Of a DNA stretch of 50,145 nucleotides, positions 1 to 50,145 are shown in pieces (position 1 is the stretch's first letter; each line of letters begins with the position of its first letter). The DNA comes from an uncultured SAR116 cluster alpha proteobacterium (GTDB lineage Bacteria > Pseudomonadota > Alphaproteobacteria > Puniceispirillales > Marisalimonadaceae): positions 1 through 50,145 of the forward strand of contig CACMYY010000007.1 in the NCBI GenBank assembly GCA_902618025.1. Direction: 5' to 3'. Below the pieces are notes generated by a model. The model was given only the letters and a program-made list of their open reading frames with translations. It was not told the origin of the DNA and made no database searches. The translations under genes and the position numbers were made by a program.

Positions 1-662
1 CTTCTGGCTATGCTGGAATTTATCTACAAGATCCAAATGCCGTTGTGCCAATTTTAACTAGAATGCAACCTACTGGCGATACTGGATATTATTCGGTAAT
101 GGTAGCTAGGAAAGATTCAGGTATTAAATCTCTAGATGATCTTAAAGGAAAAAAATTAGGTTTTGCTGATCCTAATTCTACTTCTGGATATCTAATCCCA
201 TCTATTGAATTACCAGAATTATATAATGTTAATATTAATACTTACTTCTCAAAAACACAGTTTTCTGGCGGACACGAAAACAATGTATTAGCTGTTTTAA
301 ATGGAGACGTTGATGCTGGTGTTACATGGGTATCTGGTGTTGGTAAATGGGAAGAAGGATACTCATCTGGTAATTTAAGAAAAATGGTTGATAAAGGTAT
401 CTTAAATATGGACGACCTAGTTCAGGTTTGGTCATCAAAGTTAATTCCTAATGGCCCGATTGTAATGCCAAAGAAATTACCACAGGAAGCTAGAGATGTT
501 ATGGTTGGATTGAAGCAATGGATACACAAAAATGATCCAAAATGCAGTGAAGATGTTGCAAATGGCATTGTAAAAGCTTGGGTTCCAGTTGATCATAGTT
601 TCTATGAAGTAATTGTAAAAGCTAGAAAAGCAAAATTAGAAGCCAAGAAGAAAAAAGGCTAA
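1..662 (+). CDS. phnD: Phosphonate ABC transporter substrate-binding protein PhnD (5' end outside window)
   Basis: Periplasmic binding protein that delivers phosphonates (or phosphite/phosphate esters) to the PhnE permeases. The reading frame is open from base 3 to the stop at 660-662, so the N-terminus and signal peptide lie upstream; the internal GTG at 45 is not the true start. Visible family features are TGYYSVMVARKDSGI followed by a 'DLKGKKLGFADPNSTSGYL' block (the ligand-loop region of COG3221 proteins) and GHENNVLAVLNGDVDAGVTW. The tail is lysine-rich. It is followed by a strong hairpin and then two permease genes, the normal phnC-D-E layout; phnC is not in the window and would be expected upstream. 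The ligand cannot be told from sequence. Confidence 0.93.
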   Translation, partial: SGYAGIYLQDPNAVVPILTRMQPTGDTGYYSVMVARKDSGIKSLDDLKGKKLGFADPNSTSGYLIPSIELPELYNVNINTYFSKTQFSGGHENNVLAVLNGDVDAGVTWVSGVGKWEEGYSSGNLRKMVDKGILNMDDLVQVWSSKLIPNGPIVMPKKLPQEARDVMVGLKQWIHKNDPKCSEDVANGIVKAWVPVDHSFYEVIVKARKAKLEAKKKKG

Positions 663-670
663 TTACTAAT

Positions 671-703
671 ATGCAAAAGACAGTAATTATCTGTCTTTTG
701 CAT
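671..703 (+). promoter_or_regulatory. Perfect 13-bp hairpin between phnD and phnE
   Basis: ATGCAAAAGACAG at 671-683 pairs perfectly with CTGTCTTTTGCAT at 691-703 around a 7-base loop (TAATTAT). No clean T-run follows on the + strand (ACTTTATTAA), so it looks more like an mRNA-stabilising or partial-termination element than a full terminator. Such a hairpin behind a binding-protein gene commonly keeps its mRNA in excess over the permease mRNA; that role is inferred here. Confidence 0.7.
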
Positions 704-747
704 ACTTTATTAACTCAATCAATAATAATATTATAGTTGGAAGTATA

Positions 748-1602
748 ATGTATTCAGACAATATTTTAGGTTTTGAGACAATTGAGAAAAACCTAAAAGC
801 AATGGCTTTTAAAAGATTAATTTATTCTTTCATAAGCATTTTGGCTATTTTATTTCTTCTTTCCAGTGGACTTACAATAGCAGAAGAAAATAATGCAGGA
901 AGCTTTCAAAGGGGATTGAGTAAATTTTTTGACTACCCTGTTGATCTTTTCAAAGAAGCATTTGAGTCTGGTTGGAGATGGTATGCATATGTATTCAAAT
1001 ATCTTCCAGATTTAATATCAACAATAAACATGGCTTTTTTTTCAACACTATTCGGGGCAATTTTTGCTCTTCTCTTGAGCCTGTTTGCAAGTAAAAATTT
1101 AATTAAAAACCAATATATAGTTACTTTCTCAAGAAGAACCATGGACATTTTGAGATCATTTCCTGAGTTGGTTATTGCTATGATATTTTTGTATCTGATG
1201 GGAAAATCAGAATTACCTGCAGTTATTGCAATAGTAATTCATACTGCTGGAGCTCTAGGAAAATTATTCTCTGAAGCTATTGAAAATGCTGATAATAAAC
1301 CAATTGAAGGTTTACAATCTTGTGGAGCAAGTTGGTGGCAACGAGTTAGATTTGCAGTTATTCCTCAAGTAATACCTTTGTTTATCTCATACACCCTTCT
1401 GAGGTTAGAAATTAATGTAAGAGCGTCAACCATCCTTGGTTTTGTAGGTGCTGGAGGTATTGGAGAAGCATTGTCTGCTGTAATTCAGTTTAGATATGGA
1501 GACGAAATTATAGCTATTATGTTTTTATTAGTTATCACTATAATTTCCTTAGATTATTTCTCCAGATTTCTTAGGGGTAGATTAATTGGAGACAATAAGT
1601 AA
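748..1602 (+). CDS. phnE: Phosphonate ABC transporter permease PhnE (first copy)
   Basis: Inner-membrane permease of the phosphonate importer, 284 residues, close to the usual PhnE length. An N-terminal membrane segment (about residues 24-44) is followed by a short loop and the binding-protein-dependent permease domain. The EAA-type cytoplasmic loop that docks the ATPase is clear (SEAIENADNKPIEGLQSCGA, about 175-194), and the conserved ASTILGFVGAGGIGEAL segment follows. The start ATG at 748 has a GGAAG ribosome site at 739-743. Its stop overlaps the start of the second permease gene by one base (TAATG), implying translational coupling. Confidence 0.94.
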   Translation: MYSDNILGFETIEKNLKAMAFKRLIYSFISILAILFLLSSGLTIAEENNAGSFQRGLSKFFDYPVDLFKEAFESGWRWYAYVFKYLPDLISTINMAFFSTLFGAIFALLLSLFASKNLIKNQYIVTFSRRTMDILRSFPELVIAMIFLYLMGKSELPAVIAIVIHTAGALGKLFSEAIENADNKPIEGLQSCGASWWQRVRFAVIPQVIPLFISYTLLRLEINVRASTILGFVGAGGIGEALSAVIQFRYGDEIIAIMFLLVITIISLDYFSRFLRGRLIGDNK

Positions 1603-2960
1603 TGGAGCAAGTATTAAATCAAAATGTTATTGATGCAGTTGATCTAAAACATAAAAAACATATTAGAATTCTTATTATAACTGGATTTATGTTTATGGTT
1701 TATTTAATTGGGTCAATAATACACTTTGATCTACCTAACTTAGCTAAAAAGTGGAATAAAGATCGAGCGTCTATGTTTATGTTAGATATATATGCTCACA
1801 AAGACCATATAAAAATGAATTGGAAAGATCCTCAGAAAATTGATGTAAGATTTGAGGGTGGTCATAGGCATGTTTATAAAGATGATCCCACTTGGCTTAT
1901 TAGAAATAAAAATAATCAATCTACAATTGTTAACTTTGATAATGGTGGTCAGTTTGTTTTCTTTCCAAATAGAGTGGAAATGAGAAATTTTCCTAATATC
2001 AATGAACCATTCATTTTTAAGCTTAATAAAAATGGTAAACCTTATGTTGATGGGTATGTTGGAAAGGAAAGTATGTTGCCAAGTTGGATGCGTGCAACAG
2101 AAAATAAAGTCGAAGTGAGACCTTCTTTATATGAAAGGCTTCAGGTATATGGATCAAAAGTCGAAGTTCATAGATACGAGTTAGGATGGAAATATTTTTG
2201 GTTTGATTTCGATAGCCCTCTTGTTGGAAAGGGATTTCTTGACGCTATATCACTTATGTTTAATGAAGACAGAGTAGATCCAAAAATTTCAAATTTTAAT
2301 CTTGTTGTGAATGAATTTTTAGAAAATGAAATATGGCACCACAACACCGTTTTGTTTGCTATGGTTGAAACATTATTAATGGCCATTCTTGGAACATTAA
2401 TTGCCTCAATGGTTGGTCTTCCACTAGCTTTTCTTGCTGCTTACAATGTTACTCCACTTTCCTCAATAAGGTTTTTTCTGAGAAGACTCTTCGACATGCT
2501 TCGCGGAATAGATATGTTAATTTGGAGTTTAATATTCCTTAGAGCTTTCGGTCCTGGACTTTTTACCGGAATTTTTGCAATCGCATTTACAGACACAGGC
2601 ACTCTTGGTAAATTAATGTCTGAAGCTATAGAAAATACTGATAAAAAAGATAAAGAAGGTATCCAGTCAACTGGTGCAAACAAAGTTCTTCAACATAGAT
2701 TTGGTATCATTCCACAAATACTACCAATTTTCATTTCACAAAGTTTATATTACCTAGAGTCTAACACAAGAGCTGCCGTTATTATTGGGGCAATGGGTGC
2801 TGGAGGTATAGGCTTACATTTCCTTGGGGCATTAATGACTGGAAATGATTTTGAAAACGTTGCTTACATGGCAATTTTAGTTTTAGTTGCTGTAATGTGC
2901 ATTGATACTATGTCAGCCAAACTAAGAAGATTATTAATTGGTATAGAGGATAAGAAATAA
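1602..2960 (+). CDS. phnE: Phosphonate ABC transporter permease PhnE (second, long copy)
   Basis: Second permease of the importer, 452 residues. The C-terminal half (from about residue 245) is a standard PhnE permease domain with its own EAA loop (SEAIENTDKKDKEGIQSTGA) and AAVIIGAMGAGGIGLHF. Between a first membrane segment (about 24-44) and the permease domain lies a hydrophilic stretch of roughly 200 residues with no membrane segments, predicted periplasmic. Phosphonate importers with two unequal PhnE subunits are known in alphaproteobacteria, so this and the 284-residue copy probably form a heterodimeric channel. What the extra domain does is unknown to me. Confidence 0.92.
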   Translation: MEQVLNQNVIDAVDLKHKKHIRILIITGFMFMVYLIGSIIHFDLPNLAKKWNKDRASMFMLDIYAHKDHIKMNWKDPQKIDVRFEGGHRHVYKDDPTWLIRNKNNQSTIVNFDNGGQFVFFPNRVEMRNFPNINEPFIFKLNKNGKPYVDGYVGKESMLPSWMRATENKVEVRPSLYERLQVYGSKVEVHRYELGWKYFWFDFDSPLVGKGFLDAISLMFNEDRVDPKISNFNLVVNEFLENEIWHHNTVLFAMVETLLMAILGTLIASMVGLPLAFLAAYNVTPLSSIRFFLRRLFDMLRGIDMLIWSLIFLRAFGPGLFTGIFAIAFTDTGTLGKLMSEAIENTDKKDKEGIQSTGANKVLQHRFGIIPQILPIFISQSLYYLESNTRAAVIIGAMGAGGIGLHFLGALMTGNDFENVAYMAILVLVAVMCIDTMSAKLRRLLIGIEDKK

Positions 2961-2970
2961 AGGATTTACT

Positions 2971-3435
2971 ATGAATAGATATATTTTAATAATAGTTTTT
3001 TTAATTTACCCGTTACTTGTTCAAGCTCAAAGCAAAGATACAAAAAATATAAGCAATGAGGTGTCTTCTCAGGAAGCTGGAACATTAGTTAATACAGAAG
3101 AAATTTTTCAAAAACTTATAGATAAATGTGATGATGTTAACCTTCTTATGTTAAGAGCTAGAATAAGATTAGAGTTACCTAGAATAGATAAATCTGACGC
3201 TGATACAGTCGAAAAAATGCTGTTAGAAGGTTTTGAAATGTGTGCACAAAAAAAACCTGAGGAAGCTAAAGTAAAATTAACAGAAGCATACGAAATCGCA
3301 AAAAAAGCTGCCTCGGAAAAATTTGGCCAAACTGGTACAGGTGGATTAGAAACTGTTAAAAAAGATATCGAACCTCTAAAAGATACAAACTCTTCTAATG
3401 GTACAAAAGATAAGCCATGGTGGAAATTCTGGTAA
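2971..3435 (+). CDS. Small exported protein of unknown function, co-transcribed with the phosphonate transporter
   Basis: I do not recognise this 154-residue protein. It begins with a clear Sec signal peptide (hydrophobic core RYILIIVFLIYPLLV, cleavage probably after VQAQ near residue 20). The mature part is charged and mostly helical-looking, with EMCAQKKPEEAKVKLTEAYEIAKK reminiscent of a single tetratricopeptide-like helix pair, two cysteines (CDD near residue 53 and MCAQ near 92) and an aromatic C-terminus WWKFW. The gap from phnE is 10 bases with an AAGGA ribosome site, so it belongs to the same operon. A periplasmic accessory role is inferred from position only. Confidence 0.75.
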   Translation: MNRYILIIVFLIYPLLVQAQSKDTKNISNEVSSQEAGTLVNTEEIFQKLIDKCDDVNLLMLRARIRLELPRIDKSDADTVEKMLLEGFEMCAQKKPEEAKVKLTEAYEIAKKAASEKFGQTGTGGLETVKKDIEPLKDTNSSNGTKDKPWWKFW

Positions 3436-3516
3436 TTGAAATTTAATTTTTTATTAAAATATTTGTTAAAAAAATGAAAAATTATTTCGTAATGATCTTC
3501 TAAAAAAGGGGATAGT

Positions 3517-4437
3517 ATGAAATTAAAACCATTTGACAAATCTGGAATATTTTACAAAGGCAATTTGCATGGACATAGCGATTACTCTGACGGACTGCTT
3601 AAACCAAAAACTGTGATTGAGTTTTACAAATCATATGGCTATGATTTTACATGTCTTTCTGATCATTTATGGCATGATAAGAGATTTGCTGCAGAAAGTG
3701 TAAATGATGTTTCTGATTTTAATTTTAAAGATTTTATTACAATTCCAAGTGCTGAAATTCATGTAAAAGGAAAAAAGTACGAAAGAGCTGGCTTGTGGCA
3801 TCTTGTTGCTAACGGTTTGCCTTTAGATTTCAAAATTGCATCTGATAACGAAACAGTAGATGAACTACTTAACAGAATCATAGAGACTGGAGCATTTGTA
3901 ACAATAGCTCATCCAGAGTGGTATTCATTATCTTCTGATGAGGCCATTAAAGTAAGTAATGCTCACGCAGTTGAAATCTATAATCACGCCGCAACAATTA
4001 GCTCAAATAGAGGTAGTGGTATAGCTACAGCTGACTTCCTACTAAATAATAATAAAAAAATTTTACTAACTGCATCTGACGATTCGCATTTTCATAAAGA
4101 AGATGCTTTAGGAGGTTGGGTATTCGTAAAATGCAAAAACCTGTCTATACAAGATATTTTATATTCTCTTAAAAATGGCAATTATTACTCTTCTACAGGG
4201 ATAGCAATATATAATATAGATCTTGATGATAATGAACTCTTAATACAATGTAGTCCAGCTTCACACATAATTATTTCAGGCTCCTCTAATACCTGCCTTT
4301 CCAAAAATGGTTACAACATTACAAGTGCCAAATTTGATTTAAATAAGCTTGATACAAGTTATTTTAGAGTAACAGTATTAAACGAGTATGGTAAATATGC
4401 TTGGTCTAATCCTTACTGGTTAGATGAAATTTTTTAA
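3517..4437 (+). CDS. PHP-domain metallohydrolase, CehA/McbA-like, next to phn genes
   Basis: Predicted metal-dependent phosphoesterase or hydrolase of the PHP superfamily, 306 residues. The metal-ligand set is intact: HGHSDYSDG (His18, His20), LSDH (Asp49, His50), PSAE (Glu80), IAHPEW (His132), EIYNH (His157) and SDDSH (about 188-191). A roughly 100-residue C-terminal extension resembles the beta-rich tail of CehA/McbA proteins. Position in the phn transporter operon makes a phosphodiester or cyclic phosphate a plausible substrate. The PHP enzyme PhnPP is known to hydrolyse 5-phosphoribose 1,2-cyclic phosphate from C-P lyase in other bacteria, but identity with PhnPP is not shown by sequence alone. 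Confidence 0.82.
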   Translation: MKLKPFDKSGIFYKGNLHGHSDYSDGLLKPKTVIEFYKSYGYDFTCLSDHLWHDKRFAAESVNDVSDFNFKDFITIPSAEIHVKGKKYERAGLWHLVANGLPLDFKIASDNETVDELLNRIIETGAFVTIAHPEWYSLSSDEAIKVSNAHAVEIYNHAATISSNRGSGIATADFLLNNNKKILLTASDDSHFHKEDALGGWVFVKCKNLSIQDILYSLKNGNYYSSTGIAIYNIDLDDNELLIQCSPASHIIISGSSNTCLSKNGYNITSAKFDLNKLDTSYFRVTVLNEYGKYAWSNPYWLDEIF

Positions 4438-4453
4438 AAGATAGGAGTAACGA

Positions 4454-4513
4454 TTGAATATACTAGAGTTAACATATCTCAATGTTTTTATTTTTTTAGC
4501 ACCTAGTTATTAA
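4454..4513 (+). CDS. Possible 19-codon leader ORF before the hexapeptide transferase
   Basis: A TTG at 4454 sits 6 bases after GGAG (4444-4447) and opens 19 codons of hydrophobic character ending in TAA at 4511-4513, one base before the ATG of the next gene. The next gene has no visible ribosome site of its own, so re-initiation after this leader is plausible. It could equally be chance, or a remnant of a lost membrane protein. Confidence 0.25.
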   Translation: MNILELTYLNVFIFLAPSY

Positions 4514-4514
4514 C

Positions 4515-5129
4515 ATGAAAAAACTTGATAAAAACAGACCTTTAATTCACTCAGATTGTCAAGTTGTAGACAGTGATTTTGGTTCATTTGTTGAAATAGG
4601 TGAATATTCTATTATTTCAAATTCTAATTTCGGTGACTATTCTTATTGTACAAGATTTTGTGATATAGCCAATACAGACATAAAAAAATTTTCTAATATT
4701 GCAAGCTCTGTTAGAATAGGTCCAACGGACCATCCAATGGAAAAAGCAAGTCTTCATCATTTTTTATATAGATCAACTGACTATTGGGAAGACAAAGAAC
4801 ATGACAAAGATTTTTTTAAAAACCGATATTCCAGAAAAACTATAATTGGCAATGACACATGGATAGGACATGCTGCTATTGTTAAACCTGACATTACAGT
4901 TGGGGATGGTGCTATAATTGGAGCTGGTTCTGTTGTTACCAAAGATGTGGAAAGTTATACTATTGTAGCAGGAAATCCCGCTAAAATTATTAGAAGAAGG
5001 TTTTCAGAAAAAATTGCAATTCAATTGTCTGAAATTCAATGGTGGAATTGGTCTCATGAGAAAATAGGATCTTCCTTAGACGACTTTAGAACTTTAAGTG
5101 TTGAAGATTTTATATCAAAATATAAATAG
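4515..5129 (+). CDS. Phosphonate-associated hexapeptide-repeat transferase (TIGR03308-like)
   Basis: Left-handed beta-helix acyltransferase of the kind repeatedly found in phn operons, 204 residues. Hexapeptide repeats are visible in the N-terminal part (SDFGSFVEIGEYSIIS) and again in the GNDTWIGHAAIVKPDITVG and GAIIGAGSVVTKDV blocks with the usual closing VAGNPAKIIRRRF. The middle holds IGPTDHPME and a long insert, and the catalytic-type His lies in TDHP. Family members are annotated as phosphonate-metabolism transferases; the acyl donor and acceptor are not established, though N-acetylation of aminoalkylphosphonates is a reasonable guess by analogy with PhnO. The stop lies one base from the convergent phnM-like gene. 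Confidence 0.85.
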   Translation: MKKLDKNRPLIHSDCQVVDSDFGSFVEIGEYSIISNSNFGDYSYCTRFCDIANTDIKKFSNIASSVRIGPTDHPMEKASLHHFLYRSTDYWEDKEHDKDFFKNRYSRKTIIGNDTWIGHAAIVKPDITVGDGAIIGAGSVVTKDVESYTIVAGNPAKIIRRRFSEKIAIQLSEIQWWNWSHEKIGSSLDDFRTLSVEDFISKYK

Positions 5130-5130
5130 A

Positions 5131-6345
5131 TTAGGATACTGCATTTGATGATTTAATAAATCTGTCAACAACGCTTTTACAAACACTTGCAATCTTTCCA
5201 TTACATATTGTTGCTTCTATCTCTCTTGTTTTTGGGTTAATAATTACTAAATCTGCATAATTTTCTACTTTGATAGCTCCTCTTTTGTCAATATTTAGTG
5301 CCTTTGCGGGATTTTCTGATATTAATGCCCATGCATTTTCAATAGAACAAATCTTATGATCTAACAAATACCAAATTGACTGGAGTAGTGATGGATAATA
5401 ATAATCTGATACTAGAATACTACAGTATCCTAGTTTTAATAATTCTAATGTAGATATATTTCCATTATGTGAACCACCTCTGACTAAATTAGGCGCACCC
5501 ATTATTACATTTTCATTATTGAAGTATGCTTCTTTAGCAGCTAAAATACTTGTTGGAAACTCACAAATATTAGCACCAAAACTTCTAAACCATTTTCTAT
5601 CCTTTTTGCTTTCATCATCATGCGAACCAAATTTAATATTATTAGATTTCATAAAATTGCTTAATGTTTTTAAACTATCACTTACTTCATTTTCTTTTGT
5701 TAATCGATAATTCACAATATTTGCAAGTTCACTTTTTTCCATAGACATTTTATTAGCCCATGTTGCAAATGCTGTTGGTTTGTTTTGAATTTTTTCTATG
5801 GCATCAGGTATATGGTTGTTGAATACCACATAATTAAGTTTGTATTCTGTAATTAAATCAATAAGTTCTTGAACTTTTTCTACAAGATGCGTTTCGTACC
5901 TTACCTGAACATTTATATTAGTTATCATAGAAGGTCTGTATTTATTGAGATTTTCTAAAAATATTTTAGCGTATTCAGGACTTCTTATTCTACCTTCCCA
6001 GCTATAGCTACATGCTAGGTAAGCCGTAGTAATGCCATTAATGGAAAGTTCTTTGTCAACTATTTTAAGAGTATCATTCATATCAAAACTTACGCCTGGC
6101 CTTGGAAATAATTGTCTTTCAAATCCATCTCCATGTAAGTCTATTATTCCAGGTAACACCCAAAAACCCGTCAAATCTATAACTGGATAATTTTTTTTTG
6201 GGTATTGATTAGTTTTATTAACTTCAATTGAAGTTAAAAATTTATCTTCAATAGTTATGGTTCCCGATTGCATTTTATTATGATGCAAAAATTTACTGCC
6301 CTGTAAAATATATCCTGAAAATTGATTTGATTGTATTTGATTCAT
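5131..6345 (-). CDS. phnM: PhnM-like amidohydrolase (divergent paralogue)
   Basis: Amidohydrolase related to PhnM, the alpha-D-ribose 1-methylphosphonate 5-triphosphate diphosphatase of the C-P lyase pathway; 404 residues. It keeps IDLHGDGFERQLFPRPGV, NGITTAYLA, GSHDDES, NVIMGAPNLVRGGSHNGN and VSDYYYPSLL. It differs from canonical PhnM at two points: LHTDN is LHGDG, and the SLMDHTPGQRQF block is replaced by VVFNNHIPD. A canonical PhnM is encoded at 12922-14082, so this copy probably has a different triphosphate substrate or a repair role. It lies 51 bases downstream of phnF on the same strand and is probably co-transcribed with it. Confidence 0.85.
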   Translation of the reverse strand: MNQIQSNQFSGYILQGSKFLHHNKMQSGTITIEDKFLTSIEVNKTNQYPKKNYPVIDLTGFWVLPGIIDLHGDGFERQLFPRPGVSFDMNDTLKIVDKELSINGITTAYLACSYSWEGRIRSPEYAKIFLENLNKYRPSMITNINVQVRYETHLVEKVQELIDLITEYKLNYVVFNNHIPDAIEKIQNKPTAFATWANKMSMEKSELANIVNYRLTKENEVSDSLKTLSNFMKSNNIKFGSHDDESKKDRKWFRSFGANICEFPTSILAAKEAYFNNENVIMGAPNLVRGGSHNGNISTLELLKLGYCSILVSDYYYPSLLQSIWYLLDHKICSIENAWALISENPAKALNIDKRGAIKVENYADLVIINPKTREIEATICNGKIASVCKSVVDRFIKSSNAVS

Positions 6346-6396
6346 ATATTTTAGTTATCTTAATTTTATTAATTTTATATTACAAATATCAAAAGC

Positions 6397-7104
6397 TTAA
6401 TCTTCTAATGTTAATTGAATTCTTTCGCCAACAAACCATGTCTGAGTGAACTCTATTGGAATACAATTTAAATCTTGATTCACATATGTTGTTTTAAGAA
6501 GTGGGCTATTAATTTTACAATCAAGTAAATTTGCTTGAATACTATCAGCTAGCTCTGCGATTATGTTAGTGTTTGACCTAATAAAATCATTTACACCCAA
6601 CAACTTTAGTGTGTTTGTGACAGATAATTCTTTTTGAAATATTTCTAGAAAACTGGGAAACCTTTTATTTGGAATTATTCTTTTAGTTATAATAGTTGGA
6701 ATATTATTAATTTTACCAGTTGTTTCTATTAAAAGAATCTCATCTTTTGAATTTATTTTTAAATTATCAGCTTCTATCTTAAATGCTTTTCTATACTCTG
6801 ATCTAATAATTGTTGTTTTAGGAATATTGTTTTCATGAGTAATATTCTCTGAAAATCTTACTCTTTTTCCAAGTTTATATTTTAACTTAGAAGCTTGAAC
6901 AATTACACCAGAACCTCTTTTAGAAAACAAAATTCCTTCATTTTTTAATATTTGCAAAGCTCTTCTAACCGTGTGTCTATTTACTCCAAATCTTTTTGAA
7001 AGATGATTTTCAGAAGGTAGTTTATCACCTGAATTGTATATGTTATCCGCCACATCTTTTTTTAATGCTTCATAAATTTGATAATAAATGAGTTTAGAAT
7101 TCAT
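6397..7104 (-). CDS. phnF: GntR-family (HutC/PhnF type) transcriptional regulator
   Basis: DNA-binding repressor of 235 residues. The N-terminal winged helix is typical (YQIYEALKKDVADNIYNSGD, KLPSENHLSKRFGVNRHTVR, RALQILKNEGILFSKRGSG; about residues 8-67). It is followed by a UTRA-type ligand-binding domain (about 85-232) with TIITKRIIPNKRFP and FTQTWFVGERIQL. Divergent position next to phnG is the usual PhnF arrangement, so it probably controls both the phn operon and itself through the 86-base shared intergenic region. In studied systems PhnF responds to phosphate status or phosphonate intermediates; the ligand here is unknown. It is the only transcription factor recognised in the window. 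Confidence 0.92.
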   Translation of the reverse strand: MNSKLIYYQIYEALKKDVADNIYNSGDKLPSENHLSKRFGVNRHTVRRALQILKNEGILFSKRGSGVIVQASKLKYKLGKRVRFSENITHENNIPKTTIIRSEYRKAFKIEADNLKINSKDEILLIETTGKINNIPTIITKRIIPNKRFPSFLEIFQKELSVTNTLKLLGVNDFIRSNTNIIAELADSIQANLLDCKINSPLLKTTYVNQDLNCIPIEFTQTWFVGERIQLTLED

Positions 7105-7190
7105 GTAATAAAAACTTAATAAAAATATAATTGTATAATTAATGTTTTATAATTATAAGTTGTATAGTTGTATAGTAAAGAAGTAATTAA
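7105..7190. promoter_or_regulatory. Divergent phnF/phnG control region with repeated TTGTATA motifs
   Basis: This 86-base region separates two divergent starts. It contains TTGTATA three times (7131, and a perfect tandem TTGTATAG repeat at 7160-7175) and the perfect palindrome TTATAATTATAA at 7147-7158. GntR/HutC regulators bind short GTATA-containing repeats, so these are candidate PhnF operators. TATAGT at 7171-7176 is a possible -10 box for phnG and would be covered by bound repressor. No good -35 box is visible. Confidence 0.5.
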
Positions 7191-7631
7191 ATGATTGAAA
7201 AAAGAAAATCTTGGATGAGTTTGTTAGCAACATCTAGCCAAAGTGATTTGTTAAATCTCTGGGAACAAAAAAAAATAAAAGTCAATTATGTATGGTTAAG
7301 AACACCTGAAATTGGAAGCATAATGGCTCAAGGAAGAATGGGTGTAACTGGAGATAAATTTAATATTGGTGAAGTTACTATAACTAGATGTTCCTTAAAA
7401 TTGAATTGTGGAACAATAGGTCATAGTTATGTTCAAGGAAGAAGTAAGAAAAAAGCTGAAATAAGCGCATTATGTGATGCTCTTATGCAAACTAAAATGT
7501 CTAAAGAAATAAATAAAAATATTATTATTCCTTTAGAAAAAATTAAAAAAGATAATAAAGACAAAATTCTCTCAAAAGCTGAAGCTACAAAAGTTGATTT
7601 TTTTACTCTTGTAAGAGGAGAAAGCGATTAA
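7191..7631 (+). CDS. phnG: C-P lyase subunit PhnG
   Basis: Core subunit of the PhnGHIJ carbon-phosphorus lyase complex, needed with PhnI, PhnH and PhnL to attach the phosphonate to ribose of ATP. The 146-residue length matches the family (about 150). Diagnostic stretches are RKSWMSLLATSSQSDLL at the N-terminus, WLRTPEIGSIMAQGRMGVTG in the middle and NCGTIGHSYVQGRSKKKAE. First gene of the rightward phn operon; its stop overlaps the phnH start (TAATG). The ribosome site before the ATG is weak. Confidence 0.96.
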   Translation: MIEKRKSWMSLLATSSQSDLLNLWEQKKIKVNYVWLRTPEIGSIMAQGRMGVTGDKFNIGEVTITRCSLKLNCGTIGHSYVQGRSKKKAEISALCDALMQTKMSKEINKNIIIPLEKIKKDNKDKILSKAEATKVDFFTLVRGESD

Positions 7632-8200
7632 TGGAAAATTATCCTTTTTCTGAAAATTCTATAAATAGTTCTATTGCTTTTAGATCATTAGTAAATGCAA
7701 CATCATATCCAGGTAGAACTTTTCAGATAAATAAACTTAACAAACCAAGTGTATTGTCAAATGCAGCAGCGACAATATTAATTACGTTATGTGATAATGA
7801 GAGTAATGTTTACCTCTCAAAAGAATATAATACAGATGAAGTAAGGAATTGGTTAATTTTTAACACTGGTGCCATTATTAGTAACAAAAAGAATGCTGAT
7901 TTTGTAATTGGTACATGGAAATCTTTATTGCCATTAAATGATTTCAAAATAGGAGTTCCTGAGTATCCAGAAAGATCTGCAACTTTAATAATTGAAGAAA
8001 CAAAATATAAAAAAGTAAAATGCAACATTGATGGTCCAGGCATAAAAAATAAATTAAATATTGATTTACCTAATCCTGAATTATTTATCGAAAATAATAA
8101 TCTTTATCCTTTAGGTTTAGATTTCTATTTCACAAATGACTTAGAAATTTTATCTATTCCTCGTTCAACAAAAATTAATATCATAAAATCGGAGTTTTAG
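7631..8200 (+). CDS. phnH: C-P lyase subunit PhnH
   Basis: Subunit of the cytoplasmic C-P lyase core complex, 189 residues, as in E. coli (194). The N-terminal FRSLVNATSYPGRTFQI block and the later DFVIGTWKSLLPLNDFKIG and PERSATLIIE stretches are typical, as is the C-terminal GLDFYFTNDLEILSIPRSTKI (leading GLD and IPRST). PhnH adopts a PLP-transferase-like fold without the cofactor lysine. It is coupled to phnG by a one-base overlap and abuts phnI with no spacer (TAGATG). Confidence 0.96.
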   Translation: MENYPFSENSINSSIAFRSLVNATSYPGRTFQINKLNKPSVLSNAAATILITLCDNESNVYLSKEYNTDEVRNWLIFNTGAIISNKKNADFVIGTWKSLLPLNDFKIGVPEYPERSATLIIEETKYKKVKCNIDGPGIKNKLNIDLPNPELFIENNNLYPLGLDFYFTNDLEILSIPRSTKINIIKSEF

Positions 8201-9277
8201 ATGTATGTAGCTGTTAAAGGTGGGGAAGTAGCAATTGATAACGCTCATTCTTGGATGTCAGAAATAAGAAGAGGTGATACATCCATTCCAAATATTTCCC
8301 TTGATCAAATATCAGAACAACTCACACTTGGCGTTGATAGAGTAATGTCTGAAGGTTCTCTATATGATAAAGACCTTGCTGCATTAGCTATAAAACAGTC
8401 TAGAGGTGATTTGATAGAAGCTATATTTTTGTTAAGAGCTTACAGAACAACTCTTACAAGATTTAGTTACAGCAAACCAGTTAATACAGCAAATATGACA
8501 TGCCTTAGAAGGATTTCAGCAACTTTTAAAGATATACCAGGTGGACAAAAATTAGGTCCTACTTTTGATTACACGCATAGGCTTTTAGACTTTAAATTAC
8601 TAGCTGAAAATGAAGCACCTATTAGTCCAAAAAAAAAATATAATGACAACAAAATGCCTCACGTTTTAAGTTTTTTAAATCAAGAAGATTTAATGCAAAA
8701 CGAAAAAGATAACAATCTTGATCCTATCGATATAACTCGAGAACCTATTAGCTATCCAACATCTCGTTCGGCAAGGTTACAAGCATTATCAAGAGGAGAT
8801 GAGGGTTTTTTACTTGGTCTCGCATATTCTACTCAAAGAGGATATGCAAGAAATCATGCATTTGTAGGGGAACTAAGAATTGGCATAGTTGACATTGAGC
8901 TTTATATTCCAGAATTAGGTTTTGAAATTAATGTTGCTGAGATCATTTTAACTGAATGTGAAACGGTAAATCAATTTCAAGGATCCAAAATTGAACCTCC
9001 ACAATTTACAAGAGGTTATGGTTTAGTATTCGGACAGACTGAAAGAAAAGCTTTAGCAATGGCCTTGATCGATAGAGCTTTAAGATGGAAAGAATTAGGT
9101 GAAGATTATTCTGGCGCACCAGCACAAGACGAAGAATTTGTTATTTCACATTGCGACAACATTCAAGCGACTGGTTTTTTAGAGCACATAAAACTACCAC
9201 ATTATGTTGATTTTCAATCTGAACTAGAGCTCATTAGAAAAATTAGAGCTGACGCCAAAGTTAATATGAAAAGGTAA
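8201..9277 (+). CDS. phnI: C-P lyase subunit PhnI
   Basis: Nucleosidase component of C-P lyase: with PhnG, PhnH and PhnL it displaces adenine from ATP to give the ribose 1-phosphonate 5-triphosphate. The 358-residue length is the family norm. Strongly conserved stretches include MYVAVKGGEVAIDNAHSWM at the start, MTCLRRISATFKDIPGGQKLG, EPISYPTSRSARLQALSRG, GYARNHAFVGELRIG and QFTRGYGLVFGQTERKA. It follows phnH without a gap and precedes phnJ by four bases. No missing segment is apparent. Confidence 0.97.
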   Translation: MYVAVKGGEVAIDNAHSWMSEIRRGDTSIPNISLDQISEQLTLGVDRVMSEGSLYDKDLAALAIKQSRGDLIEAIFLLRAYRTTLTRFSYSKPVNTANMTCLRRISATFKDIPGGQKLGPTFDYTHRLLDFKLLAENEAPISPKKKYNDNKMPHVLSFLNQEDLMQNEKDNNLDPIDITREPISYPTSRSARLQALSRGDEGFLLGLAYSTQRGYARNHAFVGELRIGIVDIELYIPELGFEINVAEIILTECETVNQFQGSKIEPPQFTRGYGLVFGQTERKALAMALIDRALRWKELGEDYSGAPAQDEEFVISHCDNIQATGFLEHIKLPHYVDFQSELELIRKIRADAKVNMKR

Positions 9278-9281
9278 TAAA

Positions 9282-10160
9282 ATGAATGAAATGAGTAAAA
9301 ATGAAAATTTAGATATTCAAATTTATAATTTTGCTTATTTAGATGAAAATACAAAAAGAATGATAAGACGAGCTCTTCTGAAAGCATTATGTATACCTGG
9401 CTATCAAGTACCTTTTTCCTCAAGAGAAATGCCAATGCCATATGGTTGGGGTACTGGTGGAATTCAGGTAACATCTGCTTGTTTAATACCCAAAGATATT
9501 TTAAAGGTAATAGATCAAGGCGCCGACGATACTACAAATGCAGTATCAATAAGAAAATTTTTTCAAAAAACTGCAAATGTAGCTGTAACTGAAAAAACTT
9601 CAGATGCATCTCTTATACAAACTAGACACAGAATTCCTGAAACAAAATTAAAAGAAAAACAAATATTAGTATATCAAGTACCAATTCCAGAACCTCTTAG
9701 ATTCTTAGAACCAAGAGAGACAGAAACTAGAAAAATGCATGCTCTTTCTGAATATGGATTAATGTATGTAAAACTTTATGAAGATATTGCAAAACATGGT
9801 CATATTGAGACAGCATATGCATATCCAGTAAAAACAAATGGAAATTATGTTACTGACCCTTCTCCTATTCCAAAATTTGATAATCCCAAAATGAATAATA
9901 GTCCAGCTATTCAACTATTTGGCGCTGGAAGAGAACAACGAATTTATGCTATTCCACCTTATACAAATGTTAAAAGTCTTGATTTTGAAGACTATCCTTT
10001 TGAAGCTATGAAAGCTAATTTCAAATGTTCAATATGTGGATCCAGTGATAGTTATTTAGATGAAATTATTGTTTCAGATGATGGTAAACGATCATACATA
10101 TGTTCAGACACAGACTATTGCAAAGAACAAACCAAATTAAATTCAAAAAAAGAAGATTAA
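9282..10160 (+). CDS. phnJ: Radical-SAM C-P lyase PhnJ
   Basis: Catalytic subunit that breaks the carbon-phosphorus bond of ribose 1-phosphonate 5-phosphate, releasing the alkane (methane from methylphosphonate) and 5-phosphoribose 1,2-cyclic phosphate. At 292 residues it is close to E. coli PhnJ (281). The C-terminal cysteines are Cys249, Cys252, Cys274 and Cys280; their spacing (3, 22, 6) equals that of E. coli Cys241, 244, 266 and 272, which include the unusual CX2CX21C cluster ligands and the essential Cys272. GAGREQRIYAIPPYT and CSDTDYC are also present, so the enzyme should be active. Confidence 0.98.
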   Translation: MNEMSKNENLDIQIYNFAYLDENTKRMIRRALLKALCIPGYQVPFSSREMPMPYGWGTGGIQVTSACLIPKDILKVIDQGADDTTNAVSIRKFFQKTANVAVTEKTSDASLIQTRHRIPETKLKEKQILVYQVPIPEPLRFLEPRETETRKMHALSEYGLMYVKLYEDIAKHGHIETAYAYPVKTNGNYVTDPSPIPKFDNPKMNNSPAIQLFGAGREQRIYAIPPYTNVKSLDFEDYPFEAMKANFKCSICGSSDSYLDEIIVSDDGKRSYICSDTDYCKEQTKLNSKKED

Positions 10161-10162
10161 TT

Positions 10163-10939
10163 ATGAATCAAAATTTCTTATTTCAAGCCTCTAATATTTC
10201 TAAATACTATGGCCAAAATATAGGTTGCAAAAATGTATCTTTAGATATTAATCCTGGAGAGGTCCTTGGAATTGTTGGCGAGTCAGGTTCTGGGAAGTCT
10301 ACATTATTAAACTGTATTTATGGAAATTTAGAAGTTGATGAAGGAGATATTTTCTTAAACGACAAATCAAAAACAATCCTCAATTTTACAAAAATTTCGG
10401 AACCAAAACTTCGTTCAATTCAAAGATCTGATCTAGCATTTGTGCATCAAAATCCTCGTGATGGTCTCAGAATGAATATAAGTGCAGGAGGAAATATTGG
10501 TGAAAGATTAATGGCAATTGGTCATAGAAATTATGGTGAAATTAGAGAAATCGCTGCAAATTGGCTAGAAAAAGTTGAAATTGATGTTAACAGAATTGAT
10601 GATAAGCCAAGTACTTTTTCTGGAGGAATGCAACAAAGACTTCAAATTGCAAGAAATCTTGTAACTAGACCAAGATTGATTTTTATGGATGAACCTACTG
10701 GAGGTTTGGATGTATCTGTACAAGCTAAAATCTTGGATTTATTAAGAAACCTTGTAAGAGAACTTGGCATTGCTGCAGTAATAGTTACACACGATCTTGC
10801 AGTAGTTAGACTTTTAGCTGATCGTATAATTGTAATGCAAAATGGAAATGTAATAGAAGCTGGTTTGTGTGATCAGGTTTTAGATGATCCACAGCATAAA
10901 TATTCGCAATTATTAGTTAGTTCAGTATTACAGGTGTAA
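10163..10939 (+). CDS. phnK: ABC-type ATPase PhnK of the C-P lyase complex
   Basis: ABC ATPase that docks on the PhnGHIJ core, 258 residues from the ATG at 10163. Walker A is GESGSGKST (39-47), the Q-loop HQNPRDG follows, and the signature TFSGGMQQRLQIAR precedes Walker B (LIFMDEPTGGLD) and the H-loop VTHDLAVV. The frame is open upstream to 10100, but that stretch overlaps phnJ out of frame and has no family similarity, so 10163, two bases after the phnJ stop, is chosen. The sequence is closest to oligopeptide-type ATPases, as usual for PhnK. It is not the missing transport ATPase PhnC. Confidence 0.95.
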   Translation: MNQNFLFQASNISKYYGQNIGCKNVSLDINPGEVLGIVGESGSGKSTLLNCIYGNLEVDEGDIFLNDKSKTILNFTKISEPKLRSIQRSDLAFVHQNPRDGLRMNISAGGNIGERLMAIGHRNYGEIREIAANWLEKVEIDVNRIDDKPSTFSGGMQQRLQIARNLVTRPRLIFMDEPTGGLDVSVQAKILDLLRNLVRELGIAAVIVTHDLAVVRLLADRIIVMQNGNVIEAGLCDQVLDDPQHKYSQLLVSSVLQV

Positions 10940-10940
10940 A

Positions 10941-11606
10941 ATGATACAAATTAAAAATTTAAACAAATCATTCCAACTTTATAATCAAAACGATACAAAC
11001 ATAAATGTATTTAAAAATATAAACTTCAGAGTTAAGAAAGGTGAGGTTGTTGCACTTACTGGTAACTCTGGCACAGGTAAATCTACTTTATTAAAATTAA
11101 TCTATGGAAGTTATGTGATAAGTAAAGGTGATGTTCTTATTTCAGATATTAATATTAGAAAATCATCACCTAGAGATATTTTAAAACTAAGAAAGAATAA
11201 ATTGGGGTATGTTAGTCAATTTTTGAGAGTTGTACCTAGAGTGCCAACAATAGATGTTGTAATAGAACCCTTGCTTGAGATTGGATGTGAAAAAAAAATT
11301 GCATTAAAAAAAGCTCAAGAAATATTAGAAAGACTTAATATTCCAAAAAATTTGTGGAACTTATCTCCCTTAACTTTCTCAGGAGGTGAACAACAAAGAG
11401 TAAATATTGCTAGGGGTTTTATTCATAATTATCCGTATTTACTTTTAGATGAACCAACAGCAAGTCTGGACCAAAATAATAAAAATGTTGTATTAGATTT
11501 AATAGAAAAAGCTAAGCTAAATGGTTCAGCTATAATAGGAATATTTCATGATGAAACAGCTAGAAACAAAGTTGCTACAAGAGAAGTCAATTTAGAAAAT
11601 TTATGA
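10941..11606 (+). CDS. phnL: ABC-type ATPase PhnL of the C-P lyase complex
   Basis: Second ABC ATPase of the pathway, 221 residues, matching PhnL length (226 in E. coli). Walker A is GNSGTGKST (41-49), the Q-loop SQFLRVVPRV is characteristic of PhnL, and the signature TFSGGEQQRVNIARGF leads into Walker B YLLLDEPTASLD and the H-loop IIGIFHDE. PhnL associates with the PhnK-bound core and is required for coupling the phosphonate to the nucleotide. It starts one base after the phnK stop and ends four bases before phnN. Confidence 0.96.
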   Translation: MIQIKNLNKSFQLYNQNDTNINVFKNINFRVKKGEVVALTGNSGTGKSTLLKLIYGSYVISKGDVLISDINIRKSSPRDILKLRKNKLGYVSQFLRVVPRVPTIDVVIEPLLEIGCEKKIALKKAQEILERLNIPKNLWNLSPLTFSGGEQQRVNIARGFIHNYPYLLLDEPTASLDQNNKNVVLDLIEKAKLNGSAIIGIFHDETARNKVATREVNLENL

Positions 11607-11610
11607 ATTA

Positions 11611-12147
11611 ATGAAAAAAACTAATGGCAATTTATTTGTGATTGTAGGAGCTTCTGGAGTAGGTAAAGATACTTTATTAAATGAAATAAAAGCTAGGCTA
11701 GAAAATTTTTACTTTGTAAAAAGGTATATTACCAGAACCCTCGATAAAAATAATGAAGACCATATCGCTATATCAAATACTGATTTTCAAAATAAGGTTA
11801 AAGATGGTTTTTTTGCAATAAGCTGGCAAGCACATTCCTTATCATATGGTATTCCAAAAAATATTGAAGATGAATTGAAAAAAGGTGTTAATGTAATTTT
11901 TAATGGATCAAGACTCGCTTTGAAGCAAATTAGGGAAAGTTATCCTGATGCAAAGATTATTTGCATTATTGCTTCAAAAAAAGCTATTGAAAGCCGTCTT
12001 ATATCAAGAAATAGAGAAAGTAAGGATGATATTAAAAAAAGACTTAATAGAGAAGTTGGAAAATTACCTTCGGATACAATCTATGTTAAAAATGACATTG
12101 ATTTAGAAACAGGCGTAAATAACTTAATTAATGCTTTAAATTATTAA
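11611..12147 (+). CDS. phnN: Ribose 1,5-bisphosphate phosphokinase PhnN
   Basis: Kinase that converts ribose 1,5-bisphosphate to PRPP, the last step of the E. coli C-P lyase route. The 178-residue protein has the guanylate-kinase-like fold: P-loop GASGVGKDT (13-21), then RYITRTLD, and a variable lid followed by SHSLSYG-type sequence (AHSLSYGIP) and NGSRLALKQIRE. Its presence implies that ribose 1,5-bisphosphate is made, which requires an enzyme opening the 1,2-cyclic phosphate; phnP, which does this in E. coli, is not recognisable here. Its last 20 bases overlap the convergent DUF1045 gene. Confidence 0.94.
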   Translation: MKKTNGNLFVIVGASGVGKDTLLNEIKARLENFYFVKRYITRTLDKNNEDHIAISNTDFQNKVKDGFFAISWQAHSLSYGIPKNIEDELKKGVNVIFNGSRLALKQIRESYPDAKIICIIASKKAIESRLISRNRESKDDIKKRLNREVGKLPSDTIYVKNDIDLETGVNNLINALNY

Positions 12148-12835
12148 ATTTAAATCTTTTAATAAAATAAAATTTTTCATCACTCTTTTGTCCAAAAATA
12201 CAAATATTATTAAAGTTTATCTTACTTAAATTAACTTGTTTTAAAATGTTTTGAAGAGATTTAAACACGCCATCAATTTCCTCAATATTTAATTTACTGG
12301 TAAGAGTTAAGTGAAATTTGAATTCATTAAATACGTAAGGATAACCCCACTTATAGAGCATTTTTTTTTGATTTGGGGTTAATTTTTCAGGATTTCTTTT
12401 TTTTAATTCATCTTCAGAAAGCTCATCTCTTAAATAATCTAATCCCTTTACAAATTTATTAGATACTTCATTTACTTTGAGATTATTAGTAGGAATTAGT
12501 GCAATGAAATTACCTAATTTTTTAATAATTAGTTCGTCTAAATGAAAACTATGTATTTGTTTTGATATTTCACAAACTTTATTTTCAAGATCATTAAAGG
12601 TATACCCATCCTTTAATCTAAATGGAGCTTTTATTGTGCCATGAAATCCATATTGTTTTGGTGCAAGTACAAATCTAGAAAATTTCTGTAAATTGGGTGA
12701 ACTTGAAAGATCTGACTTAGTAGTTTCTAAACCTTTATAAGGATCCCATCCTAACCAACATTTACCAAACACATCTAGCTCTGAATTTTCTAAAGGTGCA
12801 TAATATATTGCATATCTTTTATAATATTCTTCCAT
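12128..12835 (-). CDS. DUF1045 phosphonate-operon protein, 2H phosphoesterase superfamily
   Basis: A 235-residue protein of the family long noted beside phn genes ('putative phosphonate metabolism protein', TIGR03223/DUF1045). It has the two HxT motifs of 2H phosphoesterases: FHGTIKAPF (His65, Thr67) and FHLTLTS (His175, Thr177). The N-terminal RYAIYYAPLENSELD strand and FVLAPKQYGFHGT are diagnostic. 2H enzymes open cyclic or 2',5' phosphodiesters, and some act on ADP-ribose 1'',2''-cyclic phosphate, which contains the same ring as the C-P lyase product. A PhnP-like role is therefore inferred. The gene is divergent from phnM and convergent with phnN. Confidence 0.88.
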   Translation of the reverse strand: MEEYYKRYAIYYAPLENSELDVFGKCWLGWDPYKGLETTKSDLSSSPNLQKFSRFVLAPKQYGFHGTIKAPFRLKDGYTFNDLENKVCEISKQIHSFHLDELIIKKLGNFIALIPTNNLKVNEVSNKFVKGLDYLRDELSEDELKKRNPEKLTPNQKKMLYKWGYPYVFNEFKFHLTLTSKLNIEEIDGVFKSLQNILKQVNLSKINFNNICIFGQKSDEKFYFIKRFKFNNLKH

Positions 12836-12921
12836 GAGATTTACATATTATAGTTTTGTTTCAATTTAATTAATATATTTTAACTTTTAAAAAAACTGTA
12901 ATATTAGAGTCATATGTATGG
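12836..12921. promoter_or_regulatory. Divergent promoter region between the DUF1045 gene and phnM
   Basis: The region holds an imperfect inverted repeat, with arms at 12846-12861 and 12889-12903, that reads as ACTATAATA outward to the left and ACTGTAATA outward to the right. The leftward arm contains a consensus -10 box (TATAAT, complement of 12847-12852) very close to the DUF1045 start. The rightward arm offers TAATAT at 12899-12904 for phnM. It looks like a symmetric bidirectional promoter; no clear -35 boxes are seen. Confidence 0.35.
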
Positions 12922-14082
12922 ATGTTTAAGGATTGCATGTTGTCTGATGTCATTTTAAATAATGTTAATATTGTAACTGAAGACGAAGTCTTTTTGGGAA
13001 GTATTCAATTAAAAGATGGGTTTATTAAAAGGGTCAATAAAGGAAAAAGCTCTATACCTAGATCTATAGATTGCAATGAAGATTATTTAATTCCAGGTTT
13101 AGTTGAACTACACACAGATAATTTAGAAAGGCATCTCAAACCAAGACCTGGTGTAAATTGGCCTATAAATAATGCTCTTACAGCTCACGATGGAGAATTA
13201 GCATCTGCAGGTATTACAACTGTTTTCGATGCTTTAAGAGTAGGATCTATTAACAGAGATGGTGTGCATAGATATGACAAATATGCAAGAGAAACAGCCA
13301 CCTCTATCAATAACTTATCAAAAGACAAATCTTTTAAGATTGATCATTTTATTCATCTAAGAGCTGAAATATGTTCAGAAAATTTAATTCAGGAGTTAGA
13401 AGAATTCAACGATCAGGATAAGGTAAAAATAGTTAGTCTTATGGATCACACACCAGGCCAAAGACAGTTTCGTGATGTTTCACAGTTCAAAGTTTATTTA
13501 TCAGGGAAATTTGGTCTTTCGGAAACACAAATTCAACAACACTTTTCATACTTAAAAGATCTTCAAAAAATGTTTGGTAAAAAACATAAAATTGAAACAA
13601 TAAAATTTAGTAAAAGATTAAATGCAGTATTGGCTAGTCATGATGATACTACAATTTCTGATGTGGAAGAGAGTTGTTCACAAGGTATAAATTTAGCTGA
13701 GTTTCCAACCACTCTTGAAGCAGCAACAAAGTGTAAAAGCAGTAACATAAAAATAATAATGGGAGCACCAAATTTAGTAAGAGGAGGATCTCATTCAGGT
13801 AATGTTTCAGCTCAATCACTTATTGATAAAGACCTTCTAGATATTTTAAGTTCTGATTACGTGCCTTCATCATTGATGATGGCAGCAATAATGTGGGGCA
13901 TAAAATCTAATAATTTACCCAAAAGTATCGCTGCAGTAACTGCTAACCCCTGTAAAGTTACAGGCTTAAATGATAGAGGAATGATTAAAGAAGGTTTAAA
14001 AGCAGATTTGGTAAGATTAAGTATTAAAAAGGATTTACCAATCATTAGAAAAGTATGGGCAAGTGGTCGAGAAGTTGCTTAA
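12922..14082 (+). CDS. phnM: Alpha-D-ribose 1-methylphosphonate 5-triphosphate diphosphatase PhnM
   Basis: Cytoplasmic amidohydrolase that removes pyrophosphate from ribose 1-phosphonate 5-triphosphate to give the PhnJ substrate. The 386 residues align along their length with E. coli PhnM: LVELHTDNLERHLKPRPGVN, AHDGELASAGITTVFDA, SLMDHTPGQRQF, LASHDDTT, EFPTTLEAA, IMGAPNLVRGGSHSGN, LLDILSSDYVPSSLM and LNDRGMIKEGLKADLV. ATG 12922 is used; ATG 12937 is also possible, with an AAGGA site only four bases before it. The acr3 gene follows after seven bases. Confidence 0.95.
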   Translation: MFKDCMLSDVILNNVNIVTEDEVFLGSIQLKDGFIKRVNKGKSSIPRSIDCNEDYLIPGLVELHTDNLERHLKPRPGVNWPINNALTAHDGELASAGITTVFDALRVGSINRDGVHRYDKYARETATSINNLSKDKSFKIDHFIHLRAEICSENLIQELEEFNDQDKVKIVSLMDHTPGQRQFRDVSQFKVYLSGKFGLSETQIQQHFSYLKDLQKMFGKKHKIETIKFSKRLNAVLASHDDTTISDVEESCSQGINLAEFPTTLEAATKCKSSNIKIIMGAPNLVRGGSHSGNVSAQSLIDKDLLDILSSDYVPSSLMMAAIMWGIKSNNLPKSIAAVTANPCKVTGLNDRGMIKEGLKADLVRLSIKKDLPIIRKVWASGREVA

Positions 14083-14089
14083 ATAAAAG

Positions 14090-15142
14090 ATGTATCCAAA
14101 ACATAAAAAATTAAATCTATCATTTTTAGATAAATACCTAACTCTATGGATATTTCTTGCAATGATTATAGGTATAGTTATTGGTAATGTTTTTCTTAAT
14201 ATGCCCAAATTTCTTGATTCAATAACTTTCAGTAATACAAATATTCCTATTGCAATAGGGCTTATTCTAATGATGTATCCACCTTTAGCAAAAGTTAAAT
14301 ATAAAAAAATTATTGAAGTTTTTAAAGATAAGAAAGTCTTAGCTTTGTCTTTATTTCAAAATTGGATAATAGGCCCTGCATTGATGTTTTTTTTAGCTGT
14401 TACTTTTCTTTCTGATAAGCCTGAATATATGACTGGCGTCATACTAATTGGTCTAGCTAGATGTATAGCAATGGTTCTTGTTTGGAATGAGTTGGCTAGA
14501 GGAAGTTCAGAATATGTAGCAGGATTAGTTGCCTTTAATTCAATTTTTCAAATTATCTTCTTCGCGCCTTATGCGTGGTTTTTTTTAAAAATTTTGCCGG
14601 AATTTTTTGGATATGGTGGACAAATTATTGATATCTCAATATTATACATCGCCAAAATTATTCTAATTTATCTTGGTATTCCATTTTTAGCAGGTTTTGT
14701 GACAAGATCATTATTAGTTAAAAGATATGGTGAAGAATGGTACGAGAACAAGTTTCTTTCTAGAATAAGTCCTATAACTTTAATTGCGCTGTTATTTACA
14801 ATAATTGTTATGTTTACTCTAAAAGGAAATGAACTTTTGAAACTACCTTTAGATGTTTTAACAATATCAATTCCTTTAGTCATATATTTTCTAATCATGT
14901 TTTTTATTAGTTTTGGTATCAGCACGTTTTATAATATTAATTATCCAAAGGCTACTTCTTTATCATTCACTGCAGCTTCAAATAATTTTGAATTAGCTAT
15001 TGCAGTTTCAATTGCCACTTTTGGGCTTGCATCAAAAGAGGCTTTCGCAACTGTTATTGGTCCTCTTGTTGAAGTACCTATACTAATATTACTAGTTTCC
15101 GTTGCTTTGAAATTTAAAGAAAAATATTTTAAGTATATTTAA
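14090..15142 (+). CDS. acr3: ACR3-family arsenite efflux permease
   Basis: Inner-membrane arsenite exporter with about ten membrane segments, 350 residues. The two residues important in ACR3 are present: Cys125 in [18 protein letters not shown] and Glu301 in [18 protein letters not shown]; their spacing fits Cys129 and Glu305 of the studied Alkaliphilus protein. GPLVEVP closes the domain. It starts seven bases after phnM and is therefore probably expressed with phosphonate genes. No arsenate reductase or ArsR lies in the window, so arsenate reduction must occur elsewhere. Placement beside phosphorus-acquisition genes suggests protection from arsenate taken up during phosphate starvation. Confidence 0.93.
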
Positions 15143-15181
15143 AATTACCAACTATACTATAGCGTTATAAGAGTTAATGAT

Positions 15182-16030
15182 ATGAACCAAAAAATTATTA
15201 ATATTGAGCAATCTGAGTATTGGAACGAAAAATCTGGCCCAAAGTGGGTAAGATTTGATGATTCCATGAACGAACGATTTTCTATTCTAACTAAAAAACT
15301 TTTTTTAAAAGCTAATATTAAAAAATCTGATCATGTTTTAGATATTGGTTGTGGGGGTGGGGAAACAACTTATCAAACTTCTAAATTATTAGATAATACT
15401 GGTCATGTTGTTGGAGCTGATATATCTAATACTCTGTTAGAACATGCAAAAAGTAAATTTTCAAATATCAATGTAATTGAATTTATAAACTGTGATGTAC
15501 AAAATTATAAATTTAAAAAAAATTATTTTAATAAAGTTATATCAAGATTTGGCGTAATGTTCTTTGAAAATCCATTTGATGCTTTTCAAAATATACATTC
15601 ATCAATGAAAACAAACGGTTCTCTACATTTTGTTTGTTGGACAGATTTGATGAAAAACGAATTCTTCATTGAAGGTATGGAAATTATAACTAAATATACT
15701 CAAGAAGATCTTCCAGAAATAACAAAACAACCTGGTCCATTTGCATTTAATGATGAAGAATATATAAAAGAAATTCTTGAATTCTCAGGGTTTAAAAATA
15801 TTAATGTTGATAAAGTTTATACTTCAATTTCAACTAAAGATAGTGTAAGAGACAACGCAAATATTCTTATGGGAATTGGACCAAGAGCAAAAATATTATC
15901 AGAAAAGAATTTATCTAGTGATAAATTATTAATCATTAAGAATGAAATGATTGAATTATGCAAAAAAAGAAGAGTTAATGATGAAACAAATTATAAAGCA
16001 TGTATTAATTATGTTTCGGCAATTAAATGA
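15182..16030 (+). CDS. Class I SAM-dependent methyltransferase downstream of acr3
   Basis: A 282-residue methyltransferase of the UbiE-like group. The SAM-binding motif I is VLDIGCGGGETT (52-63), followed by GADIS (78-82), NCDVQ (103-107) and the post-motif GSLHFVCW. The N-terminus has the YWNEKSGPKWVRFD element seen in many uncharacterised alphaproteobacterial methyltransferases. Cysteines at 57, 104, 152, 260 and 274 do not match the three-cysteine pattern of the arsenite methyltransferase ArsM, so arsenic methylation is not supported despite the neighbour. It is 39 bases after acr3, and its stop touches the convergent ppx stop. Substrate unknown. Confidence 0.85.
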   Translation: MNQKIINIEQSEYWNEKSGPKWVRFDDSMNERFSILTKKLFLKANIKKSDHVLDIGCGGGETTYQTSKLLDNTGHVVGADISNTLLEHAKSKFSNINVIEFINCDVQNYKFKKNYFNKVISRFGVMFFENPFDAFQNIHSSMKTNGSLHFVCWTDLMKNEFFIEGMEIITKYTQEDLPEITKQPGPFAFNDEEYIKEILEFSGFKNINVDKVYTSISTKDSVRDNANILMGIGPRAKILSEKNLSSDKLLIIKNEMIELCKKRRVNDETNYKACINYVSAIK

Positions 16031-17488
16031 TTATATAATCTCATAATTTAAATTAGAAGCATTAGAAAAGTTTTTTAATCTTCGTTCATTTTCTTTATCC
16101 ATGAGAGCTTTGGCTTCAGGTTTTATTTTACAAGTTAATTTATTTTTCTTAATCTTAAATTTAATTTTATCTAAATTTTTTGGTAATCCTGCGCTAAAAT
16201 TATATAAAAATCTTAATCCTAAACCTATAGCGTAAGATGAAATTTTTTGCTTTTCTGAAAGTAAATTGATTATTCTTTTATCAATTTGTTGTTTATCTTT
16301 AGTACCAACATATCTGTGATAAACAACTTTGGCCATCCATACCCTCTCAATATGAGTTAAATCTCTTACTGGTAGTGATAAGATTTTGTTTGCGGCAATA
16401 TTACCTCTCATATCTGGCTGTTCGTCCCAAGAAATATCTGAAAGATTAGTACTAATTTTAAATACCCTTTCAAGATCTTTATCTGCAATTTTTTCAAAAA
16501 TAGGACTGAATATTTTTTTTATTTTAGTTTGCATACCATTAAATCTTTGGTTTTTTGCAAGTACATTATAGTAAGCAACTTTATCTGGATTGATCCTATT
16601 TTCTTTATTTAATTCTGCTATCAATCCATCTCTTATACTTGTTCCACTAATCATAATATTTTTTACATTTGATGATAAAATCAGGTGAGTTATTATCTTT
16701 GCTGCAGTTGAAATAGTATCTATTCTACCAGGAGGTATACCTAATACTTCTTTGTTTTCATCTGACATTTGATCCAAAAGAATAATCCCTCTTTCGATAT
16801 CGAATTTTAATCCATGCAATAATGAGAGTGGATAATTATAATTCTTTATATAGGCAGATCCTAGAGCTCTAAAACTTCCACCTGTTCCAAACAATGTAAG
16901 ACCTTTAGATTTATTCAGCCATTCAACTTTATTAATTTCTTTTCTGATTTCTTCACTAGTAATCTGAGATAAGTGTCCAATATCAATACTCGTTGATTTT
17001 ATCTTTTTTCCATCTTGAATAAGAATAAGTTCTAAACTTCCTCCTCCTAAATCTGCTATAAGCCCTTTATCAACTTTTATGTTGCTAAGAACTCCTAAAC
17101 AGGCATAATCAGCCTCCTCTTTAGCAGACAAGATTTTAATATTATGATTAAGAAGTTTTTCTGCAGGACGTAAAAATTCTTTTGCATTTTTGGCTTTTCT
17201 AACAGCTGCAGTTGCTATAATTAACTGATGTTTTACAGACATAGTTTTTATTATATATGCAAAACGCTTTATAGCTGACAAAGCTTTTGAAATTGATTGA
17301 CTGGAAATATTTTTGCTCAATGATAGACCCTCACCGAGTTTACAATTTACTCTTTCATTAAATAACGGAAAAGGATATTTACCATTTTGAGGGTATATAA
17401 CAAGTCTAATAGAATTAGAACCAATATCGATTATTGCTAATTTACCTTTATTTATCTTCCTATAAAAACTTAAAGCTACTTCATTCAT
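16031..17488 (-). CDS. ppx: Exopolyphosphatase, Ppx/GppA family
   Basis: Cytoplasmic phosphatase that removes terminal phosphate from polyphosphate (or pppGpp), 485 residues. The actin-like ATPase-type fold shows phosphate-1 motif AIIDIGSNSIRLVIY (about 18-32), ATAAVRKAKNAKEF, the catalytic ESGGGS-equivalent region IADLGGGSLELI, and GTSIRDGLI. The C-terminal part resembles the HD-like extension of alphaproteobacterial Ppx. It is transcribed leftward two bases after ppk1, forming a ppk1-ppx operon. Polyphosphate turnover next to the phn and acr3 genes completes a phosphorus island. Ppx and GppA activities cannot be separated from sequence. Confidence 0.92.
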   Translation of the reverse strand: MNEVALSFYRKINKGKLAIIDIGSNSIRLVIYPQNGKYPFPLFNERVNCKLGEGLSLSKNISSQSISKALSAIKRFAYIIKTMSVKHQLIIATAAVRKAKNAKEFLRPAEKLLNHNIKILSAKEEADYACLGVLSNIKVDKGLIADLGGGSLELILIQDGKKIKSTSIDIGHLSQITSEEIRKEINKVEWLNKSKGLTLFGTGGSFRALGSAYIKNYNYPLSLLHGLKFDIERGIILLDQMSDENKEVLGIPPGRIDTISTAAKIITHLILSSNVKNIMISGTSIRDGLIAELNKENRINPDKVAYYNVLAKNQRFNGMQTKIKKIFSPIFEKIADKDLERVFKISTNLSDISWDEQPDMRGNIAANKILSLPVRDLTHIERVWMAKVVYHRYVGTKDKQQIDKRIINLLSEKQKISSYAIGLGLRFLYNFSAGLPKNLDKIKFKIKKNKLTCKIKPEAKALMDKENERRLKNFSNASNLNYEII

Positions 17489-17490
17489 AT

Positions 17491-19632
17491 TTATATTTTA
17501 GCTAAGCTTCCCTGACCTGATAAACTTGGGTTTTTCATAAAATAAGTGTGCGCACAAAATGTTTTGTCCTTATATTTTTTTTTGGAGTATTCTCCATTTT
17601 TATTTAATTTCCAAGTGTTTTTTGTGTCATTTATTAAAGCCGGTAATACTTGATCTAGGATTTGACTTCGAACTGTTTTATTTTCTAAAGGTATAAAAGC
17701 TTCAACTCTATGGTATAGATTACGAGGCATTATATCAGCAGATGATATATAAACTAAATTACTTTCAGACTGAAATTTTCCTTTATTCGCAAAAACATAA
17801 ATTCTCCCATGTTCAAGAAATCTTCCTATAATTGCAGTTACTGTAATGTTTTCAGACATTCCTTTAACATTAGGGCGTAGGCAGCAAATACCCCTAACCA
17901 TCAAGTGAATTTTTACCCCTGCATTAGATGCTTCATAGAATTTTTCAATTATTTTTTGATCTACAATCGCATTACATTTAATCCAAATTCCACTTTCAAA
18001 ACCATCTTTAGCATTTTGTGTTTCATAATTAATTTTCTCAATTAACCAATCATAAGAAGAGTTGGGTGAAATGATCATCTTATTTAATTGTTTTGGTTGA
18101 ACATGACTGGTAAGAAAATTAAAGACTGATCTAGCATCCTCACAAATATTTTTATCGATAGTGAATAACGAAAAGTCAGTATAAATTTTAGCAGTATGTG
18201 GATGATAATTACCAGTTCCACAATGAGCATAAGAAACTAATTTTTTACCCTCTTTTCTTGTTATTAGAGATAATTTTGCATGTACTTTTAAATCAACTAG
18301 GCCGTAAGCAACTTGCGCACCAGCTTGTTCTAATACTCTAGCTAGTTGGACATTATTTTCTTCATCAAATCGAGCTTTCAGCTCAATTACTGCAATAACA
18401 GATTTTCCTGATTCAGCAGCGGATACCAATGCTTGCACGATAGAAGAGTCAGGTGAAGTCCTGTATAACGTTTGTCGTATCGTCAAAACATTTTTATCAA
18501 TAGCTGCCTGTTGGAGCAAACTTAAAACTACATCAAAACTTTCGTAAGGGTGATGAACAATTATCTCTTTATTTTTAATTGCCGAAAAGCAATCTCCTTT
18601 AAAGTCTAATATTCTTTGTGGCATTCTAGGTTTGTACGGTTTAAATAAATTTTGTTTGGGAAGATTATTTATTATTTCCGTAAAGTCATTGATCCCAACA
18701 AATCCTTGCGCAACATATATATGATCGTCAGGGATATTTAATTGCCTGGTTAAGAGTTTTTGAGCAGATTTAGATAAATCGTGAGAAAAGGTTAAGGATA
18801 CAATACCACCTCTTTTTCTGGCTTTAATTGCAGTTTCAAATTGCCCTATTAAGTCATCTGCTTCATCATCTATTTCAATTTCGGCATCTCTGATCACTCT
18901 AAACATGCCTGATTTTAATAATTTATATTCAGGATAAATTAAATGAACAAACTTTGTAACTAAGGTCTCCAGCATAGCATATCTCTGATGCTCACCAGGT
19001 AATCTTATAAATCTATCTACATTATCAGGAAGTAAAACTACACAATTTATATTTTTGTTTTTTGTATCTTTCATCTCCATTAATACACATTTACCTTTAT
19101 TTTGGATAAAAGGAAAAGGGTGTGCAGGGTCTAACGTGGTAGGAGTTAAAAGAGGTAGAATATTTTGTTCATAATATTCTTTAAGCCATTCTAATTCGTT
19201 TTTAGTCCATTTATTATCAAACAAAATTGAAACATCACAATCTTCCTTTTCATTTAATAAATAATTCAAACATCTTTGCTGTTTATTTTTTAAATCTTTG
19301 GAAGCATTAAGTACTGTTTTTAATAATTCATCTGCCCTCATCCCAGTTTCAGGAACTGTATTAAAACCTTGACTTATAAGCTGATGTAGACCAGCTATTC
19401 GAACCATATAAAATTCATCTAAATTTTCTGAAGAAATTGTTACAAATCTAAGTCTTTCACCATAAGGAATTGTCTTATCATATACTTGTAGTAAAACTCT
19501 CTCATTAAAAGATAACCAGCTAATTTCTCTGTCAAAATATCTGTCATTTTGATTATTAATTAATTTTTTTGTGATTTTATTTAAAGACAATCTAACCTCA
19601 GAATTTGAGGTTTTGAGTTTCATTTGGCACAT
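17491..19632 (-). CDS. ppk1: Polyphosphate kinase 1
   Basis: Reversible ATP:polyphosphate phosphotransferase, 713 residues as expected. The N-terminal domain starts with RYFDREISWLSFNERVL and includes FVTISSENLDEFYMVRIAGL. The catalytic histidine lies in KVHAKLSLI (His451) with the partner in SYAHCGTGNYHPHT (His470); this 19-residue spacing matches E. coli His435/His454. The second phospholipase-D-like block is ICCLRPNVKGMSENI with GRFLEHGRIYVF. Two ATGs (codons 1 and 4) can serve as start and neither has a strong ribosome site. It heads the leftward ppk1-ppx pair. Confidence 0.95.
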   Translation of the reverse strand: MCQMKLKTSNSEVRLSLNKITKKLINNQNDRYFDREISWLSFNERVLLQVYDKTIPYGERLRFVTISSENLDEFYMVRIAGLHQLISQGFNTVPETGMRADELLKTVLNASKDLKNKQQRCLNYLLNEKEDCDVSILFDNKWTKNELEWLKEYYEQNILPLLTPTTLDPAHPFPFIQNKGKCVLMEMKDTKNKNINCVVLLPDNVDRFIRLPGEHQRYAMLETLVTKFVHLIYPEYKLLKSGMFRVIRDAEIEIDDEADDLIGQFETAIKARKRGGIVSLTFSHDLSKSAQKLLTRQLNIPDDHIYVAQGFVGINDFTEIINNLPKQNLFKPYKPRMPQRILDFKGDCFSAIKNKEIIVHHPYESFDVVLSLLQQAAIDKNVLTIRQTLYRTSPDSSIVQALVSAAESGKSVIAVIELKARFDEENNVQLARVLEQAGAQVAYGLVDLKVHAKLSLITRKEGKKLVSYAHCGTGNYHPHTAKIYTDFSLFTIDKNICEDARSVFNFLTSHVQPKQLNKMIISPNSSYDWLIEKINYETQNAKDGFESGIWIKCNAIVDQKIIEKFYEASNAGVKIHLMVRGICCLRPNVKGMSENITVTAIIGRFLEHGRIYVFANKGKFQSESNLVYISSADIMPRNLYHRVEAFIPLENKTVRSQILDQVLPALINDTKNTWKLNKNGEYSKKKYKDKTFCAHTYFMKNPSLSGQGSLAKI

Positions 19633-19724
19633 CTAACTTAATCTCATCAATTCAAACCAGATGAATTCTCAAAACTATGTCTTTGTAAATAATGTTTATT
19701 TCAAATTTATTACATTAAAAATAT

Positions 19725-21272
19725 TTAAATCAAAACTTCAATTAGAAATGGGCCTTTTTCTTTAAGTCCATGTTTAAAATATTTTACTAAATCTTCAATG
19801 TTTTCAACTTTAACGGCGTCTACTCCCATTCCCTTTGATATAGAGACCCAATCTAATGCTGGATCTTTTAAAGACAACATTTCCATTGCCGATTTTCCTG
19901 GGTTATCAACACCTACGTTTGTTAATTCTCCTTGAAGGATCTTGTAACTTTGGTTTGCAAAAATTAGTACAACTATGTCTAAATTTTCTCTTGCCATAGT
20001 CCATAAAGATTGGACAGTATACATGGCGCTTCCATCACCTTCTAAAGAGATAACTTTTTGATCAGGAGATGATATTGCCGCTCCAATTGCTACAGGCATA
20101 CCAAATCCTATAGACCCTCCACAGTTATTCAGCCATGTATGTGGGTGTGATCCTGAGGTTTGATAAAAGAATTCTCTTCCAGTAGTTACAGATTCATCAA
20201 CTATAATAGCATTTTCTGGGATTAATGCTCCTAATACCATTCCCAATGACATTGGGTTAATTGGACCTTTAGGAATGTCTGGAATATCAAATTTTGAAAT
20301 AGTACTTGGAGTATTATTTGATATCCCAATTTTATCTGATAACTCTTCGACAACTGTAGTGATATCATCTGAAATAGAAGCTAATTCAAAAAATTTAGTA
20401 GAATCTTGTGTTAAAACTCCAGGCTTATTTGGATATGCAAAAAAGGCAACTGGTCTTCTAGCTCCTATTATTATTATGGTGTCAAAGTCTCTAAGAACTT
20501 CAACTGCCTTATCTACGACGTACGGTATTCTTACTGAATTTATTCTTCCCGCACCTTTATCTAAACGGGCATTAAACCAATCAGTTTTAATTGGACAGCC
20601 TACTTTGTCCGCTACTTTTGCCAATTTAATAAGGTTGTTTTCTTCTAAAGCCTCACCACCAACTAGTATTAGAGGATTCTTTGCTTCTTGAAGTTCTAAG
20701 ATTGCTTCTTCAATTAATTTAGAAGAAACAATGTTAGATTTCTTATTTAACTCAATCGTTTCAATATTGCTTCCTTCATTCCATGCAGTATCACCAGGCA
20801 AGATTAAAGTTGCAATTTGCCCTGGTTTTACATTTGCTTGTCTAATAGCTTCAGCACCATCCTTTGCAATATCTTTTGAAGATTTACTTGTTTTTACCCA
20901 ATGGGAGACTGGCTTCGCTATTCCTTCAATATCTGAAGTTAACGGAGCATTTAATTTTATATGATCAAGAGCGTGCTCGCCTACTATATTTACAACTCCT
21001 GAATTAGCTTTTTTTGCATTGTGTAGGTTTGCAAGGCCATTTGCTAATCCAGGACCTAAATGTAGTAAAGTTGATGCTGGTGACCTTCTCATTCTAAAGT
21101 AACCATCAGCAGCACCAGTAGCACATCCCTCAAAAAGACATAAAACGCTTCGCATATTTTGATATTTATCTAAAGCTGCAACGAAATGCATTTCTGATGT
21201 TCCAGGATTGGTAAAACAGACTTCAACATTACCTTCTAATAAGGTACCAACTAAACTTTCTGCTCCGTTCAT
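19725..21272 (-). CDS. ThDP-dependent enzyme of the acetolactate synthase / benzoylformate decarboxylase group
   Basis: A 515-residue thiamine-diphosphate enzyme that makes or cleaves a bond next to a 2-oxo acid carbonyl. The catalytic glutamate is Glu48 in LCLFEGCATGAADGYFRM, and the ThDP-Mg motif is LEGDGSAMYTVQSLW followed by NQSYKILQ about 30 residues on. FTNPGTSEMHFV at the N-terminus is shared by IlvB-like and MdlC-like proteins. The frame can be read from a TTG four codons upstream, but GGAGGG overlaps that codon and serves the ATG at 21272. No regulatory small subunit is nearby, which argues against a biosynthetic acetolactate synthase. Substrate unknown. Confidence 0.87.
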   Translation of the reverse strand: MNGAESLVGTLLEGNVEVCFTNPGTSEMHFVAALDKYQNMRSVLCLFEGCATGAADGYFRMRRSPASTLLHLGPGLANGLANLHNAKKANSGVVNIVGEHALDHIKLNAPLTSDIEGIAKPVSHWVKTSKSSKDIAKDGAEAIRQANVKPGQIATLILPGDTAWNEGSNIETIELNKKSNIVSSKLIEEAILELQEAKNPLILVGGEALEENNLIKLAKVADKVGCPIKTDWFNARLDKGAGRINSVRIPYVVDKAVEVLRDFDTIIIIGARRPVAFFAYPNKPGVLTQDSTKFFELASISDDITTVVEELSDKIGISNNTPSTISKFDIPDIPKGPINPMSLGMVLGALIPENAIIVDESVTTGREFFYQTSGSHPHTWLNNCGGSIGFGMPVAIGAAISSPDQKVISLEGDGSAMYTVQSLWTMARENLDIVVLIFANQSYKILQGELTNVGVDNPGKSAMEMLSLKDPALDWVSISKGMGVDAVKVENIEDLVKYFKHGLKEKGPFLIEVLI

Positions 21273-21276
21273 AAGA

Positions 21277-21282
21277 CCCTCC
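21277..21282 (-). promoter_or_regulatory. Ribosome-binding site that fixes the ThDP enzyme start
   Basis: GGAGGG on the minus strand lies four bases before the ATG at 21272 and overlaps the alternative TTG codon at 21284, so the TTG is unlikely to be used. Confidence 0.7.
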
Positions 21283-21375
21283 AATCTTATTTTTAATTAA
21301 CATATCAAAATAAAAATCTAATTGGTAATAATTTAATTTTATGTAAAACTTTATTGAATTTGTTTTGAGAATTTT

Positions 21376-21750
21376 ATGTTTAAATCTTTAATAGAAAAAA
21401 ATGAAAAACGAAGCCAACTCTCTATGATGGCTCAATATCTAAATACATGTTTTATGATTAGTACAATCGAGAACGAGTATTTAGTAAATATTGAAAAAGG
21501 AGTTGTAAAAAATGTAGAAGAAGGACCTTTTGTAATGCCAAGCTACGTCTTTAAATTAACTGCACCTAAAAACGAGTGGCTAAAATTTTTACAACAAACG
21601 CCTCAACCGGGGTCTCATGATATTATTGCAATGCTTAGAAGGAAAGTTTTGAAATTTGAAGGAGATCTCCATCCTTTAATGTCTCACTTACTATACTTCA
21701 AATTACTTCTGGCCTCCCTAAGACCAGCGGAGAGTAAAAATGAAAATTGA
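21376..21750 (+). CDS. Small SCP2-like (sterol carrier protein 2 fold) protein
   Basis: A 124-residue protein with SCP2-like features: an N-terminal CFMISTIENEYLVNIEKGVV strand pair, a PSYVFKLTAP stretch, and the family-typical SHDIIAMLRRKVLKFEGDLH block followed by a hydrophobic helix. SCP2-like proteins bind hydrophobic or acyl ligands. Its end overlaps the alpha/beta hydrolase start by 11 bases, so the two are translationally coupled. It is divergent from the ThDP enzyme across about 100 bases. The family call is by pattern, not by an unmistakable motif; the ligand is unknown. Confidence 0.6.
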   Translation: MFKSLIEKNEKRSQLSMMAQYLNTCFMISTIENEYLVNIEKGVVKNVEEGPFVMPSYVFKLTAPKNEWLKFLQQTPQPGSHDIIAMLRRKVLKFEGDLHPLMSHLLYFKLLLASLRPAESKNEN

Positions 21751-22579
21751 AAAAGAACCTATTTCTGGTCAATATGGAAAATTTAAAATTGACGGTATTG
21801 ACTATAGGATATATTGGGAAGAAGCCGGTCAGGGTATTCCTTTAGTTTGCCTACATACCGCGGGATCTGATGGTAGACAATATAGAGCTCTTTTGAATAA
21901 TAAAAAATTATTAGAAAAGTTTAGGGTAATTGTATTTGATATGCCATGGCATGGAAAATCTTCGCCACCCGAAAATGCTAAAGTTGGAAATTATAAACTA
22001 TCAACTGACTTTTATATTTCTCAAATTATGAGCTTCATAAATGGTTTAGAATTAGTGAAGCCTGTTGTAATGGGCTGTTCTATAGGAGGAAGAATTATTC
22101 TTCATTTAGCAATAAATTTTCCAGATAAATTTAGAGCATTAATTGGGCTTCAAAGTGCTGGTCATTTGGATCCTTATTACGATATCAATTGGTTACACAG
22201 ACAAGATGTGCATGGAGGAGAAGTCTGCGGAGGCATTGCTTATGGCTTAATGGCACCAACAAGTCCTGAAAGTGATAAGTTTGAAACTATGTGGCATTAC
22301 ATGCAAGGTGGACCTGGAATTTTTAAGGGAGATTTATTCTTTTATAAGTTCGATGGAAATATTGGAAATGAAATAAAAAAAATTGATAATTCAAAATGTC
22401 CAATTTATTTATTAACTGGTGAATATGATTACTCAGCAACACCCGAGGAAACAAAATCTCTAGCTGACACTATTGGTATCGAAATGATCAAAATGAAAAA
22501 TGTAGGCCATTTTCCAATGAGTGAAAATCCAAAAGAATTTCTTAAATACTTACATCCAGTTTTAAATAAAATTAGTTGA
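21740..22579 (+). CDS. Alpha/beta hydrolase
   Basis: A 279-residue serine hydrolase. The nucleophile elbow is VMGCSIGGRI (Ser114), the oxyanion-hole strand ends in LHTAGSDGRQY (39-48), FDMPWHGKS follows, and the acid and base are in TGEYDYSATPE and NVGHFPMSENP (His257). Such enzymes hydrolyse esters, thioesters, lactones or C-C bonds of ring-fission products. Coupling to the SCP2-like gene and the divergent ThDP gene suggests one small-molecule pathway. The stop directly abuts the convergent SDR gene. Confidence 0.88.
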   Translation: MKIEKEPISGQYGKFKIDGIDYRIYWEEAGQGIPLVCLHTAGSDGRQYRALLNNKKLLEKFRVIVFDMPWHGKSSPPENAKVGNYKLSTDFYISQIMSFINGLELVKPVVMGCSIGGRIILHLAINFPDKFRALIGLQSAGHLDPYYDINWLHRQDVHGGEVCGGIAYGLMAPTSPESDKFETMWHYMQGGPGIFKGDLFFYKFDGNIGNEIKKIDNSKCPIYLLTGEYDYSATPEETKSLADTIGIEMIKMKNVGHFPMSENPKEFLKYLHPVLNKIS

Positions 22580-23341
22580 CTACCAGTCTTTTCCAGCTGT
22601 CCATCCACCATCTACAATTAAATTTGTTCCAGTACAAAAACTTGCTTCGTCACTTGCAAGATATAATACTGCACTAGAAATTTCATTAGGTTCTCCCCAA
22701 CGTTTCATAGCGTGCAAGTTCCTTACTTTTTGAGAAGCTTCCTCATCTTGAAAGTACCTTTCTGTTAATGGAGTTCTAATAACACCTGGTCCAACAGCAT
22801 TTACTCTAATGTCATACTTTGCTAAATCTACAGCTAATTGCTTAGTTATTCCAGCAGTTGCATGTTTAGAAGCAGTGTAAGCACACCTATTTGGTGCGGA
22901 GGTAACGCTTAAAGTCGAAGAAGTAATTACTATATTACCCTTTATTTGTTTTTCGATGCAGTGCTTTGCAAATGTTTGTGCAGTTATAAAAACCCCAGTA
23001 ACATTTATATCAATAACCTTTCTCCATTCTTTAATAGACAATTCTAATGGAGATACAATCTCCCTTATTCCGGCATTACAAAATGCAATATCTAAGCTTC
23101 CAAAATGTTCATATGCATTTTTCATGTTTTCAATAGTTTCATTTTGATTTGTTACATCTAATTTAAATGGCTCAGCATTACCACCTGCAGATTTTATTTC
23201 TTTAGCCACCCTGCTAGCCATATCAAAATCTAAATCTGAAACAGCTACATTTGCACCTTCTTTTGCAAAACTTAAACCTGTTTGACGACCAATTCCACCT
23301 GCTGCTCCAGTAATAAACACAGTTTTGTTTGTAAATCTCAT
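22580..23341 (-). CDS. Short-chain dehydrogenase/reductase
   Basis: Classical SDR of 253 residues using NAD(P)(H). The cofactor loop is TGAAGGIG (11-18), FCNAGI is the NAG motif, and the catalytic residues are Ser142 (ITSSTLS), Tyr155 and Lys159 (CAYTASKHA). VSDLDFD after the second strand places an Asp where NAD-preferring SDRs have one. The C-terminus ends TGTNLIVDGGWTAGKDW, typical of FabG-like alcohol dehydrogenases. Substrate cannot be assigned. It abuts the alpha/beta hydrolase stop and is divergent from the RidA gene. Confidence 0.9.
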   Translation of the reverse strand: MRFTNKTVFITGAAGGIGRQTGLSFAKEGANVAVSDLDFDMASRVAKEIKSAGGNAEPFKLDVTNQNETIENMKNAYEHFGSLDIAFCNAGIREIVSPLELSIKEWRKVIDINVTGVFITAQTFAKHCIEKQIKGNIVITSSTLSVTSAPNRCAYTASKHATAGITKQLAVDLAKYDIRVNAVGPGVIRTPLTERYFQDEEASQKVRNLHAMKRWGEPNEISSAVLYLASDEASFCTGTNLIVDGGWTAGKDW

Positions 23342-23418
23342 TGAAAAATCCCCCTGTTAATGCAAAGTTTATTTGAATTAGCCTTTTTGACAACATTAAT
23401 CTTTATTGGAGTAATCGA

Positions 23419-23805
23419 TTGGACATAGAACATTTAGTATTTGAAAATGGACCTAAAAGAGTTGGCCCATTTAGTCATGCTGTTAAAGCTGGTGAATTTA
23501 TTTTTATTACTGGACAAATGCCAACATTGCCAGAAAATCCTGACGTATTAGTAAGTAATGATGTTGAAAAACAAACACATCAAGTTATGAAAAATCTAAT
23601 TAGTGTTTTAGATAGTTGTGGCTCTTCTCTCGAGAGAGTAACTTTCGTAAGAGTATATTTAGTTAACTTCCAAGACTTCGACAAAGTCAATAAAATTTAT
23701 AAATCCTATTTCAATGAAGACAAACTTCCTGCTAGAACATGTATTGGTGTAACTGGACTTGCTGTAGGTGCTTCAGTTGAGATTGATCTAGTAGCAAAAG
23801 TTTAA
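23419..23805 (+). CDS. RidA-family enamine/imine deaminase
   Basis: A 128-residue YjgF/YER057c/UK114 protein that hydrolyses reactive 2-aminoacrylate-type enamines or a pathway-specific relative. Typical stretches are KRVGPFSHAVKAGEFIFITG, TGQMP, VEKQTHQVMKNLISVLDSCG, VTFVRVYLVNFQDFDKVNKI and LPARTCIGVTGLAVGASVEI, the last carrying the conserved Arg that binds carboxylate and the Glu. Translation starts at TTG 23419 with GGAG seven bases before it. It lies just upstream of azlC-azlD, so a link to amino-acid handling is plausible. Confidence 0.92.
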   Translation: MDIEHLVFENGPKRVGPFSHAVKAGEFIFITGQMPTLPENPDVLVSNDVEKQTHQVMKNLISVLDSCGSSLERVTFVRVYLVNFQDFDKVNKIYKSYFNEDKLPARTCIGVTGLAVGASVEIDLVAKV

Positions 23806-23822
23806 ATAAGAAAAATTTGTCT

Positions 23823-24542
23823 ATGAAAAGAAAATATACCCCTTTTAAAAAAGGTATTTTTACTGGCTTTGGTTTCCCTGGCATAGGAATGAGCTCAGCA
23901 ATGTTTGGATATGGTGTTTTTGCTGCAGAAGCTGGACTAGATCTATATCTTTGTTTAGGTTCAGTTTTAATTTTATGGAGCATGCCTGGTATGGTTATTT
24001 TTGTGTCTCTTTTTTCAATAGGCACACCAATCTTCTTGCTATTTACTACTGTTTTATTGGCTAACATGAGACAATTCTTTTTGGTCTTATCTGGCCTTAC
24101 ATTAATGAATATTCACAAACATAAATTATCTTTCATTACAAAATTATTTTGGGCTCACCTCATTAGTCCCACTGGTTGGGCTGAATTAACCAAAGTAAAA
24201 AATGAAATAGACGAAAAAGATTTATTTAAATTTTTTCAGGGTCTTAGTTTGGCATTGGTAATATTTAATTCAACTACAACAATTATTGGTTACAAATTAT
24301 ATGATTTTTTACCTAATGATATTGTTTCTATTCCCGTATTTATAATGCCATTATATTTAACTATCTTAATGCTAAGAGCTATTGAAATTTATTACAGATT
24401 AGCAGTTGTTACTGGAGGGATTATCGGGCCCCTTTTATTTCCATATATTGGTGATTGGAGTTTGATTGTTGCAGGATTAGTTGGCGGTTCCGTTGGCTTG
24501 ATGATCAGTTATTTTTTGAATAAGGATAAAATTAATGTATGA
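23823..24542 (+). CDS. azlC: AzlC-family amino-acid exporter, large subunit
   Basis: Membrane protein of 239 residues from the ATG at 23823 (a TTG two codons earlier is in frame but less likely). It matches AzlC: FKKGIFTGFGFPGIGMSSAM at the N-terminus, GLDLYLCLGSVLILW, VLLANMRQFFLVLS (the conserved N-x-R block) and several further membrane helices. AzlC with AzlD exports branched-chain or other amino acids. The end overlaps the AzlD start by eight bases (ATGTATGA), confirming they act as a pair. Confidence 0.88.
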   Translation: MKRKYTPFKKGIFTGFGFPGIGMSSAMFGYGVFAAEAGLDLYLCLGSVLILWSMPGMVIFVSLFSIGTPIFLLFTTVLLANMRQFFLVLSGLTLMNIHKHKLSFITKLFWAHLISPTGWAELTKVKNEIDEKDLFKFFQGLSLALVIFNSTTTIIGYKLYDFLPNDIVSIPVFIMPLYLTILMLRAIEIYYRLAVVTGGIIGPLLFPYIGDWSLIVAGLVGGSVGLMISYFLNKDKINV

Positions 24543-24882
24543 GAATTCAATAATTATACCTGAAATAATGCCTTGGATAATGCTTTTAGTCGCTAGCTCA
24601 GGTATTTTTGTTTGGAGATTTTTAGGAGTAGTTTTATCTAGTAAAATACAAAAAGATAGTTTTTTTGCAAAATGGATCAATGCTATTGCATTTGCTATGA
24701 CGACAGCTTTAATGACTAGAATCATAATTTTCCCAACAGGAGCATTGGCCGAAACTGAATTAATTGAAAGAATAGTACCTTTTCTAATTGGTATAATTAT
24801 ATTTTTATTTTTCCCAAAAAAACCAATTTTTGGTTTAGCAATAGGTGTGCTCTTCTTTAGCGTTGGAATATTTTTATCTTAG
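24535..24882 (+). CDS. azlD: AzlD-family amino-acid exporter, small subunit
   Basis: Small membrane protein of 115 residues with four hydrophobic segments, the size and pattern of AzlD. It shows WIMLLVASSGIFVWRFLGVV near the N-terminus and an internal AFAMTTALMTRIIIFPTGAL segment typical of the family, ending with a short helix GLAIGVLFFSVGIFLS. It overlaps azlC by eight bases. The convergent acyl-CoA dehydrogenase stop is five bases away. Confidence 0.85.
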   Translation: MYENSIIIPEIMPWIMLLVASSGIFVWRFLGVVLSSKIQKDSFFAKWINAIAFAMTTALMTRIIIFPTGALAETELIERIVPFLIGIIIFLFFPKKPIFGLAIGVLFFSVGIFLS

Positions 24883-24887
24883 ATATT

Positions 24888-26060
24888 TTAATCTTCAGAC
24901 ACAAGTTGCTTAGCTATTATCAATTTTTGAAGCTCATTAGTTCCCTCACCAATAGCCAACAAAGGAGCATCCCTATAATATCTCTCAATGTTATACTCCG
25001 GTGAATACCCAAACCCACCATGAATTCTCATTGCTTCTGTAGAGTTAAACAATGCTGTCTCAGTAGCAAAAAGCTTTGCCATTCCAGCTTGTAAATCTGA
25101 TCTATTACCAGAATCATATGCCTTTGCAGCTTGTTCAGTTAATAATCTAGAAGCCTCAAGTTTCGTTGCCATCTCAGCTAATTTAATTTGAATTGCTTGG
25201 TGTTCACTAATTGGTTTTCCAAATGTCTTCCTTATTTTTGCATATTCTATTGAATCTTCGAGAGAGGCTCTAGCCACACCTACGCCGCGTGCAGCTACAT
25301 TAATTCTTCCTAATTCAAGACCCGCCAAAATTTGTTTGAGCCCTTTTCCTTCTATTTCACCAATCAAGTTAGAAGTTGGTACCTTTACATTTTCAAGTTG
25401 AACTTCTCCTGTATCAATTCCCCTGTAACCCAATTTTTTGAGTTTTCTTGATACAAATCCATCTTTCTTTTCAACAAGAATTAAACTCATACCTTTATGG
25501 GCTGGTTGAATTTCAGTATTCGTTTTTACTAAAACAGCTAAAATAGTTCCTTGAACTGAGTTTGTAATCCATGTTTTTGTACCATCAATAATATATTCGT
25601 TCCCAACTTTTTTTGCTTTAGTTTTTATCGATTGAAGGTCAGTACCGCAATCTGGTTCCGTAAGTGCGATACCACCTCTTATCTCTCCAGTAGCAAACTT
25701 AGGAAGATAATTTCTTTTCATCTCTTCAGTGCCAAATCTTTCTACAGCAGCACACATTATAAGATGAGAATTAAAGATACCAGAAACTGACATCCATACA
25801 GCAGAAACATTTTCTACTATTTTTGAGTAAGTAACTGCTGACAAACCTAAACCACCATACTTAGGAGAAATTGTAGCACCAAAGAGACCTAGATCTGCCA
25901 TTTTATCAGCAATATCTTGTGGATATTTGTCTTGTGACTCAAATTCTTTTACATAAGGCTTTACATCTTTTTCTAAGAATTTATTTACAGTTTCAATTAT
26001 TAAATTATCTTCAGAATCTGATTTTTCATTTTCGACTTCAATTATTTTATGTTCATTCAT
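24888..26060 (-). CDS. Acyl-CoA dehydrogenase
   Basis: FAD-dependent acyl-CoA dehydrogenase of 390 residues that introduces a 2,3 double bond into an acyl-CoA. ALTEPDCGTDLQSIKTKAKK and WITNSVQG are the flavin and substrate signatures in the middle domain. The C-terminal domain holds RIHGGFGYSPEYNIERYYRD and IGEGTNELQ with the catalytic-position Glu372. Chain-length or branched preference cannot be read. It follows an MmgE/PrpD gene by 21 bases with an AGGAG ribosome site, forming a leftward two-gene operon; the same pair occurs in itaconate-type clusters. Confidence 0.94.
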   Translation of the reverse strand: MNEHKIIEVENEKSDSEDNLIIETVNKFLEKDVKPYVKEFESQDKYPQDIADKMADLGLFGATISPKYGGLGLSAVTYSKIVENVSAVWMSVSGIFNSHLIMCAAVERFGTEEMKRNYLPKFATGEIRGGIALTEPDCGTDLQSIKTKAKKVGNEYIIDGTKTWITNSVQGTILAVLVKTNTEIQPAHKGMSLILVEKKDGFVSRKLKKLGYRGIDTGEVQLENVKVPTSNLIGEIEGKGLKQILAGLELGRINVAARGVGVARASLEDSIEYAKIRKTFGKPISEHQAIQIKLAEMATKLEASRLLTEQAAKAYDSGNRSDLQAGMAKLFATETALFNSTEAMRIHGGFGYSPEYNIERYYRDAPLLAIGEGTNELQKLIIAKQLVSED

Positions 26061-26081
26061 TAATATCTCCTAAATTAATGA

Positions 26082-27464
26082 TTATAGATCTATCTGACTA
26101 TACTCAAATATTGAATTTACATTATTTGCTTGATCAATTTTAAGCATTAAATCTGTCAACTGGTTAACTCTTTCATTTGATAAGTATGGTTCTGTTAAAC
26201 CTTTAAACTTTGATATAAATTCTTCGTCTTTCATAAAGTTTTCTGGTTCTCCTTTTGGAATCTTTACAAACTTTTCATAATTCTTTCCTTTTACCACCAT
26301 TTTTACCTTTGCACTCATAAATTCTGGACAGCACTTCTCAGCATCTTTATCAGGATTTACTTTTATTTTGTTACATAGCGCTAGTGTGTGATTGTTATTT
26401 AAGTGATCTTTATAATCATCCCACTTTAATCCACCACTTTTAGCAGCTACAGCAGCACAAAAAGGCATTGAAAATTGCCCATCAACAATACTTTTTGGAT
26501 TTTGTTTATCCTCTAAAGGATAACCAATTATATTCAATGCCGTTTCGGACAGACCAATATCAATATCATCTAAATCATCAATAGAGAAATCCAATTCTTT
26601 TTTTAGATCTATTATCCCATCAATTGCTGCATGACTATATCTACAAGATGGATAAGGTTTTACTCCTAAGTTAAGTGTTTCAAATTTGTTTCCTAAACCG
26701 TCTAATGCTTTTTTTGTGTCTCCTCCTGAAGCATATGCATGTAAATAACCCCACTGACCCTCAAAAGCTTGAGAAGGACCTTTGAAACCTTCTGCCGCCA
26801 TTGTTGCACAATTTAGACCGTTTTGTGCTGCTTGTCCTACATGCGATCTTTTTGTCCAAGCACCATCTGTTAAAAATTGCATCGATCCAGCTGATTGACT
26901 TAGGGCTATTCCAAATGCAGAAACAAACTGATCTTTTGTTAAGCCCATAAGGTAGCCCGCTGAAGCTACAGCCCCAAACACACCACATGTAGCAGTTGGA
27001 TGAAATCCTTTTTTATAATGCGCTGATGAGCCTCCAGCTAATCCAAGTCTTATTTGTATTTCATAACCAGCAACACATGCTGTTATTAACTCTTGTCCTG
27101 ATGATTTATTCATTTGTGCCGCAGCCAAGGCGGCAGAAAGTATTGGGGCGCTGGAATGTAAAGAAGCTTCTGCATGAGTGTCATCAAAATCAAGAGAATG
27201 AGCTAAAGTTCCATTAAGTAGAGCAGCCGCACTAGGTGAGTAACTGTTTTTATCTGAAAAAACTTGGCAACTTCCATTACTCATTTCTAATCTATCGATT
27301 GCTGCAACTAAACTAGCAGTTGATTCTGCATCATGTCTTGCTCGAATTATTATTCCAACAGTATCAAGAATTAACAATTTTGTTCTTTTTATAACGTCAG
27401 AAGATAAATTTTCGTATCTAATTTCAGCACAAAACTCAGCAAACTTTTCGGTCATGTTTTCCAT
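26082..27464 (-). CDS. MmgE/PrpD family protein (first of three)
   Basis: A 460-residue MmgE/PrpD protein, the family of 2-methylcitrate dehydratase, iminodisuccinate epimerase-like and cis-aconitate decarboxylase enzymes. Signatures are LLILDTVGIIIRARHDAES, ALLNGTLAHSLDFDDTHAEA, GFHPTATCGVFGAVASAGYL, KRSHVGQAAQNGLNCATMAA and KPYPSCRYSHAAIDGI. The real reaction is not predictable within this family. It starts with a GAGGAG ribosome site and leads into the acyl-CoA dehydrogenase gene. Confidence 0.9.
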   Translation of the reverse strand: MENMTEKFAEFCAEIRYENLSSDVIKRTKLLILDTVGIIIRARHDAESTASLVAAIDRLEMSNGSCQVFSDKNSYSPSAAALLNGTLAHSLDFDDTHAEASLHSSAPILSAALAAAQMNKSSGQELITACVAGYEIQIRLGLAGGSSAHYKKGFHPTATCGVFGAVASAGYLMGLTKDQFVSAFGIALSQSAGSMQFLTDGAWTKRSHVGQAAQNGLNCATMAAEGFKGPSQAFEGQWGYLHAYASGGDTKKALDGLGNKFETLNLGVKPYPSCRYSHAAIDGIIDLKKELDFSIDDLDDIDIGLSETALNIIGYPLEDKQNPKSIVDGQFSMPFCAAVAAKSGGLKWDDYKDHLNNNHTLALCNKIKVNPDKDAEKCCPEFMSAKVKMVVKGKNYEKFVKIPKGEPENFMKDEEFISKFKGLTEPYLSNERVNQLTDLMLKIDQANNVNSIFEYSQIDL

Positions 27465-27570
27465 GTATTTCTCCTCAGTATATATTGAAAAGGTTAAACT
27501 AAAATTTAATTTTACAAAACTAAAAAATAACCATTAATATATTCCTATTAAAATCATATGAGAAAACACC

Positions 27571-28845
27571 GTGACAAAACCTTTTGAATTAACTGCAACT
27601 GATGCAATTAAACTGATTGGTAACAATAAGTTATCAAGGTATGAGTGGGTACAAAGTTGTTTTGAAAGAATACGTGAAAAAGAAGATCTTGTAAAAGCTT
27701 GGGTATACTTGGATGAAGATAGAGCTCTAGAAAAAGCTAAGCAGTTAGATAATGAAAATGAAAAATCACAACTTGGAATTCCATTTGGAATTAAAGATAT
27801 AATTGATTCAAACAATACACCAACTGGATTTGGAACTAATTTTTATCAAAATAATGTTCCCATGAGAGACGCTGCTTCGGTAGCTGTTGCAAAACAATCA
27901 GGATGTATTGTTATTGGCAAAACTGTATCTACTGAACTAGGACATAGAGCTCCTGGATTGACAACAAACCCACATAATAAAGATTTTACACCTGGAGGCT
28001 CAAGTTCTGGATCGGCTGCAGCTGTAGCGTCGATGATGGCACCTGTTTGTTTTGGCACACAAACTACTGGGTCGGTAATAAGACCTGCCGCTTACTGTGG
28101 AATTATTGGGTATAAACCATCTTATGGTGATTTTGATAAATCAGGCATTCTACCAAATTCTCCATCAATTGATACTTTAGGATTGATGTCTAGGTCAGTA
28201 GAAGATATTGCACTTTTTCGATCAATCCTTCTCGAAGAAGAATTAGTTTCAATACAAAAAGTAGATTTAAGCAAAATTAAAATTGGATTTGTTAGAACAC
28301 CACACTGGGATAAAACTGATGATTCTACAAAGGAAGCTTTTGAGAATTTTCTTAATTTACTCCGTTCAGATAAATTAAATGTAATTGACTTAGAAATTGA
28401 TAACCTTATTTCAAAATCTGATGCACTTCATTTAGATATAAGTGGATATGAATTTAAAAGATCAATATCTCACGAAAGATTCAATTATTATGACCAATTA
28501 AGTGACCAATTAAGGAACGGTAGGCTTAATGACGGGTATCAAGTAAGTAATAAAAATTACCAGTTAGCTTTAAAAGACTTGTCAATTTTAAAAAATCAAA
28601 TAGACGCTGTATTTGACAAGACTGATTTAATAATTACTCCTAGTGCACCTGGCGAAGCATTAAAAGGATTGGAATATACAGGATCACCAATATTTAATAC
28701 AACGTGGTCTCTAAATGGAAATCCATGTATAACCCTGCCCCTATTTAAGGGTGAACAAGAATTACCAATTGGGTGTCAACTTGTTGCTAGGTTTGGCGAA
28801 GACGATCAACTTTTTAATTATGCACAAGGCTTCTTAGAACTCTAA
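27571..28845 (+). CDS. Amidase signature family hydrolase
   Basis: Amidase of 424 residues starting at GTG 27571. The Ser-cisSer-Lys triad is complete: Lys75 (PFGIKDIIDS), Ser144 (PGGSSSGSAA) and nucleophile Ser168 (TQTTGSVIRPAAYCG), with spacings of 69 and 24 as in malonamidase E2. IITPSAPGEA and CITLPLF are further family blocks. It hydrolyses an amide or ester that cannot be specified. The last four bases overlap the convergent TRAP permease gene; it is divergent from the MmgE/PrpD gene. Confidence 0.92.
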   Translation: MTKPFELTATDAIKLIGNNKLSRYEWVQSCFERIREKEDLVKAWVYLDEDRALEKAKQLDNENEKSQLGIPFGIKDIIDSNNTPTGFGTNFYQNNVPMRDAASVAVAKQSGCIVIGKTVSTELGHRAPGLTTNPHNKDFTPGGSSSGSAAAVASMMAPVCFGTQTTGSVIRPAAYCGIIGYKPSYGDFDKSGILPNSPSIDTLGLMSRSVEDIALFRSILLEEELVSIQKVDLSKIKIGFVRTPHWDKTDDSTKEAFENFLNLLRSDKLNVIDLEIDNLISKSDALHLDISGYEFKRSISHERFNYYDQLSDQLRNGRLNDGYQVSNKNYQLALKDLSILKNQIDAVFDKTDLIITPSAPGEALKGLEYTGSPIFNTTWSLNGNPCITLPLFKGEQELPIGCQLVARFGEDDQLFNYAQGFLEL

Positions 28846-30125
28846 TTAAAGTGAGATTCAACTAATAGTTCTGGAAGTGTAAGTGCTAAAGCTGGGAATA
28901 GAAGCACTATTATTAATACAACTGTGTCAGAAATACAAAATGGAAATGATCCTTTTATAACAGTTGTAACTGGTAACCCTGTTACCCCACTGACAGCAAA
29001 TAAATTTAAACCAACAGGTGGTATAACACTGCCTATCTCTATACATAATGCAGTTAAAATCCCTAAATGAATCGGATCCACTCCAAGAGCCAAAGCAACA
29101 GGAAAATATATAGGTACAGTTAAAACTAAAATAGCTACACCTGTGAGAAACATGGATAAGAACAATAACGATCCCATAAGAGCAAATAAAAATCCTATCT
29201 TACTCAGACCCAACTCACCAGCCCATTCAGCAATCATTTGAGGCCAACCCATATTTGCAAGATAAAATTGGAAGATACCAACACAACCCAATAGAAAAAA
29301 CACAACTGCAGTAAGATTCATTGTTCTTAAAGTTGTTGGCATTAATTCTTTCGCAAATGTTTTTCTTTTAAAGATTAAACCATAAAAAAGAGCATAACTA
29401 GCAGCGGCAGCACCTGCTTCAGTAGGCGTGAACAAGCCTCCATATAAACCACCTAAAATAATTACAGGCATTAACAAAGCAGGTAGAGCTTCTTTGAAAC
29501 ACCTCCAAACTTCACATAAATCAAATTTCCCTCGAGGTAATTTAATAAAAAGTGACACACTAACAATTATAACTGCATCACTCATAGCTAACATCAATCC
29601 AGGAATAATACCTGCGAAAAATAAATCAACTATAGACATTTCTGTTATTACACCAAAAAGAATTAAAGTTATACTTGGTGGAATAAGAAGGGCAATACCT
29701 CCTGCGGAGGCAATAACTCCCGCAGCCATCCATTTTGGATAACCTCTTTTAATTAATTCGGGATAAGCTATAACACTCATTGCAGCAGCCATTGCTGTGG
29801 ATGAACCAGAAATTGCACCAAATAATACAGCTGCAAGCAATGTTGCATAAGCAAAGCCACCTGGAACCCATCCCACTATTGAGTCAGCAAATTTAAAAAG
29901 ACTTGCAACTAAACCAGTTTTTTCCATTAAAAAACCAGCAAATATAAAAAATGGAATTGCTACTAATGTATATTTAGTAAGAAAACTAAAAAAAGCTTCG
30001 AACAAAGTACTATATGTTAAAAAATCGTCAAACAGTACAAGAAGACCTGTAGCACCTGCTAGAGCTATACCTATTGGGGCGCCAGCAAATAATAGACTAA
30101 ATAAAGATCCTCCTAAAGCCCACAT
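28842..30125 (-). CDS. dctM: TRAP transporter large permease (DctM)
   Basis: Large membrane subunit of a tripartite ATP-independent periplasmic transporter, 427 residues with about twelve hydrophobic segments. Typical DctM stretches are LFAGAPIGIALAGATGLLV, KYTLVAIPFFIFAGFLMEKTG, AVLFGAISGSSTAMAAAM, GIALLIPPSITLILFGVITE, FTPTEAGAAAASYALFYG and IEIGSVIPPVGLNLFAVSGV. It is the last gene of the dctP-dctQ-dctM set and probably moves an organic acid with sodium ions. Confidence 0.94.
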   Translation of the reverse strand: MWALGGSLFSLLFAGAPIGIALAGATGLLVLFDDFLTYSTLFEAFFSFLTKYTLVAIPFFIFAGFLMEKTGLVASLFKFADSIVGWVPGGFAYATLLAAVLFGAISGSSTAMAAAMSVIAYPELIKRGYPKWMAAGVIASAGGIALLIPPSITLILFGVITEMSIVDLFFAGIIPGLMLAMSDAVIIVSVSLFIKLPRGKFDLCEVWRCFKEALPALLMPVIILGGLYGGLFTPTEAGAAAASYALFYGLIFKRKTFAKELMPTTLRTMNLTAVVFFLLGCVGIFQFYLANMGWPQMIAEWAGELGLSKIGFLFALMGSLLFLSMFLTGVAILVLTVPIYFPVALALGVDPIHLGILTALCIEIGSVIPPVGLNLFAVSGVTGLPVTTVIKGSFPFCISDTVVLIIVLLFPALALTLPELLVESHFN

Positions 30126-30149
30126 TATACATTTCCTGTATTATTAGTA

Positions 30150-30710
30150 TTAAACATCAGTAGCAGCTTCAACTTCTGCAGTAAAATGCTCACCCTTTAT
30201 GTAACTATGTATATCTTCAATAAATTGAAGAAAGGCTACTAAAGACATTAATCCCATACCCAGAGCTAATATAAAATAAAATGGCCACATAAAGAAAAAT
30301 AGACTCTCAGTTCTTTCACCAATTTGTATTGAATATTCAACCGTTGAATAAGCAGTATATGTTAAAGAACCAGTAAATACAGAAACAAAGAGAGAAACAA
30401 AAATTTTACAAAAACCTACTGTTCTGTGAAAACCTTTTGAATTTAAAAGTTGTAAAACAGCACTCATTACAAGGTGATTCCTATTGATCTGTGTTACACA
30501 AATGTAAAAGGCAACTGAAGAGACCATCATGTAAATAACAGCATCTTGACCCCATTCAAAAACAACACCAAAAATATATCTTCTAATAATTTCAGCTAAC
30601 GCAAAGAGTGTGACAGCTATTATTAGGAAGGCAGAACACTTACCTAATACAGCAGTGATGGAAGACTGAATTTTGTTTGAGATTTTGTAAAAATTATCCA
30701 TGATAATCAT
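30150..30710 (-). CDS. dctQ: TRAP transporter small permease (DctQ)
   Basis: Small membrane subunit of the same TRAP transporter, 186 residues with four hydrophobic segments. The family pattern is visible in the central RYIFGVVFEWGQDAVIYMMV stretch (FEWGQD is the DctQ hallmark) and later SLFFFMWPFYFILALGMGLM. The annotated ATG or a second ATG three codons on (30701) may be the start. It lies 24 bases before dctM and is separated from dctP by a hairpin. Confidence 0.88.
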   Translation of the reverse strand: MIIMDNFYKISNKIQSSITAVLGKCSAFLIIAVTLFALAEIIRRYIFGVVFEWGQDAVIYMMVSSVAFYICVTQINRNHLVMSAVLQLLNSKGFHRTVGFCKIFVSLFVSVFTGSLTYTAYSTVEYSIQIGERTESLFFFMWPFYFILALGMGLMSLVAFLQFIEDIHSYIKGEHFTAEVEAATDV

Positions 30711-30716
30711 TTAAAT

Positions 30717-30747
30717 AAAAAAGGCCTGACATAAGCCAGGCCCTTTT
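30717..30747 (-). terminator. Hairpin terminator/attenuator between dctP and dctQ
   Basis: GGCCTG at 30723-30728 pairs with CAGGCC at 30737-30742, extended by one more G-C pair inside around an ATAA loop. On the minus strand the stem is followed by a run of T (complement of AAATAAAAAA at 30713-30722). It lies right behind dctP, so it probably ends most dctP transcripts and lets a minority continue into dctQM, giving more binding protein than permease. Confidence 0.8.
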
Positions 30748-30755
30748 AAATTGAT

Positions 30756-31925
30756 TTATTTTCTTGACTTTTTCTTGTATAAAGCTGTTCCTTTTGCAAA
30801 TTTAGCAAAGTCGGAAGCAAACGCTGTACAATCTGTTTTTTCTAAATCACTTGACCCCATTGGATTGGCTGCAACTAGAGCTTTTGCTTCAGCAGTAAAC
30901 TGGTCAACCATTTTGTCTCCCATATCGTCAACTTTTGATTTAATCCAGTTGTTAGTTGCACCACCCTCTTTTGCTTGAAGAACTCCAGCTTCTGCAGGGC
31001 TCATCACATAAATTCCAGGTGCACCTTTATCAGTTACCTTAAACTTATCAACTAATCTTTTATCATTACAAAAGTTAATAGCCTTTTGATAAGGAATAAA
31101 ATCATTCATAATAATATCAGTTAGAGCTGCCTGTTGTTTTTTATCAAGAGTAGCCCACCATTTGTTTGATGCACCAATCCAGTAGTAATCACCAACAATA
31201 CCATTAATTCCAGCAACTGTGAAATATGGAGCTTGTTCTTTAGTAGCATTAAATCCACCTAAACTAGTTAGCAATCCATCAATAACTCCTGTTTGAAGAG
31301 CTGGCGGAACATCACCAAAAGCCATTGTAGTCGGGTTTGCACCTAAAGCTCCTAACAATGCATTTTCAGCAGGTCCCATACTTCTAACCTTTTTACCGGC
31401 AAAGTCAGCAGGAACTAACATTCTACTTTTAACAGCACCAGCACCCATGTACATACTTAAGTGACCAGAACCAAAAATAGTTATACCATGCTTGTCATTA
31501 AAAACTTTCTTTAATTGAGCAAAAGTTTTTGTTCCATCAAGTCCGTTGATAGCACCAGGAGATGTTAATTTTCCAGCACCAACAATGGTATTAGCATAGG
31601 GCTCAACACTTGAAGTTTTACCAAATTGACCAGTCATCATCTCAAGATTACCTTTTGTGAGAGCTTGAGTTCCTTTTGGAACGTTATAAAGTGACTTAGC
31701 CCAATAGATCTGAACTTTACTTCCAGGAATTTTCTTCTCAACCTGCTCTGCAAAAAACATTTCTGCGATAGCTGCAGGATGTGGCGGACCAGAGTGGTCA
31801 GAAGCCCAACGCATTTTAATAGGTTTTACAGCATGCCCATCAGCTAAAGCTAAATTTGTTCCAGCTGCAAAAGTTAGAGCAACAGCGCCAGCCGCACCTA
31901 ACAATGATAGTTTATTTAATTTCAT
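30756..31925 (-). CDS. dctP: TRAP transporter substrate-binding protein (DctP)
   Basis: Periplasmic solute-binding protein of 389 residues, somewhat long for the family. The Sec signal peptide is residues 1 to about 29 (LLGAAGAVALTFAAGTNLAL, then ADG). Binding-site regions include FAEQVEKKIPGSKVQIYWAK and GKKVRSMGPAENALLGALGA followed by FGDVPPALQTGVIDGLLTS; the conserved Arg is in KKVRSM. A strong GGAGGA ribosome site precedes the start. The neighbouring CoA-transferase, hydratase and lyase genes suggest a dicarboxylate or hydroxy-acid ligand, which is inference. Confidence 0.92.
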   Translation of the reverse strand: MKLNKLSLLGAAGAVALTFAAGTNLALADGHAVKPIKMRWASDHSGPPHPAAIAEMFFAEQVEKKIPGSKVQIYWAKSLYNVPKGTQALTKGNLEMMTGQFGKTSSVEPYANTIVGAGKLTSPGAINGLDGTKTFAQLKKVFNDKHGITIFGSGHLSMYMGAGAVKSRMLVPADFAGKKVRSMGPAENALLGALGANPTTMAFGDVPPALQTGVIDGLLTSLGGFNATKEQAPYFTVAGINGIVGDYYWIGASNKWWATLDKKQQAALTDIIMNDFIPYQKAINFCNDKRLVDKFKVTDKGAPGIYVMSPAEAGVLQAKEGGATNNWIKSKVDDMGDKMVDQFTAEAKALVAANPMGSSDLEKTDCTAFASDFAKFAKGTALYKKKSRK

Positions 31926-32034
31926 TAAATTTCCTCCAAATATTTAGAATCACAAACTATAACGATATGCTTTTCAGGTAAACCCTTAATTGCAATAAAA
32001 CCGATTAATTAGTTAATATGTTATGTAATTTTAT

Positions 32035-33240
32035 TTAGATTATACCTTTGTTTCTGAAAGTGCTTATTTGTTCACCAGTAAAACCGATCCCTTTAAGCAC
32101 ATCATCTGTATCTTCACCAAGTTCAGGGGCAGTTCTATCTTGAAAGTTGCTATCTGTCAAATGTACAGGCGTTTTCAATAAACTGATATCACCCCCCCTT
32201 TTTGTTTTTAATTTTTGGATATTTTTTCTATCTTTTAAAAATGGGTTTTCTAGGGACTCCTTTAAATTTAAAATTGGAGCAGCTGGAACTATTCCACCAA
32301 ACTCATCTAGCCACTCAGATGTGTTTTTTTTCATTAATTCTTCGTCAAGAATTCTAGTTATTTCGTCTCTATATTTTTGCCTAGACGAAAAATTAACAAA
32401 CTTTGAATTATCAATTAGATCTTCCCTATCTAGTTTTTTACATAATACAGGCCAAAAGCTCTCTTTATTACACATCAAAAATATCCATCCATCTTTAGTT
32501 TTATATAATTGACATGGAACTAAAATCGGATGAGCAGACCGGTCTAATCTCTCACTTTTAAAATCAGTGTTTAGTGTCCAAGCCGCCATATAACTTTGAT
32601 TAAACATAGCCGTATCAAACAAATTAACATCTACATCTCTTCCAACACCTGTGGCCCTGGCAGACAATATCGCACTTACGAGCCCAAATGACATAGTAAG
32701 TCCAGACATATAATCTACAACTGAAAGTCCAAATCTTGAGGGAGGACCATCAGGCTCGCCTGTAAGCGAAAAATAACCAGCTTCTGCTTGCATTAGATAA
32801 TCATATCCTGGCCAATTTTTTCTTGGCCCTTCTCTGCCATACGCAGAACAATGCGCTGAGACAATTGCTTTATTATATTTCTTTAGCTGATCATAGGTTA
32901 TTCCAAGTTTTTCAGGAACATCTCCTCTTAAATTGTTAGAAACTGCCTCAGCATTCTCAATTAATTTTTGCAGAATAATTTTTCCATCATTAGACAATAT
33001 GTCTAAAGTTATGCTTTTTTTATTTCTATTAAGAGCTTGAAAAAAAATACTTGAAGCTGAATTTCTGTCTTCACCATCGATAAAATAAGGACCAATTGCT
33101 CTTAAATAATCACCACTTGTACCTGCTGGTTCAATTTTAATTACCTCTGCTCCTAAATCAGCTAAATATTGAGTACCAAATGGTCCCGCCCCATATTGCT
33201 CAAAAGCAATTACTCTTACACCTGATAAAGGTAAATCCAT
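32035..33240 (-). CDS. CaiB/BaiF family CoA-transferase (first of three)
   Basis: Family III CoA-transferase of 401 residues that moves CoA between carboxylic acids. The catalytic aspartate is Asp176 in GLSVVDYMSG. Other family stretches are VIAFEQYGAGPFGTQYLADL, GAEVIKIEP, NRNKKSITLD, NLRGDVPEKLG and GYDYLMQAEAGYFSLTG, with a C-terminal GEDTDDVLKGIGF. It is the last of a leftward six-gene set; the following dctP is 109 bases away and seems to have its own promoter. Confidence 0.93.
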   Translation of the reverse strand: MDLPLSGVRVIAFEQYGAGPFGTQYLADLGAEVIKIEPAGTSGDYLRAIGPYFIDGEDRNSASSIFFQALNRNKKSITLDILSNDGKIILQKLIENAEAVSNNLRGDVPEKLGITYDQLKKYNKAIVSAHCSAYGREGPRKNWPGYDYLMQAEAGYFSLTGEPDGPPSRFGLSVVDYMSGLTMSFGLVSAILSARATGVGRDVDVNLFDTAMFNQSYMAAWTLNTDFKSERLDRSAHPILVPCQLYKTKDGWIFLMCNKESFWPVLCKKLDREDLIDNSKFVNFSSRQKYRDEITRILDEELMKKNTSEWLDEFGGIVPAAPILNLKESLENPFLKDRKNIQKLKTKRGGDISLLKTPVHLTDSNFQDRTAPELGEDTDDVLKGIGFTGEQISTFRNKGII

Positions 33241-33251
33241 TGTATTATTCT

Positions 33252-33791
33252 CTAATTAGCTGCTTCTTTAATAATTTCGTCAACCACACTATGCCCACGT
33301 TTTGCAACCAGGAAAGATCTTACCATATCCATTACAACAACTTTGTCTTGATTTTTACCAATATGTCTTACCTTAACAATTCCTTGTGTAGGTCTTGATT
33401 TTGATTCTCTTTTATCTAAAACTTCAGTTTCAGAATATAATGTATCACCAACAAAGACTGGTGCGGGTATTTTTATTTCTTCCCATCCCAAGTTAGCTAT
33501 TGCTTTTTGACTAGTACCACTTACACACATCCCTGTTACAAGAGCTAGAGTAAATGCAGAATTTACCAAATATTTTCCAAACTCAGATTTAGAAGCATAA
33601 TTTGCATCAAAGTGAATTGGGTGAGTGTTCATTGTTAAATTTGTAAACCATATGTTATCAGCTTCGCTTACTGTTCTACCAGGCCAATGCTCATAAACAT
33701 CTCCTATTTGAAAATCTTCAAAATATCTACCTGGATCTTCTCTATATCTTTGAGGTCCTATTTTTTTTATTCCGTACGAATTTTCTTCCAT
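33252..33791 (-). CDS. MaoC-family (R)-specific hydratase
   Basis: Single hotdog-fold hydratase of 179 residues. The catalytic pair is in the 'DNIWFTNLTMNTHPIHFD' block (the Asp/Asn and His of the MaoC hydratase motif). YFEDFQIGDVYEHWPGRTVS precedes it and EIKIPAPVFVGDTLYSETEV follows. It would add water to a 2-enoyl-CoA, for example a mesaconyl- or itaconyl-type CoA given the neighbours. Eleven bases before the CaiB gene and directly following the lyase gene. Confidence 0.9.
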   Translation of the reverse strand: MEENSYGIKKIGPQRYREDPGRYFEDFQIGDVYEHWPGRTVSEADNIWFTNLTMNTHPIHFDANYASKSEFGKYLVNSAFTLALVTGMCVSGTSQKAIANLGWEEIKIPAPVFVGDTLYSETEVLDKRESKSRPTQGIVKVRHIGKNQDKVVVMDMVRSFLVAKRGHSVVDEIIKEAAN

Positions 33792-34604
33792 TTAATCCTC
33801 CCTTGATATAATCAGTCTTGCAACTGCTAACACTGGTGCATCAACCATTTTACCTTGATATTTAAAAGCACCAGAACCTGCAGTTTTGGCTTCCTCTAAT
33901 ACACCTTTTGCCCATTTAAGTTCTTCAGTGGTAGGTCTATAAGCATCATGAATTGGCTTAATCTGATCTGGATGTATAGCAAAACGTCCTTTGAAACCCA
34001 TGGTTTTGATATATAATGTCTCTTCTTTACATCCTTCAGGGTCTCTGAAGTCTAACCAGACACCGTCAAGAGCAATTGTGTTGTATAATGCCGCAGCGTT
34101 AATAATTTTACCCCTTCCATATGCTAAACTAGCTTTGCCCATGTCACCACCAGTCGATGCACAATAATCTGCTGACCCAAATCCAATCCCAGAAAACTTT
34201 ATATTTGAACAATCCCAACTTTCGATATTTGCTATACCCCGCGGCGTTTCAATTTGAGGTAAAACTAAAATATCAGTTCCAAGATCTTTTAAAAATGTTC
34301 TACATTCATCAGCAGATTCAATTTTAGGAATAGCTATAGAGTAAGGAAGAGAAGACAGAGACCTTAACAATTTTATATCTTCTTGATATTCTTGAGTATC
34401 TAAAGCATTAATACGCAATAATAGCATATCTGATTGACCATCATAATTTCTATTTGCTAAATCAGCAAAATTAGATCGTCCAATAGCTTTCTTATCATGG
34501 GCTAAACCATCTTCAAGATCAAAAATAACTTTATCCGCTCCAGATCCTATTGCTTTAGGTAACCTTTCAATTTTATCCGTTGGTAAAAATAAAATACTTC
34601 TCAA
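33792..34604 (-). CDS. HpcH/HpaI (CitE-like) CoA-ester lyase
   Basis: A 270-residue TIM-barrel lyase of the CitE/malyl-CoA lyase group, cleaving 3-hydroxyacyl-CoA esters to acetyl-CoA or glyoxylate/pyruvate products. Visible motifs are MRSILFLPTDKIERLPKAIG, VIFDLEDGLAH (Asp and Glu binding Mg), LLLRINALDT, AIPKIESADE, LVLPQIETPRGI, GFGSADYCASTGGDMG and GRFAIHPDQIKPI. With a CoA-transferase and hydratases alongside, citramalyl-CoA or beta-methylmalyl-CoA is a plausible substrate. Confidence 0.92.
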   Translation of the reverse strand: MRSILFLPTDKIERLPKAIGSGADKVIFDLEDGLAHDKKAIGRSNFADLANRNYDGQSDMLLLRINALDTQEYQEDIKLLRSLSSLPYSIAIPKIESADECRTFLKDLGTDILVLPQIETPRGIANIESWDCSNIKFSGIGFGSADYCASTGGDMGKASLAYGRGKIINAAALYNTIALDGVWLDFRDPEGCKEETLYIKTMGFKGRFAIHPDQIKPIHDAYRPTTEELKWAKGVLEEAKTAGSGAFKYQGKMVDAPVLAVARLIISRED

Positions 34605-34620
34605 ACTTATCTCCTATTTT

Positions 34621-35778
34621 TTATAAAGAACTAAATTCAGCTCTAATTTTTTCCCCATGTTCATCTAATTCAGGCATTTTATTTACTTCTGGTATAAAAT
34701 TGTCATGAATTGCGCCTGGACCTAAAACTTTAACTTTGCCGTTTTTAGTTTCAATTTCTAAAAAATTATTTTGAGGATGGTTTTTCAATTGTTCCATATC
34801 AGAAATTCTTCCATAAGCAATGCTTGCTTTTTCAAGTTTTTCAATTAAATCCTCACGTTCAAAAGTAATAAATTTTTTTTGAATAATTTTTTCTGTTAAT
34901 TCTCGGTTAGCTACACGGTCTGAGTTGGTTTTAAAGCGAGTGTCATTAACCATACTTTCGTCGTCTAGTACAAATTTACATAATTTCACCCATTCACGAT
35001 CATTTTGTATGGCAATTAAAATAGTCAAATTATCTTTGCAATTATATGCTCCATAAGGAACAATTATTGGGTGGGTCATACCGTTTCTTTTTGGAATTTT
35101 TTTATTATAAACATAACCAAGATAAAAAGGGTTCATCCAATCTGCGAGCGAGTTAAACATGGACACTGATATGTGTCTGCCTTTTCCGCTTATACTTCTT
35201 TTGATAAGGGCTTGCAAAATTGCTTGATAAGCTGTCATTCCTGCAGAAATATCACAGACTGATGGCCCAACCTTTGCTCTTCCATCAATCCCATTTTTAT
35301 CTGGAAGGCCAGTTATATCAATAACGCCAGTTTCAGCTTGGATTAACATATCATAAGCTTTTTGATTTTTATATGGACCTTCGTCTCCAAACCCGGAAAT
35401 ATAACATGTAATTAAAGATGGATATTTTTTTCTCAATTCATTTAAATCCAGACCAAGGCGGTCAAATGCACCTGGTGCTAAATTTTGAATTAAAATATCA
35501 GATTTTGAAATAATATTTTCAAAAATTTTAAAATCTTCAGTATTTTTTAGATCAAGAGAAATTGACTCTTTGCCTCTATTCAACCATACAAAATAAGCAC
35601 TGTTACCAAGTGCGTTACTATCGTAGTTTCTTGCAAAATCACCCTCGGGTCTCTCAATTTTTATAACCCTTGCACCTGCATCTGCTAGCCTACAAGATGT
35701 GTAAGGGGCTGCTACAGCCTGCTCAACAGTCACAACTAATAAACCCTCTAAATCCTTTCCAGAATTTTGTTTTTCCAT
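34621..35778 (-). CDS. CaiB/BaiF family CoA-transferase (second of three)
   Basis: Family III CoA-transferase of 385 residues. The catalytic aspartate is Asp176 in GPSVCDISAG. Family blocks include AVAAPYTSCRLADAGARVIK, NRGKESISLDLK, LIQNLAPGAFDRLGLDLNEL and AYDMLIQAETGVIDITGLP. The GPSVCDISAGMTAYQAILQAL region resembles transferases annotated as succinyl/itaconate or mesaconate CoA-transferases, though this family is hard to subdivide by eye. It overlaps the preceding MmgE/PrpD stop by one base. Confidence 0.93.
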   Translation of the reverse strand: MEKQNSGKDLEGLLVVTVEQAVAAPYTSCRLADAGARVIKIERPEGDFARNYDSNALGNSAYFVWLNRGKESISLDLKNTEDFKIFENIISKSDILIQNLAPGAFDRLGLDLNELRKKYPSLITCYISGFGDEGPYKNQKAYDMLIQAETGVIDITGLPDKNGIDGRAKVGPSVCDISAGMTAYQAILQALIKRSISGKGRHISVSMFNSLADWMNPFYLGYVYNKKIPKRNGMTHPIIVPYGAYNCKDNLTILIAIQNDREWVKLCKFVLDDESMVNDTRFKTNSDRVANRELTEKIIQKKFITFEREDLIEKLEKASIAYGRISDMEQLKNHPQNNFLEIETKNGKVKVLGPGAIHDNFIPEVNKMPELDEHGEKIRAEFSSL

Positions 35779-37097
35779 TAGCTAACCAAACAATCTACTA
35801 GAGAAGAAACTTTACTTTCAGAGGGTGCATTTAACATTTTAGAAATTTCATGGGATTTATTTTTGGATAGTAACGAAGCAGATTTATTAACAATTTTAGT
35901 TTCTAAAATATTTTGATCAATCTTATCAGATAAGTCGTGTTTGTTTTTAATATCCCTAGAACCATCTTTAATAGAAATTAAAGACTGAGTATTGCTCAAT
36001 TGATCGTTAGGTATAACCTTTACCTTATCCCTAATATTATTCATTTTATCATCAAAACAAATATCATCGTTGTAAGTGCCCAAATCAGCTGTGTCTTTAC
36101 CATAAATTGACATGGCAGCTGTTAATTTATAAGAGAATTTTGATTCTAGACCAGTTTTAGGTTCTTGAATGTTACACACTTTGAGCCACGAAGGATTAGT
36201 TTCAATCGCAATCTCTTCAATTGATTCTGGATTAAAGTTATTTTCTTGTTTCAATTCTTCTAGAGCTTCTAAAAAAGAGTGAAGACCATGACAACAAGCA
36301 TGAAATTTATACTTAATTTCAGGAAAAAGAAAATCAGTACCTAGGTTGTCTAAAGCTCTCGATGGAGTTTTTTTATCCCAACCATGAGTTAGAAAGAAAC
36401 CTTGATCACATTCAATGCCATCTTCTCTTGATACAAATCCAAGTTTAGATAATTTAGCAGCCTCAATACCATTCGATGCAGCCATTCCTGCATGAAATGG
36501 CTTACCCATAGTACCAAATTGGGATTTAATTCCAGATGCTCTTGTAGAGACCAAGCCAAGAGCATTTATTGTTTGGGCCTCATTCAGTTTTAGTAATTTT
36601 GATGCCACAACTGTTGCACCAAATGACCCACTAGTAGCAGTTTGATGGAAACCAGCGTTATAATGAGAATAGCCTAAGATATGACCAATCCTTGTGGACA
36701 CTTCAACTCCAGTCATATATGCGAGCAATAAATTATCTATAGATAATTCTAATTCTTCACCCAAAGCTAAAGCAGTTGGCAAAGCACTGGCTGTGGGATG
36801 CCCAACAAAAAGAAAGTGCGTGTCATCATAATCTAGTGCATGACCAGTAGCTCCATTGGCTAAAGCTGCACCTCGTGAAGAAACTCCATCACCAGTTGAA
36901 ATTACCCTTGCTTGATTAACGCCATTTTCCTCTTTTACCATTTCAGAAACAATTTTGGAAACTGGTTCCTGTTTAGCTGCATAAGCGACACCACACCAAT
37001 CTAGTATAGACATCTTTGCAAAAAACTTCATTTCATCATTAAAACTATCTAATTTAGTGTTAAATCCATAGCTACCAAATAACTTTGTAATCGACAT
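35778..37097 (-). CDS. MmgE/PrpD family protein (second of three)
   Basis: A 439-residue MmgE/PrpD protein. Signatures are LANGATGHALDYDDTHFLFVG (the DDTH motif in slightly changed context), GHPTASALPTALALGEEL, GFHQTATSGSFGATVVASKL, GKPFHAGMAASNGIEAAKL and KYKFHACCHGLHSFLEAL. It sits between an itaconyl-CoA hydratase-like gene and a CoA-transferase gene, a position also taken by a PrpD-like gene in itaconate clusters, where its role is not settled. Confidence 0.9.
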   Translation of the reverse strand: MSITKLFGSYGFNTKLDSFNDEMKFFAKMSILDWCGVAYAAKQEPVSKIVSEMVKEENGVNQARVISTGDGVSSRGAALANGATGHALDYDDTHFLFVGHPTASALPTALALGEELELSIDNLLLAYMTGVEVSTRIGHILGYSHYNAGFHQTATSGSFGATVVASKLLKLNEAQTINALGLVSTRASGIKSQFGTMGKPFHAGMAASNGIEAAKLSKLGFVSREDGIECDQGFFLTHGWDKKTPSRALDNLGTDFLFPEIKYKFHACCHGLHSFLEALEELKQENNFNPESIEEIAIETNPSWLKVCNIQEPKTGLESKFSYKLTAAMSIYGKDTADLGTYNDDICFDDKMNNIRDKVKVIPNDQLSNTQSLISIKDGSRDIKNKHDLSDKIDQNILETKIVNKSASLLSKNKSHEISKMLNAPSESKVSSLVDCLVS

Positions 37098-37118
37098 AAT
37101 CTATCCTTTCTCTTAAAA

Positions 37119-37976
37119 CTACTCGAAATATGCTTCAGCTTGCATGGTCATTCCTGAACCTTTTACAGCACCCCAACAACTTACACTTCCATCAGTGTTT
37201 TCTTTAGCACCAATTATATAGTCACTGTTTGCAAAAACAGGAGCCATAACTTTATGATTGAAAGAGGTTACCGTTTTACCTTTTAGTTTTTCGGCCGCTC
37301 TTAATAAAAAAGTAGCTTGTAAGGGACCATGGACAATTAAATCAGGATAATTCTCTTCATGTTTAGTATATGGATAATCATAATGAATTCTATGACCTAC
37401 AAAGCCAATTGCTGAATAACGAAATAAGATTGTTGGATGCATGAAAATTGTTTCTGTAAAATCTGCATCTTCAGGTATTGTGTCTGATACACCAGAACCT
37501 CCGCCTGCCTTAGTTACATCTCGATATACAATATTATGAAGCTCATGTAACCTTACTTCTTCTTCAACTAAATACTCATATTCTGCAGTTACAAAACAAA
37601 GTTGACCTGTTCTGCCTTCCTTTAATTTTATATCGGCTACCTTAGATTTTTTTGTTACTGTATCACCTACTCTTAGAGGTTTTTTTACTTTTATCTGACT
37701 ACCTGCCCACATTCTTCGTGGAAGGGGAACAGGAGGTAAAAATTCACCTCTGGCAGGATGAGAGTCAACACCTAGTTCGTCATTTTTTTTTAAGTTCCAA
37801 CCTAACATCCAATGCAAGCCTGAAGTAGCACCCTCACCCATTTGAGGATTTCCTGGATCAATATTTAATGTTGCTCTGTATCTCTGTTCAACAATTGGCG
37901 TAATGTAATCTGTTACAGTTTCTATATTGCCAACCCATTTATTTAAATGATTAATATCAAGCGCTTCATTATCCAT
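37119..37976 (-). CDS. Itaconyl-/mesaconyl-CoA hydratase-like protein (double hotdog, Meh/Ich type)
   Basis: A 285-residue MaoC-related hydratase with an N-terminal degenerate hotdog (about 1-135, including GATSGLHWMLGW and LPRRMWAGSQ) and a C-terminal hotdog holding the active site: LFRYSAIGFVGHRIHYDYPY and YPDLIVHGPLQATFLL. The FRYSA...HRIHYD and VHGPL pattern is that of mesaconyl-C4-CoA hydratase (Meh) and itaconyl-CoA hydratase (Ich). It is the first gene of the leftward operon, so it sets the theme for the set. The exact substrate isomer cannot be fixed by reading. Confidence 0.85.
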   Translation of the reverse strand: MDNEALDINHLNKWVGNIETVTDYITPIVEQRYRATLNIDPGNPQMGEGATSGLHWMLGWNLKKNDELGVDSHPARGEFLPPVPLPRRMWAGSQIKVKKPLRVGDTVTKKSKVADIKLKEGRTGQLCFVTAEYEYLVEEEVRLHELHNIVYRDVTKAGGGSGVSDTIPEDADFTETIFMHPTILFRYSAIGFVGHRIHYDYPYTKHEENYPDLIVHGPLQATFLLRAAEKLKGKTVTSFNHKVMAPVFANSDYIIGAKENTDGSVSCWGAVKGSGMTMQAEAYFE

Positions 37977-38057
37977 TTGTCGAACCTCTATTTTTTTTTA
38001 ATATTTAAACTATTAAATATAAAAAATATATTAATATCAACGAATAAAAATTTATAT

Positions 38058-38063
38058 AAGGGG
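38058..38063 (+). promoter_or_regulatory. Ribosome-binding site deciding a TTG start
   Basis: AAGGGG lies nine bases before TTG 38073. Upstream in-frame ATGs lack such a site and encode an unconvincing hydrophobic stretch that runs antisense over the hydratase start. Confidence 0.55.
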
Positions 38064-38072
38064 AAATTCGAA

Positions 38073-38417
38073 TTGCCTTCTTTAATTTTGCATGTAGACG
38101 AAATCATAGAAAACTCACTTGAAATAACTGAAGTTATTAGATTAGAAAAAAGGATAATAAATATAATTCAAGAAGAATTAGAATCTGAAAAAAATAACTG
38201 TCAAATTATATGGATTAAGAGCAAAATAATTACATCAAACTATAAAATTTTTGGAGAATTGAAGTTTAGAGAGAAAAAAACTAGAAATATAGACAGAATA
38301 AATGATTGCATAAGAAGAATTGGTGAGATTTTACAAAAAAAATTTAGAGTTTTTATAAGACTTAGAGCATTCTCAATAAAAGATTCATCTATAGCAGCGA
38401 TAGATTTAGAAAATTAA
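38073..38417 (+). CDS. Small tautomerase-like protein (CHMI / 4-oxalocrotonate tautomerase fold), tentative
   Basis: A 114-residue protein if TTG 38073 is the start. Residue 2 would then be proline (MPSLILHVDEI), the residue that becomes the catalytic N-terminal proline in tautomerases. The layout then resembles 5-carboxymethyl-2-hydroxymuconate isomerase: a first strand, a long helix with LEKRIINIIQEELES, a strand with FGELKFREKKTRNIDRI, a second helix GEILQKKF, and a C-terminal strand FIRLRAFSI. Similarity is structural and weak. It begins the rightward set containing a PcaB-like lyase and enoyl-CoA hydratases, which fits a ring- or keto-acid degradation role. Confidence 0.5.
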   Translation: MPSLILHVDEIIENSLEITEVIRLEKRIINIIQEELESEKNNCQIIWIKSKIITSNYKIFGELKFREKKTRNIDRINDCIRRIGEILQKKFRVFIRLRAFSIKDSSIAAIDLEN

Positions 38418-38450
38418 AATTGTATTTCCAATAAGATAGAAGGACCAATA

Positions 38451-39242
38451 ATGAGTGAAAATATCGTATTAACAAGTGTAAATGAAAGAGGAATTGCAGA
38501 GGTTATTTTAAACCGTCCAGAAAAAAACAATGCATACAATGGTGAAATGATTATTGAATTAATTAAAAGTTTTGAGGCTTTATGTAAAAATAGTTCTGTA
38601 AGAATAGTCATTATTAAAGGTAATGGAAAACATTTTCAAGCAGGTGCCGACTTACAATGGCTTAAAGAGATTGGTAATCTTAGTCAAAAAGAAAATATAG
38701 AAGTTTCTAGAAAAACCGCTTTAGCAATTAGAGGTCTTACTGAATTCCCTAAGCCAATAATAGCAATGATCCATGGCGGATGTTTTGGCGGTGGCACTGG
38801 AATTGCTGCTGCTGCTGATATCGTTATAGCGAGTGAAGATTCAATTTTTTCCATTTCTGAAGCTAGGTGGGGAGTAATGGCAGGAATTATAATTCCTCAC
38901 TTAAATGCAAGTATTGGAGTTAGGAATGTTAGAAAATATGCTCTTACTTGTGAGCGTTTCGATGCTAGTCAGGCAAAAGATATGGGATTAGTTCACCTTG
39001 TTTGTAAGACTGGCGATCTTGAAAATGCCGTCAAACCAATTATAGATAATTTGTTGATGTGTGCCCCGGATGCATTGGAAGCAACAAAAAGAAGAACTTT
39101 AATAGAAAGTAGTTTAATATTATCTGAAGAAAAATTTGATGAACTTGTTTTTGAACATTCTCAAAAAAGAATGACCGATGAAGCAAAAGAAGGGCTTAAT
39201 AGTTTTCTTGAGAAAAGGGCTGCATCTTGGTACCAAAATTAA
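38451..39242 (+). CDS. Enoyl-CoA hydratase/isomerase family protein
   Basis: Crotonase-fold enzyme of 263 residues. Oxyanion-hole segments are HFQAGADLQWLKE and MIHGGCFGGGTGIAAAADIV; the first catalytic-type glutamate lies in SISEARWGVMAG. The usual second glutamate before the LTG-like element (here KYALTCERF) seems to be replaced, so the reaction could differ from simple hydration. Overall it resembles methylglutaconyl-CoA hydratase-type members. It is 33 bases after the tautomerase-like gene and 18 before the PcaB-like gene. Confidence 0.9.
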   Translation: MSENIVLTSVNERGIAEVILNRPEKNNAYNGEMIIELIKSFEALCKNSSVRIVIIKGNGKHFQAGADLQWLKEIGNLSQKENIEVSRKTALAIRGLTEFPKPIIAMIHGGCFGGGTGIAAAADIVIASEDSIFSISEARWGVMAGIIIPHLNASIGVRNVRKYALTCERFDASQAKDMGLVHLVCKTGDLENAVKPIIDNLLMCAPDALEATKRRTLIESSLILSEEKFDELVFEHSQKRMTDEAKEGLNSFLEKRAASWYQN

Positions 39243-39260
39243 ATTGATAGGGAATATAAA

Positions 39261-40616
39261 ATGCCTGCTTTAGTTACGAATTCAAAAATATGGGGAGAAA
39301 TGTTTGGAACAAAAGAAATGCATTTATTATTTTCTGATGAGGGTACCACAGAGTTATATTTAGATGTAGAAGCAGCTTTAGCAAGATCACAGTCAAAGTT
39401 AAATATTATACCAAAAGAAGCTGGGGAAAAAATAACTCAAGCAGCAAAGGTAGACATAATTGATTGGGGGAAACTTGAAAAAAGGACATCTATAGTTGGA
39501 TATCCAATTCTTCCACTGGTAGAACAACTAAGTGAAAAAGTTGAAGGCAACTTTGGACAATTTTGTCACTGGGGCGCTACAACACAAGATATTATGGACA
39601 CAGCAGATGTTCTTCAAATTAGAAAGGGTCTTGAATTATTATCTAAAGACCTAAAGTCAATTTCAAATGCTTTAGAAAAAATTGTTGAGCATCATATTAA
39701 AACACCTATGGCTGGTAGAACACATTTGCAACATGCTTTACCAATATCGTTTGGCTATAAGGCATCTACTTGGTTGTCAGGGATTGATAGACATCAAAAA
39801 AGACTGGAGGAAATAAAGGAACGAGTTTTCGTTGTATCATTTTTTGGAGCAGCAGGAACACTTGCTTCTTTAGGTGAAGATAATGGCCTCAAGACACAGT
39901 CAGCCTTGGCTGAGGAATTAGATTTAAATGTTCCTGACGTTAGTTGGCATTCTATTAGAGATAATTTTTGTGAAGTAACTGGTTGGCTTGCAATGGTCGC
40001 CGCTTCACTTGGTAAAATAGCTTATGATGTGATGTTAATGATGCAAACAGAAACACAAGAAGTGGCTGAACCATATCTTCACGGACGAGGTTCTTCTTCA
40101 ACGATGCCTCAAAAAAGAAATCCTATTTCTTCTGAGGTAATGTTGGCTTGTTCAAAACTATTAAGAGAACATCATTCTTCTATGCTAGATGCTATGGTCC
40201 TTGATCATGAAAGAGCTACAGGTCAATGGCATGTAGAATGGCATGCAATACCTAACGCTTTTTTAATTGCTTCTTCATCTTTCAACTCAGCTAAATATCT
40301 TTTAGAAGGTTTAGAAGTTTCACCAAAAAAAATGAAAGAAAATATTTATAAAACCAATGGGTTAATTGTTGCAGAATCTGTTATGATGGCCCTAGCACCC
40401 AAGATGGGAAGACAAATTGCACACGATTTAGTTTATGACTGTTGTAGAGAATCAATTAAAAACAACATATCGTTCATAGATACGTTATTAAAAAATAAAG
40501 AAATTTCTAACTTTTTTAATGAGAAAGATATGTTAAAAATTTTAGATCCATCTAATTACTTAGGAGCAGCTCCTTCTATGGCACAGAGACTTTTAGATAA
40601 AAGAAAGTTACGCTAA
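39261..40616 (+). CDS. Fumarase/aspartase superfamily lyase, PcaB (3-carboxymuconate cycloisomerase)-like
   Basis: Lyase of 451 residues. The superfamily signature GSSSTMPQKRNP is at 277-288 and carries the catalytic serine loop; HWGATTQDIMDTA (103-115) and AGRTHLQHALP (with His158) are the other conserved regions. The HWGATTQD form and SFFGAAGTLASL are typical of 3-carboxy-cis,cis-muconate cycloisomerase-like and adenylosuccinate lyase-like proteins. No other protocatechuate gene is nearby, so a related beta-elimination of a different acid is likely. Followed after four bases by a thioesterase gene. Confidence 0.87.
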   Translation: MPALVTNSKIWGEMFGTKEMHLLFSDEGTTELYLDVEAALARSQSKLNIIPKEAGEKITQAAKVDIIDWGKLEKRTSIVGYPILPLVEQLSEKVEGNFGQFCHWGATTQDIMDTADVLQIRKGLELLSKDLKSISNALEKIVEHHIKTPMAGRTHLQHALPISFGYKASTWLSGIDRHQKRLEEIKERVFVVSFFGAAGTLASLGEDNGLKTQSALAEELDLNVPDVSWHSIRDNFCEVTGWLAMVAASLGKIAYDVMLMMQTETQEVAEPYLHGRGSSSTMPQKRNPISSEVMLACSKLLREHHSSMLDAMVLDHERATGQWHVEWHAIPNAFLIASSSFNSAKYLLEGLEVSPKKMKENIYKTNGLIVAESVMMALAPKMGRQIAHDLVYDCCRESIKNNISFIDTLLKNKEISNFFNEKDMLKILDPSNYLGAAPSMAQRLLDKRKLR

Positions 40617-40620
40617 CATA

Positions 40621-41037
40621 ATGCAAAAATTGATGAAAAAAGAAAGCCTGGATAAATTTTTAAGTAAAGAATTTCCTCAAGTTAGCAAAAACTTCAAAAT
40701 ATTAGATGTAAATGATCAGTTTTTTTCAATGCTAATGTATATAACTAAAGAACATTTGAGACCAGGGGCAACAGTTTCAGGTCCGACAATGTTTTTATTA
40801 GCAGATGTAACTTTTTATTTAGCAACTTTAAGTATTATAGGTCCTAAAAGTCTTACTGTTACAACTAATTGTTCAATAAATTTTTTAAGGAAACCAAATG
40901 AAAAAAATTTAACTAGTAAAGCCAGAATTTTAAAATTAGGAAAAACTTTAAGTGTCGGTGATGTTTTAATTTATTCAGAAGATATTGACGAGCCTGTTGC
41001 CCACGCCTCACTTACATATTCAATTCCACAAAAATAG
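40621..41037 (+). CDS. PaaI-like hotdog thioesterase
   Basis: A 138-residue hotdog-fold thioesterase. The family block LRPGATVSGPTMFLLADVTFYLA contains the Asp and neighbouring polar residues that act in PaaI-type enzymes, followed by TVTTNCSINFLRKPNEKN and a final strand VAHASLTYSIPQK. It would release a free acid from an acyl-CoA of the pathway. The start is four bases after the PcaB-like stop. A 102-base gap follows. Confidence 0.85.
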   Translation: MQKLMKKESLDKFLSKEFPQVSKNFKILDVNDQFFSMLMYITKEHLRPGATVSGPTMFLLADVTFYLATLSIIGPKSLTVTTNCSINFLRKPNEKNLTSKARILKLGKTLSVGDVLIYSEDIDEPVAHASLTYSIPQK

Positions 41038-41139
41038 TTTTCTAAAATTTAATTTTTATTATCATTTAATATCCATGACTTGTAAAATTTTTTAGTATAT
41101 AGATTATTTTTTATAGATTTTAATATTAGGAGCATCTTT

Positions 41140-41949
41140 ATGAGTTTTGTTGAAACCGAAATTAATGGCCAAATAATTACTATTAGATTGAACCGTCCAG
41201 AAAGATTAAATGCATTAAGTACCGTTATAAGAAAAGGCATGGCAGAAGCATTCAATAGATTTCATGAGGATGATGATCTAGAAGTTGCAATTCTGACAGG
41301 AACTGGAAGAGGGTTCTGTGCAGGCGAAGATATGAAAGAGTCTATTGATAGAGGTATTCCTGGATCCCCAAAAGAATTTGTAGAAGAAAATTTAGTTGAC
41401 CCATTTCAGACTGGCACTCTTCAAAAGCCGGTCATAGCAGCGGTGAATGGATATGCCATGGGTGGCGGATTTATGTTAGTTGAAAGAACAGATCTAAGGA
41501 TTGCTGTTAAAGAAGCAATTTTTGAAATGTCAGAAGCAAAAAGATGGCTTCTTGGTGGTTATAATCATGGGCACTATGGTAATCTGCCTCATCCAGTCGC
41601 AACTGAGATGGCTTTTGGGTATAGAATTTCTGCAGAGAGGATGCATCAAGTAGGTTTCATTAATCGTTTAGTGGAAACCAAAGACCTTATGAATGAAGCT
41701 CATTCTATGGCAGAACATTTACTTTCACTACCTCCTGCAGCAAGAGTAAACACACTTTATATGATGAAACATATGGCACCAAAAATTAGTCCTAACATTG
41801 CTGACCTTGCAGAAAAACTACATCTTCATGGAGATACTGAGGATAGAATGGAAAGTAGAAGAGCTTTTGCTGAAAAAAGAAAACCAAACTTCAAAGGTTG
41901 GGTTAAACCAGAAGATAGATATAATATGCCAAAATTAGAAGAAAATTAG
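41140..41949 (+). CDS. Enoyl-CoA hydratase/isomerase family protein (second)
   Basis: Crotonase-fold enzyme of 269 residues. The oxyanion segments are GTGRGFCAGEDMKESIDRG and AVNGYAMGGGFMLVERTDLR; catalytic-type glutamates lie in FEMSEAKRWLLGG and VATEMAFGYRISAE, so both positions are filled. ATG 41140 has AGGAG seven bases upstream. It is followed after eight bases by a CaiB/BaiF transferase gene, a frequent pairing in carnitine-like and aromatic-acid routes. Specificity unknown. Confidence 0.92.
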   Translation: MSFVETEINGQIITIRLNRPERLNALSTVIRKGMAEAFNRFHEDDDLEVAILTGTGRGFCAGEDMKESIDRGIPGSPKEFVEENLVDPFQTGTLQKPVIAAVNGYAMGGGFMLVERTDLRIAVKEAIFEMSEAKRWLLGGYNHGHYGNLPHPVATEMAFGYRISAERMHQVGFINRLVETKDLMNEAHSMAEHLLSLPPAARVNTLYMMKHMAPKISPNIADLAEKLHLHGDTEDRMESRRAFAEKRKPNFKGWVKPEDRYNMPKLEEN

Positions 41950-41957
41950 AGGTAAAA

Positions 41958-43169
41958 ATGAGTGAAATGATTGGTGCTCTATCTGGATTAAAAATAGTCG
42001 CGTGTTCAACAGCACAGGCTGGAACAGTTCCTTACATGTTAATGGCAGATCTTGGTGCCGAAGTAATAAAAATTGAAACTCCAGGTAAGGGTGATAATAA
42101 TCGTAAATCAGGTTTTTTAGAAAAAGAAATAGGATCATTTTTTGAGACTAATAATAGAGGAGTTAAAAGTTTAACACTCAACCTTAAGTCAGAAAAAGGA
42201 CAAAAAATACTACATAGTTTAATTAAGGATGCCGATGTATTTGGACAAAATTTTAGACCAGGTGTTGCTGAAAAACTTAATTTTGATTACGAAACATTAA
42301 GCAAAATCAATCCTAAAATAGTTTACGCCTCTGTTTCTGCTTACGGACCTGACGCACCAGATGGACATTTACCAGGAACCGATGCTGTAGGACAAGCTCT
42401 GAGCGGAATAGCTGAAGCATATTCAATACCAGGAAACAACTTAAGAACCGGGGTGGCCTCAGTTGCAGATGAAAGCTGTGCAATTCTAACCTTTGGAGGA
42501 ATTTTGGCGGCCTATATAAATGCTCAAAAAACAGGGAAAGGTCAAAAATTAGAAACTTCTTTAGTTGGGAGCGCATTTAGACTGCTTGGCTGGACTATGA
42601 CAACAGCAATGTGGAGTAAAAAACCACCAATCACAGGAGCTAGAATTAATGGAACAAGAGAAAGACCAGGAATAGCGGCATGTTTTAATGATGTTGATGG
42701 TAAACCTTTTGCACTCCAGCTCGACCCAGATGATTGGCAAGAAGCAATGAAAGTGCTTAACTTTTTTGATATTCTTACAGAAAATGGTCTTATTGACCTT
42801 GGTTTGGCATTTGAGTCCGAAATAAAGAAAACAGAAATTTTAGATAAACTTGCTGAATTATTCTCGACAGATACCAGGGATAATTGGATATCAATTTTAA
42901 GAAAAGCTGATATGATATCCACCCACGTTAATACAATGCTTGAAGCATCTGATGATCCAAACCTTAAAGAAAATAATTATGTTACTGAAGTTTGGTATCC
43001 AGAATTAAACAAAAATATGAAAGTACATGGTACTCCTTGGAAATTTTCTAAAACACCAGCAAATATTAGAAGAGCGCCCAAACTTGGTGAACATAATAAC
43101 GAGATATTATCTGATTTAGGTTATACTAAAGGCGAAATTGAAAGTTTAAAAGACGACAAAGTTATTTAA
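41958..43169 (+). CDS. CaiB/BaiF family CoA-transferase (third of three)
   Basis: Family III CoA-transferase of 403 residues. The catalytic aspartate is Asp171 in ASVADESCA. Family blocks are PYMLMADLGAEVIKIETPGK, NNRGVKSLTLNLKSEKG, NFRPGVAEKLNFDYETLSKI and VYASVSAYGPDAPDGHLPGT. The C-terminal APKLGEHNNEILSDLGYTKG is typical. Its end overlaps the convergent carbonic-anhydrase-like gene by eight bases. Confidence 0.93.
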   Translation: MSEMIGALSGLKIVACSTAQAGTVPYMLMADLGAEVIKIETPGKGDNNRKSGFLEKEIGSFFETNNRGVKSLTLNLKSEKGQKILHSLIKDADVFGQNFRPGVAEKLNFDYETLSKINPKIVYASVSAYGPDAPDGHLPGTDAVGQALSGIAEAYSIPGNNLRTGVASVADESCAILTFGGILAAYINAQKTGKGQKLETSLVGSAFRLLGWTMTTAMWSKKPPITGARINGTRERPGIAACFNDVDGKPFALQLDPDDWQEAMKVLNFFDILTENGLIDLGLAFESEIKKTEILDKLAELFSTDTRDNWISILRKADMISTHVNTMLEASDDPNLKENNYVTEVWYPELNKNMKVHGTPWKFSKTPANIRRAPKLGEHNNEILSDLGYTKGEIESLKDDKVI

Positions 43170-43692
43170 TTTCCTTCATTTCTTTCGCAAACTTTTTGAA
43201 ATTTGCTACGTAATGCTTTGAAGATCTCGTCATGTTATCAATCATCTCTTGGCTTAGTTCTCTTACCGCTTTAGCAGGAGAACCAACAATTAACCAACCA
43301 TCAGGAAATTCTTTATTTTCAGTAACAAGTGCACCAGCACCTACTAAACAATTACTACCTATCTTAGCATTATTAAGAATTGTTGCACCCATCCCAATTA
43401 AGGAATTATTGCCTATAGTACAACCGTGTATAATTGCATTATGCCCAATGGTGCAATTATTGCCAATAGTTACAGGACAATCTGGATCTACGTGAATGAT
43501 GGTATTTTCTTGTATATTTGTTTCTTCACCAATTTTAATTACATCATTATCACCTCTTAAAACTGATCCAAACCAGATTCCAACATCTTTTCCTAAAACA
43601 ACATTTCCAATGACGTGTGCATCTGGGGCAACCCAATATAAGTCATTATCAGGTAATTGAGGTTTTTTTTCACCTATACTATAAATTGGCAT
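43162..43692 (-). CDS. Gamma-class carbonic anhydrase-like hexapeptide protein
   Basis: Left-handed beta-helix protein of 176 residues. Three histidines at the zinc positions are present: His67 (NTIIHVDPD), His84 and His89 (IGHNAIIHGCTIG). WFGSVLRGDNDVIKIGEETN and SLIGMGATILNNAKIG are typical of the YrdA/PaaY/CaiE group. Members are carbonic anhydrases or thioesterase-like helpers; CaiE accompanies CaiB-type transferases, so a helper role to the neighbouring CoA-transferase is possible. An isolated leftward gene with a 94-base divergent gap to the next gene. Confidence 0.9.
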   Translation of the reverse strand: MPIYSIGEKKPQLPDNDLYWVAPDAHVIGNVVLGKDVGIWFGSVLRGDNDVIKIGEETNIQENTIIHVDPDCPVTIGNNCTIGHNAIIHGCTIGNNSLIGMGATILNNAKIGSNCLVGAGALVTENKEFPDGWLIVGSPAKAVRELSQEMIDNMTRSSKHYVANFKKFAKEMKEIK

Positions 43693-43786
43693 TTGCTCTC
43701 CTTTAAAAGAAATTATTAAAAATTTATATTATATAATTTTTTCTTATTGTTAATATATTTATTAAAATAACTATAAGGATATCTTA

Positions 43787-44881
43787 ATGATTAATAGAGG
43801 TAATATTATTTCTAAAGTTACAATTTATAATCTAGATGTGCCTCTAATAAAGCCATACAAATTATCCTATAATACTTTCTATTCTTTCGAGCCATTATTA
43901 ATTCATATTCTAGATGATGAAGGAAATGAAGGATGGGGCGAACAGCACATTTCACCAGGCTCCAGTAGTGAAACCAGAGACGGGGGATGGACATTCGCAA
44001 GAGTTATATCAAGTTTAATTTTGAATAAAACTATACACAATGCAAAAAAAATAATTTTATCTAATTCTTATATCAGCATTGTTGCTTCCAGTGCTATTTA
44101 CACAGCAATAGAAATGTTAGAAAAAAATAATGTGTTAAATCATAAGAGTTCTCTCAAACTTAAATTATTAACTTCCTTTAATGCTGAAGAGAAATTTGAA
44201 ATTAAAGACGAGTTGGATAAAGTGATAGAGCAGGGATTTACTACAATAAAAATTAAAGTTGGTAAGGATGTTAATTTAGATCTTAAAAAAATTAGTATTA
44301 TTCAAAGTCATTTAGATGGAAGAGCTAAAATCAGAATAGACGCTAATAGAGGGTATACAAAGGAACAAGGCTGTGAGTTTGTTGCTGGCTTAAAACCAAA
44401 TTTTATAGAGTTATTTGAACAACCTTGTGATGCAAAAAATTGGGAGGCAAATGCTGCGGTCGCTAAATTATCAAGTATTCCAATTATGTTAGATGAACCT
44501 ATCTGTAGTATAAAGGACATAAAAAAGGCTTCTCGCATTGAAGGAGTAGGATTATGCAAACTTAAGTTAAAAAGATTTTTATCTATAACAAAATTGACTG
44601 AAGCTATAAGATTTGCTCACAAATTAGGTTTAAAAATTGTACTTGGTGATGGATTAGGTGCTGAAATTAATTGTTGGATGGAAGCTAAAATTGCAGAAAA
44701 ACTCATTGATAATGCAGGAGAATATAACGGCTTTTTAAAAATACAACCACAAGCAAGAATTTTATCTAATCCACTTAAATTTAAAGATGGTTTTTTAATA
44801 ATTTCTGAAAATTGGGATCTTGAAATTGACAGAGATAAATTAGAAAAATACAGTATTCGTAAAGAAACGATTTATAACTAA
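43787..44881 (+). CDS. Enolase-superfamily enzyme (muconate-lactonising / dipeptide-epimerase group)
   Basis: A 364-residue enolase-superfamily enzyme that removes a proton alpha to a carboxylate. The KxK motif is Lys155 and Lys157 (TIKIKVG); metal ligands are Asp185 (IRIDANRG), Glu211 (LFEQPC) and Asp236 (MLDEP); the second base is Lys260. These intervals (26, 25, 24) equal those in muconate-lactonising enzyme, so it is probably of the MLE subgroup rather than mandelate racemase. The N-terminal cap has LLIHILDDEGNEGWGE. Substrate unknown; the dioxygenase and transporter downstream suggest an imported acid. Confidence 0.9.
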   Translation: MINRGNIISKVTIYNLDVPLIKPYKLSYNTFYSFEPLLIHILDDEGNEGWGEQHISPGSSSETRDGGWTFARVISSLILNKTIHNAKKIILSNSYISIVASSAIYTAIEMLEKNNVLNHKSSLKLKLLTSFNAEEKFEIKDELDKVIEQGFTTIKIKVGKDVNLDLKKISIIQSHLDGRAKIRIDANRGYTKEQGCEFVAGLKPNFIELFEQPCDAKNWEANAAVAKLSSIPIMLDEPICSIKDIKKASRIEGVGLCKLKLKRFLSITKLTEAIRFAHKLGLKIVLGDGLGAEINCWMEAKIAEKLIDNAGEYNGFLKIQPQARILSNPLKFKDGFLIISENWDLEIDRDKLEKYSIRKETIYN

Positions 44882-44901
44882 AATATAACTGGAAATTTGT
44901 T

Positions 44902-45756
44902 ATGAAATTATTTAGTAGCGATAAAAGCTTGGGTGGAGAAATTGTTGGATTGGACATCAGTAAAAAGTTGACCCATGATCAAATCAACTTCATTAATGAA
45001 GCTTGGAATGAAAGACTTGTTTTAGTATTTAAGAAACAAAATTTAGATGATCCCAGATTAATTGATTTTAGTAAAAATTTTGGTGAGCTTGATCCACCTG
45101 GACCTAATCCTTATGGAATAACTTTCTTACCAGAATTTCCTGAAATAAATGTAATTTCAAATGTGAAAAATGAACAAGGTACACCTATAGGAAATTTGGG
45201 AGATGGTGAAGCTGTATGGCACGCAGACATGACTTACCTAGAACTACCTCCAAAGGCTGGGATTTTATATGCACTTGAAGTGCCTGAAAATCAAGGTAAT
45301 ACTCACTTTGCAAATATGACACTAGCGTATAGCGATTTATCAGACGCTATTAAAGAGAAAATTGATGGGAAAATCCTTATCCATGATTCAGCGCATAATA
45401 GTGCTGGTATGCTTAGAAAAGGGTGTTCAGAGGTAGATAATCCAACTGAGACACCCGGAGCTAGACACCCAATGGTAATTACAGATCAAAATACCAACAA
45501 AAAACTTCTTTTTCTCGGAAGAAGACCTCATGCTTATATCGTTGGTTTAGACATTGAGGAAAGTGAAAGTTTATTGGACGAAATTTGGAAACATGCAACA
45601 CAAGAAAAATACACTTGGACACAGAAATGGGAGAAAGGTGATTTACTAATGTGGAAAAACTTGAATGTACTTCATAAAAGAGATGCCTTTGATCCGAATA
45701 CAAGAAGAGTAATGCATAGAACCCAGCTCAAAGGTGAGACGGCGATTACTGCTTAA
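44902..45756 (+). CDS. TauD/TfdA-family Fe(II)/2-oxoglutarate dioxygenase
   Basis: A 284-residue 2-oxoglutarate-dependent hydroxylase. Iron ligands are His107 and Asp109 (AVWHADMTY) with His258 (NVLHKRDAFDP); Arg269 in NTRRVMHR is placed to hold 2-oxoglutarate. LVLVFKKQNLDD and EINVISNVKN are typical of the TfdA group. It hydroxylates a carbon next to a heteroatom or carboxylate in taurine, 2,4-D or similar compounds; the true substrate is not evident. It follows the enolase-superfamily gene by 20 bases and precedes the TTT transporter. Confidence 0.92.
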   Translation: MKLFSSDKSLGGEIVGLDISKKLTHDQINFINEAWNERLVLVFKKQNLDDPRLIDFSKNFGELDPPGPNPYGITFLPEFPEINVISNVKNEQGTPIGNLGDGEAVWHADMTYLELPPKAGILYALEVPENQGNTHFANMTLAYSDLSDAIKEKIDGKILIHDSAHNSAGMLRKGCSEVDNPTETPGARHPMVITDQNTNKKLLFLGRRPHAYIVGLDIEESESLLDEIWKHATQEKYTWTQKWEKGDLLMWKNLNVLHKRDAFDPNTRRVMHRTQLKGETAITA

Positions 45757-45843
45757 TTTTTATATTAATATACATGAAACTCTTATTGATTTATTATAAA
45801 ATCAATAGCAAACTAAACGATAATTTTTAATTGGGAGAGAAAT

Positions 45844-46839
45844 ATGACACAAGTTAAGAATTCTTTTAGAAGAAGTATTGTAAAGGCAAGTTTAGGTGTT
45901 GTCGCCATTGCAGGAATTAGTACTATTGGTTTAGTTTCTATTGCAAGTGCTGACAAATATCCAAGTAAGCCAATAGAGTTAGTAATACATGCTAAATATG
46001 GTGGGGGAACTGACACTACTGCCAGAATGGTATCTATTAGAACAAGAAGAAATTTAAAAACTGATATATCCATTGTAGCCAAAAGAGGTGGTTCAGGAGC
46101 AAAAGCTCAAAACTATGTTTTAACAAAGCCTGCCGACGGTTATACAATCATGGCTTTAACACAGTCTCATCTCTACACAATGGCTAGAGGAAAGTCTAAC
46201 ATGAAGATTGACGATATAGTAGGAGTTGCAAGAGCAATGGATGACCCAACCTTCATTACTGTATCAGGAAAAGGAAAGTTTAATACCTTAGAAGAGCTTG
46301 TAGCTGCTTCTAAAAAAACTCCGTTAAACTGGGGGGTTGCTCAGATTGGAGGAACTGAACATATAGGTTTGGCACAGTTCGCAAAAGAGGCTGGAATTAA
46401 GTTTAAAGTTGTACCATTTGGATCAGGTGCACAAATGGTACAAGCACTTATGGCAGGCAAAATTGACGCAACATTACCTAACGTGAGTGAGGCTGCTAAT
46501 CAAGTTGCGGATGGTAGCTTTAAAGCTCTTGCTGTGATGGCTGAAGACAGACTTAAAGACTATCCAAATGTTCCTACTACCTATGAAAAAGGAATAAAGG
46601 CAAAATGCTCAACAACTAGAGGTTATGCTGTATTAGCATCTACTCCACAACCGATTATAGATCAGATTTCAAAAGCTATGGTTAAAGCAATGAAACACGA
46701 CGTCTTTGCTAGTTACCTTGCTGGAGCTGGTCTAACAGTTGAAGGAAGCGTTGCTGGAACAAAAGTTTGGGACAAACAACTAAAAGCTGAATATAAAGTT
46801 GCAGCATCTGCTCTGAAAGAACTTGGTTTAATAAAATAA
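45844..46839 (+). CDS. tctC: Tripartite tricarboxylate transporter binding protein (Bug family, TctC)
   Basis: Periplasmic solute-binding protein of 331 residues. The signal peptide (about 1-36) has KNSFRRSIVKASLGVVAIAG and ends ASA; the twin Arg is noted but the motif is not a clear Tat signal. The mature part begins KYPSKPIELVIHAKYGGGTD and has family stretches KPADGYTIMALTQS, PFGSGAQMVQALMAGKIDAT and KDYPNVPTTYEKGI. A GGGAGAG ribosome site precedes the ATG. The ligand pocket positions in Bug proteins favour carboxylates, but the ligand is not predictable here. Confidence 0.92.
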   Translation: MTQVKNSFRRSIVKASLGVVAIAGISTIGLVSIASADKYPSKPIELVIHAKYGGGTDTTARMVSIRTRRNLKTDISIVAKRGGSGAKAQNYVLTKPADGYTIMALTQSHLYTMARGKSNMKIDDIVGVARAMDDPTFITVSGKGKFNTLEELVAASKKTPLNWGVAQIGGTEHIGLAQFAKEAGIKFKVVPFGSGAQMVQALMAGKIDATLPNVSEAANQVADGSFKALAVMAEDRLKDYPNVPTTYEKGIKAKCSTTRGYAVLASTPQPIIDQISKAMVKAMKHDVFASYLAGAGLTVEGSVAGTKVWDKQLKAEYKVAASALKELGLIK

Positions 46840-46859
46840 ATTTTTGGGTTTTTTAAGAT

Positions 46860-47378
46860 ATGAAGAATAAAGAAAATGCATCCAATTCGTTGGGTGCATT
46901 ATTAAATAAAAGTGATACAATAATTGCAATTATTTTAACTTTAATTATTGCTTTTTTGTGGTTTGAAACGACTAAATTTGAAAAAGTCCCTGACTTATTT
47001 TCAAATAATATTCCGCCAGAAATGTTTCCTCAAATATTACTCATAATTATTCTCGGGATGGTTTTAATAATACCCTTTGAACATATATTTTTGAAGAAAA
47101 GTGGGAAGAATATAGATTCTTCAAGGAAAAACCCTGTAGAGATTTCAACTATTGGAACTATGATCATTTTGACAGCAATTATAGCTTCTTCACAAATTCT
47201 AGGTGCAGCTCTAACAATTATTGCTGTTAGTATTTCATTACCGTTATATTGGGGAGAAAGAAGATTAAAAGTATTAATTTCTTATGTTGTTGGATTTCCA
47301 TTGTTTGTAATAGTTCTATTTAATGTAATTCTTGGAGTTCATTTTGAACCAGGACTATTAGATCTCATAAAAAATTAG
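46860..47378 (+). CDS. tctB: Tripartite tricarboxylate transporter small permease (TctB)
   Basis: Small membrane subunit of the TTT transporter, 172 residues with four hydrophobic segments. After a polar N-terminus the first segment is AIILTLIIAFLWFETTKFEK, then PPEMFPQILLIIILGMVLII (the P-x-x-FP element of TctB), a polar loop, and two more helices. Twenty bases after tctC and twelve before tctA. Confidence 0.88.
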   Translation: MKNKENASNSLGALLNKSDTIIAIILTLIIAFLWFETTKFEKVPDLFSNNIPPEMFPQILLIIILGMVLIIPFEHIFLKKSGKNIDSSRKNPVEISTIGTMIILTAIIASSQILGAALTIIAVSISLPLYWGERRLKVLISYVVGFPLFVIVLFNVILGVHFEPGLLDLIKN

Positions 47379-47390
47379 AGAGGATAAAAG

Positions 47391-48863
47391 TTGGAAGATA
47401 TCGTTAAAGGAATAGGGTTATTACTAGAATTTCAGAATATCCTCTTAATTTTGTCAGGTGTGTTAATAGGTGTTTTGGTTGGAGCCTTGCCAGGTTTGAG
47501 CTCTCCTATGGCAATCGCACTTCTGATTCCTTTTACAATTTCTCTAGATCCTGTAGCTGCAATTGCTATGATGGCTGCACTATATTGTGCTGGAACTTTT
47601 GGGGGGTCAATTACTGCTATTCTAATTAATGCACCAGGTGCTCCACCTGCGGTCGCAACTGCTTTGGATGGGTATCCAATGGCCAAAAATGGTGAACCAG
47701 GAAGGGCTCTCGGTTTAGCTGCTGTTTCTAGTGTTTTTGGTGGTATTTTTAGTTTAATAATTTTTATATTCGCAGCTCCACTTTTAGCAAAACTTGCATT
47801 AGAATTTGGGCCTGCAGAATATTTTGGGCTTGCTGTATTTGCTCTTTCTATGCTCGCGTCTATGAGCGGAAAGTCTTCTCTTAGAAATCTTATTTCAGGT
47901 CTTGTCGGTGTATTAATTGGTACTATAGGTATACATTTAACTACCGGTGTAGAAAGATTTACATTTGATATTCCAGACCTTGAAGAGGGCATTCATTTCG
48001 TTCCTGTTCTTATTGGTTTGTTCGCAGTAAGCGAGCTCTTCAAGCAATCTGAAAAACTAAATGCAGTTGTTGAAAGAATACAAGCTAAAGCTCTTAGATT
48101 ACCGTCTCTATTTGAGTTAAAAAAACTTAAATATACAATCTTGAGATCATCAGGAATTGGAACGTTTATAGGGATACTTCCAGCTGAAGGTTCTACAGTT
48201 GCAGCAATAATTGGTTATAATGAAGCTAGACGGTGGTCTAAAGATAAAGATAAATTTGGGAAAGGGTCACCTGAAGGTATAGTTGGGCCAGAGGCTGCTA
48301 ATAATGCAGCTGCAGGAGGAGCTATGGTTCCTACTCTTGCACTTGGAATACCTGGAAGTGGATCAACAGCTCTTATATTAGCTGCATTAATTATGCATGG
48401 TTTTAGACCTGGTCCTTATCTAATTAGTGAAACACCAGAATTTGTATATGCAATTTTTGGCGCTATGTTAATTGCTAACTTAGGATTTTTATTTATTGGT
48501 TTAGTTGGAGCCAAGTTCTTTTCCTTGGTAGCTTTCATTCCTAAGAAACTTCTTTGGCCAGCAGTTTTTATCTTTTCTATGATTGGTTCTTATTCTTTTG
48601 CATCTTCAATGTTTGATGTATGGGTAATGCTAGCTGCTGGTCTAGTTGGATATTTTATGGATCGACATGGTTTTTCAGCGGCTCCACTCGTTATGGGATT
48701 AATCCTTGGAAAATTAGTTGAGGAAAGCTTTTCTCAATCGATGATTATTCATGACAATAACTTCTTTGCATTATTAGAAAGTCCTGTTGTCTTATTATTT
48801 TTTGTGCTGACATTGTTAAGTTTATCATCTCCATTTTGGACAAGGTACTTTTCAAAAAAATAA
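47391..48863 (+). CDS. tctA: Tripartite tricarboxylate transporter large permease (TctA)
   Basis: Large membrane subunit, 490 residues, starting at TTG 47391. TctA hallmarks are GVLVGALPGLSSPMAIALLI, AGTFGGSITAILINAPGAPP, ATALDGYPMAKNGEPGRALG, IGTFIGILPAEGSTVAAIIG, GPEAANNAAAGGAMVPTLAL and GIPGSGSTALILAALIMHG. About twelve membrane segments. It completes the transporter with tctC and tctB and is followed by an MmgE/PrpD gene after 19 bases. Confidence 0.94.
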   Translation: MEDIVKGIGLLLEFQNILLILSGVLIGVLVGALPGLSSPMAIALLIPFTISLDPVAAIAMMAALYCAGTFGGSITAILINAPGAPPAVATALDGYPMAKNGEPGRALGLAAVSSVFGGIFSLIIFIFAAPLLAKLALEFGPAEYFGLAVFALSMLASMSGKSSLRNLISGLVGVLIGTIGIHLTTGVERFTFDIPDLEEGIHFVPVLIGLFAVSELFKQSEKLNAVVERIQAKALRLPSLFELKKLKYTILRSSGIGTFIGILPAEGSTVAAIIGYNEARRWSKDKDKFGKGSPEGIVGPEAANNAAAGGAMVPTLALGIPGSGSTALILAALIMHGFRPGPYLISETPEFVYAIFGAMLIANLGFLFIGLVGAKFFSLVAFIPKKLLWPAVFIFSMIGSYSFASSMFDVWVMLAAGLVGYFMDRHGFSAAPLVMGLILGKLVEESFSQSMIIHDNNFFALLESPVVLLFFVLTLLSLSSPFWTRYFSKK

Positions 48864-48882
48864 TTTTATTAGATGTAGTAAA

Positions 48883-50145
48883 ATGAATAATATTGAAACT
48901 TCTGTCGCTGAAAAATTTTCAGATTGGGTTCATAACCTAAAAATAAATGATATACCAGAAGAAGTCGTGAATAAATTACAACTTATTATAATAGACTCTT
49001 TTGGACTTATGGTTTCCGCTAAAAATGAGCCATACATCAAAAGTCTTATTAATGCCCTTCAAGAACATGGAAATTGCACATTAGTTGGTCACAATAAAAA
49101 GGTAAATCCTTTCAATGCATCTATAATCAATGGAACAGCAATCCATGGTGAAGATTTTGATGATACCTTTGAAGGAACACCTGTTCACGTAGGTTCAGTA
49201 ATGGTCCCTGCAATTTTATCTTCAGCACAGGCTAAAAATTTAGATGGACAAAAATTTTTAAAAGGTTTGGTTGTAGGATCAGAATTAATTTGTAGGCTAG
49301 CCTTAGTTGCACCTACTGCAGTTCACAGACAGGGTTTTCATCCAACAGCAATTTTTGGGGCTTTTGGTTCATCAATAGGCGTGTCATCTTTGCTTGGGAA
49401 TACCACAAATGAAATGAGTTCAGGATTAGGTATTGTGGGAAGTATGGCTTCTGGAATTATAGAGTATCTGGCCGAAGGCACATCTACAAAACGTCTTCAT
49501 CCAGGATGGGCTGCCGGGTGTGGATGGCAATCTGCCAATTTTGCTAAATCTGGTTTTTTAGGTCCAAGAACAGTGTTTGAAGGTCAACACGGTGTTTTTA
49601 GTAGTTTTGGTAAGAGTAATATTGAACCAGATTTTTTACATGTAACCTCAGATTTGGGAAAAAGATGGGAAACAAAAAACCTTGCTTTAAAGCCATATGC
49701 TTGTGGAACAATGGCACAACCTTTTATTGATTGTGCTATAAAATTAAGAGGTAAGATTAGTAATGTCGAGAACATAGATAAAGTCATTGCTAGTGTAGGT
49801 GAGGGAACAGTCCACAGATTATGGGAGCCATTAAAGGAAAAACAAAATCCTTCCACTCCTTATGGTGCAAAATTTTCTGTTCCATATTGTATTTCAATAG
49901 GATTAATTAATGGATCTGCAGGCTTAAATGAGTTCACTGAAAAATGTTTAAAAAATTTGGAAGTGATTAAACTAGCAGCTAAGGTGAATTATGAAATTAA
50001 TCCAAAAGACGAGTATCCAAAAAATTATAGTGGTAAAATAAAAATAATTATGAAAGATGGCACAACTCATTCCTCTTCACAAGAATGTTTGAGAGGTGGC
50101 AGGCGAGATCCTCTTAGCAGAACTGAAGTTATAAAAAAATTTGAA
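48883..50145 (+). CDS. MmgE/PrpD family protein (third; 3' end outside window)
   Basis: The frame runs from ATG 48883 to the window end without a stop (421 codons seen). Family signatures in translation are IIDSFGLMVSAKNEPYI, NGTAIHGEDFDDTFEGTPVH, HRQGFHPTAIFGAFGSSIG, KRLHPGWAAGCGWQSANFAK, LKPYACGTMAQPFIDCA and GAKFSVPYCISIGLI. Like its two paralogues it may dehydrate, decarboxylate or epimerise an acid. Its place behind a TTT transporter suggests action on the imported compound. Confidence 0.9.
   Translation, partial: MNNIETSVAEKFSDWVHNLKINDIPEEVVNKLQLIIIDSFGLMVSAKNEPYIKSLINALQEHGNCTLVGHNKKVNPFNASIINGTAIHGEDFDDTFEGTPVHVGSVMVPAILSSAQAKNLDGQKFLKGLVVGSELICRLALVAPTAVHRQGFHPTAIFGAFGSSIGVSSLLGNTTNEMSSGLGIVGSMASGIIEYLAEGTSTKRLHPGWAAGCGWQSANFAKSGFLGPRTVFEGQHGVFSSFGKSNIEPDFLHVTSDLGKRWETKNLALKPYACGTMAQPFIDCAIKLRGKISNVENIDKVIASVGEGTVHRLWEPLKEKQNPSTPYGAKFSVPYCISIGLINGSAGLNEFTEKCLKNLEVIKLAAKVNYEINPKDEYPKNYSGKIKIIMKDGTTHSSSQECLRGGRRDPLSRTEVIKKFE

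Follow-up and report, generated by a model that had tools for sequence, protein, structure and literature searches.

Among the enzymes with which the gene described here can be compared, PhnP of E. coli is a metal-dependent protein of the MBL fold, while PhnPP, the substrate of which is the C-P lyase product, continues the reaction to free phosphate and bypasses PhnN. The 2H phosphoesterases form a further family, of which a double HxT motif is the trait and in which the two histidines have catalytic roles; one of them, the Arabidopsis cyclic phosphodiesterase (CPDase), acts on a ribose 1'',2''-cyclic phosphate, the ring of which it opens so that the 1''-phosphate remains.

The idea that a protein of the DUF1045 family takes the place of PhnP is already in print: a review states it, and so do a marine study of 2013 and a genome paper of 2021, with citations of work of 2005-2014. 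In the parts of these papers that are accessible, the function is proposed for the 2H gene in PMC3840354 and, with reference to Hove-Jensen 2014, in PMC8235418, and the proposal is repeated in PMC5649143 and PMC6981132. The available text of PMC10574752 makes the proposal too, citing Podzelinska 2009, and lists 54 operons, with PhnP in 27 and rcsF in 16 lacking PhnP; the 2H assignment that they have in common, together with the position next to phnM, is the ground for equating the rcsF of these papers with DUF1045. According to an excerpt of PMC3840354, a fosmid with the 2H gene and without phnP let E. coli lacking phnHIJKLMNOP grow on methylphosphonate, the 2H gene being part of the whole cluster, and a DUF1045 protein is named among the phosphate-stress proteins of a roseobacter in the accessible part of PMC10132767. 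Within the available portions of the open-licence literature, no enzymatic assay of DUF1045 was found.

In oxic water, methylphosphonate is a source of methane through the C-P lyase pathway of SAR116, SAR11 and roseobacters, all marine alphaproteobacteria, and the last steps of this pathway in these groups depend, on the reading preferred here, on an enzyme annotated as of 'unknown function'. In the following, a SAR116 gene cluster is described in which DUF1045 very probably acts as a metal-free 2H cyclic phosphodiesterase in place of PhnP, which depends on metal. If so, the pathway would be completed for these groups, annotations that count them as phnP-less, or give them a wrong phnP, would be corrected, and the displacement of a metal-dependent enzyme by an unrelated one would be clearly exemplified. 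What is new with respect to the published proposal is a larger exclusion pattern, a structural match, a PhnP relic, relocated copies of the gene and genomes that keep DUF1045 without PhnJ.

The C-P lyase gene cluster of the window

The window, i.e. the whole stretch of 50,145 nucleotides of SAR116 DNA that was analysed, contains at its edge a truncated phnD-like gene and two phnE-like genes (all named by eye from sequence), which are followed by a PHP-domain gene of the CehA/McbA-like kind, which belongs to the transporter arm (3517-4437, + strand), a hexapeptide transferase gene (TIGR03308, 287 bits), a second gene for a PhnM-like amidohydrolase (5131-6345, - strand; NF011987, 373.9 bits) and, adjoining it, the gene of the regulator PhnF (6397-7104, - strand; TIGR02325, 181.8 bits, cut-off 156.8). 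The + strand then carries phnG (7191-7631; TIGR03293, 155.5 bits, cut-off 89), phnH (7631-8200; TIGR03292, 128.5 bits, cut-off 91.5), phnI (8201-9277), phnJ, the source of the cyclic phosphate (9282-10160; PF06007, 479.2 bits), phnK (10100-10939; TIGR02323, 351.5 bits, cut-off 302.85), phnL (10941-11606; TIGR02324, 294.8 bits, cut-off 256.3) and phnN, for ribose 1,5-bisphosphate phosphokinase (11611-12147; TIGR02322, 169.7 bits, cut-off 156). The genes assigned as phnI and phnJ have no NCBIfam match, the former being named from its position and from homology to same-place genes of other loci. After phnN come DUF1045 on the opposite strand (12128-12835, -) and phnM (12922-14082, +; TIGR02318, 425.6 bits, cut-off 390.55).

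The gene arrangement is as the earlier note had described it, with DUF1045 convergent with phnN and divergent from phnM in a locus that has phnN and lacks phnP. The 3' end of DUF1045 overlaps that of phnN by 20 bases, 86 bases separate its start from that of phnM, and no phnP was seen anywhere in the window. The gap between DUF1045 and phnM contains one site (12896-12913) that resembles a Pho box with three mismatches, but the window as a whole holds 6 such sites against 5.66 expected, and the candidate was rejected. Directly 3' of phnM lies a gene for an ACR3 arsenite efflux transporter (14090-15142, +; 430 bits), after which comes a SAM methyltransferase gene. The PhnJ of the window is 100% identical to that of the record SAR116 AG-892-C19, and PMC3840354 mentions an additional phnM-like gene, without an assigned role, in the cluster of a marine roseobacter.

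The DUF1045 protein and its proposed reaction

The protein, of 235 aa and called rcsF in phn clusters, matches Pfam DUF1045 (PF06299) with 144.4 bits, above the gathering cut-off of 24.3, and spans positions 1-227 of the 228 of TIGR03223 ('putative phosphonate metabolism protein') with 204.7 bits, under the curated cut-off of 248.95. The family note of TIGR03223 (Phn_opern_protn) places its members in a C-P lyase gene cluster, where the gene of the window is indeed located. It shares with the described rcsF the family, the place by phnM and phnN and the function proposed in print, but the SAR116 copy is divergent and scores under the TIGR03223 cut-off. The NCBIfam search gave no match of this protein to TIGR03307, the PhnP model, and the predicted fold is 2H rather than MBL.

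The two H-x-[TS] motifs, His65/Thr67 and His175/Thr177, lie where they had been claimed, and they prove conserved when 108 DUF1045 proteins are aligned, of which 87 are labelled phn-linked, 15 stand alone and 6 belong to a purine operon. Arg7, Tyr62, His65, Thr67, Pro71, Arg136, Gly164, Tyr165, His175 and Leu178 are invariant in all 87 phn-linked copies, and Thr177 is found in 86, with Ser in the remaining one; each of the 15 stand-alone copies keeps His65, Thr67, His175, Thr177, Arg7, Tyr62, Arg136 and Tyr165. In the AlphaFold2 model of the window protein (pLDDT 92.7, pTM 0.90) a 2H fold is predicted, for which Foldseek retrieves from the PDB YjcG (6e-8), the Arabidopsis CPDase (1jh6, 1fsi and 1jh7; 6e-7 to 1e-5) and E. 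coli LigT (7e-4), with a TMq of only 0.45-0.54 and identities of 9-14% to these solved 2H enzymes. A sequence profile search of solved structures with DUF1045 returned nothing under E 0.1. The Appr>p cyclic phosphodiesterase, to the activity of which the earlier note had pointed, is thus recovered from the predicted model, the title of 1fsi naming the 'cyclic nucleotide phosphodiesterase of Appr>p'. The likeness to CPDase, LigT and YjcG lies in the 2H fold and the double HxT motif, whereas their substrates are nucleotides, and most of the chains matched are shorter (168-185 aa).

PhnJ makes 5-phosphoribosyl 1,2-cyclic phosphate. In the reaction that we infer for DUF1045, His65 and His175 would serve as an acid/base pair in place of a metal, Thr67 and Thr177 would hold the phosphate in the cleft and water would open the ring on the 2-O side; the resulting alpha-ribose 1,5-bisphosphate would be turned into PRPP by PhnN. 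The proposed substrate and product are the same as those of PhnP, the fold of which is unrelated. That DUF1045 is the missing PhnP, as the earlier note had it, gains support from motif conservation, from the 2H fold and from the exclusion pattern described below, substrate and product being assigned conditionally.

Distribution of DUF1045 and PhnP

The inverse occurrence of DUF1045 and phnP that had been anticipated is found among genomes. In a first sample of 299 genomes of the phylum, a real PhnJ is present in 51, DUF1045 in 48 and PhnP over its cut-off in 11, G040 having been dropped from 52 PhnJ rows for a weak PhnJ match with stops (E 7e-4). The 51 PhnJ genomes divide into 40 with DUF1045 only and 11 with PhnP only, none having both and none neither; DUF1045 is found in 40/51 PhnJ genomes versus 8/248 of those without PhnJ, which is more than chance. 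The PhnP search of this sample was run at E 1e-30, a threshold that weaker PhnP relics would escape. A second sample consists of 274 genomes from the class to which G249 belongs. Nine of them have PhnJ, and of these nine 6 carry DUF1045 and the other 3 PhnP over the cut-off. With G249, which belongs to both samples, counted once, the 59 pooled PhnJ genomes comprise 45 with DUF1045 and 14 with PhnP over the cut-off, and again both and neither are never observed; a routine co-occurrence of the two, named in the earlier note as contrary evidence, is thus not seen. Fisher's exact test gives p = 8e-14 for the exclusion, a value that ignores the kinship of these related genomes. Indeed, in a PhnJ tree the PhnP/DUF1045 split follows clades and only two independent switches are seen; both independent pairs lie in the expected direction in most pairings, with no statistical power at n=2 (sign test, median p 0.5). 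For this tree 113 rows were reduced to 59, through a number rule and the retention of seven named rows; L003, a near-duplicate, is absent from the trees. Each row carries the label of its genome, and L048 thus counts as DUF1045 though its contig ends before that gene. The rule of mutual exclusion is shown for the proteobacterial samples only. Among plasmid records, 146 hold DUF1045 and 22 PhnP, and no genus is common to the two among the genera listed (ten each, DUF1045 having 11 more).

Where PhnP is present, its gene follows phnN in 6/6 PhnP clusters examined; in G441 it is on a different contig from phnJ. PhnN itself is found in 38/40 genomes with DUF1045 and PhnJ, in 11/11 PhnP genomes and in 0/8 genomes with DUF1045 and without PhnJ, its absences being soft, as the search (E 1e-20) scored at most 47 candidates per genome; two further DUF1045 loci (L168, L171) have no PhnN within 20 kb. 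Because PhnN accompanies DUF1045 and PhnP genomes alike, its distribution favours a 1-phosphate as the product.

The loci nearest to that of the window give a similar picture. The named PhnJ loci are the best 80 of at least 595 stretches, and are biased towards relatives of the window PhnJ; DUF1045 lies within the fetched flank in 63 of them, 43 of these with the order phnN(+) DUF1045(-) phnM(+), and PhnP in 0. Among the 17 loci without it, L048, L051, L055, L059 and L103 run into the edge of a contig, and the genomes of the remaining 12 were searched in full. In nine of these, phnN is followed by phnM with no DUF1045 in between, and in 11 of the 12 DUF1045 is found elsewhere in the genome; PhnP over the cut-off was found in none. 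The exception is G303 (from L077), a MAG of 2.3 Mb with PhnJ and with neither DUF1045 nor PhnP over the cut-off. In L082 the slot holds a remnant that matches residues 2-113, and a full copy is present elsewhere in the same genome (L147).

A PhnP-like gene beside DUF1045

Two congeneric species (G389 and G507, i.e. 2 of the 45 DUF1045 genomes) have the gene order phnM, DUF1045, phnN and a PhnP-like gene, which scores 142 and 117 bits, respectively, versus the PhnP cut-off of 272. The PhnP-like proteins (L164, 4267-5001; L169, 4942-5676) both lack the HxHxDH motif that all 8 intact PhnP proteins compared possess, and a further His and Asp, aligned in three intact PhnP proteins, are also missing from both; in E. 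coli PhnP these residues are metal ligands. The reading frames are still open, and the case is that of a single lineage, its taxonomic order being represented in the genome set by only two genomes. Judging from these residues, in the sampled genomes that have both families PhnP appears to be non-functional and DUF1045 to be intact. Relaxed selection on the relic was considered and set aside: in the one species pair available dN/dS is about 0.46 for the PhnP-like gene versus 0.38 for DUF1045, 0.37 for phnL and 0.20 for phnM, which is no sharp difference, so that the lost motif by itself carries the relic claim.

Alternative explanations

That a phnP might lie elsewhere in the genome of the window, which the earlier note had named as a finding that would speak against its proposal, was considered in the available assembly (65 contigs totalling 1.55 Mb, with a completeness of 75%), where the PhnP model gives two matches, of 77.5 and 35.6 bits, both under the cut-off of 272.25. 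The candidates for a second phnP are, therefore, sub-cut-off MBL proteins only. The better one is encoded immediately 3' of tatD and of an ORF that looks MetRS-like by eye, outside any phn cluster, and carries the HxHxDH motif. That this or some other cellular enzyme carries out the reaction of PhnP, DUF1045 having a different task in the pathway, is decidedly improbable. Besides the motif, sub-cut-off matches to the PhnP model (48-57 bits) in five of the 12 genomes without DUF1045 by phnJ speak for it, and the phnP reported on the basis of KEGG for seven Marivita genomes, in the accessible part of PMC8774927, may be this kind of MBL protein. However, the score is far under the cut-off and the surroundings are those of a housekeeping gene, the model weakly matches control genomes as well (e.g. 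Caulobacter vibrioides), and the retention of DUF1045 in 45/45 sampled PhnJ genomes without PhnP over the cut-off would be left unexplained.

The PHP-domain protein (3517-4437) could instead act like PhnPP, yielding ribose 5-phosphate and phosphate from the cyclic phosphate. According to the available part of its description, PhnPP (Elen0235), a PHP-family enzyme of a fold other than that of DUF1045, cleaves the two ester bonds of a cyclic phosphodiester, and the gene of the window has a score of 69.3 bits for the CehA/McbA group, under the cut-off of 80, with relatives in L044, L070 and L096. The candidate was rejected as very improbable, since it is rare and always found together with DUF1045: it occurs in only four sources of the ORF set (the window, L001-L123 and L144-L158), L044 being nearly the window itself, and DUF1045 is present in all four. 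Moreover, PF02811 gives it 20.3 bits, under the cut-off of 26.4, and such a route would leave PhnN without a substrate. It is scarcely probable at all that DUF1045 opens the same ring the other way, to ribose 2,5-bisphosphate, with PhnN not its partner; a PhnN match is absent from 2/40 genomes with PhnJ and DUF1045, but it is kept in the other 38, and PhnN is likewise unlisted for the five plasmid clusters that have no PhnP and no DUF1045 listed. The replacement of PhnP by DUF1045 acting ahead of PhnN is the preferred reading.

Plasmid clusters with other gene contents

Six plasmid phn clusters, picked mainly for divergence, were opened of 215 PhnJ records. A Variovorax plasmid has the order phnN-DUF1045-phnF, and for those of Thermus, Halomarina, Arthrobacter, Proteus and Labrenzia no DUF1045, PhnP or PhnN is listed within 9 kb in the plasmid gene table, which is incomplete and covers plasmids only. 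PhnJ can, therefore, occur without DUF1045 or PhnP nearby, and routes other than these two probably exist. In the set L179, L180 and L181 the gene after phnM is of the sugar phosphate isomerase/epimerase family (Halomarina), of the inositol monophosphatase family (Arthrobacter) or DapH-related (Thermus), and these genes are possible leads to such routes. In L182 and L184 plasmid-borne phnGHIJKL, with no phnM listed, lie beside ABC transporter genes annotated as iron-type.

DUF1045 outside the C-P lyase cluster

In a tree of 108 long DUF1045 matches, in which all copies not named stand-alone or purine-linked were labelled phn, and L005, L019 and L145 stand-alone though a phnM-like gene adjoins, the stand-alone copies are scattered among the phn-linked ones, and the nine that belong to PhnJ genomes need nine changes. 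This topology fits a repeated relocation of DUF1045.

In the 299-genome sample DUF1045 occurs in eight genomes that lack PhnJ; for two of these the match is weak and partial. Six genomes without a PhnJ or PhnN match (L004-L009) keep DUF1045 with a full active site, in L005 with a neighbouring phnM-like gene, and because of these DUF1045 probably has a second role besides C-P lyase. PRPP breakdown forms the same cyclic phosphate. It is conceivable, though unlikely, that DUF1045 hydrolyses 5-phosphoribosyl 1,2-cyclic phosphate of any source, as a repair enzyme that would clear the PRPP breakdown product in genomes lacking C-P lyase, and that it was recruited into phn clusters, where it would have displaced PhnP and left relics without the metal motif.

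A paralogue of DUF1045 is found in a urate/allantoin operon of Rhizobiaceae-like genomes (L013, 7889-8779; L014, 9724-10431; L015, 9975-10682; and L153, L155 and L158). Thr67 and Thr177 are each lost in 4/6 of these proteins and Tyr165 in at least 5/6; both histidines are kept in all six, which form one clade (100/98).
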